From Chitinophagales bacterium (GTDB lineage: Bacteria; Bacteroidota; Bacteroidia; Chitinophagales; Chitinophagaceae): a stretch of 64,000 nucleotides of DNA. Where the stretch lies: the NCBI GenBank assembly GCA_025353485.1, contig JANXQO010000172.1, positions 1 through 64,000 of the forward strand, read 5' to 3'. Shown piece after piece: positions 1 through 64,000 of this stretch; positions within the stretch are counted from its first letter, which is position 1, and each line of letters opens with the position of its first letter. The translations under genes were made by a program, and so were the position numbers. The notes under the pieces were generated by a model, which worked only from the letters and a program-made list of their open reading frames with translations, ran no database searches and had not been told where the DNA came from.

Positions 1-94
1 ATAGAAAACAAAAATTATACAGGCACGAAGAAGTTGGATATTAAATACCCTACCTTAAAGGGGAGAAAATTGAGTGTTGAATATTAATATTAGT

Positions 95-715
95 ATGAAA
101 AAGATAAATCTTGTTTTGGTATTGATGTTTTTTGCAGCAACTGTAATGGTTAGTTGCAGGGATAAGCGTGACCCGGGCAGAGTGTATATGCCGGATATGG
201 CTTACAGCAGGGCTTATGAAGCATATGCTCCCAACAACCTTAAGCAGGATGGTATTAATTATATAAACTATCCGGTAGATGGAACCATCAGAAGAGGTGA
301 CCTTTTTGCTTATACTTTGCCTAATGATTCCAACGGATTTAAAATGGCTGCAGAAGTAAAAGATCCCTTGCCGGCTTTAGATTCAAATCAATTGTTAGAG
401 GCGCAAAGATTATTTAATATCAATTGTGCTATTTGTCACGGACCAAACATGGATGCACAAGGACCATTAGCAACATCAGGAAAAGTTGGCGGCATCGCTA
501 ACTTAAAATTAGATCAGTATGTAAAGGAACCTGTAGGGCAAATGTTTCATGTAGTTACTTATGGTAAAAATAATATGGGAAGTTATGCATCGCAGTTAGA
601 CAGAAAGCAAAGATGGATGGTGATACAATATATAAAATCAGAACAGGTAAAATCATCGGCGAACAAAAGCACAACACCTGCGGCAAATGACAGCAGCAGC
701 GCAGTGAAAAAATAA
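95..715 (+). CDS. actE: Alternative complex III mono-heme cytochrome c subunit (ActE-like lipoprotein)
   Basis: Lipoprotein signal (VMVSC), one CxxCH motif (CAICH), position just upstream of an ActF-like protein and cox genes; start moved to internal Met at 95. Confidence 0.85.
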   Translation: MKKINLVLVLMFFAATVMVSCRDKRDPGRVYMPDMAYSRAYEAYAPNNLKQDGINYINYPVDGTIRRGDLFAYTLPNDSNGFKMAAEVKDPLPALDSNQLLEAQRLFNINCAICHGPNMDAQGPLATSGKVGGIANLKLDQYVKEPVGQMFHVVTYGKNNMGSYASQLDRKQRWMVIQYIKSEQVKSSANKSTTPAANDSSSAVKK

Positions 716-740
716 ATAAGAATTTAATTATAAAAATAAT

Positions 741-1994
741 TTGATGAACAGTCATTTTGTAATACCGGGGGGATTTAAAAAGTGGTCGGTCGGCCTTATG
801 ATTGTAGGCGCACTCACATTGCTCATCGGGATATTTGTTTTAAACCCGGGAGCAGGTTCACATGGCGATAATGTAAACAGCACAAGGTTTTGGGCTGTGC
901 TGTTACAAAACAGTATCTACTGGTTATTGTTGGTAAATACCGCGATGTTTTTTATTTGTATTACAACACTTGCAATGGGTGGATGGCAGGTTGCATTTAG
1001 AAGAGTTACCGAAGCCATTTCTTCTTTGGTGCCAATAATGGGATTAATTACTCTTTTGGTAATAATATGTATTGTATTCGGTCATCGCATTGATATTTAT
1101 CCATGGCTGGATAAAGAGCATGTTGCAGCAGATAAAATATTAGCCGGTAAGTCAGGATTTTTAAATCCAACCTTCTATACAATTGCTTCGGTATTAACGA
1201 TAGGATTATGGGCATTCATTGGAAGAAAGATAAGGCAGATGAGTACTGAAACAGATGAAAAAGGTGCTATGGATTATGAGACAGGAAAAGCATGGGTATG
1301 GAAAAATATTACATGGGGATCGGCATTTATTGTTGTGTTCGGATTAACGGTTGGCTCTACCATGCCCTGGCTTTGGTTAATGAGTATTGATCCGCATTGG
1401 TTCAGCACAATGTACAGTTGGTACACTTTTGCAAGCACATTTGTTTCCGGCATTTCGTTAATAGTGCTGTTTGTGATCTATTTAAAAAATCGCGGTGAGC
1501 TTGAATATGTAACCCAGGAGCATCTTCACGATCTCGGAAAATTCATGTTTGCATTTTCTATTTTCTGGACATACCTGTGGTTCTCTCAATACATGCTGAT
1601 ATGGTATAGTAACCAGCCGGAAGAAACGCTCTATTTTATTCAAAGAGTAGGAAATGCTGAACATGCCGGCCCATACAAAGGAATATTTTTCTTTAATCTG
1701 ATCATAAATTTTGTATGCCCGATATTGATACTGATGAAAAAGGCACCCAAAAAGAATTATACGTTAATGACTTTTATGGCGGTATTAATAATTTTTGGGC
1801 ATTGGGTAGATTTTTACCAGATGGTAATGCCGGGAACAGTAAAAGGGAATCCTCAAATGAGCTGGTATGAATTTGGTATTCCCCTTGGTTTTGTAGGATT
1901 GATAATGTGGGGAGTTGGAAGATATTTGTCAAAATATCCTTTAACAGCAAAGAACAATCCGTTCTTAAAAGAAAGTATTATACACCATACATAA
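741..1994 (+). CDS. actF: Alternative complex III quinol-oxidizing membrane subunit ActF-like
   Basis: Polytopic membrane protein between cytochrome c subunit and coxB; typical Bacteroidota act-cox order. Confidence 0.85.
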   Translation: MMNSHFVIPGGFKKWSVGLMIVGALTLLIGIFVLNPGAGSHGDNVNSTRFWAVLLQNSIYWLLLVNTAMFFICITTLAMGGWQVAFRRVTEAISSLVPIMGLITLLVIICIVFGHRIDIYPWLDKEHVAADKILAGKSGFLNPTFYTIASVLTIGLWAFIGRKIRQMSTETDEKGAMDYETGKAWVWKNITWGSAFIVVFGLTVGSTMPWLWLMSIDPHWFSTMYSWYTFASTFVSGISLIVLFVIYLKNRGELEYVTQEHLHDLGKFMFAFSIFWTYLWFSQYMLIWYSNQPEETLYFIQRVGNAEHAGPYKGIFFFNLIINFVCPILILMKKAPKKNYTLMTFMAVLIIFGHWVDFYQMVMPGTVKGNPQMSWYEFGIPLGFVGLIMWGVGRYLSKYPLTAKNNPFLKESIIHHT

Positions 1995-2124
1995 ATGATG
2001 TACGATGTTTGATGGATTTAGAAAGATTGAAGGAACTTTTTAATTTTGTTCTATTAATGCAATGAAAAATTTTAATAAGAAATAATTTTTAATAATAATT
2101 AAATCTCCTTTAGGGGTTTGGGGT

Positions 2125-3189
2125 ATGAATGACTTTTTTTTGATAGCGATTGTTGTAATGGTATTTCTTCTCATTTTTCAAATTGCGAAAGCAAGTGAAT
2201 ATGTAAGTGTATTAAAAGGAGAAGAAAAATCACGCAAGCAAACTAACAGGATCAATGGATTTTTTTTGATCGCCTTTTTAATTTTTGGATTGATAGGTGC
2301 CTGGTGGTGTAACCATCTGTATTATGGTAAAACTTTATTTCCCCAAGGCTCTGCCTCACTAGAGGGAGAGAATATTGATACAATGTTGTGGATCAGCATA
2401 GCAGTTTGCGGGGTTGTATTTTTGATCACACAGGTATTATTATTTTGGTTCTCATTTAAATATCAGGAAAGTGATACAAGAAAAGCATTCTATTTTACGC
2501 ATAACAACAAACTTGAATTATTGTGGACCGGCGTACCTGCAATCGTTTTAACCGTGCTCGTAGTTTTTGGCTTAAAATATTGGTTTAAATTTACAGGAGA
2601 TGCTCCTAAAGATTCCCAGGTAATAGAGATTACCGGGCACCAGTTTGATTGGGAGTTTAGATATCCGGGTAAAGATGGAGTATTAGGGAAAAAAAATTAT
2701 AAATTAACTGATGCTGCTAACCGTAATCCATTAGGCGTAGACTGGGCTGATGATGCAAGCCATGACGATATTCATGTAGGTCATATAATGCATGCTGTTG
2801 TTGGTAAGCCAATCAAGTTGGTAATAAATTCGCAGGATGTAATTCATGATGTTGGCCTTCCACATTTTCGGATGAAAATGGATGCTGTTCCCGGCATACC
2901 AACCACTTTATGGTTTACACCAAAATGGACAACAGAAGAAATGAAAGTGAGAACAGGAAATACGAACTTTGTTTATGAAATATCTTGCGATCAAATTTGC
3001 GGCAAAGGCCATTTTAGTATGAAGGGGATAATTATTATAGAATCACAACAGGAATTTGATAAATGGATAGCAGGAGAAAAGCCGGAATATTATAAGGCAT
3101 TTCCTGACAGAGATCCGAATCGGGGACCAGTACCTAAAACTGATTCTACTTCAACTGCTGTAAAACCGGTTGCGATGGCAACGAAATAA
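2125..3189 (+). CDS. coxB: Cytochrome c oxidase subunit II
   Basis: Two TM helices plus CuA motif CDQICGKGHFSMKG. Confidence 0.95.
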   Translation: MNDFFLIAIVVMVFLLIFQIAKASEYVSVLKGEEKSRKQTNRINGFFLIAFLIFGLIGAWWCNHLYYGKTLFPQGSASLEGENIDTMLWISIAVCGVVFLITQVLLFWFSFKYQESDTRKAFYFTHNNKLELLWTGVPAIVLTVLVVFGLKYWFKFTGDAPKDSQVIEITGHQFDWEFRYPGKDGVLGKKNYKLTDAANRNPLGVDWADDASHDDIHVGHIMHAVVGKPIKLVINSQDVIHDVGLPHFRMKMDAVPGIPTTLWFTPKWTTEEMKVRTGNTNFVYEISCDQICGKGHFSMKGIIIIESQQEFDKWIAGEKPEYYKAFPDRDPNRGPVPKTDSTSTAVKPVAMATK

Positions 3190-3200
3190 ACAATTACAAA

Positions 3201-3229
3201 TTTTTGGAAAGTTTAGAACTTTCCAAAAA
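3201..3229. repeat. Perfect inverted repeat (hairpin) between coxB and coxA
   Basis: TTTTTGGAAAGTT-TAG-AACTTTCCAAAAA, 13-bp stem (16 bp with flanking AAA/TTT), 3-nt loop. Confidence 0.85.
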
Positions 3230-3249
3230 TTTAATTTAAAAATATTACA

Positions 3250-5055
3250 ATGAGCAACGAAGCAATATTGCACGACCACCAAACAGGAACACATGATCTG
3301 GGGCATGCTCATGAGCATCACCACCATGAAACCTTTATTACCAAATATGTTTTTAGCCAGGATCATAAAATGATCGCTAAACAATTTTTAATAACGGGGA
3401 TGGTATGGGCAATTATTGGCGGATTATTTTCTGTTATATTTCGGTTGCAGTTGGGCTATCCTGAATCAACATTTCCATGGCTGGAAGATTTTTTAGGCCA
3501 TTGGGCAAAAGGCGGCAAACTTGACCCTGAATTTTATTATTCATTGGTAACTATGCACGGAACCGTACTTGTGTTCTTTGTATTAACAGCAGGATTAAGC
3601 GGAACATTCTCAAACTTTTTAATTCCATTACAGGTAGGTGCAAGAGATATGGCATCGCCATTTTTAAATATGTTGAGCTATTGGTTCTTCTTCACAGCAT
3701 CTGTAGTAATGATGGCCTCATTGTTTGTTCAAACTGGTCCTGCAAGTGGCGGGTGGACAATTTATCCTCCGTTAAGTGCATTGGGCGAGGCTTCTGAAGG
3801 ATCAAAGATCGGCATGGATCTATGGCTTATAAGTATGTCATTATTTATAATTAATGCATTACTTGGTGGCCTTAATTATATTACTACTGTACTTAATATG
3901 CGTACAAAAGGAATGAGCATGACAAGGATGCCATTAACCATGTGGGCTTTTTTCTTTACAGCAATTTTAGGCGTTTTATCGTTTCCCGTTTTATTATCCG
4001 GAAGTATTCTATTGTTATTTGACAGAAATCTGGGAACCAGTTTTTACCTGAGTGACATTGTTATTAATGGTAAAATTTTACCTAATGAAGGAGGAAGCCC
4101 TATTTTATTCCAGCACCTGTTCTGGTTTCTCGGTCATCCTGAAGTGTATATTATTATTTTGCCGGCGATGGGAATTGCCTCGGAAGTGATGTCCATCAAT
4201 TCGCGAAAACCGATCTTTGGATACATGGCAATGGTGGGATCATTATTTGCCATTACAGCATTGGCATTTGTTGTTTGGGCACATCACATGTTTGTAACGG
4301 GATTAAATCCATTCCTGGGATCCTTCTTTGTTTTACTTACATTATTAATTGCTGTGCCATCGGCGATAAAAGTATTTAACTGGCTAACAACATTGTGGCG
4401 GGGCAATATCAGGTTCTCGCCGGGGATGCTTTTTGCTATTGGCTTTGTAAGCTTATTTATTTCCGGTGGATTAACAGGAGTTTTTCTTGGTAACTCTGCA
4501 TTGGATATTCATCTTCATGATACCTATTTTATTATTGCACACTTTCATATTGTGATGGGTGTTGCAGGTATGTTCGGCATGTTTGCAGGTTTATATCACT
4601 GGTTTCCTAAAATGTATGGCAGGTATTTGAACAATACATTGGCATACATTCATTTTTGGGTTACCATGGTAGGTTCTTATCTTATTTTTTGGCCAATGCA
4701 TTACGAAGGCCTGGCAGGTATGCCCCGCCGTTATTATGATTTTACCAATTGGGAATCTTTTAAAATGTTTGCCGGCCTTAACCAGTTCATCAGTTTTGTT
4801 TCTATAATAGTTTTTGCGGCGCAGCTTTTATTTGTGTTCAATTTCTTTTATTCAATTTTTAAAGGAAGAAAAGTAACTACATTAAATCCATGGGGAGCAG
4901 CTTCGCTGGAATGGTCAACACCAATTCGTCCGGGTCATGGTAACTGGCCGGGAGAAATACCTGAAGTTCATCGCTGGGCATACGATTACGGAAAAGATGG
5001 AAGAGATTTTATTCCGCAAACAGAGCCGGTTGGTGAAGATGAAAGTAAACATTGA
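3250..5055 (+). CDS. coxA: Cytochrome c oxidase subunit I
   Basis: Heme-copper oxidase motifs, e.g. HLFWFLGHPEVYIIILP, WAHHMF, HDTYFIIAHFHIVMG. Confidence 0.97.
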   Translation: MSNEAILHDHQTGTHDLGHAHEHHHHETFITKYVFSQDHKMIAKQFLITGMVWAIIGGLFSVIFRLQLGYPESTFPWLEDFLGHWAKGGKLDPEFYYSLVTMHGTVLVFFVLTAGLSGTFSNFLIPLQVGARDMASPFLNMLSYWFFFTASVVMMASLFVQTGPASGGWTIYPPLSALGEASEGSKIGMDLWLISMSLFIINALLGGLNYITTVLNMRTKGMSMTRMPLTMWAFFFTAILGVLSFPVLLSGSILLLFDRNLGTSFYLSDIVINGKILPNEGGSPILFQHLFWFLGHPEVYIIILPAMGIASEVMSINSRKPIFGYMAMVGSLFAITALAFVVWAHHMFVTGLNPFLGSFFVLLTLLIAVPSAIKVFNWLTTLWRGNIRFSPGMLFAIGFVSLFISGGLTGVFLGNSALDIHLHDTYFIIAHFHIVMGVAGMFGMFAGLYHWFPKMYGRYLNNTLAYIHFWVTMVGSYLIFWPMHYEGLAGMPRRYYDFTNWESFKMFAGLNQFISFVSIIVFAAQLLFVFNFFYSIFKGRKVTTLNPWGAASLEWSTPIRPGHGNWPGEIPEVHRWAYDYGKDGRDFIPQTEPVGEDESKH

Positions 5056-5238
5056 TTTCTGAACCCTGCCCGTCAGGTCAGGCGGGCATGATTTGGGTGG
5101 ATTAAAAGATTAATAAGAAATAAAATTATAAATACTTTGTACGCTACATTTCCGGTAAGAAAAAAATAATCTTCAATCACTTTAATCATGAAAATCTCCC
5201 CAAACCTGCCTACCAGCAGGCAGATCATGGTTCAGAAA
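5056..5238. repeat. Imperfect terminal-inverted-repeat element (MITE-like), copy 1
   Basis: TTTCTGAACC...GGTTCAGAAA ends; internal CATGATTTGGGTGGATT segment shared with element at 51921-52026; contains GC-rich palindromes TGCCCG..CGGGCA and CTGCC..GGCAG. Confidence 0.7.
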
Positions 5239-5251
5239 TAATACGATTATT

Positions 5252-6172
5252 TTGATAGTAATGAATAAAGAGGCACATGGGTTCACCGGATCTGCATCGT
5301 TTGCTGTAGCAAGCAAAGTGAAAGATTATTTTCAACTGATCAAGTTCACTTTGAGCTTTATGGTTGTATTTAGTTGTGTTGTTTGTTACCTGCTTGCGCC
5401 AAATATTAAGTTTGACCTGTCTTCAGTTCTTTTATTATTTACCGCAGGAATGTTGATAACAGGTTCTGCAAATGCAATTAACCAGGCAGTTGAGAAAGAT
5501 ACAGATGCATTGATGAAGAGAACGGCAACACGCCCTGTTGCATCAGGAAGAATGACAGCGAATGAAGCATTTACATTTGCCATCATCACAGGGATTATCG
5601 GTGTAATGATAATGTGGTATTGGTTCAATTTTGCCAGTGCCATGATCGGATTGTTCAGTTTGTTTTTGTATGCATTTATTTATACACCATTAAAAAAAAT
5701 AAATTCTGTTGCTGTTTTAGTGGGAGCATTTCCCGGGGCATTACCCTGTTTAATTGGATGGGTTGCCGGCACCAATGAATTTAATGCAGGTGGATGGATA
5801 TTATTTGGCATACAATTTCTTTGGCAGTTTCCGCATTTCTGGGCAATTGCATGGGTGGCACATAAAGATTATTCAAAAGCAGGATTTAAATTATTGCCGA
5901 GTAATAAAGGACCAACAAAATTTACTGCAGCGCAAACAGTTATATATTCAATGTTGATGATACCGGTTGGTATGCTGCCTTATTATTTTAAAATAAGCAG
6001 TATCACATCAATGTGGATATTGTTGGTGTGTAATTTATGGATGGTATTTGTAAGTGTAATGTTATTTGTAAAGATGGATGTTGCTGCCGCAAGAAAAGTA
6101 ATGTTCAGTTCATATTTTTATTTGATGATAGTATTGCTGGCATTGTTGTTTGATAAGGTGCATCAAATATAA
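5252..6172 (+). CDS. ctaB: Protoheme IX farnesyltransferase (heme O synthase)
   Basis: UbiA family, NAINQAVEKDTDALMKRTATRPV motif; in cox cluster. Confidence 0.93.
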   Translation: MIVMNKEAHGFTGSASFAVASKVKDYFQLIKFTLSFMVVFSCVVCYLLAPNIKFDLSSVLLLFTAGMLITGSANAINQAVEKDTDALMKRTATRPVASGRMTANEAFTFAIITGIIGVMIMWYWFNFASAMIGLFSLFLYAFIYTPLKKINSVAVLVGAFPGALPCLIGWVAGTNEFNAGGWILFGIQFLWQFPHFWAIAWVAHKDYSKAGFKLLPSNKGPTKFTAAQTVIYSMLMIPVGMLPYYFKISSITSMWILLVCNLWMVFVSVMLFVKMDVAAARKVMFSSYFYLMIVLLALLFDKVHQI

Positions 6173-6199
6173 TTTAAGATCGAAAAAATGCAATTGCAA

Positions 6200-6277
6200 A
6201 AGGTATCGCAAAGAATCGCAAAGTGCGCAAAGTTCTTTGTGTACTTTGCGAACACCTTAGCGTTCTTTGCGATACTT
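6200..6277. repeat. Imperfect palindromic intergenic repeat built from TTTGCG/CGCAAA units
   Basis: GGTATCGCAAAGAATCGC.. pairs with ..GCGTTCTTTGCGATACTT. Confidence 0.7.
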
Positions 6278-6360
6278 AAAGCTGAATAAGATATACTGTA
6301 CAAGAGTGCGACGCCAATGAAGATGATTAAAGATTTAAAGACGACTACATAAAATTTATT

Positions 6361-6927
6361 ATGGAATTAGTGATGACAGAGCAACGAAAAAAAATACATC
6401 CTCACAAGTTTACCTTATGGATTGCCATCGGCAGCATTACAATGATGTTTGCCGGGCTAACAAGTGCTTATATAATAAAGCGCAACCAACCTAACTGGTT
6501 TGAGTTTGACCTGCCTGTAATGTTTTGGTATTCCACAGCAGTTATTGTAGCAAGCAGTGTTACTATCTGGCTTTCCGTTCGTGCTTTTCGTGAAAAAGAA
6601 ATGGCTAAATACAGGCAGATGTTGATGGCAACATTTTTCCTGGGAATTTTATTTATCGGCTTACAGGTAACAGGGTTTGTGCAATTATGGCGGCAGGGAA
6701 TTACATTAACTAAAAATGTATCAGTCTCTTTTTTATACCCGATAATCGGATTGCATGCAGTTCACGTTATAGGGGGAGTAATAGCATTGCTGGTAATGTT
6801 TTTAAAGGCATTCAGCCGGAAGCAAAAAACATATTCAGCAATACCTGTGGAAATGATAAGCACGTATTGGCACTTTGTAGATCTGCTTTGGATTTATTTA
6901 TTATTTTTTTTATTGATGATACGATAA
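6361..6927 (+). CDS. coxC: Cytochrome c oxidase subunit III-like
   Basis: Heme-copper oxidase subunit III fold: GLHAVHVIGG, YWHFVDLLWIYLL. Confidence 0.88.
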   Translation: MELVMTEQRKKIHPHKFTLWIAIGSITMMFAGLTSAYIIKRNQPNWFEFDLPVMFWYSTAVIVASSVTIWLSVRAFREKEMAKYRQMLMATFFLGILFIGLQVTGFVQLWRQGITLTKNVSVSFLYPIIGLHAVHVIGGVIALLVMFLKAFSRKQKTYSAIPVEMISTYWHFVDLLWIYLLFFLLMIR

Positions 6928-6974
6928 ACAACATTTAAACTTTTATTTTTGCAATAACTTTTTAAAGTTACATA

Positions 6975-7712
6975 ATGACGACAGCAACAGCACAACCAAC
7001 AACTAAATTATGGAGCGGCGGTAAAAGCCCGTTTAATATTAGCTATGGCAAAGTAATGATGTGGTATTTTTTAATGAGCGATGCTTTTACTTTTGGTGCT
7101 TTTTTAATATCGTATGGCACCATTAGGTTTAGTCAAAATGTTTGGGCAGATGCTAACCATGTTTTTAATGCATTTCCTTTTACAGGTCACGCAAATTTGC
7201 CGCTGGCATTTGTAAGTCTTATGACTTTTATTTTGATCCTCAGTTCTGTTACAATGGTATTGGCAGTGCATGATGGACACAATATGAATAGAAAGGGAGT
7301 AGAAAAGTGGCTGATCTTTACTATCCTTGGCGGACTTGCATTTTTGGGTTGCCAGGCATGGGAGTGGACGCATTTAATTACCGGTGATCACCAGGTGTTG
7401 GTTAATGGAGTGGTACAACATTGGGGCACCACAGTTACCCATAACCCATGGGGACCTGAAACATTATTTAAAGGTAAAGAAGTGGCAACACCCGGCCCCA
7501 TTGCATTTGGAGGATACTTTTTTGGCATCACGGGCTTTCATGGGTTCCACGTTTTTTCCGGAGTAATAATAAATTCTGTAATGCTTATCAAAACAAGGCT
7601 TAAGCATTTTGAATTAAGAGGTCATTATGAAATGATTGAAAAGGCAGGATTATACTGGCACTTTGTTGATCTTGTTTGGGTGTTTGTATTTTTATGTTTT
7701 TATCTTGTTTAA
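6975..7712 (+). CDS. coxC: Cytochrome c oxidase subunit III
   Basis: GFHGFHVFSGVI, YWHFVDLVWVFVF motifs. Confidence 0.9.
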   Translation: MTTATAQPTTKLWSGGKSPFNISYGKVMMWYFLMSDAFTFGAFLISYGTIRFSQNVWADANHVFNAFPFTGHANLPLAFVSLMTFILILSSVTMVLAVHDGHNMNRKGVEKWLIFTILGGLAFLGCQAWEWTHLITGDHQVLVNGVVQHWGTTVTHNPWGPETLFKGKEVATPGPIAFGGYFFGITGFHGFHVFSGVIINSVMLIKTRLKHFELRGHYEMIEKAGLYWHFVDLVWVFVFLCFYLV

Positions 7713-7775
7713 TCTAAACCTCTAACCTCTAAACCTTAAAACTCCTAAACAAATTATCTAATAAACTTTTTAAAT

Positions 7776-8213
7776 ATGTCACAAGTTGCAACAGCAGAGG
7801 TTTTTCATCACGATGATAATGCACAGGTAAAAAGAATTTGGAAAACATTCTGGATATTATTGGTGCTTACTATTCTTGAATTGGGCATCGGTCTTACCAT
7901 CTATACAATTCATAAAGGAGAAAATCCAAGTCATACTTTAGTGCTGATGTTTAAAGGCCTTGTTTGTATTCTTACCATGGCAAAAGCATTTTATATTGTT
8001 TCTGTATTTATGCATTTAGGTGATGAGATAAGGAATATGATAATGACGATAATTGTTCCCTTGCTTTTATTTGTTTGGTTTATTATTGCTTTTTTATGGG
8101 ATGGTAATGCATGGAAAAATCTAAGAAACACTGATGCAGGCAGCAGGATTTACATAGAGAAAACTCATGAGAAGACTTCGGTTCCTGCAAAGCAAAATGG
8201 TCAAAAGGATTAA
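7776..8213 (+). CDS. Cytochrome c oxidase subunit IV-like (CoxD/prokaryotic COX4)
   Basis: Small three-TM protein after subunit III, FYIVSVFMHLGDE. Confidence 0.8.
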   Translation: MSQVATAEVFHHDDNAQVKRIWKTFWILLVLTILELGIGLTIYTIHKGENPSHTLVLMFKGLVCILTMAKAFYIVSVFMHLGDEIRNMIMTIIVPLLLFVWFIIAFLWDGNAWKNLRNTDAGSRIYIEKTHEKTSVPAKQNGQKD

Positions 8214-8241
8214 TAATATTGAGTGCATCTTTACAATACAT

Positions 8242-8265
8242 TAGCCATCGCATTTGTGATGGCTA
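8242..8265 (+). terminator. Putative hairpin/terminator after cox subunit IV
   Basis: TAGCCATC-GCATTTGT-GATGGCTA followed by T-rich sequence. Confidence 0.5.
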
Positions 8266-8282
8266 TTTAATTTAGAAAATAC

Positions 8283-8999
8283 ATGAACAAGAAAGCAATT
8301 CTTGCTTTACTGTTAGCAGCATTTGTACCGGCAGTTAGTTACATACTGGTAAAGTATTACAGTGAGAGAGCTGTACAAATGCCTCCCAGGTATTTTAATG
8401 ACAGCGTCGCTGTAAATGAAAAAAATGGTAAAACAACTTATGATACTATCTGGCATCATGTAAAAAATATTTCTTTCACCAATCAGCTTGGGCAGCATGT
8501 TTCCTTATATGATATTAAAGGAAAAATAATTGTAATGGATTTCTTTTTTACACGTTGTCCTACCTTTTGCCCGGGCATGGCAAGATCAATGAAAAAACTG
8601 CAGGATGCTTTTAAGAAAAATGATACCTCCTTTGTACAATTTATTTCGGTAAGTATTGATCCATTGCATGATTCAGTTACGCAGCTAAGAAAGTTTGCTG
8701 ACAAGTTTACTATAAATCCTGATAACTGGTGGTTGGTAACAGGAGATAAAAAAGAAATATATGATTTTGCGTTACAGGAAATGAAAGCAAGTGTAGCAGA
8801 CGCAGAAATAGACACAGGGTTTATTCATACCAGTCTTTTTTTCCTGTTGGACAGGGAAAAAATTGTACGGGGATTTTATGATGGATTTGATTCTGTTGCA
8901 CAACAGAAATTAGTAAGAGATATACCATTGCTCATGCTGGAGAAAGAAAGAAAAAAAACCTTCGGAGAATTTTTAAAAGAATTATTCGGAAGAAGCTGA
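8283..8999 (+). CDS. SCO1/SenC copper chaperone
   Basis: Thioredoxin fold with FFFTRCPTFCPGM. Confidence 0.92.
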   Translation: MNKKAILALLLAAFVPAVSYILVKYYSERAVQMPPRYFNDSVAVNEKNGKTTYDTIWHHVKNISFTNQLGQHVSLYDIKGKIIVMDFFFTRCPTFCPGMARSMKKLQDAFKKNDTSFVQFISVSIDPLHDSVTQLRKFADKFTINPDNWWLVTGDKKEIYDFALQEMKASVADAEIDTGFIHTSLFFLLDREKIVRGFYDGFDSVAQQKLVRDIPLLMLEKERKKTFGEFLKELFGRS

Positions 9000-9002
9000 T
9001 AA

Positions 9003-9063
9003 ATCGTGAGAGGCGTAATATAAGACATGAGTATCTCACATTTCACTTCTGCCGTTTCACGAT
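9003..9063. repeat. Intergenic inverted repeat (ATCGTGA...TCACGAT)
   Basis: 7-bp terminal inverted repeat plus internal GTGAGA/TCTCAC segments. Confidence 0.5.
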
Positions 9064-9083
9064 AACCTTAATATAAATATACA

Positions 9084-9707
9084 ATGATTCAAAATAGTAC
9101 CAATATCTTAAGTGCTACTGATCCCGGTTTTCAACCTTATTTAGCAAAGAATGATAAGAGGGCAAAAATATTTATCTGGACTGTTTCAATAATTGTTTTC
9201 CTGGCAGTTGCAATACTTTCAAAAGTAAAATTAAATGTTGATCTTGGTTTTAACCCCCACTTATTTGCAAAGGCTAATGCATTTATAAATTCTGCGGTTA
9301 CTATTTTATTGGGGTTAGGGTTATGGTCCGTTAAGCAAAAAAAATATCTGCTGCATAAAAGAATAATGATTGCTGCAATTATCCTTTCTATATTATTTCT
9401 TGTTTCTTATATCTGTCATCATTTGTTTGCCGGCGAAACAAAATTTGGTGATCTTGATCATAATGGAATTGTAAGCACTGATGAAAAAACACTGGCGGGC
9501 TCTTTACGAATTGTATATTATTTTATTTTAGGAACGCATATTCCTTTAGCAGGAATTATTTTGCCGTTTATTTTATTTACCGCCTACCGCTCTCTTACCG
9601 GCGAATATGAAAGGCATAAAAAATTGGCGAGAATCACATGGCCTGTCTGGTTGTATGTGGCTGTTACAGGTGTTGCAGTTTATTTGATGATAAGCCCTTA
9701 TTATTGA
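9084..9707 (+). CDS. DUF420 family membrane protein
   Basis: LLHKRIMIAAIILSILFLVSYICHHL; cox-cluster location typical of DUF420. Confidence 0.8.
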   Translation: MIQNSTNILSATDPGFQPYLAKNDKRAKIFIWTVSIIVFLAVAILSKVKLNVDLGFNPHLFAKANAFINSAVTILLGLGLWSVKQKKYLLHKRIMIAAIILSILFLVSYICHHLFAGETKFGDLDHNGIVSTDEKTLAGSLRIVYYFILGTHIPLAGIILPFILFTAYRSLTGEYERHKKLARITWPVWLYVAVTGVAVYLMISPYY

Positions 9708-9869
9708 GGAATAATTTCGGATAAGGGTAATGATAACCCCGGTTATAAATTTGATGAAATTCTTTACTGTTATTCGTAGTACTGTAAATTCATTTGGTTT
9801 TAATTTTTGTAAGTTTATATTCTCCAATTTCTGAAAGCTTGTCCTGAATAATTAAACTAAATCTTATTT

Positions 9870-11273
9870 ATGAAAAAAATATTTCTCATTCTTTTATTAC
9901 CATTTGCTTTATATGCACAAAATAGTAAATCACTTTTTGATGCATACATGCAAGCTCAAACTAATTTATATGGGTTCAACGGCAATGTGCTGGTTGTAAA
10001 AAACGGACATGTAATTTATAAGAAATCTTTTGGGTATGCTGATTACAACACAAAAAGAAAATTAGACAGTAACAGCATTTTTGATTGTGGCTCTATTGCC
10101 AAAGAATTTACCGCCATGGGAATTCTGTTGTTGAAAGACAAGGGTATGATCAACTACACAGATACGCTCAGAAAATTCTTTCCTGAACTACCGTATACTA
10201 ATATCACCATACAACAACTGCTTACCCATACTTCTGGCATGCCTAACGGATTCGCAGTAGTATCAAAATATTTTGATCACGACAAGATTGCCTCCAATGA
10301 TGATTTGATTCGTTTGCTGGCTCAGGAAAAGCCACCCGTTTTATTTAAACCCGGCGAAAACATGATGTATTCCGGAACTGCATTCAACTTGCTGGCATCC
10401 ATAATAGAAAAGATCTCCGGGCAACCCTATAAAAAATACATGGAAGAAAAGATTTTTAAGCCATTGGGAATGGTGCATACCATGGTTGCCAATGGCCCCC
10501 GGTCAGAAAAAAATATTCCCGGTTACGCTTATGGGTATGTGTATTCTGATAGTTTGAAAAAGTATGTACGGGCTGATAGTCTGCAGTCGTCCGGGTGGAC
10601 AAGCTACCTGGCTGGTATTACAGGAGAAGGGATAATTATTTCTACAACGGGAGATCTTTTAAAATGGGATCGTGCTCTCAGGAACCATAGCTTACTTACA
10701 GAAACTACCCAAGAGGCAATGCTTTCTAAACAGGCTGAAAGAAATACCGTTCCAAAAGTTAGCTTCGGTTACGGAATAAGAGTTGGAAAAAATGATTTCG
10801 GGAATTATATTTTTCATAACGGAAGCTGGCCAGGGTATATCAGCATGCTTATACGTTATACAAATGAGGATGTAACAGCAATTGTTCTATCCAATAATGA
10901 ATCACATTCAGAGTTTATTGCCGATGCTTTAGTAGCTATCGTCTTAAATAAAAAATTTGTAATGCCTTACGTTCATAAAGAGACTTTGATAAACACTGCT
11001 CCTGATAAATATATTGGCAAGTATATGATGCAGCTCAACAGGCCTCCGTATATGGTTACATTTCCAATAGAGATAATTATAAAAAATAATAAATTATTCA
11101 TTCATCCGCAAGCTGGCCCTGACGTAGAATTGAAACAGGAGTCTGAGACAAAATTCTTTTTTGCTGATGGCACTGACCAGCAAATAGAATTTGAAACAGA
11201 CAACAGTGACAAACATGTTAGTGTATGGCATATTGCATGGGGAGTTAAAAAAGAAATGAAAAAAACTGATTGA
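9870..11273 (+). CDS. Serine hydrolase (beta-lactamase/class C PBP family)
   Basis: SxxK (SIAK), YSG motif, HTSGMPNG. Confidence 0.85.
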   Translation: MKKIFLILLLPFALYAQNSKSLFDAYMQAQTNLYGFNGNVLVVKNGHVIYKKSFGYADYNTKRKLDSNSIFDCGSIAKEFTAMGILLLKDKGMINYTDTLRKFFPELPYTNITIQQLLTHTSGMPNGFAVVSKYFDHDKIASNDDLIRLLAQEKPPVLFKPGENMMYSGTAFNLLASIIEKISGQPYKKYMEEKIFKPLGMVHTMVANGPRSEKNIPGYAYGYVYSDSLKKYVRADSLQSSGWTSYLAGITGEGIIISTTGDLLKWDRALRNHSLLTETTQEAMLSKQAERNTVPKVSFGYGIRVGKNDFGNYIFHNGSWPGYISMLIRYTNEDVTAIVLSNNESHSEFIADALVAIVLNKKFVMPYVHKETLINTAPDKYIGKYMMQLNRPPYMVTFPIEIIIKNNKLFIHPQAGPDVELKQESETKFFFADGTDQQIEFETDNSDKHVSVWHIAWGVKKEMKKTD

Positions 11274-11314
11274 AATTTTAAATTTGTTTAAATCATTCCG
11301 ATAACTATCCGGGA

Positions 11315-11707
11315 TTACAGACCAAGTTCCTTTGCAGGGTCCCAAAACAATTTTTCAAAACTAATAATAGTATCTTCTTCAACTATTATTTTTTCTTTTG
11401 CAAGAAGCTCTTCCATTAAGGTTGGCGTTGCAAAATGCGCTTTGCCACTAAGCATTCCATTTCTGTTTACAACCCTGTGAGCCGGCACTTTCAGTTTGGC
11501 AGAATGTGCTGCATTCATTGCCCAGCCTACCATCCGGGCAGATAATTTTGTGCCCAGATAATTGGCAATTGCACCATAAGATGTAACCCTGCCTTTAGGG
11601 ATTTGCCGGACTACCCCATACACATCTTCAAAAAAACTGTATTCTTTATTCAGGGTTCCTGGCTTCTCAGCTGGTTTTTTAAGTAAGTTATTTTTTAATT
11701 TTTTCAT
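11315..11707 (-). CDS. MGMT/alkyltransferase-like (ATL) protein, catalytic Cys replaced by Ala
   Basis: IPKGRVTSYGAIA and VPAHRVV where methyltransferases have PCHRV. Confidence 0.85.
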   Translation of the reverse strand: MKKLKNNLLKKPAEKPGTLNKEYSFFEDVYGVVRQIPKGRVTSYGAIANYLGTKLSARMVGWAMNAAHSAKLKVPAHRVVNRNGMLSGKAHFATPTLMEELLAKEKIIVEEDTIISFEKLFWDPAKELGL

Positions 11708-11882
11708 CTTCTCTTAAAGATAATAATTTACTTCTTTCAGGCTCTGTAACATTTTCATAATTGTATGGGCAATGCCTGCATCCATTGCCACAACATGTCC
11801 CTCTTTGTAAAAGATATTTTTCTGTAAATACTAATAGCCCGCTTGCATCAAAATAATATTCTTCACCTTCAATTAATTCCAT
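11688..11882 (-). CDS. Small Cys-rich protein (DUF5522-like)
   Basis: CCGNGCRHCPYNYENV motif. Confidence 0.7.
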   Translation of the reverse strand: MELIEGEEYYFDASGLLVFTEKYLLQRGTCCGNGCRHCPYNYENVTEPERSKLLSLREDEKIKK

Positions 11883-11914
11883 AATAAATTTAATTCTGGC
11901 ATCGGTTTATTAAC

Positions 11915-12622
11915 TCATGTTTTCTGAGGTGAAAAAATCGTATTTAATTTTTCATCATTATCCTCTATTGTTTCAGGAAGCGAAAAGCATAAATAAAAAA
12001 TAGTATTGCTTTTCGCAATGTCCATGCTTTCGTAATGTGTTTTAATTTTTAGTTCGGCTGTAATGTTCTCATTTTTATAAAGATCATTAATATCAGAAAC
12101 AGTTTTTAAATCATATAAGTCTATCACTGTTTTGGTAAAATGATAAAGATCCGGCGAATCTGTCTTAAGATGTATTAGTCCATTGGGTTTTAAGAATTGA
12201 GTATACAATCTCAAAAATTTTGGATGCGTTAATCTTTTTCTTGTTTTTGATTTACGCAAATACGGATCGGGGAAGGTTATCCATATTTCAGCGACCTCAT
12301 TTTTACTAAAATATTGGTTTATCTTATTTATCTGTGTTCTTAAAAAACCAACATTCATCATTTTACAGGCCAAAGCAATTTTAGCTCCTGCCCACATTCT
12401 GTTGCCTTTTATGTCAACACCTATAAAATTTTTATCCAAATAGAGTTTCCCCAATCCAACTGTATATTCTCCTTTACCACATGCCAGTTCTAAAATAATT
12501 GGATTATCATTTTTAAAAAATTCATTCCATTTTCCCTGCATGTTTTCAGGGTACTCCATCACGTTTGCAAATGATTTTATTTCTTTAAAACGAATAAGTT
12601 TTTTTTGTGCCATGGCTTGCAA
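11915..12622 (-). CDS. trmB: tRNA (guanine-N7-)-methyltransferase
   Basis: ELACGKGEYTVGLG, IWITFPDPYLRKSKTRKRLTHPKFL; start probably the second Met. Confidence 0.93.
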   Translation of the reverse strand: MQAMAQKKLIRFKEIKSFANVMEYPENMQGKWNEFFKNDNPIILELACGKGEYTVGLGKLYLDKNFIGVDIKGNRMWAGAKIALACKMMNVGFLRTQINKINQYFSKNEVAEIWITFPDPYLRKSKTRKRLTHPKFLRLYTQFLKPNGLIHLKTDSPDLYHFTKTVIDLYDLKTVSDINDLYKNENITAELKIKTHYESMDIAKSNTIFYLCFSLPETIEDNDEKLNTIFSPQKT

Positions 12623-12751
12623 AAGTAAATGAGTAGTTCTTAAAAAATAAAACTGTGCTAAAATTTATAACTATAATAAAAGTGAATAACGAAGTTGTTT
12701 AAGTTTGCACCAAACCAATAGAATGAAACCCATTGCCTTAAAATTTCTGAT

Positions 12752-13258
12752 ATGATAAAAACTGCGCTGGCAATTCTTTTATTTATTTTATTCAATTCTT
12801 CATTTGCCCAACATATTCAATACAGGGATAAAAAAAAGCCGGTGGCTAAAACAGTTGATCCCATTCCGCAGCCAATTCCTGTTCCTGATAATACCATTAA
12901 AGTAATGCCTGTTATTGCAGATACCAATAAGGTTTTAACTAAAAGCAGGGTAGCTTTTACAATGAACCCCCGCCCCAAAAAACTGTATGTTGAAGAACAG
13001 AATATGTGTAATTTGTTGTCACGTCCTGAGATTGCCCCAACACTTCCCATTGTAATAAATAAAGTTTCTCCGGAGATGGTTGCAATGTTAAAGAAAAGAT
13101 ACGAAGGCCGTTTATACAGTATCACCGCTCTCAATATGTTTGATGAGAGATTGAAATATAAATTAAAGATCTGCGATAAAGACAATGGCAAATTCCGCAG
13201 TGAGTATCTTGATAAAGATGCGAATGTTGTAAACGATCCCGATTTTGATTATCAATAA
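12752..13258 (+). CDS. Hypothetical secreted protein
   Basis: ORF with N-terminal signal peptide; no family recognised. Confidence 0.6.
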   Translation: MIKTALAILLFILFNSSFAQHIQYRDKKKPVAKTVDPIPQPIPVPDNTIKVMPVIADTNKVLTKSRVAFTMNPRPKKLYVEEQNMCNLLSRPEIAPTLPIVINKVSPEMVAMLKKRYEGRLYSITALNMFDERLKYKLKICDKDNGKFRSEYLDKDANVVNDPDFDYQ

Positions 13259-13274
13259 TTACAAGGGAGGGAAA

Positions 13275-13805
13275 TTATTCACAAAGTTGGATAGTATTTG
13301 CCACCTGAGTGCTGAACTGTATCTTATTTACTTTAGCAACTTTATTATAATAGAGGATCAATACACCATAAGCTGTTTTAAAAGCATCCCAGCTCACGTC
13401 TTTTATTTGCGGCTGCCCCAACCATTTAAATAAACTATTTCGTGACGCTCCTATTAAAGGGATGCTTAAGTGACCTTTAAAGGCAGGGCCTATTTCTACA
13501 TAATCACGGCCCGTATAGAAATATATATCCCTGTCTTTATAAAAAACACCCCCACCGCATTTAGACGAATTGCCTTCTTCTTCAAAACTGGTGAAGCACG
13601 GAAATTTAAGTTTGATCTGTCCGACAGTGGAAGTTGGAACAATAGCTCCGTTAACTATTCCATCCAGTATATCAATACTGATAACTGGACAAATGGGTGT
13701 TGTTTTTAATTGAGCCGAAGTAACGGTACATGATAACAAGAAGAAAAGAGAGGCAATAAACCCTTTCATATAAATATTAATTTGATCCGACGAAAAAGTA
13801 GACAC
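13275..13805 (-). CDS. Hypothetical secreted protein (true start likely internal, MKGFIASLFFLLS)
   Basis: ORF with signal peptide. Confidence 0.6.
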   Translation of the reverse strand: MSTFSSDQINIYMKGFIASLFFLLSCTVTSAQLKTTPICPVISIDILDGIVNGAIVPTSTVGQIKLKFPCFTSFEEEGNSSKCGGGVFYKDRDIYFYTGRDYVEIGPAFKGHLSIPLIGASRNSLFKWLGQPQIKDVSWDAFKTAYGVLILYYNKVAKVNKIQFSTQVANTIQLCE

Positions 13806-13906
13806 CCGATATAAAGCAAATTCCTTGCTAACTTGTATTAGCGTTTAGTTATCTTCCTGAAGAAAAATTTTGAAAAGAAATGCCTGATTAGTGAAGCTCA
13901 TATAAA

Positions 13907-13951
13907 TAAAAAACCGTTAACACTTTGGTTATAAAATGTTAACGGTTTTTT
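13907..13951. terminator. Bidirectional intrinsic terminator downstream of the tRNA-like RNA
   Basis: AAAAAACCGTTAAC...GTTAACGGTTTTTT, 10-bp perfect stem with A/T tracts on both sides. Confidence 0.85.
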
Positions 13952-13954
13952 AAG

Positions 13955-14125
13955 CTGTAGGGGGAGGGATCGAACCTCCACGAGGCAGTTAGCTATAGCA
14001 CAAAGTTCAGTGGTCGACCCTGGTCGAATCAGTATTGCTACCGAGACGGCTCTATGCTACGTTTGTCCTGTTATCCTCACCCCCGAGACAAGAGGGTATG
14101 TCTGCCAAAATTTCATCACCCCACA
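13955..14125 (-). ncRNA. tRNA-like RNA with 100-nt structured variable region, Leu-like D arm and anticodon-position GUC
   Basis: Acceptor TGTGGGG/CCCTACA (7 bp), D arm TG-ATG-AAATTTTGGCAGA-CAT, anticodon-like stem CCCTC-TTGTCTC-GGGGG, T arm GGAGG-TTCGATC-CCTCC; followed by terminator. Confidence 0.8.
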
Positions 14126-14148
14126 ATTTTTAAGAACTTTGTAAAGTA

Positions 14149-14156
14149 CAAATCTA
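14149..14156 (-). promoter_or_regulatory. Candidate Bacteroidota -7 promoter element (TAnnTTTG) for the tRNA-like RNA
   Basis: TAGATTTG on minus strand, 23 nt upstream of the mature 5' end; no well-spaced -33 TTTG seen. Confidence 0.4.
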
Positions 14157-14263
14157 AAATAAGTTCTAATTATAAAGAAATAAATCAAAATAAATTTAAA
14201 AAAAATACGTTTCATTCAATAATTGTGTGTTTATTTAAATACTTTCAAAAATTGATATACTAA

Positions 14264-14737
14264 ATGGCAGCCAAATTAAATCTTGACAAATTAGATCTCC
14301 AGATAATTCATGAAATGCTTCATGGAGATGACCTTCCTTATGCCGAGTTAGGCAAAAAATTATTCGTTAGCGGAGGTACAATCCATGTTCGTATAAAAAA
14401 ACTGGAAGAACTTGGGATTGTACAAGGAAAAAAAATTAGGGTAGATCTAAAGCAATTGGGATATGATATCACTGCTTTTGCGGGAATTTTTTTAGAAAAA
14501 AGTTCTTTGTACGATGCAGTTGCAAAAGAACTTGAACGCATTCCGGAGATTGTAAGATTGAATTATACAACTGGTAATTACAGTATGTTTATTGAAATAG
14601 TTTGTAAAGACATAAACCAGCTTCGCTCAATTTTACATGACGATCTACAAAATATAAAAGGGATAGAAAGAACAGAAACATTTATTTCTTTAGATGAAGG
14701 ATTCAACAGGAATGTACAAATTGCTTCTAAAGAATAA
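14264..14737 (+). CDS. Lrp/AsnC family transcriptional regulator
   Basis: N-terminal HTH plus AsnC ligand-binding domain. Confidence 0.88.
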   Translation: MAAKLNLDKLDLQIIHEMLHGDDLPYAELGKKLFVSGGTIHVRIKKLEELGIVQGKKIRVDLKQLGYDITAFAGIFLEKSSLYDAVAKELERIPEIVRLNYTTGNYSMFIEIVCKDINQLRSILHDDLQNIKGIERTETFISLDEGFNRNVQIASKE

Positions 14738-14745
14738 ATAATCTC

Positions 14746-15846
14746 TCACATTTTCCCTCTCACATCAAGTGCATCTCTTAAACCATTTCCTAAAAGATTA
14801 AAAGCTAATACAAGAATCATTATTGCAAAGCCGGGAGCCAGCGCCAGCATTGGATTATGCGTAATGATGAAGTTGTAATTTTCTTTTATCATTAATCCCC
14901 AGCTTGGTTGCGGCGGCTGTACACCTACTCCTAAAAAACTTAAACCTGCTTCTACAATAATTGCAGTAGCAAAGTTGGATGCGGCAATAACAATCACAGG
15001 TCCCAAAACATTTGGTAAAATGTGCTGTACAATTATTCTCATATCTTTTAAGCCCAATGCTTTTGCTGCCTGTATATATTCCATCTCTCTTAGCGCTATC
15101 ACCTGCCCACGTATAAGCCTTGCAACAGAAACCCACATCGTTAACCCGACTGCAATAAAAATTTGCCAGAAGCCTTTGCCCAAAGCAAGTGTGATACCAA
15201 AAACCAATAATAATGTTGGAATGCTCCAAATAACATTAATGAGCCACATAATAATAGTATCAGTTTTGCCGCGAAAATATCCTGCAAGCGAACCGAGAAT
15301 AATTCCTATAGTAAGAGAAATTAAAACTGTTATTAAACCCACAGCCAGGCTTACTCTTATACCAACTATCAAACGGCTTAAAATATCTCTGCCAAATCTA
15401 TCAGTGCCAAGCCAAAAAGTTTTTGAAACAATATAATTTTCGGATGGCAACTTTGATTTTGGAATAGTTATTCTATCCTCTACGCCATCATCAATAAATT
15501 TTTGAATAATAACGGAGTCGCCATTTTGTTGATACCCGTTTATTGGGATCAAATTAAATGCATCTTCTTTTCCATACAATAATCTTTTAAAAAAATCAGT
15601 ATGAGGTATATCTTTTTCTTTTTTTGTTTTGATGAATTCTTTTTTATAGCCGGGTTTTTTTGCCTGTATCTCTACAATTTGTCTGTCTGCATTTGGTGTG
15701 GAATCGTTAGCAATAAAGTATGCAAATATGCCGGTGAGGATGGATAAAAAAATTATCACTAATCCAAACATTGCACCTTTATTCTTTTTTAAACGCCGCC
15801 ATGCGTTTTGAGAAAATGAGAATGACGGGTGAGTAAGTTTGCTCAT
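14746..15846 (-). CDS. ABC transporter permease (DppC/OppC family)
   Basis: WLGTDRFGRDILSRLIVGIRVSL, EAGLSFLGVGVQPPQPSWG. Confidence 0.92.
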   Translation of the reverse strand: MSKLTHPSFSFSQNAWRRLKKNKGAMFGLVIIFLSILTGIFAYFIANDSTPNADRQIVEIQAKKPGYKKEFIKTKKEKDIPHTDFFKRLLYGKEDAFNLIPINGYQQNGDSVIIQKFIDDGVEDRITIPKSKLPSENYIVSKTFWLGTDRFGRDILSRLIVGIRVSLAVGLITVLISLTIGIILGSLAGYFRGKTDTIIMWLINVIWSIPTLLLVFGITLALGKGFWQIFIAVGLTMWVSVARLIRGQVIALREMEYIQAAKALGLKDMRIIVQHILPNVLGPVIVIAASNFATAIIVEAGLSFLGVGVQPPQPSWGLMIKENYNFIITHNPMLALAPGFAIMILVLAFNLLGNGLRDALDVRGKM

Positions 15847-15881
15847 TATTTATTAAGACAATTTACAAATAGACAATTTAA

Positions 15882-17024
15882 TCATTTCACTTTTCTTTCC
15901 TTCCATTTATAAGAGCCAAATTTACCAAGCCATCCGGCAACGATAGTGTACAATATGTGAAAGGGCTGTGCTAACGGAAACCACCACAAAAGTTTTTCCT
16001 TTTTAAAAAATCTGGCAACAGGGTAAAGAAAAAATAATTCAACTATAGTTTTTCCAATAATCACTCCTATAAACCAAAAGAATAGGTAAGAATAAAAAAC
16101 AGAAATAATACCGAGAAATAAAATCCAAAAATTAAATAGGTAAACCAATACTAATACAGCCGTAACCCTTTTATCAGTGTATTTGTCTGCCTTGCTTGCC
16201 CACCGTATTCTTTGATTAAGAAATTCTTTCAGTGTCTTGGCTGGCTTTGTTTTCACAATGGCATCAGGGGACTTTAAAAATAAAACTTTGTCAGGATAAC
16301 CTGCAGATATTTTATGCATCAGCAGCATATCGTCTCCGCTGGCGATATTGTCTATCCCTTTAAAACCGCCAACTTCTAAAAAGATTTTTTTTTCATAAGT
16401 AAGATTTGCCCCATTGCACATGCTGTGAAATTTTTTATAAACCGATGCACCCGTAATACCCTGCAAGGTCATAAAGTCGAGAGACTGGAATATTTTTAAA
16501 AAATTATTTTCTCCATAATAAGATACCGGTGCTGCAATAAAAACAGGGTTATTTTCCTTATAAAAAGAAGCGATTGTTTGCAGCCATAAATTGGGAACAA
16601 TGCAATCTGCATCAGTAGTAACTATCAATTCTCCTTTTGCTTTTGATATTGCCATCTCAATTGCTTTCTTTTTATAAGAATTTATTTTTTCTCCTTCTAT
16701 GGAATCCTTTAAAGAAAGTAGTGAAACATTTTTTTCAGCAAATGAGTTTACAATTTTGGCTGTCTGGTCATTAGAAAAATCATCAATTACAATTACTTCA
16801 AATAAGTTTTCGGGGTAAGTTTGAGCAATAACTGATTCAAGGCAAGCCTGTATATTTTCTTCCTCATTTCTTGCAGGGATAATAACTGAAATAGTTACCA
16901 ATGGCCTGTTGCCAATGGCCTGCTGCCAATGGCCAGTTGGAATTTGCATCCAGCTTTGGCGATAGTAAATAATGAGGCAGGCATAAATAACAAAAAGAAA
17001 TATGGTAACTGTTATAACGGTCAT
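15882..17024 (-). CDS. Family 2 glycosyltransferase, membrane-bound
   Basis: VSVIIPARNEEENIQACLESV-type motif, TDADC, QRIRWASK; start likely 17024 (ORF opens at 17099 but overlaps divergent MarR). Confidence 0.88.
   Translation of the reverse strand: MTVITVTIFLFVIYACLIIYYRQSWMQIPTGHWQQAIGNRPLVTISVIIPARNEEENIQACLESVIAQTYPENLFEVIVIDDFSNDQTAKIVNSFAEKNVSLLSLKDSIEGEKINSYKKKAIEMAISKAKGELIVTTDADCIVPNLWLQTIASFYKENNPVFIAAPVSYYGENNFLKIFQSLDFMTLQGITGASVYKKFHSMCNGANLTYEKKIFLEVGGFKGIDNIASGDDMLLMHKISAGYPDKVLFLKSPDAIVKTKPAKTLKEFLNQRIRWASKADKYTDKRVTAVLVLVYLFNFWILFLGIISVFYSYLFFWFIGVIIGKTIVELFFLYPVARFFKKEKLLWWFPLAQPFHILYTIVAGWLGKFGSYKWKERKVK
16898..16940. repeat. Three tandem 14-nt units CCAATGGCC(T/A)G(T/C)TG inside the GT2 CDS
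   Basis: Direct reading: CCAATGGCCTGTTG CCAATGGCCTGCTG CCAATGGCCAGTTGG. Confidence 0.85.
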
Positions 17025-17092
17025 TCTTAACAAAAATAAATTTTTACAATTCAAACAAAATATTATCTTTATGTAGTTGCATAAACAACTAT

Positions 17093-17539
17093 ATGCCAAA
17101 CAACCAATTTAAAAAAGGAGAACTTTATAGTTTTATCACCGGTAAGGCTTCCACTGCCATTGCAAGAAGACTGCAGAAAAATTTTAAGCAGTCTGGTTTG
17201 GATATTACGATTGAACAATGGAGTATTTTATATCATTTATGGAAGGAAGAAGGGCAAAGCCAGCAGCAATTGGGGGATGCAACTTTTCGTGATAAGCCAA
17301 GCATTACAAGGCTGGTAGATAATCTTGAGAAATTAAAATTGGTAAAAAGAGTTCCTTCAAAAGATGACAGAAGGATCAATCTTATTTATTTAACTAAAGA
17401 AGCAATCCAGTTACAGGAAAAATCGATGGAAGTGGCAAACCAAACGTTGAATGAAGCTTTAACCGGTGTAACAAACGGACAGATAGAAATTGCCAAAGAA
17501 GTTTTACATACAGTTTATGAAAATTTAAAAACCCTCTAA
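17093..17539 (+). CDS. MarR family transcriptional regulator
   Basis: Winged-helix: DKPSITRLVDNLEKLKLVKRVPSKDDRRINLIYLT. Confidence 0.9.
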   Translation: MPNNQFKKGELYSFITGKASTAIARRLQKNFKQSGLDITIEQWSILYHLWKEEGQSQQQLGDATFRDKPSITRLVDNLEKLKLVKRVPSKDDRRINLIYLTKEAIQLQEKSMEVANQTLNEALTGVTNGQIEIAKEVLHTVYENLKTL

Positions 17540-17580
17540 ATCTCCTGAAACCTTAGAATCATTAATTAAAAATTTATTTT

Positions 17581-19371
17581 ATGGATACTACAAAAACAAA
17601 CACATTGCTTAAAGGAGGAGAATGGCTTATTAAAGAAAGCAATGCTTTCGAAACTTTTACTCCGGAAGATTATACCGAGGAGCAAATTATGGTTCGTGAT
17701 ATGTGCTTACAATTTTTAAAAACAGAAGTAATTCCTGTTGTAGACAGGATAGATAAAATGGAGCCGGGGCTTATGCCGTCTTTAATGGAAAAGGCTGGTG
17801 AACAGGGTTTGCTGGGAGCTTCAGTACCCGAAGAATTAGGAGGGTTGGGGAAAGATTTTGTTACCTCTACATTAGTTAGTGAAGGTCTTGGGGGAGGATA
17901 TTCATTCAGCGTAGCAATGAGCGCTCATGCAGGTATTGGTACATTACCCATATTATATTTTGGAACAGAAGAGCAAAAGAAAAAATATATTCCAAAACTT
18001 GCTTCAGGAGAATGGAAAGGAAGCTATGGATTAACAGAACCCAATAGCGGCAGTGATGCCCTGGGCGCAAAAACAACAGCTACCCTTTCTGCTGATGGAA
18101 AACATTATTTGTTGAACGGACAAAAATGCTGGATAACAAATGGAGGCTTCGCAGATGTTTACACTGTGTTCGCAAAAATAGATGGAGATAAATTCACAGC
18201 ATTTATTATGGAGAGAGGAATGGAAGGTTTTACCCAGGGACCGGAAGAACATAAAATGGGAATTAAAGGATCGTCAACTGTTCAATTGTATTTTCAGGAT
18301 TGTAAAGTACCTGTAGAAAATGTTTTGGGAGAGATTGGCAAAGGCCACATCATCGCCTTTAATATTTTAAATATCGGAAGATTAAAATTAGGCTCCGCAG
18401 CTATAGGCGGTTCTAAAATGGCCTTGTCCGATTCAATTGAATATGCAAACACAAGGGAACAATTTAAAACTCCCATTTCTACATTCGGTGCAATAAAACA
18501 TAAGATAGCCGAAATGGCAATAAAAATCTATGCAGATGAAAGCGCATTGTACCGCACTGCAAAATGGATAGATGAAAAAGAACACGAATTACTAACTGCC
18601 GGTAAACCCTTTAATGAAGCGCTTCTTGGCGCTGCAGAAGAATTTGCAATTGAATGTGCAATGCTAAAAGTTCATGGAAGTGAAGTGCTTGATTATACAG
18701 TTGACGAAGGTGTGCAGATACATGGCGGTAATGGATACAGTGATGAATATTTAATAAGCAAAGCATACAGGGATAGCCGCATAAACCGCATTTATGAAGG
18801 AACAAATGAGATAAACCGCTTGCTTACTGTTGATATGATATTAAAACGTGCGATGAAGGGAAAACTTGACCTGATGGGCCCTGCAATGAATGTTCAAAAA
18901 GAATTAATGAGTATTCCGGAAGTTGGAAATGATGATGAAGATTCTTTTGCCAATGAAAGAAAAGCAATAGTTAATTTGAAGAAAGCAATATTAATGACAG
19001 CCGGTGCCGCAGTACAAAAGCTAATGACGAATCTGCAAAACGAGCAGGAGATATTAATGAATATTGCAGACATGATGATAGAGGCTTTTGTTGCAGAAGG
19101 TTTATTATTAAGAGTAATGAAAATGAGTGACAAGAATGGTGAAGCATCATCACAAAATCAAATTGATATCATGCATTGTTATCTAAATGATGCAATTGAT
19201 AAAGTAAACAAATCGGGTAAGGAAGCTATCAATGCCTTTGCCACAGGTGATGAGCAAAGAATGATGTTGCTTGGACTAAAGCGTTTTACAAAGGCAGATC
19301 CCTTTAACAGCAAAGATGCAAGAAGAAGAATTGCTGATAAGCTGATTGCAGAAGGAAAGTATTGCTGGTAG
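17581..19371 (+). CDS. Acyl-CoA dehydrogenase
   Basis: YGLTEPNSGSDA, QIHGGNGYSDEY..YRDSRINRIYEGTNEI. Confidence 0.95.
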   Translation: MDTTKTNTLLKGGEWLIKESNAFETFTPEDYTEEQIMVRDMCLQFLKTEVIPVVDRIDKMEPGLMPSLMEKAGEQGLLGASVPEELGGLGKDFVTSTLVSEGLGGGYSFSVAMSAHAGIGTLPILYFGTEEQKKKYIPKLASGEWKGSYGLTEPNSGSDALGAKTTATLSADGKHYLLNGQKCWITNGGFADVYTVFAKIDGDKFTAFIMERGMEGFTQGPEEHKMGIKGSSTVQLYFQDCKVPVENVLGEIGKGHIIAFNILNIGRLKLGSAAIGGSKMALSDSIEYANTREQFKTPISTFGAIKHKIAEMAIKIYADESALYRTAKWIDEKEHELLTAGKPFNEALLGAAEEFAIECAMLKVHGSEVLDYTVDEGVQIHGGNGYSDEYLISKAYRDSRINRIYEGTNEINRLLTVDMILKRAMKGKLDLMGPAMNVQKELMSIPEVGNDDEDSFANERKAIVNLKKAILMTAGAAVQKLMTNLQNEQEILMNIADMMIEAFVAEGLLLRVMKMSDKNGEASSQNQIDIMHCYLNDAIDKVNKSGKEAINAFATGDEQRMMLLGLKRFTKADPFNSKDARRRIADKLIAEGKYCW

Positions 19372-19443
19372 TCTTAACCTCCACCTCTATAACTTTTAAT
19401 ACGCAGAGTCTTTATCCTTCTCCAAACGGAGAGAGTTGTGAAG

Positions 19444-19641
19444 TTACTGAAGCTGCTTAAGCTTTTCGGTTTCTTTTTTCAGATCAACAAGAATACTTTT
19501 AATACTTTTCAGTTCTTCTTTATTTTCTTGCGTGGAAAGAGTTTTAATTCTGTCCTTTTGTTTTAGAATAAATAATTCCTTTTCTTTTTTAGACATTAAG
19601 TGGTATTTCGCTGCCTGTTCATTTAATTCATTTTTATTCAT
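19444..19641 (-). CDS. Small hypothetical coiled-coil protein
   Basis: 65-aa ORF overlapping by 8 nt (ATGAATAA) with upstream 57-aa ORF. Confidence 0.5.
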   Translation of the reverse strand: MNKNELNEQAAKYHLMSKKEKELFILKQKDRIKTLSTQENKEELKSIKSILVDLKKETEKLKQLQ

Positions 19642-19807
19642 TTTCTAAGTCATTTAATGTTTCTAATAGTTCGTTAATTAAATCAAGCACCTCATTTAGG
19701 TACTCTTCCTTTTCTTTTTCTGTAAAACCTTGCCAATTTGTATTCTCTCTGGCTTTGAGTAAAACTTTCAAGTATTCTATTTTTTCTCTGATTTCTTCCG
19801 TTGTCAT
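19634..19807 (-). CDS. Small hypothetical protein, 57 aa (absent from the ORF track because of length)
   Basis: Manual translation MTTEEIREKIEYLKVLLKARENTNWQGFTEKEKEEYLNEVLDLINELLETLNDLENE*. Confidence 0.5.
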   Translation of the reverse strand: MTTEEIREKIEYLKVLLKARENTNWQGFTEKEKEEYLNEVLDLINELLETLNDLENE

Positions 19808-19844
19808 GAGTTATTAAAGTTACCACAAAATTTTAGTCACTATC

Positions 19845-19934
19845 ATGTTCACCAAAACAGAGCCATTTAACAGTAAAGATGCAAGAAGAAGAATTGCGGA
19901 TAAGTTGATTTCAGAAGGGAAGTATTGTTTTTAG
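19845..19934 (+). pseudogene. 3'-terminal remnant of a second acyl-CoA dehydrogenase gene
   Basis: MFTKTEPFNSKDARRRIADKLISEGKYCF* matches the C-terminus FTKADPFNSKDARRRIADKLIAEGKYCW* of 17581..19371. Confidence 0.85.
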
Positions 19935-19992
19935 AAGATTATCTAAATAATAATTTTACTAAATTTTACCATCTTACTGATGTAACTTTAAG

Positions 19993-21048
19993 GTGAAATT
20001 TATAACATCAATGAGTGAAACTGTCACACCTATAAAACCTGCATTAACGGCAAAAGATTTTTCAACTGACCAGGAAGTAAGATGGTGCCCCGGTTGCGGA
20101 GACTATTCTATCCTTGCACAGGTACAAAAAATTATGCCCGGCCTTGGTATACCAAGAGAGAACATTGTAATTATATCGGGTATTGGCTGCAGTAGCCGCT
20201 TTCCTTATTACATGAACACGTATGGAATGCACAGCATTCACGGACGGGCAACAGCAATTGCCAGTGGATTAAAAGCAAGCAGGCCGGAACTTAGTGTATG
20301 GATAGTAACCGGTGATGGCGATGGTTTAAGCATTGGCGGTAACCACACGATTCATTTATTAAGAAGAAATTTTGATGTGAACATTTTGCTTTTTAATAAT
20401 GAGATATATGGTTTAACCAAAGGGCAATATTCTCCCACGTCAAGAGAAAATAAAGTAACAAAGAGTACACCATTTGGAAGTATTGATCATCCTTTTAATC
20501 CCGCTGCGTTGGCAATGGGCGCAGATGCAAGCTTTGTTGCAAGAAGTATGGACAGGGATACAAAACATTTGCAGGCAATGATTTTGAGAGCCCAGGAACA
20601 TAAAGGCTGTTCTTTTTTAGAGATATACCAGAACTGCAATATTTTTAATGATGGCGCTTTTGAAATATTCACAGAAAAATCATCTAAGCCGGAAGAAGCT
20701 TTATTTCTTGAGCAGGGACAGCCTCTGGTTTTCGGTGCAACAAAAAATAAAGGAATAAAATTAGACGGATTAAAACCTGTTGTTGTTGAGATAAGCAATG
20801 GAGTTAGTGCTGATGATCTGTGGATACATGATGATAAAGATTTTTACAAAGCACAGATACTTTCACGCATGTTTGATGATCCAAGAATTGAAGGACATTT
20901 CCCAAGACCCTTTGGTGTTTTCTATCAAAACGAAAGAGCCTGTTATGAAGATACAATGACGATGCAGATTGATGAAACGATTGCCACCAAAGGAAAAGGT
21001 GATCTTGATAAATTGTTGAGAGGAAGAGAAACCTGGACGATTAATTAG
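19993..21048 (+). CDS. korB: 2-oxoacid:ferredoxin oxidoreductase beta subunit
   Basis: WCPGCGDYSILAQVQ, ISGIGCSSRFPYY, VTGDGDGLSIGGNH (TPP binding). Confidence 0.93.
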   Translation: MKFITSMSETVTPIKPALTAKDFSTDQEVRWCPGCGDYSILAQVQKIMPGLGIPRENIVIISGIGCSSRFPYYMNTYGMHSIHGRATAIASGLKASRPELSVWIVTGDGDGLSIGGNHTIHLLRRNFDVNILLFNNEIYGLTKGQYSPTSRENKVTKSTPFGSIDHPFNPAALAMGADASFVARSMDRDTKHLQAMILRAQEHKGCSFLEIYQNCNIFNDGAFEIFTEKSSKPEEALFLEQGQPLVFGATKNKGIKLDGLKPVVVEISNGVSADDLWIHDDKDFYKAQILSRMFDDPRIEGHFPRPFGVFYQNERACYEDTMTMQIDETIATKGKGDLDKLLRGRETWTIN

Positions 21049-22038
21049 TTAAAATAAATTCTTTTCCAACAAGTATTCTGCAATCTGAATCGCATTTGTT
21101 GCCGCACCCTTGCGAAGATTATCACTAACTATCCAGCAGTTTAAAGTATTTGGTTGCGTTTCATCACGGCGAATTCTGCCAACAAATGTTTCATCTTTTT
21201 CATGCGCAGTTATTGGCATGGGATAAATGAAATTGTCCAGATCATCCTGAACAACAATACCATCGGAGTTACTAAGAATTTCTTTTACTTCCTTAATATC
21301 AAAATCATTTTCAAATTCAATATTCACACTTTCACTGTGGCCGCCTATTACAGGTATGCGAACACAGGTTGCCGTTACTTTTATTGAATCATCACCGATG
21401 ATCTTATTGGTTTCTTTCACCATCTTCATCTCTTCTTTGGTATAACCATTTTTCAAAAAAACATCAATATGCGGAATGGCATTTTTATCTATTTTATATT
21501 TATAAGCCATCTCACCTTCCACATTATTTCTCTCATTGTTTAGTTGGGTTACAGCTTTTACACCAGTACCGGTTACACTTTGGTAAGTGGATACAACCAC
21601 TCTTTTTATTTTATATTTTTTATGAAGTGGATTTAAAACCAATACCATTTGTATGGTTGAACAGTTTGGGTTGGCAATTATTTTATCTTCTTTGGTAAGA
21701 ACATTGGCATTCACTTCAGGCACAACTAATTTTTTTGTAGGGTCCATTCGCCAGGCTGAAGAATTATCAATAACAGTTATTCCTGCCGCTGCAAATTTTG
21801 GCGCAAGATCAAGTGATGTGCTGCCGCCTGCTGAAAACAATGCCAGTTGAGGCTTTGCTGCAATAGCATCTTCAGCAGAAATGATACTATATTTTTTTCC
21901 TTTAAATTCTATTTGTTTACCTATTGACTTTTCTGATGCAACCGGAAATAACTCTGTAACCGGAAAATTTCTTTCTTCCAGTATCTGCAACATTTTGCTG
22001 CCCACTAATCCCGTTGCGCCAACTACTGCTACTTTCAT
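21049..22038 (-). CDS. asd: Aspartate-semialdehyde dehydrogenase
   Basis: VAVVGATGLVGSKML, NPNCSTIQMV, GGHSESVNIEF. Confidence 0.96.
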   Translation of the reverse strand: MKVAVVGATGLVGSKMLQILEERNFPVTELFPVASEKSIGKQIEFKGKKYSIISAEDAIAAKPQLALFSAGGSTSLDLAPKFAAAGITVIDNSSAWRMDPTKKLVVPEVNANVLTKEDKIIANPNCSTIQMVLVLNPLHKKYKIKRVVVSTYQSVTGTGVKAVTQLNNERNNVEGEMAYKYKIDKNAIPHIDVFLKNGYTKEEMKMVKETNKIIGDDSIKVTATCVRIPVIGGHSESVNIEFENDFDIKEVKEILSNSDGIVVQDDLDNFIYPMPITAHEKDETFVGRIRRDETQPNTLNCWIVSDNLRKGAATNAIQIAEYLLEKNLF

Positions 22039-22470
22039 TTAAATTATATTTTGTAAAAATTCAGAAGGTGATATTATTGGCAAACTGGTTTTATAAAAAC
22101 CATGCGCATCTCTGGTAATAATAACATCAACGGGTTCGGCCTCGGCAGAGTAATATTGAAGAGCATCTTCAAAATCATGTAAATGCGAATACAATGCCTT
22201 TTTTACGATCTGCTGATTAATCGCTGTTATTTTTATAATCTTTTCCAATGCCTGTATTTTTTTTAGTGCTTCCTTTTCTGATGTGTTTTGTTTAAGAATA
22301 AAATAATTTGTTAGTAAAAAAGATATAGGTGAAATATAACCTGTATAATTTTTTTCTACTATTTGCTGCAAGATTAGTTTTGCATAAGTTCTGTTTATTT
22401 CAGTTGTTTTTTTATCAAACAAATCAAATACAACATTGGCATCTAAAAATATTTTTCTGTATTTTATCAC
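22039..22470 (-). CDS. PIN domain toxin (VapC-like)
   Basis: KIFLDANVVFDLF...DFEDALQYYSA...VIITRD; stop codon abuts asd ATG. Confidence 0.85.
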   Translation of the reverse strand: MIKYRKIFLDANVVFDLFDKKTTEINRTYAKLILQQIVEKNYTGYISPISFLLTNYFILKQNTSEKEALKKIQALEKIIKITAINQQIVKKALYSHLHDFEDALQYYSAEAEPVDVIITRDAHGFYKTSLPIISPSEFLQNII

Positions 22471-22712
22471 TTCCGGTTTAGTTTGATAAGTTCCTGCAAA
22501 AGCTCATTTTTAGAAACAATCACTTTATTGTCGGAAGAGGTGATCCATTCAATTAATGGAGATATTTTAGAAGTTTTTTTGGTATGCTCCTGTGAAATTT
22601 TATCAAGATATTTCTCAACCATTTTAGAAACACTTATTTTGTTTTGAAGAGCATACTTTTTTGCCCTAAGCACAACATTTTCATCAATATTTAATGTTAA
22701 CTTGGTACTCAT
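22467..22712 (-). CDS. Antitoxin (DUF6364-like)
   Basis: KLTLNIDENVVLRAKKYALQNKISVSKMVEKYL; overlaps toxin by 4 nt. Confidence 0.8.
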   Translation of the reverse strand: MSTKLTLNIDENVVLRAKKYALQNKISVSKMVEKYLDKISQEHTKKTSKISPLIEWITSSDNKVIVSKNELLQELIKLNRK

Positions 22713-22719
22713 ATAATAT

Positions 22720-22733
22720 TTTGTACGTACAAA
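22720..22733. promoter_or_regulatory. Perfect palindrome TTTGTACGTACAAA at the TA promoter (candidate operator)
   Basis: 14-nt perfect palindrome overlapping minus-strand TATATTTG (-7-like TAnnTTTG), just upstream of antitoxin start. Confidence 0.55.
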
Positions 22734-22749
22734 TATAATTGTTAATCAC

Positions 22750-24465
22750 GTGAGTTTAAAAACAATTGCTGTTTTAATTATCTTCCTGTTTCCTGTTACT
22801 GTTTTTTGCCAGATTGCCAACCGCTACGATATTGTAATTGATGAAATAATGGCTGACCCTACCCCACAGGTTGGGTTACCAAATAACGAATGGATAGAAT
22901 TAAAGAACACATCTGCTGTTGCAATTAATTTACAGGGGTTTAGAATTAGTGATCTCACGGGCCAAAGCGGGGCGATGCCTTCCTATGTTTTAAAGCCGGA
23001 TAGTTTTGTAATTATTTGCACCTCATCTGCGTTTACCGCAATGTCAGCATTTGGTTCAACAATTTCAGTTACCAGTTTTCCTTCTCTTGATAATAATGGA
23101 GACCAGGTATCTCTTATCTCCACACAGGGAAAAGTAATTCATGCAGTTGCTTATAATATCAGTTGGTATCAAAACGAATTAAAAAAAGATGGCGGATGGA
23201 CTTTGGAAATGATAGATACTAAAAACCCATGCAGCGGTTTCTCTAACTGGAAAGCAAGTGTTGATACAAAAGGCGGAACACCTGGTAAGAAAAACTCTGT
23301 AGATGCAGCTAATACAGATAAAATTTCACCTAAATTATTGCGGGCATTTGCTGTTGATAATTTAAATATCACGCTGATTTTTGATGAACCGCTGGATAGC
23401 CTGAAAGGTGCTGCTGCCGTAAGTTATAGCATAAGTGATGGTATAGGTGTTCCTCAATCTGCCATAACTGTTGCTCCTGTTTTTGACCATGTAAATCTTA
23501 AATTAAATACTCCGCTGGCTGTTAATAAAGTTTACACCATTACAGCAAATGGTGTAACGGATTGCGCAGGAAATGTGATTGCCTCAAAAAATACAACTCG
23601 TGTTGGACTATCATCTGTTGCAGATAGTTTTGATATTGTTATCAATGAAATTTTATTTAATCCAAATTCCAATGGAGTGGATTATGTAGAGATCTATAAC
23701 CGCTCACAAAAAATTATTGATGCAAAACAACTCTACATTGCTAGCCGTAACAGCACAAATGTTATCAGCAGCATACATCAGTTAATCACAGAAAGTATTT
23801 TACTTTTTCCGACAGATTTTTTAGTAATAACCGAAGACCCGCAAATTGTAATGCAACAATATGTAACCACCAATCCTGATGCATTTATACAGGTAAGCAA
23901 TATGCCTTCATTTTCTGACGATAAGGGAGATGTTATTATTTTAAATGGGCAGGGAAAAATTGTTGATGAAGTTACGTATTCTGATAAATGGCATTTTGCA
24001 TTGATAGCAAATACTGAAGGCGTTTCGCTGGAAAGGATAAATTACAATGCTTCTTCTGTTCAAAGTAATTTTCATTCTGCCGCAACTTCAGTGGGATATG
24101 GAACGCCGGGTTATAAGAATTCTCAATTCAGAATTGATCAGCAGGTGCAGGGAGAGATTACAGTTACACCTGAAATTTTTTCTCCGGATAATGACGGGAT
24201 GGATGATTTTGCTACTGTCAATTATAGTTTTCCTTCTCCCGGTTATGTTGCCAACATTACCATCTTCGATGCTTCAGGCAGACCTGTACGTTATCTGCAA
24301 AAAAATGCTTTGAGTGGAATTAAAGGCAGTTACATTTGGGATGGGCTTGGAGAAAAACAACAAAAACTTTCGCAGGGTATTTATATAATCTATACAGAAA
24401 TATTTAATACTGACGGAAAGAAGAAACAATTTAAGAATACAGTTGTGTTAGCGAGAAGAAATTGA
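22750..24465 (+). CDS. Lamin-tail-domain / gliding-motility C-terminal (CHU_C-like) secreted protein
   Basis: Two LTD-like segments (DIVIDEIMADPTP.., DIVINEILFNPNSNGVDYVEIYN) and terminal ..PVRYLQKNALSGIKGSYIWDGLGEKQQKLSQGIYIIY. Confidence 0.8.
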   Translation: MSLKTIAVLIIFLFPVTVFCQIANRYDIVIDEIMADPTPQVGLPNNEWIELKNTSAVAINLQGFRISDLTGQSGAMPSYVLKPDSFVIICTSSAFTAMSAFGSTISVTSFPSLDNNGDQVSLISTQGKVIHAVAYNISWYQNELKKDGGWTLEMIDTKNPCSGFSNWKASVDTKGGTPGKKNSVDAANTDKISPKLLRAFAVDNLNITLIFDEPLDSLKGAAAVSYSISDGIGVPQSAITVAPVFDHVNLKLNTPLAVNKVYTITANGVTDCAGNVIASKNTTRVGLSSVADSFDIVINEILFNPNSNGVDYVEIYNRSQKIIDAKQLYIASRNSTNVISSIHQLITESILLFPTDFLVITEDPQIVMQQYVTTNPDAFIQVSNMPSFSDDKGDVIILNGQGKIVDEVTYSDKWHFALIANTEGVSLERINYNASSVQSNFHSAATSVGYGTPGYKNSQFRIDQQVQGEITVTPEIFSPDNDGMDDFATVNYSFPSPGYVANITIFDASGRPVRYLQKNALSGIKGSYIWDGLGEKQQKLSQGIYIIYTEIFNTDGKKKQFKNTVVLARRN

Positions 24466-24466
24466 A

Positions 24467-25042
24467 TTGTTTAATAATACAAGGCATAAAACTTGTATTG
24501 CAAATACAACTATGCCGCCAACAATAAATCTTAAAAAAATTCTCAGGTATTTATCAGGGATTTGCATAGCAGCAATTGTTGGTTGTGCAAATACACGCAA
24601 TATAAAAACTGATCAGGTTACGGATAGTACTACAGTTAAGAACATGATAGAGTCGCAGAATTTTGTTTTTATTCCACGATATGTAAATGCAATTGGTGTA
24701 AGAAGCAGAAATTTAAGTTTTGGGTTTCAAATATCGGTATCAAAAGATTCGATAATAAGTTACCTGCCGTTTTTTGGTCGCGGGTATATAGCGCCAATTA
24801 GCCCTGCAGATGTTGACTTTGATTTTATCTCTACAAAATTTTCAAACACAACAACGCCTGCTAAAAAAGGATGGAACATTTCTATAAAACCAAAAGAGCA
24901 AAAATATCTGCAGGAATTATATCTTAGAATATTTGATAATGCTTCTGCTTCTCTTACTATAACCAGCAATGACCGCAGCTCTATTTCGTATAATGGTTAT
25001 ATAACAGAAAGAAAATTATATAAAGTGACGAAGAAGCAATAA
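24467..25042 (+). CDS. DUF4251-like lipoprotein
   Basis: GCANTRN lipobox, YLPFFGRGY...; start likely 24512 (MPPT). Confidence 0.7.
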   Translation: MFNNTRHKTCIANTTMPPTINLKKILRYLSGICIAAIVGCANTRNIKTDQVTDSTTVKNMIESQNFVFIPRYVNAIGVRSRNLSFGFQISVSKDSIISYLPFFGRGYIAPISPADVDFDFISTKFSNTTTPAKKGWNISIKPKEQKYLQELYLRIFDNASASLTITSNDRSSISYNGYITERKLYKVTKKQ

Positions 25043-25086
25043 AAGCTTTATCTAACGATGCGGTTCGGGTCTAAAAAATTTTTCTT

Positions 25087-27036
25087 CTATTCTTTTTTTG
25101 CAGTGATACTAAAGTTAAGATCGTGTTCTATCGTGCTCTTTTTATCGCCCAAATGCTTATTGGCTTTGCCTGAAAAGCTTAAGTTGCCTTTAGAATCTTT
25201 ATCCACAGTAAATTCATTATGGTCTCTTACCACAGAACCTAACGTACGGAACACTTTATGGATAGGAAAGCTCATTCGTTTTATATAAGGAAACAGATCG
25301 CCGCCTACCAAAAGAAAAACAAACTGGGTGCAAACAGCCGGCGAAAAATCTATGATGGGTGCGTTTAAAAATATTTTTATTTTATTATCATCTACATTAT
25401 ATTCTGCATCTACAGGGATGTTGAAATAAGCAGGCGTGGCCAGCCCTCTTGCAATAGCGCCAAAACCCAAAACATCCCGTTCACTGGTAGCAACGGATAC
25501 AGAATACGGAATAAATGTTTTGATGGGGATTACTTCAATTTTGCCTTTACTGCCTTCGTGAAAGCTTTCTTCTTTATCTATGTCTTCAAAAAAACTAAAT
25601 TTTGTTGCATTACCTTCAAGGTTGCCTTTCATCTTAATAATGTTACCCTTGCTTTTTTCTTTTGGATACCGTAAAGCCAATACAGCTTTCATTTCCACTC
25701 CATAAGTCCACCAGTTTTGCCCTGAGCTGTTCCTGAATTCAACCGTGTAATCGTGCTTTAAGGTTCCTTTAAAAACGCCACAATATTTTTTCATTAAAAA
25801 ATCTGTAGCAAATTGTACTATATCCCCAGCAAAACTTGCAGTACCTAATTTGGTAGTTAAAGATTCAGCATCAAGCAAGGATGTAGAAAAGATTTTTGCT
25901 GGCTCTTTCAAAGCAAAGTCGTTTGGTTCTGATAGTCCTTTCGCTTTTTCATTTACTATACTGGTAGCCTTAGGTACCACTTTATCTAATGTAATATTTT
26001 TTATTATCCCTTTTATGGCAAAGCATTCTATGTTTGTATAAACCGAAAAGGCGGCACAGGCTTCGTTTACCAACACCAGGTATTCGCAAACAGTATTATC
26101 TGCGGGCTTATGATTGCTGTACTCTTCTATCTGCTCCATTTTTTTTCGCTGTTCTGCCAGTTTATTATTGAGCTCCGATAAATTACCTGCAAGATTTGGT
26201 GAAAGATTTTTACCGGATTTGGCAAGATGAGCAATTTCTTTTCCGGCCGTATTAAGATCTTTAAATAATTTTAAAAGCTCATCTACTTTTTCTTTTACAT
26301 CACCCAATTTTTTCTCCAGTTCTGCCTTATCTTTTGATCCGATGCCGCCGCTAACCTGTTCCACTGCATCTTTTAATTTATCATACGCTTTATTGGTTAC
26401 AGTAATGTTTCCATCGCACCAATTTTCCAACCTGGGCAATTCATAAACGGTGAATTTAGCCGACTGTGTTGATTTTTTATCGCTGCCTTTTGCTGTTACT
26501 GTAAACTCTCCTGCTTTATCAGAAGCAAACCATACTGTTGTAAATTTTCCATCTGAATTTAAGGGGATAGACTTAATATCTTTTGTAGAAGGACCGCTAA
26601 CCGTTACTTCTACCTGGTTGTAGTTTTTATATTTTATGCTTTCGCCGCTTATTGAAACAGTGCCCCCTGCAAACACAGTAGTAGCAGATAATACAAGAGT
26701 GATGTAACCGTCTTTAGGGGCCATGTCATTTTCTTCGGATGCGGTTGTTTTTAAATTTGATGGGTTTTCATCTTTATTTTTTGGAGCAGTATTGTTAGTA
26801 TTCTGATTTTGAGGAGCAGGCTCTTCGGTATTATCCTTTTTTAATTTTTTTTTATCTTTTATTTTTTTTGGCAGTGTCAGCAGGCTATCAAATCCTTTAT
26901 TAATTTGCTCGTCTGCCTTGTGTCTTATCCGCCAATCTGCATCATCTTTTAATTTTTGACCTATCTTTTTAAATATTTGCGCATCACTTTTATACACGAG
27001 TAAAAAAGATAACAGAGAAACAAATAATACTTTCAT
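25087..27036 (-). CDS. Large hypothetical secreted protein
   Basis: Signal peptide (VSLLSFLLVYKSDAQ), long uninterrupted ORF. Confidence 0.6.
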   Translation of the reverse strand: MKVLFVSLLSFLLVYKSDAQIFKKIGQKLKDDADWRIRHKADEQINKGFDSLLTLPKKIKDKKKLKKDNTEEPAPQNQNTNNTAPKNKDENPSNLKTTASEENDMAPKDGYITLVLSATTVFAGGTVSISGESIKYKNYNQVEVTVSGPSTKDIKSIPLNSDGKFTTVWFASDKAGEFTVTAKGSDKKSTQSAKFTVYELPRLENWCDGNITVTNKAYDKLKDAVEQVSGGIGSKDKAELEKKLGDVKEKVDELLKLFKDLNTAGKEIAHLAKSGKNLSPNLAGNLSELNNKLAEQRKKMEQIEEYSNHKPADNTVCEYLVLVNEACAAFSVYTNIECFAIKGIIKNITLDKVVPKATSIVNEKAKGLSEPNDFALKEPAKIFSTSLLDAESLTTKLGTASFAGDIVQFATDFLMKKYCGVFKGTLKHDYTVEFRNSSGQNWWTYGVEMKAVLALRYPKEKSKGNIIKMKGNLEGNATKFSFFEDIDKEESFHEGSKGKIEVIPIKTFIPYSVSVATSERDVLGFGAIARGLATPAYFNIPVDAEYNVDDNKIKIFLNAPIIDFSPAVCTQFVFLLVGGDLFPYIKRMSFPIHKVFRTLGSVVRDHNEFTVDKDSKGNLSFSGKANKHLGDKKSTIEHDLNFSITAKKE

Positions 27037-27060
27037 AACATTTTTTTATTAATTTAAGAT

Positions 27061-27564
27061 TTATTGTTGAGGTTTAGCAACAGATATTCTAAAAAAACCA
27101 TCGGTAACTTCTACTGTTTTATCAGAGGAGCTCGTACCCGCTGTAAAAAAGAATGTACCTTCTGCCCAATTTTTATCAACTTTTGTAATTTCCATTTCAC
27201 CTTTTCTGCCAGCCCATAGGTCCACATCATCATTTATTGATAAGTCAACAGCATTGTTTTCACTGAACTTAATTTTTTTGCCAACAACCATATCTCTTCT
27301 GTCATAGGGAAGCCCAATGTATTCCCTGTTAAAATAATAACCTATTATTCTGCCCGCTGCATCTGGCTGCATGATAGAAGTAGCTCTCCAGTCTTTTCCA
27401 TCTATTTTGGCTTTCATACTCCAGCCACCTTCCTTTGTTTCTATAGTTCCGTAACGTATTTTGTCTCTGTAATCCAGAACCTTACTTCCATTTCCATTGC
27501 TACAGGAAACCAGCATAGTGGCGATGATTAGTGAAGCACCTAAAGTGAAAACTGTCTGTTTCAT
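27061..27564 (-). CDS. Lipoprotein, paralog A of a tandem triplet
   Basis: LVSCSNGNG lipobox; homologous to two adjacent genes. Confidence 0.75.
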   Translation of the reverse strand: MKQTVFTLGASLIIATMLVSCSNGNGSKVLDYRDKIRYGTIETKEGGWSMKAKIDGKDWRATSIMQPDAAGRIIGYYFNREYIGLPYDRRDMVVGKKIKFSENNAVDLSINDDVDLWAGRKGEMEITKVDKNWAEGTFFFTAGTSSSDKTVEVTDGFFRISVAKPQQ

Positions 27565-27627
27565 AATGTATGTGCCTATTAAATTGTTTGAACCTGTTTA
27601 TAGGATTATTGAATCATCAAACATTAT

Positions 27628-27648
27628 TGCAAAAAATGCTTTTCATAA
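27628..27648 (-). promoter_or_regulatory. Conserved 21-nt upstream element of lipoprotein paralog A
   Basis: TGCAAAAAATGCTTTTCATAA (+ strand), identical to 28243..28263. Confidence 0.55.
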
Positions 27649-27665
27649 TTTTTTTAAATAAATAT

Positions 27666-28175
27666 TTATTTATTTTTCCATTGAGGAATACGAAAAAACC
27701 CATCTGTAACCTCAATATTGCCTGACCCCTCTTTGGTTGCTGTGAAAAAGAATTTGCCTTCTACCCAGTTATCTGCCACCTTTGTAATTTCCATTTCCCC
27801 TTTCAGGCCGTCCCACATTCCTTCGTCATTATTAGGGAGATAGGCAGCGCTATTGCCTTCCTTAAATTCACTTTTTTTCCCCGCTTCTGCTCCTTTCATC
27901 CAAACATCAAAAGTAATTCTCTCACCATCCTTTTCACCGTACACATTTCTTTGATTGCTGTTGTCATTTGGTATCATAGCAGTAGCAACCCAGTCTTTAC
28001 CGTTTATTTTAGCCTTCATAAAATAGCCGGCTTCAGAGGTGGGTATTAAGCCGGGCGTATTTTGTTTTACAATATTTTGAACCTGCTTTGCCTGTTCTAT
28101 AGCTTTGCTTTGATCACTATTGCCACAGGAAGAAAGAATGGCTGATATAATTAAAATTGAAAGTGTTTGTTTCAT
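27666..28175 (-). CDS. Lipoprotein, paralog B
   Basis: MKQTLSILIISAILSSCGNSDQSKAIEQAKQVQ; start revised from 28247. Confidence 0.75.
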   Translation of the reverse strand: MKQTLSILIISAILSSCGNSDQSKAIEQAKQVQNIVKQNTPGLIPTSEAGYFMKAKINGKDWVATAMIPNDNSNQRNVYGEKDGERITFDVWMKGAEAGKKSEFKEGNSAAYLPNNDEGMWDGLKGEMEITKVADNWVEGKFFFTATKEGSGNIEVTDGFFRIPQWKNK

Positions 28176-28242
28176 GATATATATTTTTATTAAATTGTTT
28201 AACCTATAATTTTTAAGGATTATTGGAAACATGGTGCATCTA

Positions 28243-28263
28243 TGCAAAAAATGCTTTTCATAA
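28243..28263 (-). promoter_or_regulatory. Conserved 21-nt upstream element of lipoprotein paralog B
   Basis: TGCAAAAAATGCTTTTCATAA, identical to 27628..27648. Confidence 0.55.
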
Positions 28264-28281
28264 CATCTTTATGAATGAAAT

Positions 28282-28791
28282 TTAATGTTGAGGTTTTGCA
28301 AGTGATATGCGAAAAAAACCCTCGGTAACTTCTACTGTTTTATTAGAACTGCTGGTGCTTCCTGTAAAAAAGAATTTCCCTTCTGCCCAGTTATCATCCA
28401 CTTTTGTAATTTCCATTTCACCTTTTCTGCCACCCCACATACCCACGTCATCATTTGTGGCAAGGTCAACCGCATTGTTTTCGCCAAACGTAATTTTTTT
28501 GCCAACTACAAAATATCTTCTATCATAAGGAAGTCCAATATATTCGTCATTATAATAACCTATTATTCTGCCGGCTGCATCAGGCGACATGATAGAAGCA
28601 GCTACCCAATCTTTACCATTTATTTTAGCTTTCATGCTCCAGCCATCTTCTTTTGTGGCTATTGTTCCGGAACGTATTTTTTTTATTTCGGACTGAACCT
28701 GCTTTGCCTGTTCTATAGCCTTGCTTTGATCACTATTGCCACAGGAAGAAAGAATAGCTGACATAATTAAAATTGAAAGTGTTTGTTTCAT
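28282..28791 (-). CDS. Lipoprotein, paralog C
   Basis: Signal peptide nearly identical to paralog B, mature domain closest to paralog A. Confidence 0.75.
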   Translation of the reverse strand: MKQTLSILIMSAILSSCGNSDQSKAIEQAKQVQSEIKKIRSGTIATKEDGWSMKAKINGKDWVAASIMSPDAAGRIIGYYNDEYIGLPYDRRYFVVGKKITFGENNAVDLATNDDVGMWGGRKGEMEITKVDDNWAEGKFFFTGSTSSSNKTVEVTEGFFRISLAKPQH

Positions 28792-29073
28792 GATGAGCGT
28801 TTTAATTTACATGAATAAATGTACGGAGCGATTAAAGAGCAATAACTGTAATAAGTAAGATAGTTAACCCTTTTTGTATTACCGAAAATTTTTATCAACC
28901 CGGTAAATGAGGCTTCATCCTCATTCCTTCTCCTGTAGAGAGGGAGGCCAGTCATCAGCAATATACTTAACTTTAGTATTTTACATTTCAAAAAAATATC
29001 CCTATCAGCAGAGATGACTTTGTGCTTTAGCAAGTCGCCCCTTGAAGGGGAGATTTAGAGAGGGCTTTTACTT

Positions 29074-30195
29074 ATGAAAGAATGGTATCACATCACCAAC
29101 ATTAGCACTATAGATTCACCCGCATTAGTGATCTATAAAGACAGGGTAATACAAAACATCAACACAGCAATATCAATGGTGGGTGATGTAAGCAACTTAC
29201 GTCCGCATGTAAAAACACACAAGACAAAAGAAGCTGCCCAACTGATGATGGATGCAGGCATTAATAAATTTAAATGCGCAACCATAGCCGAAGCAGAAAT
29301 GCTTGCTATGATAAATGCACCCGATGTACTGTTGGCCTATCAACCCATCGGTCCAAAGCTCAAACGATTTATAACACTCATAAAAAAATATCCGGCAACA
29401 AAATTTTCCTGCCTTGTAGATAACATTGATTCAGCAAAAAATATGGCAGAAGGTGCCGAAGAAAATAATATTGAGATCCTTGTGTACATTGACCTGAACA
29501 TTGGAATGAACCGCACCGGCATTGCACCCGGCAGTGAAGCCATACAACTATACACAATATGTGCAAACACAAAAGGCATACAACCCGAAGGTTTGCATGC
29601 ATACGACGGGCACATACGTACAACAGATCTTGAGCAACGAACCATTGAATGTAACGAAGCTTTTAAAGCTGTTACAGAAATGCAGAAGCAAATGATGCAA
29701 AGAGGTTTCGGCAAGCCTATAATAATTGCAGGCGGCTCACCCACTTTTCCTATTCATGCAAAAAGAAAAGAACCCGATAGCTATCGGGTGGAGTGCAGCC
29801 CCGGAACTTTTATTTATTGGGACAAAACTTACCAGCGCTATACGGAACAACATTTTGTTACAGCCGCTTTGGTTATCACACGAATCATCTCGTTGCCCGG
29901 TGAAACAAAGTTGTGTCTTGATCTTGGGCATAAATCCATATCTGCAGAAAATGAATTGAGCAAACGTGTTTATTTTTTAAATGCACCCGATGTAAAATTT
30001 GTAAGTCATAGTGAAGAGCATTTGGTGGTAGAAGTGGAAGCGGGTCATGGGTATAAAGCCGGTGATATTTTGTATGGATTGCCTGTACACATTTGCCCCA
30101 CCTGCGCATTGTATGAGCGTGCTAATGTTGTACAAAATTATAAAGTAACAGAAGAGTGGAAGATGATAGCAAGAGATAGAAGGATTAGTGTGTAA
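29074..30195 (+). CDS. D-threonine aldolase-like / alanine racemase N-terminal domain PLP enzyme
   Basis: SPALVIYKDRVIQN, LRPHVKTHKTKE, ECSPGTFIYWD, C-terminal HICPTCALYE metal site. Confidence 0.88.
   Translation: MKEWYHITNISTIDSPALVIYKDRVIQNINTAISMVGDVSNLRPHVKTHKTKEAAQLMMDAGINKFKCATIAEAEMLAMINAPDVLLAYQPIGPKLKRFITLIKKYPATKFSCLVDNIDSAKNMAEGAEENNIEILVYIDLNIGMNRTGIAPGSEAIQLYTICANTKGIQPEGLHAYDGHIRTTDLEQRTIECNEAFKAVTEMQKQMMQRGFGKPIIIAGGSPTFPIHAKRKEPDSYRVECSPGTFIYWDKTYQRYTEQHFVTAALVITRIISLPGETKLCLDLGHKSISAENELSKRVYFLNAPDVKFVSHSEEHLVVEVEAGHGYKAGDILYGLPVHICPTCALYERANVVQNYKVTEEWKMIARDRRISV
29772..29789. repeat. 18-nt perfect palindrome ACCCGATAGCTATCGGGT inside CDS
   Basis: Direct reading; near-copies at 62536..62551 and ~11297..11311. 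Confidence 0.9.
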
Positions 30196-30245
30196 CAAAC
30201 ATTTAAATAACAATTTACACCAGCTGCTTCTAACAATTTACAAAG

Positions 30246-30734
30246 CTACATCGCCCAAACTTTTTCCTCTTCCCTTATTCTCACGGTTAGCATTAAAGCA
30301 TTTAATATAGTAAAGATTATTGCAGTAAAGTAAAGGTTAAAAACCATGGGTATTATAATTATCTCGCAGATAACAACGAAGTAATTGGGATGCTTAAAAA
30401 ATTTGTAAGGCCCCTTTTTTATAAATGCTGAACCGGGAACCCGTAATATTTTTGTGTTCCAAAATTTTCCAAGGGATACTATTACCCACACTTTAAAAAT
30501 GACGAGCAATAAAAAAATAAAAAGTAAACTGTAATTAAAGGCACCGCCTTTGAAGATGTATTCCACTATCATCGAAGCAATAAAAAGCGTATGCAGCAGA
30601 ACGATATAAGGATAATGTTTTTGTCCGTATTCCACCCCTCCCTGTGCCCGTACCCATTTCTCATTTTTATTGGCAACTGCCAATTCAAGCAAACGAAGAA
30701 AAATTATAAATGCGGTAAAGAGGATAAAATACAT
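30246..30734 (-). CDS. Isoprenylcysteine carboxyl methyltransferase-family protein
   Basis: GPYKFFKHPNYFVVICEIIIIPM motif, four TM segments. Confidence 0.82.
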   Translation of the reverse strand: MYFILFTAFIIFLRLLELAVANKNEKWVRAQGGVEYGQKHYPYIVLLHTLFIASMIVEYIFKGGAFNYSLLFIFLLLVIFKVWVIVSLGKFWNTKILRVPGSAFIKKGPYKFFKHPNYFVVICEIIIIPMVFNLYFTAIIFTILNALMLTVRIREEEKVWAM

Positions 30735-30735
30735 C

Positions 30736-31794
30736 TTATTTCTTTTTCATTGTAAGCAAAACCATTTCACTGCTAAAACCGGGGCCCATTGCCAGCATTA
30801 ACCCGTAACCATCTTGATATCCATCATTCATAAATTTTTCCAGTACGTACAAAACCGTAACACTGCTCATGTTGCCATTGGCATTCATTACCTCACGGGT
30901 ATTCTTAAGAAAATCACCTTCAACCTTTAGCGCATCTTTATAAGCGTCTAACACTTTTTTTCCGCCGGGGTGAAAAATAAAATTCTTTATATCTTTTAAT
31001 CCCAGACCCTGTTTTGCCAAAAAGGTTACTATATCTTCTTTAATATGTTCATTAATAAATGTGGGAATGTCTTTAGAGAATAAAACTTTAAAACCCGTAT
31101 CCTGAAAATCCCAACCCATTACTTCAAGAGAATCATAATATAGTTTGCTGCTTGCTGCTTTATAAGTTATTTGTTTATCAGATACATGATTATCACCTTT
31201 GATAATGCAGGCAGCGATCCCGTCAGAGAATAAACTGGAACCGATAAAATTACTTTTACTGTAATCAGTTTTAATAAGCGTTAGTGAACATAATTCTACA
31301 GCTATCAGCAATACCACAGCATCGGGATTTGCTTTTGCCAGGGTGTTTGCTTTAGCCATACCTGATACACCGCCACCACAACCCAAACCCCAAACAGGGA
31401 TGCGGTTGATATGTGGATCAAGCCGAAGTTTATTAATGATGAGCGCATCCATACTCGGCGTAGCAAGGCCGGAGGTTGATACAAAAATTATATCGGTTAT
31501 ATCCTCTTTATTTATACCGGCTTTTACAATACAATCTTCAATGGCCTCTGCAGAATATTCCAAAGCATTGCTGATATATTCATTGTTTCGCTCTTCAAAG
31601 GTGTTGGGTTTGGAATAATAATTCATGGGTTTACAAAAATTACGGGTTACAATTTCTGTATTGTCAAAGGCGTGTATGAGCCTGTCAACCTGAGGAAAAT
31701 TTTCAGCAAACAAACCCCGGGCATGTTCCTTTACTTCGGTCTGTTTAATTTTATTGGGAAGATCAATAGTTGCAACGGCTGTAATAAATGGCAT
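30736..31794 (-). CDS. Type III polyketide synthase (chalcone/stilbene synthase family)
   Basis: GLGCGGGVSGM active-site Cys, FIFHPGGKKVLD, MNANGNMSSVTVLYVLE. Confidence 0.9.
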   Translation of the reverse strand: MPFITAVATIDLPNKIKQTEVKEHARGLFAENFPQVDRLIHAFDNTEIVTRNFCKPMNYYSKPNTFEERNNEYISNALEYSAEAIEDCIVKAGINKEDITDIIFVSTSGLATPSMDALIINKLRLDPHINRIPVWGLGCGGGVSGMAKANTLAKANPDAVVLLIAVELCSLTLIKTDYSKSNFIGSSLFSDGIAACIIKGDNHVSDKQITYKAASSKLYYDSLEVMGWDFQDTGFKVLFSKDIPTFINEHIKEDIVTFLAKQGLGLKDIKNFIFHPGGKKVLDAYKDALKVEGDFLKNTREVMNANGNMSSVTVLYVLEKFMNDGYQDGYGLMLAMGPGFSSEMVLLTMKKK

Positions 31795-32051
31795 TATAAT
31801 TTTGTTTTAACAGGGTGAACAGGTGTTTATAAATATGTATTATACTATATACCGAAAAAATGCAGAGATGGGTTTAGGGGATACGTTAATATATGTATAT
31901 CCTTGTGAGGCAATAGTTGGTCCACGATTGGTTTGTGCAGTTGCTACCCATTAACATGGGAGTCAGAAGGCGAAGACATTGCATAATTAGTGAATATTTT
32001 GCCCTGTTCCCTTTATAAAAAATCGTAGCTTAATGGTGAAAATAATTTACC

Positions 32052-32303
32052 ATGCATTATAAATTGGATAAGCCACTTCATGGAACCATAAGCACAGAAA
32101 AATACCAATGTACCATTGAATGGCGAAACGGGAAATTTATTTCCGATGAACCCGTGGCAACAGGCAAACCATCTATCACTTGGTCACAGTCAGTAAATGA
32201 GGCACTGTGTTTTGGATGGATAGACAGTATCCGTAATTCAATAGATGAAGAAAGTTATAGCATACGTTTTACTCCCCGCAAACCCAGCAGCATCCTTCTC
32301 CAT
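32052..32303 (+). pseudogene. Truncated YdeI/OmpD-associated-family fragment, possibly fused to an OsmC-like N-terminus
   Basis: GKPSITWSQSVNEALCFGWIDSIRNSIDEESYSIRFTPRKPSSI matches YdeI family and ends at a REP palindrome. Confidence 0.65.
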
Positions 32304-32324
32304 GGTCGGTGTCCTCACCGACCA
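32302..32324. repeat. REP-like palindrome, left end of RAYT element
   Basis: ATGGTCGGTG-TCCT-CACCGACCA; inverted copy at 32935..32957. Confidence 0.9.
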
Positions 32325-32359
32325 AAACGCATAGATTATATTTACATCTCAATTAACCA

Positions 32360-32923
32360 ATGCCGGAACATTTCAACTATACAGGACATCGTAATTCGTA
32401 TACCGAACTAAACCATCCATATTTCTGGACAATAACAATTAAGAATTGGATACATCTTCTAAAAACTGATGATTATAAAAACATTATCATTGAAAGTTTG
32501 TAATGGCTTTGTAATAAAGAGTTGATCCATATTTATGGGTATGTAATTATGCCTAATCATTTGCATCTTTTATGGAACCAATTAAAAATGAACGGAAAAG
32601 AATTTCCCAAAAAAAGTTTTGAGAAATTTACGTCTCACCAATTCAAAATAAAATTACAAAAGGAAAATCCTGAAGAACTAAAGCAATTTTTTGTAGGCGC
32701 TTCGGACAGGGAATATAATTTTTGGCTTCGGGATCCTTTAACTATCAGAATACTCAATAGGGAAATGGCTTTGCAAAAATTAGACTACACGCATTACAAC
32801 CCACTTCAGGAGCATTGGAAATTATGCAATTCCCCTGAAGAGTATAGATATTCTTCTGCAGTCTTTTATGAAAGGCAGGAAGATGAGTTTAAAATACTTA
32901 CTCATTATATGAATGATCTTTAA
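32360..32923 (+). pseudogene. REP-associated tyrosine transposase (IS200-like Y1 family) with in-frame TAA at 32501
   Basis: Manual in-frame translation MPEHFNYTGHRNSYTELNHPYFWTITIKNWIHLLKTDDYKNIIIESL*WLCNKELIHIYGYVIMPNHLHLLW...; HLH(LLW) motif. Confidence 0.85.
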
Positions 32924-32934
32924 ATTGAAGTTAG

Positions 32935-32957
32935 TGGTCGGTGAGGACACCGACCAT
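32935..32957. repeat. REP-like palindrome, right end of RAYT element
   Basis: TGGTCGGTG-AGGA-CACCGACCAT, exact reverse complement of 32302..32324. Confidence 0.9.
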
Positions 32958-33230
32958 AGTAGAAGATGAGTTCAGTAAAAACAGTGTTCAGTGTGCCCTG
33001 AAGTTGTCGCTCTATTTTCATGGCATGAAGTTATATCTTTCTAAGATTGATTTTTTTCGTTTAGGTATACTTGGACTATCAGGTTGTTGTCCGCATCTTA
33101 ATACAAGTGTCAAAAATGTTTTATCACCCCACCGGCTGGCGGATTGAAGTGAAAAGCCTGCCCACAGGACAGCTTGTAACGCAAAGCCGCTACCACTGCC
33201 CAACAGTATTTCAAATACACACAGTCCCAA

Positions 33231-34286
33231 TTATTTTTCTTCTCCAATTAAAATTGACCATGGCTTAAGTTCATTCACATTCTCACTAATGATGCGGATG
33301 ATAGCGGTTAAAGGAATAAAAAGGAACATGCCGGGAACACCCCATATCAGCCTGCCCATAAATACAGCAACGATGGTAATAAATGGATTTATCTTTACTC
33401 TGCCGCCAACAATATGCGGCATTAAAATATTGGCATCAACAAAATGAACAATAATAAAACTAATACCTACTTCAATGGCGAGATTGCCGCTTCCGTTGGT
33501 TACCGCTATCAGCATTCCAAAAGCAGCAGCAATATATATTCCCAGGTAAGGAATAATGTTTAGCACGGCAGCAATTACAGCAATAAGCAGGGCGAACTTA
33601 ACACCCAGTATAAGCAGGATAATTAATATCAATGTAAAGAGTATAGCCATTTCAGTTAACAGCCCTACCACATAATTATTCATCATAGCCCGTGTGCTTG
33701 TAATTACATCATTCACTTTTTGTTTACTTGATGCGTCAAAAAATGCAAGGATAAAATTTTTAAATAATTTGCGGTGTACCAGTATGAAGAAAGTAAAGAT
33801 CAGGAAAAATATAAACAGCACAACAAACTCTATCACACTTATAAAAGTAGTACCTACTGAAGAGATGAAACCCGAAGACAGGCTGCCGGCTGATTTACGG
33901 AGATAATCCATTTGCTGCGTGGCATCTACATTAAATTTTAATGTAACCCAATCCTGCAGGTTTTGCGCTATTTGCAAAAACTTTGTTTGTGCTTTCGGCA
34001 GGTCTTTCACAAAAAGGAACAGCTCTTTTATAAAAAAGAAAACAATGCTCCCGACAAATACGAGAAATATCAAAACCGATAAAACTGCCGCAAAATTTCT
34101 TTTCAATCTTCTTTCAAAAAATTGCGTAAGTGGGTATAAAAGAATGGCAATAAGAAGAGCGAAGAACAAAGGAATAAGAAGAACCTTGCCTAAATAAAGT
34201 ATAAGAAGCGTAAGTATAAAAGCTTGCAGCATTAAAGCTATGCGGCCATAAAATGCAAGTGTAGAGTCGCTTTTATTTTTTATCAT
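33231..34286 (-). CDS. AI-2E family transporter (PerM-like)
   Basis: Polytopic protein, LIAVIAAVLNIIPYLGIYIAAAFG, VDANILMPHIVGGRVKINPF. Confidence 0.88.
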   Translation of the reverse strand: MIKNKSDSTLAFYGRIALMLQAFILTLLILYLGKVLLIPLFFALLIAILLYPLTQFFERRLKRNFAAVLSVLIFLVFVGSIVFFFIKELFLFVKDLPKAQTKFLQIAQNLQDWVTLKFNVDATQQMDYLRKSAGSLSSGFISSVGTTFISVIEFVVLFIFFLIFTFFILVHRKLFKNFILAFFDASSKQKVNDVITSTRAMMNNYVVGLLTEMAILFTLILIILLILGVKFALLIAVIAAVLNIIPYLGIYIAAAFGMLIAVTNGSGNLAIEVGISFIIVHFVDANILMPHIVGGRVKINPFITIVAVFMGRLIWGVPGMFLFIPLTAIIRIISENVNELKPWSILIGEEK

Positions 34287-34495
34287 AAAAATTTTTAACG
34301 CTATAGTTTACTAAAGTATTCTTTATTTTTTAATCAAAGAAGGGAGTTTTTGGAATGTTGTACCCGTAAAAAATTTATACGGTAAATGAAAGTTGCAGCA
34401 ATTAAAAGTAATTTTCTTCAGGTAAATGCAAACGAAAGTTTCGGCGCAAGACGATGTTCTGACGGAATCCAAACCTGCAAAGTTTATTTGCATTT

Positions 34496-34816
34496 TTATG
34501 AAAGAAAATAGGTGGGTAAAAAGGAATATGGATCTATAGAACAATAATTTTCTTTTTCTACCGGAAGTTCACCCAGTTCAATCTCGATAAATGAATTGGT
34601 TTCGGTGATCTGCCACAGGTATAATTTTTTGCCATAAGGTTGTTCGCAAATCTCCGGAAGCATTTGCTGTAAAAGGCCATTCCAACAGGCTTCTTCCAAC
34701 TGTTCTTTCTCTGTAAGATGATTTTGATTGTTATCATCTTTTTCATAACAATGCCTGGATGAAAAATTAGTTCCCGTGAGTAATAAAATTTCCTGTTGTA
34801 TAGAAGTTGGTTTCAT
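34496..34816 (-). CDS. Hypothetical protein
   Basis: ORF only. Confidence 0.5.
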   Translation of the reverse strand: MKPTSIQQEILLLTGTNFSSRHCYEKDDNNQNHLTEKEQLEEACWNGLLQQMLPEICEQPYGKKLYLWQITETNSFIEIELGELPVEKENYCSIDPYSFLPTYFLS

Positions 34817-35237
34817 ATTATTATTATTTAAAAACTTTTGATAGTCAAGTAAAAAAATTCTCTTTTAACAATACGCCGTACAAAAAAGTATTGTAGTACG
34901 GCTGCAACAAGGCTTATCAAAAAATTACATCTGTTAGGGATAAATGTCTGTATAAGACTATGTAATTAAAGTAAGCTTATGGATTTTCAAAAAAGGAGAT
35001 GGAAGTAAGCAGTGGATATGTTTGATTGTAAATGTAGAAAAGATTTTTTAAAAATGCAACCCGTTTTGGTAAAAATAATTAAGCAAATGCAAATGAAAGC
35101 TGAGGTGAAATACGATGATAATGTAAAATATTATTTTTTGAGTGAAGCCGGATAGGTATAAATTATTTACTTCCTTCTCAGGTTTCAATGTCGGTTATAA
35201 AAATTTATTTACTATATAAAAAAATTAAATTTATTAA

Positions 35238-37097
35238 TTACCTCCCAAACATTTTATCAAGTTCATCTTTTTTAAATTCCAGGTAACAGGGCTTTCCATT
35301 GGGAGTGCAGTTAGGCATTTCGCATTCAAAAAGATCATTGATGAGAGATTCCATTTCTTTATGATCTAATGCTGTACCCGCTTTTACTGATTGCTGCCAT
35401 GCCAGTGTGCGCAGGAGCTTTTCACGTTTGTTGAATTTAATATCATTACTAAAATGCTTGTATTGATCCAGCATTTTTTCCAGCGTTGCTTTTTCATTTC
35501 CCTGCACTACATCTGCAGGCGAGCCTTGTATTACAAAAGTATTGTTACCAAAAGGTTCAACCAAATAACCCAGCAACTTAAGGTCATCTAATAATTCATT
35601 TAATAAAACGGTATCCCCTGTTACAAGTTCTATTGCTGCCGGAAACAGGCTTCGTTGTGTAGCAATGGGCTTGCCCTTTATTGCATTTAAAAATCTTTCG
35701 TATAAAATTCTTTCATGAGCATTCTGCTGGTGTATGGCAATAAATCCATTTTTATTCTCACCAATAATAAAGGTGTTATGTAATTGTATAAAATTATTCC
35801 CCGTTGCTTTTTTATCTTCTTTTTTTTGATAGGGTTGCAGAGAATATTCACTATTTTCTTTTCTTTCATGTTCATCAAATCCCGATTGTGTTTCTGCCTG
35901 TAACTCCTCACTCCCAACTTGTAACTCAGCTCCCCAGCGTTTCAGGTCACTTTTGCTTTCAATAAAATGAGCCTGATGTTTTTGTGTAAATGTTTTAAAC
36001 AAAGAAGAAGAGGTAGCTGCAGATCTTTTATCATCGGTGAAAGGTTTACTCACCGCATCTGATTGCTGTATGGCAATATCAAGATCAAAATCCAACGTGG
36101 GGGTTACACTAAATTGTGCCAGTGCATGCTTAACGGCAGATTGTACAAATGCATAAATTATTTTTTCATCCTCAAATTTTATTTCCTGTTTGGTAGGATG
36201 AACATTTATATCTAACCGGGAAGGATCAATATCAATGAACAAAGTATACATCGGGAAGCTGTCTTTAGCGATCATATCACTAAAAGCATTCATAACAGCG
36301 TGATTAAGATAAGCGCTTTTGATAAAGCGGTTGTTTACAAAAAAATATTGGTCGCCTCTTGTTTTTTTAGCAGTTTCGGGTTTACCCACAAAGCCGTAAA
36401 TATTCATGTAATCAGTTTCTTCCTGTACACTAACCAATTTAGCGGCATAATTATTTCCAAGAATCTGAACAAGGCGTTGTTTTAATGTTCCTTTTTCCAA
36501 ATGAAAAACCTGCTGCCCGTTGGAAGTAAGAGAAAAAAATATTCCCGGAAAAGCCATGGCAACCCTTATAAACTCATCAACAATATGCCTTAATTCAGAT
36601 GCATTACTTTTTAAAAAATTCCGGCGGGCAGGCACATTAAAAAACAAGTTTTTCATACTAATAGAAGTGCCTTGTTGTACCGCTACAGGTTGTTGCATTT
36701 TTACAACACTGTTCTCAATTGCAATATAAGTACCCGTAATATCTTCGGCTTTCTTTGTTTTTAATTCAACCTGGGCAACGCCTGCAATGCTTGCAAGCGC
36801 TTCTCCACGAAAGCCCATTGTTTTAATGTGAAAAAGGTCTTCAATATTTTTTATTTTTGAAGTAGCGTGCCGCTCAAAGCACATACGGGCATCGGTTTCA
36901 CTCATCCCATGCCCGTTATCTATAACCTGGATGAGGGCTTTACCTGCATCATTTACAAATAGTTTTATTTCTGTTGCACCTGCATCTACGGCATTTTCCA
37001 ATAATTCTTTAACGGCGCTGGCAGGCCGTTGAATAACTTCTCCTGCGGCAATCTGGTTGGCAATATTTTCTGGTAACAACTGTACAATATCCGGCAC
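35238..37097 (-). CDS. mutL: DNA mismatch repair protein MutL
   Basis: IANQIAAGEVIQRPASAVKELLENAVDAGA, GFRGEALASI. Confidence 0.96.
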   Translation of the reverse strand: MPDIVQLLPENIANQIAAGEVIQRPASAVKELLENAVDAGATEIKLFVNDAGKALIQVIDNGHGMSETDARMCFERHATSKIKNIEDLFHIKTMGFRGEALASIAGVAQVELKTKKAEDITGTYIAIENSVVKMQQPVAVQQGTSISMKNLFFNVPARRNFLKSNASELRHIVDEFIRVAMAFPGIFFSLTSNGQQVFHLEKGTLKQRLVQILGNNYAAKLVSVQEETDYMNIYGFVGKPETAKKTRGDQYFFVNNRFIKSAYLNHAVMNAFSDMIAKDSFPMYTLFIDIDPSRLDINVHPTKQEIKFEDEKIIYAFVQSAVKHALAQFSVTPTLDFDLDIAIQQSDAVSKPFTDDKRSAATSSSLFKTFTQKHQAHFIESKSDLKRWGAELQVGSEELQAETQSGFDEHERKENSEYSLQPYQKKEDKKATGNNFIQLHNTFIIGENKNGFIAIHQQNAHERILYERFLNAIKGKPIATQRSLFPAAIELVTGDTVLLNELLDDLKLLGYLVEPFGNNTFVIQGSPADVVQGNEKATLEKMLDQYKHFSNDIKFNKREKLLRTLAWQQSVKAGTALDHKEMESLINDLFECEMPNCTPNGKPCYLEFKKDELDKMFGR

Positions 37098-37190
37098 TGT
37101 TCTGCGTTTTTTTTATCTGTAAAATTAGCATTATCTACGCTATCAAATTTTAAAGCGTTATTAATACTATAAAATAACTTACCGCTACCT

Positions 37191-37775
37191 ATGAAAAAAA
37201 TTATCAGCCTTTCAGGCTTACTATTCATTTTATTTTCGTGCACAAAAGAAAATACTTATCTTCTTAAAAATTCTCACCGAACAGCAACACAATTTACTAA
37301 GTACACTATACGCAAGGAGCAGAATTACTGTGATGGTAACAACTTTATTTCAACTTCGTATTCTGAATTAAATTTTATTGCAAAATTCGACAGCACTGCG
37401 ATTTATTCCAATCTAAATCCCGACAATCAGCTTGACATTAATAAGCTATATGGTTTTTCTGATAACAATTCAACACATCATTTGTTTAGTGCAAGATTTG
37501 GCTGGCGCTGGAGTGACAACGCACTAAGACTTTTTGGCTATGTATATAATGATGGCGTGAGAAACTCAAAGGAATTAGGAATAGTTGCCATTGGTACAGA
37601 AAATATTTGTTCCATTAAAGTAACCCCAAGAAGTTATGTGTTTTCGCTGAACGGAAAAATTGATTCGTTGCCAAGAACCAGCACAACTTTAGAAGCTACC
37701 GGCTATAAATTATATCCCTATTTTGGAGGCGATGAAACAGCGCCCCACAATATTTATATCTGGATAAAGGAATAA
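37191..37775 (+). CDS. Hypothetical lipoprotein
   Basis: ILFSCTKE lipobox. Confidence 0.6.
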   Translation: MKKIISLSGLLFILFSCTKENTYLLKNSHRTATQFTKYTIRKEQNYCDGNNFISTSYSELNFIAKFDSTAIYSNLNPDNQLDINKLYGFSDNNSTHHLFSARFGWRWSDNALRLFGYVYNDGVRNSKELGIVAIGTENICSIKVTPRSYVFSLNGKIDSLPRTSTTLEATGYKLYPYFGGDETAPHNIYIWIKE

Positions 37776-37860
37776 AAAAATTCTATTATTCGTTAAATCT
37801 TCTTCTACATTTCAATCCGGTAATTGGAGTAACTTGTGATGAACTTTCTTAAAAGTTATC

Positions 37861-40800
37861 ATGAAAAAATTTCCGGCTACTTTATTTTTTTTTCTTTCTA
37901 TAATTTCAGTTTCATTTAGTCAATATCAAACAACACCTGCTGCAGTAAGATGGGCAGACAGTGTGTTTAATACACTGAATAACGATGAGAGAATTGCGCA
38001 GTTAATGGTTTTGCGGGGAAGTTCAATAACAGCAAAAGGTGTGATGTATTTTGACCAGGAAGTAAACGATGCCATCACAAAATATAATGTTGGTGGTGTA
38101 TGTCTTTTCCAGGGGCCGCCGGTTAAGCAGGCAAACATTGTAAACAATTATCAGCGCATAGCAAAAACCCCGGTACTCATTTGTATTGATGCCGAATGGG
38201 GATTGGGAATGCGGATGGATAGCGTGATCCCTTTAAATCATCAGCTAATGTTAGGCGCTGTGCAGGATGCTTCCATAATTTATCAATATGGAAAAATTGT
38301 TGGGGAGCAATGCAGGCGTGCAGGCATACAGGTTAATTATGCGCCGGTAGTTGATATTAATAATAATCCAAATAATCCTGTAATTAATGACCGCTCTTTT
38401 GGGGAAGATAAATATAAAGTTGGTTTATATGGCGTTCAATATATGAAAGGCATGCAGGATGTTGGTGTAATGGCAACCGCAAAACATTTTCCGGGCCATG
38501 GCGATGTTTCGGTTGATTCACATCTTGATCTACCAGTGATAAATAAAACAAGAGCGCAATTGGACTCTCTTGAGTTATATCCTTTTCGTGAAATGTTTAA
38601 AGCCGGTGTAGGTGCCGTTATGGTTGCTCATTTGTATATTCCTGCAATTGATAATGCACCCAATCGTGCCACTTCTATTTCAAAAAATAATGTAACCGGT
38701 TTATTAAGAAATGAATTGGGCTACCAGGGATTAACTTTTACGGATGCATTAAATATGCAGGGTGTTGCAAAATATTTTCCGGGCGGAGAAATAGCAGTAG
38801 AGTCAGTTATTGCCGGTAATGATATGTTATGCCTGCCTGCGGATGTACCCGGCAGTATTGCAAAAATTAAAGAAGCAATAAATAATAACAAACTAACATG
38901 GGATGATATTTATCAAAAGTGTAAAAAAATTTTGGCAGCAAAATATATGTATGGCCCTGGAAATGTAAAACCAATCAACACCAATCATCTTACAGAAGAC
39001 CTGAACAATAAAGTAAATGGCATGAAAAAAATAGTTGCTGAAAATGCCATTACACTTTTAAATAAACAGGATGACCAATTCTTCCCATTACAAAATGATC
39101 AAAAAAATAAAACTGTAAAGGACGTTGTTTATGTAGGCATTGGTTTAACAACTGATAATACTTTTGCAGGAAGAATGAAGAGTGATTATAATGCCGATGT
39201 TTTTTATTTTAATTATAAACAGGATTCAGGAAGAATATTATCAACCCTTGCATTAATAAAAAGCCGTTATAAATCAGTAGTGGTAGGTATTCACGGGTAT
39301 AACAGATATCCTCAAAATAATTTTGGTATCAGCAATGCTGCCACTGTTCTTGTCCAACAACTGCAGCAACAAACCAAAAGCATCACCTTTGTTTTTGGTA
39401 ACCCTTATGCAATAAAAAACTTTTGCGGTGCAAAAAATTTAATTGCCTGTTATGAAGATGACAGTATTACCCAAAATACAGCAGCAGATCTGTTGCAGGG
39501 AAAAATAACTGCTAAAGGAAAACTTCCGGTTACTGTTTGCGATAATTATCAATATGGTAGCGGCATTGTTCTTAATAATAATACGTTGCCTGCAGTGGAT
39601 CCTGTAACAGCAGGATTAGATCCCATTAAATTAAATGCTATTGATTCAATAGCCGAAGATGCAATTAAAAATGAGGCAACTCCCGGTATGGTAATATTGG
39701 TTGTTAAGGATGGAAAAGTTGCTTACCAAAAAGCGTTCGGTAAATATGATTATGATAAGCCTGAACCTGTAACCCTGCAATCAATTTTTGATATGGCTTC
39801 GGTTACAAAAATTTGCGCCACTACATTATGCGTAATGAAATTGTATGATGAAGGAAAACTTGATCTGCAAAAGCATTTGGGAGATTACCTGCCCTGGGTA
39901 AAGGGAAGCGACAAAGAAAATCTTTTAATAGAAAATATTTTATTGCACCAGGCAGGGCTTATTCCTACAACACAATTTGTTAAAGAAACACTTGACAGTG
40001 TCACAAAAAGTCCGCTGCCAAAGTATTACTCCACAAGACAAACAGATTCTTTTACTATTCGTGTTGCTGAAAATTTATACATAAGAAATGATTGGAGAGA
40101 TACAATGTATAAAAGAATGGTGGAAAGTAAATTAAGCCCTTCTGATAAATATGTGTACAGCGATAATGATTTTATTTTTCTGGGAAAAATTGTAGAAGCC
40201 ATTACAGGACAAACTTTGGATAACTATGTAAAGAAAACATTTTACGATCCCCTGGGGCTTACTGCCACAGGGTTTAAACCAAGAGAGAGATTTACGCTTG
40301 ACAGGATTGTTCCTACAGAAACAGAAAGATCTTTTCGTTTACAACATCTTAGAGGTGACGTTCATGATCCCGGCGCTTCCATGTTTGGCGGCGTTGCAGG
40401 ACATGCAGGATTGTTCAGCACCGCCTACGATCTTGGTGTAATAATGCAAATGCTTTTAAATGGAGGTACTATTAATGGAAAGCAATTTATAAAACCGGAA
40501 ACGATAAAATTGTTTTCAGCATATAACAGTTCTATAAGCCGCAGAGGTTTTGGTTTTGATAAACCTGAAAAAGAAAATGAGTCGCTTAAAGAACCCTATC
40601 CATCAAAGCTTGCATCACCACTTACTTTCGGCCACACTGGTTATACAGGCACCTGTGTTTGGGCAGACCCTAAATATAATATAGTGTTCATCTTTTTAAG
40701 TAACCGTGTAAATCCTAAGGGTGGTGATAATATTTTATTATCAAGGCTTAATGTAAGGGGAAAAATTCAGGATGCTGTTTATCATGCAATGGGTTTATAA
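37861..40800 (+). CDS. Fusion: GH3 beta-N-acetylglucosaminidase-like domain + serine hydrolase (beta-lactamase family)
   Basis: GH3 KHFPGHGDVSVDSHLDLP and TDALNMQGV; C-terminal SVTK, YSDND, HTGYTG motifs. Confidence 0.9.
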   Translation: MKKFPATLFFFLSIISVSFSQYQTTPAAVRWADSVFNTLNNDERIAQLMVLRGSSITAKGVMYFDQEVNDAITKYNVGGVCLFQGPPVKQANIVNNYQRIAKTPVLICIDAEWGLGMRMDSVIPLNHQLMLGAVQDASIIYQYGKIVGEQCRRAGIQVNYAPVVDINNNPNNPVINDRSFGEDKYKVGLYGVQYMKGMQDVGVMATAKHFPGHGDVSVDSHLDLPVINKTRAQLDSLELYPFREMFKAGVGAVMVAHLYIPAIDNAPNRATSISKNNVTGLLRNELGYQGLTFTDALNMQGVAKYFPGGEIAVESVIAGNDMLCLPADVPGSIAKIKEAINNNKLTWDDIYQKCKKILAAKYMYGPGNVKPINTNHLTEDLNNKVNGMKKIVAENAITLLNKQDDQFFPLQNDQKNKTVKDVVYVGIGLTTDNTFAGRMKSDYNADVFYFNYKQDSGRILSTLALIKSRYKSVVVGIHGYNRYPQNNFGISNAATVLVQQLQQQTKSITFVFGNPYAIKNFCGAKNLIACYEDDSITQNTAADLLQGKITAKGKLPVTVCDNYQYGSGIVLNNNTLPAVDPVTAGLDPIKLNAIDSIAEDAIKNEATPGMVILVVKDGKVAYQKAFGKYDYDKPEPVTLQSIFDMASVTKICATTLCVMKLYDEGKLDLQKHLGDYLPWVKGSDKENLLIENILLHQAGLIPTTQFVKETLDSVTKSPLPKYYSTRQTDSFTIRVAENLYIRNDWRDTMYKRMVESKLSPSDKYVYSDNDFIFLGKIVEAITGQTLDNYVKKTFYDPLGLTATGFKPRERFTLDRIVPTETERSFRLQHLRGDVHDPGASMFGGVAGHAGLFSTAYDLGVIMQMLLNGGTINGKQFIKPETIKLFSAYNSSISRRGFGFDKPEKENESLKEPYPSKLASPLTFGHTGYTGTCVWADPKYNIVFIFLSNRVNPKGGDNILLSRLNVRGKIQDAVYHAMGL

Positions 40801-40838
40801 GATCAACCTTGTTTAACTTGAAAAATAATTTCTCTTAG

Positions 40839-42776
40839 ATGTCATATCCATATCAAATAAAATCTTTAGAAGAATATAATTTAGCGTATAAAAAAAGTGT
40901 AGAAGACCCCGAAGGATTTTGGGGGAATATTGCAGAGAATTTCGTCTGGAAAAAAAAATGGGATAGTGTGTTAGAGTGGAATTTTAAGGAACCAAAAATA
41001 GAATGGTTCAAAGGCGCTAAACTAAATATCACTGAAAATTGTATTGATCGCCATCTTGAAAAACTGGGAGATAAACCGGCCATTATTTGGGAGCCAAATA
41101 ATCCTGAAGAAAGAACAAGAGTGGTAACTTATTCACGGCTCCATAAAAGAGTTTGCCAGTTTGCACAGGTGCTTAAAAACAATGGTGTAGAAAAAGGCGA
41201 CAGGGTTTGTATCTACATGGGAATGGTACCTGAGCTTGCTTATGCGGTTTTAGGCTGTGCAAGAATTGGTGCCATTCACAGCGTTATATTCGGAGGATTT
41301 TCTGCACAAAGTATTGCTGACAGGTTATTTGATGCACAGGCAGAATACATTGTTACCTGCGATGGCGCATACCGCGGCGGTAAAGACATTCCTCTAAAAT
41401 CTATTATTGACGACGCGTTGATCGGTAACAGAATAATTATAAAAGTTATTGTTTATACAAGAACGAGAACGCCGGTCTCCATGATAAAAGGAAGAGATGT
41501 TTGGTGGGAAGATGAAATGGAATATGCAGAATCACAAATAGAGAAAGATAATATAATAACTATGCCGGCAACAGAGATGGATGCCGAAGATCCGCTCTTT
41601 ATTTTATACACTTCGGGTTCTACCGGTAAACCAAAAGGTGTTGTACATAGCAGCGCCGGTTACATGGTTTGGACCAACTACACTTTTGTAAATGTGTTTC
41701 AATATAAACCGGGAGATATATTTTTCTGCACAGCAGATGTTGGCTGGATAACAGGCCACAGTTATATTTTGTATGGACCATTAAGTGCAGGCGCTACCAG
41801 CGTAATGTTTGAAGGCATTCCAACATGGCCTGATGCCGGAAGATTTTGGGACATAGTTGATAAATATAAAGTGAACACAATTTACACAGCGCCTACTGCC
41901 ATAAGAAGTTTAATGAGTTATGGCTTGGAACCATTAAAAGGAAAAGATCTTTCATCATTAAAAGTTTTGGGTACAGTTGGCGAACCAATTAATGAAGAAG
42001 CATGGCATTGGTATGATAAAAATATTGGTAAAGGAAAATGCCCGATAGTTGATACCTGGTGGCAGACAGAAACGGGTGGAATTTTAATTTCAAACTTTGC
42101 AGGAATAACACCTGCAAAACCAAGTTGGGCAACATTGCCAATGCCCGGTGTTCAGCCATTATTGGTAGATGAAAAAGGTGATGAAGCTACCGAACCCGAT
42201 GAAGATGGTTTATTAAAAGGCAACCTTTGCATCAAAACTCCATGGCCGGCAATATTGCGCACAACTTACGGTGATCATGAACGTTGCCGTACCAATTATT
42301 TTGCTGCTTACCCTGATCTTTATTTTACCGGTGATGGCGCTCTAAAAAATAAAGATGGCTTTTACAGGATAACGGGAAGAGTGGATGATGTATTAAATGT
42401 TAGCGGCCATCGCATTGGTACTGCTGAAGTAGAGAATGCGATCAACATGCATGCAGGTGTTATAGAAAGCGCTGTGGTGGGCTATCCGCACGATATTAAA
42501 GGACAGGGAATTTACGCATTTGTGATTTACAGTCACATGCATATTGATGAAGAGCAAACCCGCAAAGACATTTTTCAAACAGTAAGCAGGGTTATTGGTG
42601 CCATTGCAAAACCTGATAAAATTCAATTTGTAACCGGGTTGCCAAAAACAAGAAGCGGAAAAATAATGCGGAGAATATTGAGAAAAATAGCAGAAGGTGA
42701 AACAAAAAATTTAGGTGATACTACTACATTGCTGGATCCGGGAGTTGTTGAAGAAATAACTAAAGGGAAAATATAA
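40839..42776 (+). CDS. acs: Acetyl-CoA synthetase
   Basis: YTSGSTGKPKGVVHSSAGYM, WWQTETGGI, GRVDDVLNVSGHRIGTAEVE, TRSGKIMRRILRKIA. Confidence 0.96.
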   Translation: MSYPYQIKSLEEYNLAYKKSVEDPEGFWGNIAENFVWKKKWDSVLEWNFKEPKIEWFKGAKLNITENCIDRHLEKLGDKPAIIWEPNNPEERTRVVTYSRLHKRVCQFAQVLKNNGVEKGDRVCIYMGMVPELAYAVLGCARIGAIHSVIFGGFSAQSIADRLFDAQAEYIVTCDGAYRGGKDIPLKSIIDDALIGNRIIIKVIVYTRTRTPVSMIKGRDVWWEDEMEYAESQIEKDNIITMPATEMDAEDPLFILYTSGSTGKPKGVVHSSAGYMVWTNYTFVNVFQYKPGDIFFCTADVGWITGHSYILYGPLSAGATSVMFEGIPTWPDAGRFWDIVDKYKVNTIYTAPTAIRSLMSYGLEPLKGKDLSSLKVLGTVGEPINEEAWHWYDKNIGKGKCPIVDTWWQTETGGILISNFAGITPAKPSWATLPMPGVQPLLVDEKGDEATEPDEDGLLKGNLCIKTPWPAILRTTYGDHERCRTNYFAAYPDLYFTGDGALKNKDGFYRITGRVDDVLNVSGHRIGTAEVENAINMHAGVIESAVVGYPHDIKGQGIYAFVIYSHMHIDEEQTRKDIFQTVSRVIGAIAKPDKIQFVTGLPKTRSGKIMRRILRKIAEGETKNLGDTTTLLDPGVVEEITKGKI

Positions 42777-44021
42777 ATGCATCCTAAGCACCTTTCGATA
42801 AATGATTTTACCTATCATTTACCAGTCGAAAAAATAGCACTCCATCCTCTTGAGAAAAGAGATCAATCAAAATTATTGATCTATAAAAATGGAGAGATCA
42901 TAGAAGATATTTATAAAAATATTGCTGATCATCTTCCTGAAAATTCTCTTCTTATTTTTAATAATACTAAAGTTATTCCTGCAAGAATATTATTTAAAAA
43001 ACAGACAGGTGGAACAATTGAAATATTTTGTTTAGAACCATTTGAAGAGAATGCAGAGTACACAACCGTGATGAGTAAAACTGGTTCTGCCAAATGGAAA
43101 TGTATGATCGGCGGGGCAAGTAAATGGAAAAAAGACGGCTTAACAAAAAAAATAAAAATTAATAATCAAGAGGTAGAACTTACCGCAACGCTGAAACAAA
43201 AACTTACTGATGCTTATGTAACTGAATTCAGCTGGCAGCCTTCTCATTATTCCTTTTCAGAAATAATTGAACAGGTGGGTGAAATTCCTTTGCCGCCCTA
43301 CATTAAAAGGGATGTGGAGGAAAATGATAAAGAAAGATACCAGACTATTTATGCGGAACATAAAGGATCAGTTGCTGCACCAACAGCAGGTTTACATTTT
43401 ACACCCGAAGTATTTTCATCTCTTGAAAATAAAAATATTAAAACAGATTTTGTTACTCTTCATGTTGGCGCAGGAACATTTAAGCCTGTTAAATCACCAA
43501 CAATGCAGGAGCATGAGATGCATGCAGAGTGGCTAGATGTTACCGTTTCAACAATTGAAAATATTTTAGATAATCTGTCAAAAAATATAATCGCAGTTGG
43601 AACAACTTCTTTAAGAACAATTGAAAGCCTGTACTGGATGGGAGTGAAAACTTTTAGTAATAATAATTGCAATCTTCAGGATTTGGAAATAAAACAATGG
43701 GAAGTTTATGATGAGTTATCAAAACAAAACATAGATGCCAACATTGCTTTAGCATCTTTAATAACATGGATGAAAAAAAATGAGCAACAAAAATTATTTA
43801 TCAAAACACAAATTCTTATTGCGCCCGGTTATCAATTTAAAATTGCCATTGCATTGATAACAAATTTTCATCAACCGGGATCTACTTTATTATTATTGGT
43901 TGCTGCAATTACTAAAGACTGGAGAAGAATTTATGAATATGCTTTAAAGAATGATTTTAGATTTTTGAGTTATGGAGATGGTTGTTTAATAAGCCCCCTG
44001 TCCCATAAAAGGGGGACTTAA
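42777..44021 (+). CDS. queA: S-adenosylmethionine:tRNA ribosyltransferase-isomerase
   Basis: FNNTKVIPARILFKKQTGG, GSVAAPTAGLHFTPE, NFHQPGSTLLLLVAA; C-terminus runs into repeat. Confidence 0.93.
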   Translation: MHPKHLSINDFTYHLPVEKIALHPLEKRDQSKLLIYKNGEIIEDIYKNIADHLPENSLLIFNNTKVIPARILFKKQTGGTIEIFCLEPFEENAEYTTVMSKTGSAKWKCMIGGASKWKKDGLTKKIKINNQEVELTATLKQKLTDAYVTEFSWQPSHYSFSEIIEQVGEIPLPPYIKRDVEENDKERYQTIYAEHKGSVAAPTAGLHFTPEVFSSLENKNIKTDFVTLHVGAGTFKPVKSPTMQEHEMHAEWLDVTVSTIENILDNLSKNIIAVGTTSLRTIESLYWMGVKTFSNNNCNLQDLEIKQWEVYDELSKQNIDANIALASLITWMKKNEQQKLFIKTQILIAPGYQFKIAIALITNFHQPGSTLLLLVAAITKDWRRIYEYALKNDFRFLSYGDGCLISPLSHKRGT

Positions 44022-44140
44022 AGCGCCAGTTTATTTTTAATTTAGTGAATTTTTTATAGTGCAAATTTCCATATTAAGAACTATGTATTCCCGAAAGAAT
44101 CCCAATCTAAGCTTCCCCTTCGGGGGACAGGGGGTTTTTA
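43991..44140. repeat. Intergenic inverted repeat AAGCCCCCTGTCCC...GGGACAGGGGGTTTTT
   Basis: 11-bp perfect GC-rich inverted repeat (43994..44004 / 44124..44134) between convergent genes. Confidence 0.75.
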
Positions 44141-44725
44141 TTTTTGTATTGTAACCGGCGTACCCGAAGGAATATAACTATACAGATCTTTTGCTTCGCT
44201 GTATTTTAATGATATACATCCATCGGTCCAGTTTTGAAAATAATCAACTGTCCATTCTTCCTGTGGCCGTGTAGCATGAATGGCAATACCGCTGCCTATT
44301 CTTGCCTTCCTGGGAATAAGCCCCCGGGACTGTCTTTCATTAAATTTTTTTATGCTTTCTTCGTTAGGAAAATCCAATAATAATTCAGGACCCCATTGAG
44401 GATGAATTTTTTTAAGTAAAATTTTGAAGTGCCCTTCCGGCGTTCTTTTATCTCCCTCCATGTATTTATCATTCTGATCTTTACTGCCAAATACCACAGG
44501 GTAAGTTGCATACCAGCCCTCTGCATCATACACCTTTAATTCATAATCCGATTTATCAATGATGATGTAATAAGGATTATTCTTAACTGTATGGCCTGAT
44601 GATGAAGGAAAATTTACAGCAGCGTAAGATTCTTTTTTAATTATCTTTTTCTTTTTAGGTTTAATAAATGAAAAAAATAAAAACGAAAATGAAAGAAGGA
44701 TAAAGGTTTGCCAAAAGGTTTTCAT
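44138..44725 (-). CDS. L,D-transpeptidase (YkuD) family protein
   Basis: IAIHATRPQEEW...TDGCISLKYSEAKDLY; start revised from 44779. Confidence 0.87.
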   Translation of the reverse strand: MKTFWQTFILLSFSFLFFSFIKPKKKKIIKKESYAAVNFPSSSGHTVKNNPYYIIIDKSDYELKVYDAEGWYATYPVVFGSKDQNDKYMEGDKRTPEGHFKILLKKIHPQWGPELLLDFPNEESIKKFNERQSRGLIPRKARIGSGIAIHATRPQEEWTVDYFQNWTDGCISLKYSEAKDLYSYIPSGTPVTIQK

Positions 44726-44836
44726 TTGCAAGGCCGGGTTTATCCAAAAATAATTTAAACGAAATGCCTTGCAAAACATTTTGCGTTAACTGAAAAACAA
44801 TTAACTTTTTTTCAACAGGAGGAAAGAGATTAAAAA

Positions 44837-45721
44837 TTAATCCCATTGTTTATCTTCAATTGCTTTTTGTTTGGCAACTCTTGCGGAAATAAAAATACTC
44901 ACCTCATATAACAAAATAAGAGGAACCGCTACAATGGTTTGGCTTGTCCAGTCAGGTGATGGAGTAATTACTGCAGCCACGATCAATATAATGACGTATG
45001 CATATTTACGGTATGTTTTTAAATACTTCGGAGTAATGAGCCCAATTTTTGAAAGAACATATGCTAAAACCGGCAGCTCAAATGCAATACCGCAACCAAG
45101 AATAATATTTACAAGCGTATCAATATAATCTTCCAGACTGGGCAAATAGGTTTGTGAGCCCAACGTACCAATTTTAAAGCTTGCTAAAAAATTAAAAGTA
45201 AAAGGTGCTAACAAAAAATAACCGAATGCCCCTCCGGTAAAAAAACAAAGAGAAACCCATCCAATACTGCCCCGTGAATATTTTAATTCTTTGGATGATA
45301 AAGCCGGTTTGATAAAGCGCCATAACTCCCAGAATAAATAAGGAAACGCAATGATCAGCCCACCCATAAAAGAAATATTAAGAGCAGAAGAAAAAGAACC
45401 GCTGACAGTATTTATTAATAATGGAATTTTTACAGGAGGCATGCATAAGGAATTGCCAAGGTGAAGTTTATGCCCCAAATTACATAATGCCGAATAGGTA
45501 ACAAAACTCTCTCTTGCCGGGGCATATATGATGTTGTCAAATATCCAGTCAATAAAAACAAATACAAGGATGGCACCAATTACTAAAGCAATGGCAGCCC
45601 TTACAATGTGCCAGCGAAGAACTTCAAGATGATCAATAAAGCTCATTTCAGCTTTTTCTCCGTCATCCTTTCCTCTAATTTTTTTAAAAAAAGATTTTCT
45701 ATCTGATGCTTTTACACTCAA
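44837..45721 (-). CDS. tatC: Sec-independent protein translocase TatC
   Basis: MSFIDHLEVLRWHIVRAAIAL, FFTGGAFGYFLLAPFTFNFL, YRKYAYVIILIVAAVITPSPDWTSQ. Confidence 0.95.
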   Translation of the reverse strand: MSVKASDRKSFFKKIRGKDDGEKAEMSFIDHLEVLRWHIVRAAIALVIGAILVFVFIDWIFDNIIYAPARESFVTYSALCNLGHKLHLGNSLCMPPVKIPLLINTVSGSFSSALNISFMGGLIIAFPYLFWELWRFIKPALSSKELKYSRGSIGWVSLCFFTGGAFGYFLLAPFTFNFLASFKIGTLGSQTYLPSLEDYIDTLVNIILGCGIAFELPVLAYVLSKIGLITPKYLKTYRKYAYVIILIVAAVITPSPDWTSQTIVAVPLILLYEVSIFISARVAKQKAIEDKQWD

Positions 45722-45797
45722 TTTTATAATTTGTTAACTATTTACGCAAAGATAATGGTTAGGGATGTTAGATGTAAGCCTGCAACCATTTCAATTA

Positions 45798-48700
45798 TTA
45801 GCTTACTGCAATTTTTTTTACGCTGCCGGTACGCTTTAATGCACCCCAGCCCTGTAACTCACCTTTTATTGCCCTGATAAACGATTTAAAAAGGATGTAA
45901 TACATCATTTGGCGATAAATTAACCGTTGTGGTATCATCCAAAAAAGCTTTTTATAATCTTCTTTTTCAAAAGCGAACGCAAGTGCAGCGCCTGCCAGAT
46001 CAACCAAAGTAAATATTCCATAATACAAAAGAATATGAGGAACACTTGCTACAACAATATTCATTGATGCAGCAATTAAACTAACTGCCAGTATAAGATC
46101 AGCAAGAGGGGCTAAGAAAGGTAATATCATTTGAAAAAAAAGAATGTTAGGCATAGCCACCATTCCAAAATTTTTATACTTAGGATTGAGTACAGCATCC
46201 CTGTGTTTCCAAAAACATTGCATTACACCAAAGCTCCACCGAAAACGCTGCCGCATAAATTGCCTGAATGTCTCAGGAGCTTCTGTATATGAAATTGCTT
46301 TAGAACAATTACGAACTATGTATCCCTTACGATGCAAACGCATTGTGAGATCACAATCCTCTGCCAAAGTATCTGTGGTAAAGCCTCCTGCAATTTTTAT
46401 GGCTTCTTTATTAAACGCACCTATTGCGCCGGGAACAACTGTTATACAATTAAGCAGATCAAATGCACGCCTGTCAAAATTTTGGGATGTGATGTACTCA
46501 ATGCTTTGCCATTTAGTTATGATGTTTACTTCGTTACCAACTTTTACATTGCCGGCAACAGCGGCAACTTTTTTATTATCAAAATATTTTATTAAGTTAG
46601 AAACAGCATCTGACTTTAATTGTGTATCCGCATCAATGCATACTACATAATCTGCTTTGGAATTTTCAATACCAAAATTTAATGCTGTTGCTTTACCTCC
46701 ATTTTGTTTTGTAAATACATAAACGTTGGAGACATTATTAAAAGCATCCTTTACTGTTTTACAGGTTTCATCTTTACTTCCATCATCAACAAAAATTACT
46801 TCCAGGTTTGGATAATCCTGGACTATTAAACTTTTAACCGTTCTTACAGCATTAACCTGCTCATTATACGCCGGAATTATTACACTAACCAATGGAGCAT
46901 TGTTTGTGTCAAAAACAAAATTATGGCCATTTCTTTCACCAACTTCCTTACGTTTTTGAATTGCAGCAAGAACCGCCATAGCAATCATTCTTCCAATAGA
47001 TAATATAATTCCGATTATAAATAAAGAGAATAAAATATGCCCACTCCAATAAGCTGTTTCTGCCAAAAAGAAATTCAAATTCATTATCCATCCATTACGT
47101 GATGGTGGTACAGGAGGCATTACAACATCTTTAGTTTCCCCCATCAGGTCAGCAATGGTCGTAAACTTGTAACCTTTGTCTTTAAAATATTTTATTATCA
47201 TGGGCAATGCATCAACCGTGGGCTGCCTGGTATTTCCACCGGCATCGTGTAATAATATTATACTCGCATTTCTTGTTTCCACCTGGCTTATAACCCTTGC
47301 CACAATAGAATCTGCAGTTACACCAGGCTGCCAATCCATCGGGTCAATACTTTCTGCAACTGTTAAATAATTTTCGTCCCTGCTCCTTGCAATAGGTTCA
47401 AGCTCTTCGTAAGTATGAGGTTCGGAATCGGCATTATAAGGTGCCCTGAATAAAATGGTTGACCTGCCTGTTATACTTTCGATAAGCAGACGGGTAGCTT
47501 TCATTTCAATTGCTGCCCTAACCAAACTCATCTTTGCAATATTATGATGGGTGAATGTGTGATTACCTATTTCAAATCCATCTTTATAAATACGTTGAAG
47601 AATCGGAATATTACTTTCTGCTGCCAAACCAACAATAAAAAAGGTTGCAGGTATTTTTTCTTTTTCAAGAATATCTAAAATTTGGGGTGTATACTCATCA
47701 CTTGGCCCATCATCAAAAGTGAGAATAAGTTTATGTCCCTTTCCTATTGTGGTATCTTCTGCAAACTTTCTTATAACGTAGCCCGATGGAAGTTGTAAAT
47801 AATCCTGCTCTGCAATTAATTGACCTGTACTGTCAATTTCAAATTTTATTTTTCCTACCTGTGGAACATAAAGAATATCGAGTATTTCTCCTTCGCCATC
47901 AAAGCCAACATTATCAGGTATTATTGGTATGGTAGATAATAAATTAAAATTATAAGGATGTGCTTCTAAAGCATCATTGCTAAGATCCATGTTATAGTAA
48001 TTCCACATCCTGGTGTCTTCGCTTCCAAGCCTCCACAATGCCGTTCCGGCCGTGGCATATTCATCACTAAACCTTAGAATATTAAAAGTGGTTGCAGCAT
48101 CTGTAAACCAAACTTCATGCGTGTTTTTTTTTATATTACCATCTTCATCCTCCTGTTCTGAAACATAGCTATAATGTAGATTGTAACTGTCATTATCATA
48201 AATTATTTTTGCACCAAGCACTTTGGCTTTATTGATAGCCTGGTTATAAGTATACACTGAATCCTGTTTTCCATTTGCCCAATCGTAACCAAAACCTCCT
48301 ATGCCTAAAATTATTTTATCAGATTGTATTTTTGAGGCTGTCCAATCCATTGCATCTTCAATCCATTTTTGAGCGCTAACAGGCCCCGGACCTGTTGAAT
48401 TATTAGACTGATCATAAGCCATCAGAATTACATAATCATTGTAATCAGATAATTTTTTATAATCATAATCATTATTTTTCGGCGCAACATCCATTGTTAC
48501 TGTCATCCCATGGGCATGCAATGTTTCGTATAATTTTTTTTGAAAAGAAGTGAGTGGTTCATTGGTTTTTTCAATTAGTTCTTCAAAGTCAATATTAATA
48601 CCACTAAAATTATAATGGCTAAGTGTATCAATAACCTGTTTTATAAATTTATTTCTAACAACAGTATCACTTAATATTTTATGCAATAGCTTACCATCAA

Positions 48701-49259
48701 AACTTTTTAAAGAAGAATTAAAGTTGGAAAGCATTGGCATTATACGCAAATTCTTTAATTGCATTAGAGCAAGACCTGCACTATCAATTCTTGTTTGTAA
48801 CCGCAAAGTTGTTGTATCAATAAAAAACCATTCAGGAAAAATTGTATTAAGTTTATCACCGTACTTTTCCAGAGCAGGCAAAGAAGTATTGGCTGTCCAG
48901 GGAGTGTAAAATGCAGCTCTTATGTAAGGAATTTTTTCTGCACTGTTTTCAGGAGTAATTTTTTTAAGTTTTCTCAAAGAATCTTCCTTTTCCTTATTAA
49001 TTAGAAATTGCTTAAAACCTTTAATTTTTTTATTTTGAAAAAAAGGGATAGACAATGGATTGGAAGGATCCATTTGCAACTGATAATTTTTTGCCTTAGC
49101 CTGGCGGTTTGGCATGGATGGAAGTGAACCGCTAAATAAAGCCAGACCCAAAACCACTAATAAAAATATTGCAACCATAGCCAGTACCCTGCTGGTCCAC
49201 TTTACGCTTTTCCAACGTATTCTTTTTTTGGTTTGAAAAATTTGGGAAGCATTACTCAT
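45798..49259 (-). CDS. Three-domain membrane protein: GH18-like + NodB polysaccharide deacetylase + GT2
   Basis: GINIDFEEL/DYVILMAYDQ (GH18), LTFDDGPSDEYTPQIL (NodB), VSVIIPAYNEQVNAVRTVKSL..QRFRW (GT2). Confidence 0.9.
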   Translation of the reverse strand: MSNASQIFQTKKRIRWKSVKWTSRVLAMVAIFLLVVLGLALFSGSLPSMPNRQAKAKNYQLQMDPSNPLSIPFFQNKKIKGFKQFLINKEKEDSLRKLKKITPENSAEKIPYIRAAFYTPWTANTSLPALEKYGDKLNTIFPEWFFIDTTTLRLQTRIDSAGLALMQLKNLRIMPMLSNFNSSLKSFDGKLLHKILSDTVVRNKFIKQVIDTLSHYNFSGINIDFEELIEKTNEPLTSFQKKLYETLHAHGMTVTMDVAPKNNDYDYKKLSDYNDYVILMAYDQSNNSTGPGPVSAQKWIEDAMDWTASKIQSDKIILGIGGFGYDWANGKQDSVYTYNQAINKAKVLGAKIIYDNDSYNLHYSYVSEQEDEDGNIKKNTHEVWFTDAATTFNILRFSDEYATAGTALWRLGSEDTRMWNYYNMDLSNDALEAHPYNFNLLSTIPIIPDNVGFDGEGEILDILYVPQVGKIKFEIDSTGQLIAEQDYLQLPSGYVIRKFAEDTTIGKGHKLILTFDDGPSDEYTPQILDILEKEKIPATFFIVGLAAESNIPILQRIYKDGFEIGNHTFTHHNIAKMSLVRAAIEMKATRLLIESITGRSTILFRAPYNADSEPHTYEELEPIARSRDENYLTVAESIDPMDWQPGVTADSIVARVISQVETRNASIILLHDAGGNTRQPTVDALPMIIKYFKDKGYKFTTIADLMGETKDVVMPPVPPSRNGWIMNLNFFLAETAYWSGHILFSLFIIGIILSIGRMIAMAVLAAIQKRKEVGERNGHNFVFDTNNAPLVSVIIPAYNEQVNAVRTVKSLIVQDYPNLEVIFVDDGSKDETCKTVKDAFNNVSNVYVFTKQNGGKATALNFGIENSKADYVVCIDADTQLKSDAVSNLIKYFDNKKVAAVAGNVKVGNEVNIITKWQSIEYITSQNFDRRAFDLLNCITVVPGAIGAFNKEAIKIAGGFTTDTLAEDCDLTMRLHRKGYIVRNCSKAISYTEAPETFRQFMRQRFRWSFGVMQCFWKHRDAVLNPKYKNFGMVAMPNILFFQMILPFLAPLADLILAVSLIAASMNIVVASVPHILLYYGIFTLVDLAGAALAFAFEKEDYKKLFWMIPQRLIYRQMMYYILFKSFIRAIKGELQGWGALKRTGSVKKIAVS

Positions 49260-49346
49260 TGCCGCAAAGTTATATAAGCTGTAATGTAAAAATTATTTAA
49301 AAAAGAAGGTAGAGGAGAATGAATTAAAAGGGTGGCTGCTAAAAAA

Positions 49347-49372
49347 AGAAAGGACCCTGTAGAAACAAGGTC
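49347..49372 (-). terminator. Putative intrinsic terminator (minus strand) downstream of prfA
   Basis: Minus-strand GGACC-TTGTTTCTACAG-GGTCC followed by TTTCTTTTTTT. Confidence 0.6.
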
Positions 49373-49525
49373 CGTTTACCAAAACTAACTGCTTATGAGA
49401 AAATTGACTTTTAAAACTTATGAAATACTATGATTCAAATAAGATGCCAAAAGTTTAAAGACAAATGTTAAGAAAAATATAATGTAACTGAAATAAGAAA
49501 AAATACTTTTTTTTTAACTGTGGTA

Positions 49526-50590
49526 CTAATTCTGAGGTGTAAGTTTTTCAGAATTCTCAGCAAATTGCAAAGCATCTATAAATTCCTGTACACCACCATT
49601 TAATACTGCATCTAAATTATATATTGTTAGCCCAATGCGGTGATCGGTTACTCTGCCTTGCGGATAGTTATACGTTCTTATTTTAGCAGAGCGGTCTCCT
49701 GTAAGTACCAGGCTTTTTCTATGTAGGGAAATTTCTTCCTCCTGCTTACGAACTGTTGCCTCGTAGAGTTTTGTACGCAACATTTGCATAGCCTTTTCCC
49801 GATTCCCCAATTGTGAGCGCTCTGTTTGGCATACTACAACGATGCCTGTAGGTATATGCGTTAAAAAAACTTTTGTTTCAACTTTGTTTACATTTTGTCC
49901 GCCTGCGCCGCCACTTCGGGCTGTTTCCATTTTTACATCACTTTCCTTTACTTCTACATCTATATCTTCTGCCTCGGGCATTACAGCAACTGTTGCTGCA
50001 CTGGTATGCACTCTTCCGCTGGCTTCTGTATCAGGTACTCTTTGCACCCGGTGAACACCACTTTCAAATTTTAAAGTTCCATATACATCATCTCCTGTTA
50101 CTTCTATCTGCACTTCTTTATAACCGCCAACGGTGCCTTCGCTTTCACTCAGCAATATTGTTTTCCATCCTTTCTTTTCACAATATTTCAGGTACATTCT
50201 CATAAGATCGCCTGCAAAAAGCGATGCCTCATCACCGCCGGTTCCTGCCCGTATTTCTAAAATGCAATTTTTTTCATCCTGCGGATCTTTAGGGATAAGC
50301 ATTGTTCGGATATGTTTTTCCAACTCTTCCTTTTTTTCCTGCATGGCAGGTAATTCTTCCTTTGCCAAATCTCTCATTTCGTTGTCGTCGCTGTTCAACA
50401 TTTCTTTATTAAATTCAATATCATCCAATACTTTGGCATATTCATTACGCACTTTTACAATTTTCTCAAGGCTTCTGTATTCCTTACTTATGGCGGTATA
50501 TTTTTTATTATCCCCTACAATTTCAGGGTTGGTTAATGCTACACCCAGGTTATCAAATCTTGCTTTTATTCCGTCCAGTTTATCTAACAT
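49526..50590 (-). CDS. prfA: Peptide chain release factor 1
   Basis: [21 protein letters not shown] with RF1-type sequence. Confidence 0.95.
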
Positions 50591-50705
50591 AATGCTGTAG
50601 TTAACAGCTCACCCATATGGGTAAGTGTTTAGAAATGCGCTAATGAGTAATAATAATTCTCTTCCGAAAAATTTCGGCAAATTTACATTATAACAGGTAA
50701 TCATT

Positions 50706-51926
50706 TTGTATAGAAAATTTAAAGCAGATCATTTATTTACAGGAACAGAAATGCTTGACGGCAATAATGTTCTTATTATAAAAAAAGATGGAGAAGTAGA
50801 AGCAATTATAGATGCAGATACTGCAGGAGATGTTGAAACCTTTACCGGCATTATTTCTCCGGGGTTTGTAAACACGCATTGCCATTTGGAGTTATCGCAC
50901 ATGAAGGGATTAATTCCGGAGAAAACAGGGTTGGTAGATTTTGTTTATAAAGTTGTAAATGAAAGGCATTTTGCTGAGGAAGAAATTCTAAAAGCCATAG
51001 ATATTGCAGAAAATGAAATGCTTTTAAATGGAATTGTAGCAGTTGGAGATATTTGTAATAATATTTTAACACTGCCTCAAAAACAAAAGCAAAGAGTAGC
51101 ATATTATAATTTTATTGAAGCCAGTGGATGGGTGCCAACTATTGCCCAGGCAAGATTTGAAAGAGCAGTAAATCTTTATAACCTTTTTAAAACTACAAAC
51201 TATAAACTACAAACTACAAACGTATCAATTGTACCTCATGCTCCCTATTCTGTATCTGATGAATTATGGAAATTTATTACTCCATATTTTAATAATAAAG
51301 TAGTGAGCATTCACAACCAGGAAACTTTATTTGAAGATGAATTTTTTTTACTGGGTACCGGAGATCTTGTAAGAATGTACAAACTGATGAACATTGATAA
51401 TTCATTTTACAAACCAGGTAAAAAGAGCAGTTTGCAAACTTATTTTTCCAAATTATTAAATGCAGCGTCAATCATTATTGTTCATAACACTTTTATTTCA
51501 CAAGCTGATATTAAATTTGTATTGAACAATAAAACCGATGATCAGCAATTATCTTTTTGCCTTTGTGTAAATGCTAATCAATACATTGAAAATGCATTAC
51601 CACCCATAAAACTGCTACTTGAAAATAATTGCAATATTACGTTAGGCACCGATAGCCTTGCCAGTAATCACAGCCTTAATTTGCTTGATGAAATGAAAAC
51701 AATTCAAAATAATTTCCCCGATATTCCTTTACAAACAATGTTGCAATGGGCAACCTTAAATGGGGCAAAGGCTTTGCAAATGGATACAATTTTTGGCAGT
51801 TTTGAAAATGGGAAAAAGCCGGGAGTAGTATTAATAGAAAATTGTCTGAACTATGATTTATTGCCTGCCCGACTGGGTCATTCAGGCGGGGATTTAAAAA
51901 GTAGTAAGATTAAAAAAATTGTCTGA
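50706..51926 (+). CDS. Amidohydrolase family protein
   Basis: GFVNTHCHLELSH, HNTF, TLGTDSLASNHSLNLLDEM. Confidence 0.88.
   Translation: MYRKFKADHLFTGTEMLDGNNVLIIKKDGEVEAIIDADTAGDVETFTGIISPGFVNTHCHLELSHMKGLIPEKTGLVDFVYKVVNERHFAEEEILKAIDIAENEMLLNGIVAVGDICNNILTLPQKQKQRVAYYNFIEASGWVPTIAQARFERAVNLYNLFKTTNYKLQTTNVSIVPHAPYSVSDELWKFITPYFNNKVVSIHNQETLFEDEFFLLGTGDLVRMYKLMNIDNSFYKPGKKSSLQTYFSKLLNAASIIIVHNTFISQADIKFVLNNKTDDQQLSFCLCVNANQYIENALPPIKLLLENNCNITLGTDSLASNHSLNLLDEMKTIQNNFPDIPLQTMLQWATLNGAKALQMDTIFGSFENGKKPGVVLIENCLNYDLLPARLGHSGGDLKSSKIKKIV
51192..51219. repeat. Four tandem 7-nt units ACTACAA (one ACTATAA) inside amidohydrolase CDS
   Basis: ACTACAA ACTATAA ACTACAA ACTACAA. Confidence 0.85.
51863..51890. 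repeat. GC-rich imperfect palindrome in amidohydrolase C-terminus
   Basis: GCCTG...CAGGC and CCCG...CGGG in GCCTGCCCGACTGGGTCATTCAGGCGGG. Confidence 0.6.
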
Positions 51927-52026
51927 ACCATGATTTGGGTGGATTTTGGGATTAGTAAGATTAAAAAAAATCAAAAAAAATTACTCTCTCATTAATCTTT
52001 TTAATCCCAAAATCATGGTTCAGACA
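51920..52026. repeat. Terminal-inverted-repeat element (MITE-like), copy 2, between convergent genes
   Basis: TGTCTGAACCATGATTT...TTTTGGGATTA / TAATCCCAAAATCATGGTTCAGACA. Confidence 0.8.
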
Positions 52027-52034
52027 ATCATGAT

Positions 52035-52769
52035 TCAGACAGATAATATTTCATGCAAAATTGGCAATGTTTTCATGGTGCCAAAATCCTGAATATGTAA
52101 TCCATAAAAATTCTGCAATGCAAACAGTATATCTTTTCTGATAGATTTATTTAGCTTGATCTCTGTCAGTTCATCAGGATGCTGCACTTTTAATAATTGC
52201 GAAATGCAGTAACTGTAATCTTTCTCTAAAAAATAGGGATGATGGGGAGCAAACTTAATAAATCTGCCTTCCTGAAGATCCAGTATAGAATTATTTTCAG
52301 AATAATCATCTTCTAATTTTAATCCAAAAAAATGAGAAAGATGTAAGCAAAAATATAAAGGAAAATTGGCTGTAACTGTATTGCCTGCAATATCCAATTG
52401 CATAAAAGCATCTTCGGTGAATTGAAAAAGATCAACATTTTTCTCCGGTTGTTTTAAACATTTTTGTAAAAGTTCAATCATGTATAATGCAACTGAGTTT
52501 TTGATAACATCGTTTAAAATATTTTTATACAAATAGCTCCATTTAAATTCTTTTATCCTTTGCAGGTTCTTTAATTCATTGTGGTATACTTCCATCTCCA
52601 AAATAGAAGTGGGCTGAAAAAAATTTGCTTTTAAAGTTTTACCGGAAGATCGTACACCGTTTACCAAATAGGATTGTATGCCAAAAAGCTCGGTAAAAAT
52701 ATTTACCACAACAGATGTTTCACCATACTTTATGGTTCGTAATACAATGCCTTTTGTTTTATGGATCAT
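52035..52769 (-). CDS. recO: DNA repair protein RecO
   Basis: KTKGIVLRTIKYGETSVVVNIFTELFG N-terminal OB fold. Confidence 0.92.
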   Translation of the reverse strand: MIHKTKGIVLRTIKYGETSVVVNIFTELFGIQSYLVNGVRSSGKTLKANFFQPTSILEMEVYHNELKNLQRIKEFKWSYLYKNILNDVIKNSVALYMIELLQKCLKQPEKNVDLFQFTEDAFMQLDIAGNTVTANFPLYFCLHLSHFFGLKLEDDYSENNSILDLQEGRFIKFAPHHPYFLEKDYSYCISQLLKVQHPDELTEIKLNKSIRKDILFALQNFYGLHIQDFGTMKTLPILHEILSV

Positions 52770-52922
52770 ACCTCAAATCCCTAAAGGAGCTTTAGTTTAT
52801 TAAGTTTCAAAGTTACTTTATTACCAGGTTGTTATTTTCTCTATAACAGGCAAATACTAAGTTGTGAACCCGGTTAATTTAGTTTCTTTGCATTTTTAAT
52901 TTTATCATTAATATCTTCGGTT

Positions 52923-55262
52923 ATGTGGAAACGCCTTGCAAAATTTGTTTTAAAATTCAGACTTCCGTTACTTGTTATTTTAATAGCCATAACAGGCCTG
53001 ATGGCTTACTTTGCCAGCAAGGTTACCATTAGTTATGAATTTGCCAAAGCAATACCAACCGATAATCCAAAGTACCAGCAATACTTATCATTTAAAGAAA
53101 AATTTGGAGACGATGGAAACCTTTTGGTAATAGGTGTACAGACTGATAAATTTTTTGAACTGAATACTTTTAATGCCTTTAATAAACTTACACATGATTT
53201 AAAAGATATTCCGCATGTAGAAGACGCCCTAAGTATTTCTTCTGCCATAAATCTTATAAAAGATACGGCAACACAAAAGCTAACTTCTATTGCAATATTC
53301 TCTAAAAAGATAAGTTCTCAGGAAGAGCTTGACAGCAGTAAAAATATTTTTCTTGGCCTTCCGTTTTACAAAACACTTTTATACAATCCTGCCGTCAAAC
53401 CTGATAGTAATGCATACCTTATCGCTGTTCGTATTAATAAGGAAGCACTTGCTTCTTCATTAAGAACTGAGATAGTAAATAATATTATTGCAAAAACAAA
53501 TGCATTTACTGAGGCAACAAAATTGGAAACGCATTTAAGCGGGCTCCCTTTAATAAAAACATTGATAGCTGACAGGATAAAAAGTGAGATGAAATGGTTT
53601 CTGCTCGGATCATTAGTATTATCAGCAGTTATTTTATTGATATTTTTTCGTTCGGTAAGTACTATGCTTTTATCCTTAACAGTAGTAATTACAGGAGTTG
53701 TATGGAGCTTTGGAATTCTATTTTTATTCGGATATAAGATCACTTTATTAACCGCTTTAATTCCACCATTAGTAGTGGTAATTGGCGTTCCTAATTGTAT
53801 TTACTTTTTAAATAAATATCATTCTACCTACAAAGCAAGTAATAATAAAGAGCAATCGCTGATTGATATGGTTAGTAAGATGGGTATTGTAACCTTGTTT
53901 TGTAACTTATCTGCGGCAATTGGTTTTGCCGTTTTTGCCCTTACCAAAAGCGCTGTTTTAAAAGAGTTTGGCGCTGTTGCAGGCATCAGCATTATGATGA
54001 TCTTTGTGATCTCATTTATTTTATTACCTGGTGTGTTAAGTTATATACAGCCACCAAAAAAATCTCAAATTAAATATCTTGATAACCCATGGCTTACAAC
54101 TTTACTTTTAAAAATTGAGTATTGGGTTCTTCATCATAAAAAAATTATTTACATAACTACTTTGATTATTCTTGCCTTTTCAATAATGGGTGTTCTTAAA
54201 TTAAAATCAGAAGCTTTCATGGTAGAAGATCTTCCGGAAACTGATAAAATTTATTCTGACCTTAAATTTTTTGAAAAAAACTTTAAAGGCATATTACCGC
54301 TGGAAATTGTTGTTGATACAAAAAAACGTTATGGACTTACCGGGGCAAAAGTATTGCCAATACTGGAAAGAATAGATTCGCTGTCACAATACATTTCATC
54401 GCAAAAAGAAATGTCGCGGCCTCTTTCAATTGCTGAAGGAATAAAATTTATAAAGCAGGCATTTTATGATGGTGATACAGCCAATTACAGTTTACCTAAC
54501 TCATTTGATGCGGCTTTTGTAGGGGAATATTTAAAACCAAAAAGTGATACCGGGGGTGATAAAAACAGTATGACCAAACTACTCACCAGTTTTATTGATA
54601 CCGCAAAGCAAAGCACCAGAATAAGTATCAATATGGCAGATGTTGGTACAGTAAGGCTTCCTGAAATTTTAAGTGGAATAAAAACCAGATCTGATGAATT
54701 GTTTGATACGGCAAAATACAATGTGCAGCTAACAGGAAGCAGCATAACATTTTTAGAAGGCAGTAAATTTATTGTAGATGGATTAAAGCAAAGCATACTC
54801 TGGGCATTTTTATTAATTGCATTATGCATGTTGTATCTTTTTAAATCAATACGAATTCTTTTTTGCTCTCTTATCCCCAATGTAATTCCTTTGATTGTCA
54901 CAGCCGGTATTATGGGCTGGATAGGTATCCGGCTAAAACCCTCAACAGTATTGATCTTTAGCGTAGCGCTGGGAATAGCAATTGATGTTACCATACGGTT
55001 TTTGGTAAATTATAAACAGGAGCTTCCGCAGCATAATAACAATGTTATTAAAACTGTTAGTGAAACAATTAAGCATACCGGTTTAAGTATTTTATATACA
55101 TCAATGGTTTTAATAGCAGGATTTATAATTTTCTGTTTCAGTGGTTTTGGTGGCACACAGGCATTGGGATGGCTTACATCATTAACGTTATTGGTAGCTA
55201 CTTTAACCAATTTAATTTTGCTTCCTGTATTATTGCTGATTGGCAGAAAAAAGATAAATTAA
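52923..55262 (+). CDS. RND/MMPL family transporter
   Basis: Two sets of TM clusters with large loops; SVALGIAIDVTIRFLVNYK. Confidence 0.88.
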   Translation: MWKRLAKFVLKFRLPLLVILIAITGLMAYFASKVTISYEFAKAIPTDNPKYQQYLSFKEKFGDDGNLLVIGVQTDKFFELNTFNAFNKLTHDLKDIPHVEDALSISSAINLIKDTATQKLTSIAIFSKKISSQEELDSSKNIFLGLPFYKTLLYNPAVKPDSNAYLIAVRINKEALASSLRTEIVNNIIAKTNAFTEATKLETHLSGLPLIKTLIADRIKSEMKWFLLGSLVLSAVILLIFFRSVSTMLLSLTVVITGVVWSFGILFLFGYKITLLTALIPPLVVVIGVPNCIYFLNKYHSTYKASNNKEQSLIDMVSKMGIVTLFCNLSAAIGFAVFALTKSAVLKEFGAVAGISIMMIFVISFILLPGVLSYIQPPKKSQIKYLDNPWLTTLLLKIEYWVLHHKKIIYITTLIILAFSIMGVLKLKSEAFMVEDLPETDKIYSDLKFFEKNFKGILPLEIVVDTKKRYGLTGAKVLPILERIDSLSQYISSQKEMSRPLSIAEGIKFIKQAFYDGDTANYSLPNSFDAAFVGEYLKPKSDTGGDKNSMTKLLTSFIDTAKQSTRISINMADVGTVRLPEILSGIKTRSDELFDTAKYNVQLTGSSITFLEGSKFIVDGLKQSILWAFLLIALCMLYLFKSIRILFCSLIPNVIPLIVTAGIMGWIGIRLKPSTVLIFSVALGIAIDVTIRFLVNYKQELPQHNNNVIKTVSETIKHTGLSILYTSMVLIAGFIIFCFSGFGGTQALGWLTSLTLLVATLTNLILLPVLLLIGRKKIN

Positions 55263-55448
55263 ATATGAAAAGTCAGGCATCTTTATAAAAATATTTGTTG
55301 ATGTTTACATCTAAATCTCTCACGCTGATTTTTTAATTCCAAAAGAGTTTTACTAAATTCGCTATGCAGCAAAATATAAAAATATATTGTCATCCTTTAT
55401 AAGAACAAATTAATTGATTTTTTTTCTTAATATTAAATAAAAACGCAC

Positions 55449-58400
55449 ATGAGAAAATTTTTCTTAACCTTATCAGCAATATTTTTTTTGCTGATAAATG
55501 CACAAGCTCAAAACCGAAATATTACCGGTAAAGTAACTGATGATAATGGCCAGGGAGTACCAAGAGCTTCGGTTTTAGTAAAGGGTACCAGGATTGGTAC
55601 CACTACTAATGCAGAGGGCAATTTTACTTTAAGTGTTCCTGCAAATGGGAAAACACTGATTATTTCATCAGTAAACATGGCATCACAGGAAATTGTTATT
55701 ACTGGTGAATCAATGAATGTAGCTCTTAAAGCCAGTACAGCCAATTCATTACAGGAAGTAGTTGTTGTTGGATATGGAACTCAAAAAAAGATCACGCTCA
55801 CGGGTTCACCTGCAGTTGTAAAGGCAAAAGATATAGAAAATAAACCATTTTCATCTGTGGACAAAGCTCTTCAAGGGCAGGTAACTGGTTTGCAATCAAC
55901 AGCGTCCTCCGGCGCCCCCGGAGCGAATCAGGATATTCGTATTCGCGGAATTAGTTCAATTAATGCTGGTAATTCTCCTTTGTGGGTAATTGATGGTGCA
56001 ATTGTAAATACAGGTGATGCCTCACGCCTGCAAACAACTGGAAATTTACTTAGTACTTTAAATCCCAATGATATTGAGAGCATTACTGTTTTAAAAGATG
56101 CAGCATCAACTTCAATTTATGGCAGCCGCGCCGCTAATGGAGTTATTCTTGTTACCACTAAAAAAGGTAGAGCAGGAAAAACCAAATTAAGATTTGATAC
56201 TGAAATCGGATACAACAACCCCGCTTATACAAGTGATAGAAACCGCTCTTTAAATGCTAAAGAATATATTGATCTTACCAGAGAAGGGCTGGTAAATGTC
56301 GGCGCAACTCAGGCGCAGATTGATGGTACATTAACTTCTCTTGGCAATGGCAATGGTACTGATTTTAACTGGCTAAAGGCAGTTACAAGGCAGGGGCAAC
56401 AAGCACAATATAACTTAAGTGCCAGCGGCGGTAGTGATAAAACAACTTTTTATATATCCGGTGGTTATTTTAAACAGGACGGAATAACCGTAACCAGTGA
56501 TTTGCGAAGATATAATGGTGCCATGAGGATTGAAAATCAGGCTACAAATAAGTTAAAATTAAGTGTGAATTTAGATGGAGGAATTGTTAAACAAAACACA
56601 CCTTCAAATGGAGGTACCTTTGCTAATCCTATATTAAGCGGATATTTTTTATTACCAACACTATCTGCTTACAAGCCTGATGGAAGTTTAAATTACTTAA
56701 CCCCAGACTTCCCTGCTGGTTCCTTATTTAATACCCTAGCTACTACCAGTCTTGATCATAGGACATTAAATGAATTTAGTATAAGAGGAAGTGTTTCTGC
56801 CGAATATAAGATTTTAGAAAATTTGACCTTTAAAACTAATTATGCAGCCGATTATAATAATCTGGAAGAGGAAAGATACAATAATCCATTTTATGGTGAT
56901 GGTGCGGTATTAGCTACTGGTAGTCCAACATTTGGCCCTAATATTCAATATAACGCATCAACAACAGGCAGGGTGTTTAATTTTTATACCAGGTATTATA
57001 ATTATACGTTTTCTAATACGTTGAATTATCGTCAAAATATTGGAAAATCAGCGAACACCTACGCTAATTTAAAAGTGGGTTACGAAAATCAGTTATCAAA
57101 AGGTTATTTCAACGACCTTCAAGGGACCGGTTTCCCCCTTACTACTGCATTACAGCAGGCAGCATCCACAGCAACTCCTAAAACAGCCTCTGCTACTATC
57201 TCAAACTATTCTTTTATTTCTGAATTTGCTTTGCTTGATTTTAGTTTTAAAGAAAAGTATAATCTTTCAGGAAGTTTTAGAAGAGATGGTTCGTCACGCT
57301 TTGGCTCTAATAATCCATATGGTAACTTTTGGTCAGTAGGGGCTTCATGGAATGTAGATAAAGAAAAAATATTTGTCGACAGTAGATTGATTAGTCAATT
57401 AAAACTTAGTGCATCTTATGGAAAAAATGGCAATGCTGCTATCGGAAATTATGACTTTTTCCCGGGATATGGTTTCGGAGCCAATTATAACAGCACTCCC
57501 GGCAGTTTCCCAAATAATGTGGGGAATCTGGATTTGACATGGGAAGAAAACAAGCCTCTTGATATAGGGATTAATTTGGGTGTTTTAAAAAATAGAATAA
57601 ACATTGAAGCCATTTATTATAAAAGAAAATCATCTAAACTATTATTGGATGTACCATTGTCTGCTACTTCAGGATTTCTTACTGTTAGAAAAAATATCGG
57701 TGAATTGGAAAATAAAGGATTTGAGTTGACATTAAATGTTATTCCAATAAAAACAAGGGATTTTGACTGGGATGTTAATTTTAATTATTCCAATAATAAG
57801 AATAGGGTTACCAGCTTGCCAGGTGGAAAAGATATCTTAAATGGACTATTTATACTTCGACCGGGTTATGATGTACAATCATATTTTTTAAGGAAATATG
57901 CAGGAGTAGACCCTGCAAATGGTGATCCACTGTGGTATACAGATTCTACACAAAAAGCTACTCAAAATATTTATTCCAGTGCACAACGTTTAATAGGAGG
58001 CCAATCCGCATCTCCTACATATTTTGGTTCATTAACTAATACATTTAATTATAAGGGTTTTAGTTTCGAAGCTCAGTTTTATTATAGTGGTGGTAATTAT
58101 TCGTTTGATGCATTTAATTCATTTTACCTTGGCGCAGGGGCTAATCCGACCTTCAATAAATCATCAAGAATTTTGGAACGTTGGCAAAAACCAGGAGATA
58201 TGACCGATATTCCTAAGTATGTTTATGGTGGTAATAAAAGTTTTCAAAGCTCTTCAACCTTTTATTTAAACAATGCAAACTATGTGAGGTTAAGAAATCT
58301 TCAGGTAGGATATCGCATACCACAGTCTTCTATAACAAGTTTTGGACTATCCAGTGTCTTCTTTTATGTAAGAGGTACAAATTTATTTACCTGGGTTAAA

Positions 58401-58505
58401 GACAAAAATCAACCCTTTGATCCTGAACAGGGTGCTTCCAGTCGATCTAATTTAAATGAATTTATACCAAAAACAGTGTCGTTTGGATTAAACATAGGAT
58501 TCTAA
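55449..58505 (+). CDS. SusC/RagA family TonB-linked outer membrane protein
   Basis: Carboxypeptidase-like N-terminus, VVVVGYGTQKK, plug DIESITVLKDAASTSIYGSRAANGVILVTTKKG. Confidence 0.96.
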   Translation: MRKFFLTLSAIFFLLINAQAQNRNITGKVTDDNGQGVPRASVLVKGTRIGTTTNAEGNFTLSVPANGKTLIISSVNMASQEIVITGESMNVALKASTANSLQEVVVVGYGTQKKITLTGSPAVVKAKDIENKPFSSVDKALQGQVTGLQSTASSGAPGANQDIRIRGISSINAGNSPLWVIDGAIVNTGDASRLQTTGNLLSTLNPNDIESITVLKDAASTSIYGSRAANGVILVTTKKGRAGKTKLRFDTEIGYNNPAYTSDRNRSLNAKEYIDLTREGLVNVGATQAQIDGTLTSLGNGNGTDFNWLKAVTRQGQQAQYNLSASGGSDKTTFYISGGYFKQDGITVTSDLRRYNGAMRIENQATNKLKLSVNLDGGIVKQNTPSNGGTFANPILSGYFLLPTLSAYKPDGSLNYLTPDFPAGSLFNTLATTSLDHRTLNEFSIRGSVSAEYKILENLTFKTNYAADYNNLEEERYNNPFYGDGAVLATGSPTFGPNIQYNASTTGRVFNFYTRYYNYTFSNTLNYRQNIGKSANTYANLKVGYENQLSKGYFNDLQGTGFPLTTALQQAASTATPKTASATISNYSFISEFALLDFSFKEKYNLSGSFRRDGSSRFGSNNPYGNFWSVGASWNVDKEKIFVDSRLISQLKLSASYGKNGNAAIGNYDFFPGYGFGANYNSTPGSFPNNVGNLDLTWEENKPLDIGINLGVLKNRINIEAIYYKRKSSKLLLDVPLSATSGFLTVRKNIGELENKGFELTLNVIPIKTRDFDWDVNFNYSNNKNRVTSLPGGKDILNGLFILRPGYDVQSYFLRKYAGVDPANGDPLWYTDSTQKATQNIYSSAQRLIGGQSASPTYFGSLTNTFNYKGFSFEAQFYYSGGNYSFDAFNSFYLGAGANPTFNKSSRILERWQKPGDMTDIPKYVYGGNKSFQSSSTFYLNNANYVRLRNLQVGYRIPQSSITSFGLSSVFFYVRGTNLFTWVKDKNQPFDPEQGASSRSNLNEFIPKTVSFGLNIGF

Positions 58506-58524
58506 AAAAATTAAAAAAGAAAGT

Positions 58525-59928
58525 ATGAAACAAATTTTGAAATATATAGTCTTGCTGGTAGTGATTGTAAATTTTACAACACTTTTTTCATGTAAAAAAG
58601 GTTATCTCGTACAAACACCTCCAACTTCATTAACCCCTTCATCTGCTTTAGCATCGGAGTCAGATCTGTCTACCGCTTTGCTGGGTAGTTATTCGGGACT
58701 TAGAAATGTTGATTTTTATGGAAGAACAGTGCCTGTTCTTGGTGATCTCATGGCAGATAATGCCTATCAATCTTTAATAAATTCTAACAGATACACATTT
58801 TTTAATAATTATCTTTATACAGTAGCAGATGGTAATGTTGCAGGATTTTGGAATGCTGCTTATGCAACCATTTTGCGCTGCAATAACATTATAAATTCTT
58901 CTGTAGCAGCCACTCCAAATGTAAATCAATATAAAGGCGAAGCTTATGCAATTAGGGCATTATGTTACTTTACACTTGTTCGTTATTTTGCGAGGCCATT
59001 TAATGATGACCCAAATGGGTTAGGTGTCCCAATTGTAACAAAATTTGATATCACTATTTTCCCCTCCCGTAGCAAAATTTCTGAAGTTTATACTTTGATG
59101 AATGCTGACCTGGCACAAGCCTTTACTTTAATTACCCTTTTTAAAAATTCTACTCAGTTTAGTAAATATGCTGCAAGAGCATTGCAGGCTAAAGTTTTTT
59201 TAACAATGGGTGATAAAGCAAATGCAAAAACAGCTGCTCTTGATGTAATTAATAATAGTGGTTTTTCTCTTGTAACACCAACTAATCATGATGCTTTTTG
59301 GAAAAATCCATTGCCCAGAACTGATAAAGTAGAAACGCTGTTAGAAGTATCATCGGATGCTATTTCAAATAATGGTTTTGATGCTTTAGCAAATATATAT
59401 ATTCAATCAGGATATGGTGACATGTTATCTTCACCTGATTTGTATGCTTTGTTTAGTACAACCGATGTAAGAAAAGCTCTTTATACCGTAGGAATAAGAG
59501 GTGGTGTTTCAGCCATTTTTGTAAACAAATTTCCTAATGGGCAGGGAACAGAGGTAAGTGATACCAAAGTATTACGCTTAAGTGAGATGTATCTCATAGC
59601 GGCTGAAGCTTCTCTGCCAACACTGGAATCTGATGCTCTAAAATATGTGAATATACTTACTGCAGCCAGAAATGCAACCCCTATTGCTTCAACAGGGGCA
59701 GCATTATTAGAAGATATCATAACTGAGAGAAGAAAAGAATTAGCCTTTGAAGGAGATAGATATTTGGATTTACAAAGGTTAAAAAGGGATGTGGTTCGCA
59801 GTGCTAATTACCCGGCGTCTGCAAGTTTAATTCCTTATTCAGATTTTAGGAGGCTATTACCAATTCCACAAACTGAACTTGATGCTAATGAAAATATCAG
59901 GAGTCAGCAAAACCCAGGTTGGAAATAA
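58525..59928 (+). CDS. SusD/RagB family lipoprotein
   Basis: FSCKKG lipobox, AIRALCYFTLVRYFARP, RRKELAFEGDRYLDLQR. Confidence 0.94.
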   Translation: MKQILKYIVLLVVIVNFTTLFSCKKGYLVQTPPTSLTPSSALASESDLSTALLGSYSGLRNVDFYGRTVPVLGDLMADNAYQSLINSNRYTFFNNYLYTVADGNVAGFWNAAYATILRCNNIINSSVAATPNVNQYKGEAYAIRALCYFTLVRYFARPFNDDPNGLGVPIVTKFDITIFPSRSKISEVYTLMNADLAQAFTLITLFKNSTQFSKYAARALQAKVFLTMGDKANAKTAALDVINNSGFSLVTPTNHDAFWKNPLPRTDKVETLLEVSSDAISNNGFDALANIYIQSGYGDMLSSPDLYALFSTTDVRKALYTVGIRGGVSAIFVNKFPNGQGTEVSDTKVLRLSEMYLIAAEASLPTLESDALKYVNILTAARNATPIASTGAALLEDIITERRKELAFEGDRYLDLQRLKRDVVRSANYPASASLIPYSDFRRLLPIPQTELDANENIRSQQNPGWK

Positions 59929-59948
59929 CAATTCTTAAATAAAAAATT

Positions 59949-59979
59949 AAACTCCGGTCGGAATGATCGGAGTTTTTTT
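59949..59979 (+). terminator. Intrinsic terminator after susD
   Basis: AACTCCG-GTCGGAATGAT-CGGAGTTTTTTT. Confidence 0.8.
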
Positions 59980-60114
59980 ATTTCTCCTTGTAGAAATTAT
60001 TCCTCATTAATTAAGTTTTTAATAAATTTCTCTTATTAATTTATACTTATTAAATAAATAAAAAAAGGCACAATACTTTCTTACACAACTATACTTTACA
60101 TTTAAATCATTGCC

Positions 60115-60894
60115 ATGAGACCAATATGGACGGGTGCTATCGGTTTTGGACTGGTAAATATCCCGGTAAAATTATACAGCGCCACACAATCCAGCAGTCT
60201 TGAGCTGGATATGCTTGATAAAAAAGATCATTCCAACATAAAATTTATAAGGGTGAATGAAAAAACCGGCAAAGAAGTTAAATGGGAAAGCATTGTAAAA
60301 GGTTATAAATATAACAATGACTATGTGATACTTGATGATAAAGATTTTGAAGCGGCCAGTGCAAAAAAAACAAAAACTATTGAGATTTCCGATTTTGTAA
60401 AAGAAGATGAGATAAGCAGTATTTACTATGAAACACCTTATTATATTGAGCCTGATAAATCAGGAACAAGACCCTACGAATTACTACTACAGGCATTAAA
60501 AAAAACAGGCAAAGTAGGCATTGCAACATTTGTATTGAGAAGCAAAGAAAGCCTTGCAGTGTTACGCCGTGACGAAAATGTTTTAATCTTAAACCGGATA
60601 AGATTTGAAGAAGACATCAGGGATGCAAAAGAACTTACATTGCCGGAACACACAACAGTAAAGCCTGCGGAACTGCAAATGGCAGTATCACTTATTAACC
60701 AGCTTTCCGGAAAATTTGATGTATTCAAATATAAAGACACCTACAGAGAAGAATTATTAAAACTGATTCATGCAAAAGCCAAAGGACAAAAAATAAAAGT
60801 TCCTCAAATGAAAATTGTACATAGTAAAACACAGGATCTTATGTCTCAATTAAAAGCAAGTCTTGAAACTCCTAAACGCAAAAAAGCTTCCTGA
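60115..60894 (+). CDS. ku: Ku protein (bacterial NHEJ)
   Basis: MRPIWTGAIGFGLVNIPVKLYSAT. Confidence 0.96.
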   Translation: MRPIWTGAIGFGLVNIPVKLYSATQSSSLELDMLDKKDHSNIKFIRVNEKTGKEVKWESIVKGYKYNNDYVILDDKDFEAASAKKTKTIEISDFVKEDEISSIYYETPYYIEPDKSGTRPYELLLQALKKTGKVGIATFVLRSKESLAVLRRDENVLILNRIRFEEDIRDAKELTLPEHTTVKPAELQMAVSLINQLSGKFDVFKYKDTYREELLKLIHAKAKGQKIKVPQMKIVHSKTQDLMSQLKASLETPKRKKAS

Positions 60895-60896
60895 TT

Positions 60897-61544
60897 ATGG
60901 CATTAGAACTTTATAAAAAGAAAAGAAATTTTAAAGAAACGCCTGAACCCGAAGGCACACCAAAATCTTCAAAATCAAAATTAGAATTTGTAGTTCAACG
61001 TCATAAAGCATCCAGTCTTCATTATGATTTTCGGTTGGAGATGGATGGCGTTTTAAAGAGCTGGGCAGTACCAAAGGGGCCTTCATTAAATCCTAAAGAC
61101 AAACGCCTTGCAATGATGGTTGAAGATCATCCGTATGATTATAAAGATTTTGCAGGCATAATTCCATCCGGTTATGGAGCAGGTATAGTTGAGGTATGGG
61201 ACCATGGTACGTATGCTGATCTTGAAAATTCTGAAATGAAAACTGCAGAAAAAAATTTGAGATCAGGCTTACATGCAGGAAGCTTAAAATTTACATTGTT
61301 CGGAAAAAAATTAAAAGGTGAATTTGCTTTGGTAAAATTAAAAGGTAAGCAGGATAATGCCCGTCCGAACGATTCATCCGGGGGGGCATGGCTTCTTATA
61401 AAACACAATGATGAATATGCAACATCTGAAGATTATAACAGTGAGGATGATACCCCTCAAAATTCTCCCATAAATAAATGGCTTGCAGAAAACAAACCTG
61501 AAAAACTTAGTAAACCTTCAACTGTTAAAAAAAAAGCTTCCTGA
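60897..61544 (+). CDS. ligD: LigD 3'-phosphoesterase domain, separate ORF
   Basis: FVVQRHKASSLHYDFRLEMDGVLKSWAVPKGPS. Confidence 0.93.
   Translation: MALELYKKKRNFKETPEPEGTPKSSKSKLEFVVQRHKASSLHYDFRLEMDGVLKSWAVPKGPSLNPKDKRLAMMVEDHPYDYKDFAGIIPSGYGAGIVEVWDHGTYADLENSEMKTAEKNLRSGLHAGSLKFTLFGKKLKGEFALVKLKGKQDNARPNDSSGGAWLLIKHNDEYATSEDYNSEDDTPQNSPINKWLAENKPEKLSKPSTVKKKAS
61357..61389. repeat. GC-rich imperfect palindrome in LigD PE-domain CDS
   Basis: ATGCCCGTCCG-AACGATTCAT-CCGGGGGGGCAT. Confidence 0.75.
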
Positions 61545-61591
61545 GAACTTCAATTAAGGAAAGCCGAAAACTACATCACTTTATTAAACCA

Positions 61592-63514
61592 ATGCTTGCC
61601 AAAGAAACTGAAGAACCTTTTGATGACAAGAATTGGCTGTACGAAATTAAATGGGATGGATACCGTGCCATTGCAGAAATAAAAAACAACAATGTAAAAT
61701 TGTACTCACGTAATGGAATAACATTCAAAAATTCTTATCCGTTAGTTATTCAGGAATTAAAAAATATTGAAACAGATGCAGTGCTTGATGGAGAGATAGT
61801 AGTATTAAATGAGGAAGGTCATCCCGAATTTCAATTACTTCAGCATTACGAAAGCAATCAACACCGGCCCATTAATTATTATGTGTTTGATATTTTATCT
61901 CTCAATGGGCAAAACACTTGCAGCCTTCCATTGATAGAAAGAAAACAATTATTGCAGAGCCTCATTAAAAAAAGTGATGTAGTAAAATATTCCGATCACA
62001 TTTTAGAAAAAGGAATTGCTTTTTTTAAAGTAAGCACAGAAAAAAACCTGGAAGGTATTATGGCTAAAAAAACCGACAGCCTGTATTATACCGGAAAGAG
62101 AACAAACGAATGGCTTAAAATTAAAAATCACAAAACGCAGGAAGCAATTATTACCGGCTATACAGATCCGGGGGGTTCAAGAAAATACTTTGGCGCCCTG
62201 GTTCTTGCAATTAAAGATGCCCGCCCGGATGACACTGTCGGACGGGAAGGTAAACTAAAATATATCGGTCATACAGGCTCAGGTTTTAACCAGCAATCCT
62301 TAAAAGAAATGTGGAATTTGTTGCAACCATTAAAACAAAGTAAATCGCCTTTTAATGAAAAAGTAAAAACCAATATGCCTGTAACATGGGTTAAACCTAA
62401 ATTAGTTTGCGAAATAAAATTTACCGAAGTAACACGGGATGGAATGCTGCGGCATCCGATCTTTCTTCATCTGAGAAAAGATAAATCTATTAAAGAAGTA
62501 ACTATGGCAAATACAAAAACAATAAAAAAACCAGTCCCGATAGCTCTCGGGGGGATAAAAAATATTGACAAGGGAGAAAAAAATATTGAAGAAGCCGAAA
62601 GTGAAACAGATAAAGTATTTGCCTTTGGCAAGATAAAAGTAAAAGCTACACATGTAAATAAAATATATTTTCCGAATGAAGGAATTACAAAAGGTGATGT
62701 GATAAATTATTATCGGCAAATGGCAGATTATATTTTACCCTATTTAAAAGGCCGTCCGCAATCACTTTTAAGAATGCCTAATGGAATAAATGCCAAAGGA
62801 TTTTTTCACAAAGATGCAGGAGAAAAAGCGCCATCATTTGTAAAAAGTAAAAAACTTTTTTCCGAATCAGCCAATAAAAACATTGATTATATTATTTGCG
62901 ATAGCAAGCCAACGCTTACCTATCTTAATAATTTAGGCTGTATCGAAATTAATCCATGGCACTCAACTATTGGTGCGCTCAACAATCCTGACTATTTAAT
63001 AATAGATATTGATCCTTCTAAAGAAAATACTTTTCAACAGGTAATTGAGGCGGCAAATGTGGTGAAAGAAGTTTTGGATAAGGCTGGTGCTCCCTCATTT
63101 TGCAAAACATCCGGCGCATCAGGATTGCATGTATATGTTCCTGTCGCAAAAAAATATACTTATGAGCAGATTAAAGATTTTGCGTATTTAATTTGCATGC
63201 TTACCAGTGAACAGATCCCTGGATTTACTACGCTTGAACGAAATTTACAAAAGCGTGGCCATAAACATATTTACATGGATTACCTGCAAAACAGGAGAGG
63301 GCAAACTATTGCATGTGTTTATAGTCTGCGCCCAAAACCGGGAGCCACTGTATCTGCCCCATTATTTTGGAAAGAAGTTAAAAGTGGATTAACGCCACAG
63401 GATTTTACTATTAATACTATTATGAAACGTGTAAAAAAAATGGGAGATATTTTTACTCCAATTCTGGGAAAGGGAATTGATCTAAATAAATGTTTGAAGA
63501 AATTAGGTGGGTGA
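61592..63514 (+). CDS. ligD: LigD ATP-dependent ligase + polymerase domains
   Basis: WLYEIKWDGYRAIAEI (ligase KxDG), C-terminal polymerase YYRQMADYILPYLKGRPQSLLRMPNG, IDIDPS. Confidence 0.94.
   Translation: MLAKETEEPFDDKNWLYEIKWDGYRAIAEIKNNNVKLYSRNGITFKNSYPLVIQELKNIETDAVLDGEIVVLNEEGHPEFQLLQHYESNQHRPINYYVFDILSLNGQNTCSLPLIERKQLLQSLIKKSDVVKYSDHILEKGIAFFKVSTEKNLEGIMAKKTDSLYYTGKRTNEWLKIKNHKTQEAIITGYTDPGGSRKYFGALVLAIKDARPDDTVGREGKLKYIGHTGSGFNQQSLKEMWNLLQPLKQSKSPFNEKVKTNMPVTWVKPKLVCEIKFTEVTRDGMLRHPIFLHLRKDKSIKEVTMANTKTIKKPVPIALGGIKNIDKGEKNIEEAESETDKVFAFGKIKVKATHVNKIYFPNEGITKGDVINYYRQMADYILPYLKGRPQSLLRMPNGINAKGFFHKDAGEKAPSFVKSKKLFSESANKNIDYIICDSKPTLTYLNNLGCIEINPWHSTIGALNNPDYLIIDIDPSKENTFQQVIEAANVVKEVLDKAGAPSFCKTSGASGLHVYVPVAKKYTYEQIKDFAYLICMLTSEQIPGFTTLERNLQKRGHKHIYMDYLQNRRGQTIACVYSLRPKPGATVSAPLFWKEVKSGLTPQDFTINTIMKRVKKMGDIFTPILGKGIDLNKCLKKLGG
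62218..62247. repeat. GC-rich imperfect palindrome in LigD ligase-domain CDS
   Basis: ATGCCCGCCCGGATGACACTGTCGGACGGG; arms CCCG(C)CCG/CGG(A)CGGG. Confidence 0.75.
62536..62551. repeat. 16-nt near-perfect palindrome CCCGATAGCTCTCGGG in the LigD interdomain linker
   Basis: 15/16 identical to the palindrome at 29773..29788. Confidence 0.85.
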
Positions 63515-63907
63515 TGATGAGGTTGAACGTGAAAAAATTCTTTTTAATAATCCACCTCTTTTGTATCCTATATTTTCCTCGTTCGCTTTATTTTTTGCAA
63601 CCAGGCTGGTAACGCCAAATTGTAAAACTGTTCCTAAGGTTCTTGCAAATAATCCTGCCTTTCTGCCAACAGCAATTTTATTGGTAAGATAACCGGCTCC
63701 TAATCCCAAGGCTAAATTTAAAAGATTATGTTTAAACTGAGGGGACGCTGCTACTTCAGAAACTGTATTTTTTAAAATATTCGATGGCTTAAAAGTTTCA
63801 ATGGTTTCATGAAATTGCCTTTTCAAAGCCTCTTCTGATACAATTTTTTTCGCTTCTAATTCAAGAATTGCTTTTTTTAAATCCGCTGCCTTATGTATCT
63901 TTTTCAT
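63503..63907 (-). CDS. Conserved hypothetical protein, membrane-associated segment
   Basis: ORF with hydrophobic ALGLGAGYLTNKIAVGRKAG region; 3' end overlaps ligD by 12 nt. Confidence 0.6.
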   Translation of the reverse strand: MKKIHKAADLKKAILELEAKKIVSEEALKRQFHETIETFKPSNILKNTVSEVAASPQFKHNLLNLALGLGAGYLTNKIAVGRKAGLFARTLGTVLQFGVTSLVAKNKANEENIGYKRGGLLKRIFSRSTSSSPT

Positions 63908-64000
63908 TGCAATTATTTGAACTATATCAATCCATTAAGTTTTTTATCATCGAATTGGCAATGGGAGCTTTAAGCCATTTGTTACGAAACATAAAAAGGA

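Follow-up and report, generated by a model that had tools for sequence, protein, structure and literature searches.

The tRNA-like RNA gene and its neighbours

The window analysed in this study is a stretch of 64,000 nucleotides from a Chitinophagales bacterium (assembly GCA_025353485.1, contig JANXQO010000172.1). On its minus strand it carries a gene for a tRNA-like RNA which is preceded by a promoter element and a boxA-like sequence, followed by an intrinsic terminator and flanked by a divergently oriented gene for an AsnC-type regulator (Table 1). A preliminary description had reported a complete minus-strand cloverleaf between 14125 and 13955, with a -7-like element upstream and a terminator behind it. 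All of these are present, the acceptor, D, anticodon and T stems comprising 7, 3, 5 and 5 bp, respectively. Upstream of the homologues, TAnnTTTG was found in 33 of 53 cases (7.7 in shuffled sequences) and GTTCTTW in 21 of 53 (2 in shuffled sequences). Between the anticodon and T arms lie about 100 nt in the window RNA and roughly 40–110 nt in its relatives. The C following position 73 also occurs in the ordinary tRNA genes of the window genome.

Table 1. Coordinates of the tRNA-like RNA, its structural parts and neighbouring features in the window.
Feature	Position	Strand	Remarks
tRNA-like RNA	13955..14125	(-)	mature form, position 1 to G73, by analogy to tRNA; comparative evidence
C74	13954	(-)	follows discriminator G73
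5′ acceptor strand UGUGGGG	14119..14125	(-)	U1 = 14125; U1, G2, U3 invariant or nearly so
3′ acceptor strand CCCUACA and discriminator G73	13955..13962	(-)	CCCUACA 13962-13956; G73 13955
D arm	14098..14116	(-)	3-bp stem AUG 14116-14114 / CAU 14100-14098; loop with G18G19, Leu-like
Anticodon arm	14080..14096	(-)	5-bp stem CCCUC 14096-14092 / GGGGG 14084-14080
Anticodon loop UUGUCUC	14091-14085	(-)	G34 U35 C36, U37, C38
Extended variable arm	13982..14078	(-)	P1 GAGG 14078-14075 / CCUC 13985-13982; P2 CAG 14070-14068 / CUG 13988-13986
Internal loop	13989..14067	(-)	GAYAAA 14067-14062 opposite CUAA 13992-13989; conserved; closing pair C14061-G13993 covaries
Variable apical hairpin	14022..14049	(-)	GCAA tetraloop 14038-14035; variable in length and sequence; helix retained in the genomes compared
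Apical motif GACCAGGGUCGACCACU of long forms	14009..14025	(-)	conserved in compared genomes
T arm GGAGG-UUCGAUC-CCUCC	13963..13979	(-)	5-bp stem; position and covariation alignment
Bacteroidota -7 promoter element TAGATTTG	14149..14156	(-)	24 nt upstream of the RNA
boxA-like sequence GTTCTTAAAAATT	~14137-14125	(-)	after the -7 element
Intrinsic terminator	13907..13952	(-)	AACCGTTAACA stem and T run; directly downstream of the RNA
AsnC-type regulator gene	14264..14737	(+)	divergent; HTH and Lrp/AsnC ligand domain
TrmB gene	11915..12622	(-)	1.3 kb downstream of the RNA

The closest solved relative of the regulator, which has an Lrp/AsnC ligand domain, is AsnC of E. coli (1.7e-30; Lrp 7.4e-9). 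The motif YTTGxY is kept, and the best NCBIfam match is AsnC with 153.7 bits, which is below the AsnC equivalog cut-off of 227. In E. coli, asnA codes for asparagine synthetase and is activated by AsnC only in the absence of asparagine (PMC4482635). The E. coli asnC-asnA pair likewise consists of an AsnC-type regulator beside a divergent gene, but there this gene encodes an enzyme making asparagine, whereas here the RNA gene occupies its slot, and asnA is absent from the window genome and its genus.

Among the matches listed, the divergent regulator gene lies immediately upstream of the RNA in 53 of 80 named loci, in a constant arrangement and at a median distance of 152 bp; of the 27 other loci, several are second loci or break off too close to the RNA for the neighbour to be seen. 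No other neighbouring family recurs, the next one being found in 12 of the 80 named loci among the matches listed. The regulator was detected at E ≤ 6.5e-43 in 30 of 30 RNA-bearing genomes versus 4 of 39 RNA-less genomes, the latter being 40 genomes minus the regulator-positive G044, which carries the RNA. For the AsnC-type gene of the RNA-less genome G062 stops had been reported, but its translation shows an intact gene, so that the idea of a pseudogene was rejected.

In Cyclobacteriaceae, the RNA copies at L109, L113, L145 and L159 lie apart from the AsnC-type gene and are flanked by a pseudouridine-synthase-like gene on one side and a membrane-protein-like gene of very large size on the other. 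The cluster containing the TrmB gene of the window was found near the RNA in 5 of 80 named loci among the matches listed; TrmB is the tRNA m7G46 methyltransferase, which acts on the variable loop. In 11 named loci among the matches listed, including L176, the RNA is followed at a median distance of 131 bp by a co-oriented gene resembling long-chain acyl-CoA synthetases.

Distribution and structure of the RNA family

ARAGORN called neither a tRNA nor a tmRNA at the RNA in the window. No Rfam family was matched at the gathering level, and hits with E ≤ 10 were weak miRNA-like matches only, mostly on the terminator. The RNA thus fits no Rfam family. By DNA search it was found in most genomes of the genus and family of the window genome, about 30 of the family and usually with one copy each; the matches in further families of the order were partial, and shorter forms and tandem copies occur there. 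A covariance model run over 297 genomes of the phylum detected members above 90 bits in 31 genomes including that of the window; matches of about 85 nt with 45–63 bits in most Bacteroidota, which were not counted as members, are probably ordinary class II tRNAs, namely tRNA-Leu by length and score. A pattern scan of named genomes added, among the matches listed, members in Chitinophagaceae, Saprospiraceae, Sphingobacteriaceae, Cyclobacteriaceae, Hymenobacter, Dyadobacter/Spirosoma, Fulvivirga and one Ignavibacteriales genome; in these loci the covariance model recognised at least 105 copies, plus one spurious match. The family thereby has members in Chitinophagales, Sphingobacteriales, Cytophagales and Ignavibacteria. 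No matching tRNA-like RNA of Bacteroidota was found in the mainly open-access literature covered, and the family appears to be undescribed. Whatever its mechanism, it is a structured RNA family spanning several Bacteroidota orders that is absent from Rfam 15 and missed by tRNA finders.

The single-sequence thermodynamic fold was unremarkable (z -1.28; 21 of 200 shuffles as good). Since the folding energy is not unusual for the composition, the case rests on comparison. In an alignment of 24 diverse members with 29 pairs, 99.4% of the cells were paired, and 13 of the 29 pairs showed changes on both sides, which none of 500 shuffles equalled; slid controls were near 50%. Covariation extends into the variable arm, where it comprises five of the seven P1 and P2 pairs as well as the pair closing the internal loop. 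Every form has P1 (4 bp), followed by a short asymmetric loop and P2 (3 bp), and then the internal loop GAYAAA/CUAA. Beyond it, the arm is a short hairpin in Mucilaginibacter; in Chitinophagaceae and others it is a long stem bearing the motif GGGU(U/C)GACCAC and a hairpin that in most cases has a GNRA cap. In relatives, a conserved, unpaired-looking motif GACC(A/G)GGGU(U/C)GACCAC(U/C) lies beside the hairpin of variable length.

The idea of a tRNA-like molecule with a long, structured variable arm, put forward in the preliminary description, is therefore carried by both comparison and covariation. The two apical hairpins proposed there, TCGAC-CAGG-GTCGA and GCCG-TCT-CGGT, have to be given up as a conserved fold: relatives form one long stem and a hairpin, and the TCGAC/GTCGA pairing is broken in L015 and L023, for example. 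An 8-bp acceptor as in tRNA-Sec or tRNA-His was also considered, as C or U at position -1 stands opposite G73 in the first 24 sequences, but this position is A in 19 of 105 copies among the matches listed, so that the acceptor has 7 bp.

It had also been proposed that the RNA is neither a tmRNA nor interrupted by a group I intron, and both points held. An intron or other insertion in a tRNA gene was rejected, as the extra segment covaries and every genome compared has it as a conserved part of the RNA; a disrupted tRNA gene is further excluded by intact Leu and Asp tRNA genes elsewhere in the genome. A tmRNA, which is likewise a tRNA-like, non-standard, conserved and stable RNA, differs by the lack of an anticodon stem, by its Ala identity and by its tag ORF. 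The RNA has an anticodon arm and no RF00023 match, and the window genome possesses a separate tmRNA of its own; a replacement for tmRNA was rejected as well.

Another reading is a regulatory small RNA that would have a tRNA fold for stability only and act by base pairing via its variable arm. Its own promoter and terminator and a variable arm differing between genera would suit such an RNA; however, the parts possibly available for pairing are the least conserved ones, acceptor and anticodon loop are the most conserved, and the co-occurrence with GatCAB described below would be left unexplained, so that we regard this explanation as very improbable.

In genome G215 of a Saprospiraceae-like family, parts of the variable arm and of the T arm recur at one locus (L050) about 150–500 nt after the RNA, amid other repeats, as if a mobile element had targeted the RNA gene or carried pieces of it.

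Decoding features and acceptor determinants

The RNA has several marks of a tRNA, namely a 7-bp acceptor, a 5-bp T stem, a T loop with UUCRA, and G18G19. A decoding tRNA has a variable region of 4–24 nt, a match to RF00005, and U33 and a purine at position 37 in a 7-nt loop. In the RNA family the variable region is far longer and RF00005 was not matched; position 33 is U, C or G in 105 copies among the matches listed and A in a further lineage (L062, L065), and position 37 is U, C or G, never A. The anticodon stem of Sphingobacteriales copies contains a constant U-U mismatch, and the window genome has normal tRNA-Asp and Leu tRNAs. Judged from its sequence, the RNA is not a decoding tRNA, given the variation at position 33 and the constant lack of A at position 37, which strengthens the earlier suspicion of a non-translational role. 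A functional but odd tRNA decoding GAC/GAU, either allo-tRNA-like or stress-specific, would account for the full cloverleaf with GUC in register; against the variation at positions 33 and 37, the Sphingobacteriales mismatch and the ordinary tRNA-Asp, we rate it as the least probable of the explanations considered here. Allo-tRNAs and selC-like tRNAs are also unusual bacterial RNAs with long variable arms and have GUC among their anticodons, but they combine acceptor/T stems of 8/4 or 9/3 bp with Ser identity and can decode (PMC7609411). The RNA has stems of 7/5 bp, as opposed to 8/4, 9/3 or 8/5 bp in allo-tRNAs and tRNA-Sec, a far larger arm and an altered loop.

Conservation at the acceptor end is almost complete: among the matches listed, U1 was found in 104 of 105 copies, and G2, U3, A70, C71, A72 and G73 in all 105. 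None of U1-A72, G2-C71, U3-A70 and G73 was part of the search pattern. Almost every copy has G34, U35, C36 and C38, with C34 in 3 of 105 among the matches listed; the anticodon letters in this set were partly forced by the search pattern, and the fewer copies found by covariance model and BLAST show the same letters. CUC replaces GUC in L116, L124, L148 and L063, belonging to Hymenobacter, Ekhidna and genome G223, the last being without GlnRS. The CUC copies are possibly a Glu/Gln version of the RNA.

The bacterial Asp identity set comprises G73, G10, G34, U35, C36 and C38; U1-A72 makes Asp-tRNA a substrate for amidation, whereas G1-C72 and U20a prevent this (PMC9976931). U1-A72 has also been named as amidation determinant elsewhere (PMC4206432). 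The RNA has G73, G34, U35, C36 and C38 of the Asp set; position 10 is A, U or G, and G1-C72 is missing, its place being taken by the bacterial GatCAB determinant U1-A72. In the window genome, tRNA-Asp has G1-C72, the Leu tRNAs have G1-C72 or A1-U72, and tRNA-Asn has U1-A72. By these nucleotides, the RNA would join most of the AspRS identity to the GatCAB determinant which tRNA-Asp is without.

LeuRS needs A73 (PMC9976931), and the RNA has G73 in 105 of 105 copies among the matches listed. With tRNA-Leu it shares the type of D loop and the class II layout, with tRNA-Asp G73, GUC and C38; it differs from both by the variable arm of 40–110 nt, U1-A72, non-U33 and a non-purine at position 37. The Leu-like body with GUC that had been described is thus correct as far as D loop and anticodon are concerned. 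Charging as Leu is not supported, since G73 stands in place of A73 and the elements in the anticodon loop are those of Asp, not of Leu. Three features that had not been covered before point to Asp/Asn chemistry, namely the neighbouring AsnC-type gene, the invariant U1-A72 pair and the co-occurrence with GatCAB.

Co-occurrence with GatCAB and a proposed role in asparagine synthesis

If the RNA is a substrate of amidation, every genome carrying it must have GatCAB. This prediction was set before the phylum sample, though suggested by a first look at relatives. GatB was found in 31 of 31 RNA-bearing genomes and in 3 of 19 RNA-less genomes of the same class. Two of these three (G098 and G129) are without GlnRS and therefore need GatCAB for Gln-tRNA; in the third (G048), the end of the contig is reached after about 225 bases of the expected RNA slot. 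Most carriers possess GlnRS, and among the GlnRS-positive genomes of the class GatB was present in 27 of 27 with the RNA versus 1 of 13 without it (Fisher 2e-9, no tree correction; kinship was handled by counting families only). Outside the class, GatB is common without the RNA, usually where GlnRS is absent. Seven genomes there have GlnRS and GatB with no RNA detected (G072, G073, G081, G089, G150, G204, G224), so that GatCAB can be kept for other reasons; these genomes may use either tRNA-Asn-based asparagine synthesis or a divergent RNA missed by the search.

The window genome encodes one bacterial-type AspRS, LysRS, AsnRS, GlnRS (712 bits) and GatB. As AspRS, AsnRS and GlnRS are present, GatCAB is not needed there for Asn-tRNA or Gln-tRNA. 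The combination of AsnRS, GlnRS and GatCAB has been flagged as puzzling and in need of a function (PMC4206432).

We lean slightly towards the RNA being a dedicated non-decoding acceptor for RNA-dependent asparagine synthesis under the AsnC-type regulator. When asparagine is scarce, the regulator would activate the divergently oriented RNA gene, just as AsnC activates asnA in E. coli, and the transcript would be trimmed and CCA-tailed in the manner of a tRNA. AspRS would charge the RNA with aspartate via G73 and the GUC/C38 loop, and GatCAB would amidate this aspartate to asparagine, accepting the RNA because of U1-A72, where tRNA-Asp has G1-C72. The loop with non-U33 and non-purine 37 together with the large variable arm may keep the Asn-loaded RNA with its Asp anticodon out of translation. 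Asparagine would then be released or handed on, the releasing enzyme being hypothetical. The absence of G10 and G1-C72 and the CUC of the Hymenobacter and Ekhidna copies count against this acceptor reading.

Similar chemistry is known from tRNA-dependent asparagine synthesis in Deinococcus, Thermus and Bdellovibrio, where a non-discriminating AspRS and GatCAB, which reads U1-A72, act on tRNA-Asn. In those bacteria, a relaxed AspRS uses the decoding tRNA-Asn (GUU) as acceptor, whereas the RNA described here is a separate molecule with GUC, a long variable arm, no decoding features and an AsnC-type neighbour. Amidation by GatCAB on tRNA-Asn is known; a separate non-decoding RNA for this purpose would be new. 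Aminoacylated RNA also serves outside translation in the case of dedicated non-proteinogenic tRNAs, such as tRNA-Gly for peptidoglycan in Staphylococcus; these are near-normal isoacceptors, none of which is known to have the architecture of the RNA or a link to GatCAB.

In another reading, the RNA would be a scaffold holding AspRS and GatCAB together to act on ordinary tRNA-Asn. RNA-containing AspRS-GatCAB transamidosomes have been described for Thermus (reviewed in PMC9976931), and the U1-A72 of tRNA-Asn in the window genome fits. This genome, however, has AsnRS and a single AspRS that scores as aspS_bact, not as aspS_nondisc, and C36 of the RNA suggests an enzyme wanting tRNA-Asp; we consider a scaffold unlikely. 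Still less likely is the carrier principle proposed above with glutamate and glutamine, i.e. with GluRS and GatCAB. U1-A72 also serves the amidation of tRNA-Gln (PMC9976931), CUC of the Hymenobacter-type copies is a Glu anticodon, and GlnRS is missing in G223; nearly all copies, though, have GUC, C38 and G73, the regulator is AsnC-like, and tRNA-Glu of the window genome has A73.

The main rival of the acceptor reading involves the same enzymes. The RNA could be a sensor or decoy, charged or merely bound by AspRS and GatCAB; its charging state or abundance would then regulate these enzymes or AsnC, and the RNA would not supply asparagine in quantity. The AsnC linkage, the AspRS and GatCAB determinants and the co-occurrence fit this equally well, a strong-looking promoter and a boxA-like leader would suit a titrating RNA, and many carriers have asnB-like genes. 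A pure decoy, however, would have no need for such strict conservation of the acceptor end (U1-A72, G73, C74), and GatB and the RNA were apparently lost jointly, although translation could be served by GlnRS and AsnRS. Both are missing in separate families, namely in two genomes of the family of the window genome (G172 and G076), in G038 of a second family, and in G062 and G179 of a third. This joint loss despite GlnRS and AsnRS suggests that GatCAB exists for the RNA and not the reverse. We hold a sensor or decoy to be rather improbable.

As to the supply of asparagine by other routes, several AsnB-like proteins above the cut-off were found in the window genome and also in many other RNA carriers, so that an RNA route need not be essential. 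In G037, which has two RNA copies, GatB and GlnRS, neither AsnA nor AsnB was above the cut-off at a completeness of 97%. G038 has AsnA, which is absent in its 20 compared relatives, lacks GatB and has kept the AsnC-type gene.

Our judgement is evenly balanced on the broader proposition that Bacteroidota use an asparagine-regulated non-decoding RNA to turn AspRS and GatCAB into an asparagine synthase, and that many of them keep GatCAB for this reason despite AsnRS and GlnRS. If true, an amino acid would be synthesised on a purpose-made RNA, with tRNA-dependent amidation separated from translation. This would show RNA at work as a metabolic carrier in living cells and would explain the combination of AsnRS, GlnRS and GatCAB.

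At the corresponding locus of G038 (L224), promoter-, boxA- and terminator-like sequences are kept upstream of the AsnC-type gene, and the RNA is replaced by an unrelated sequence.
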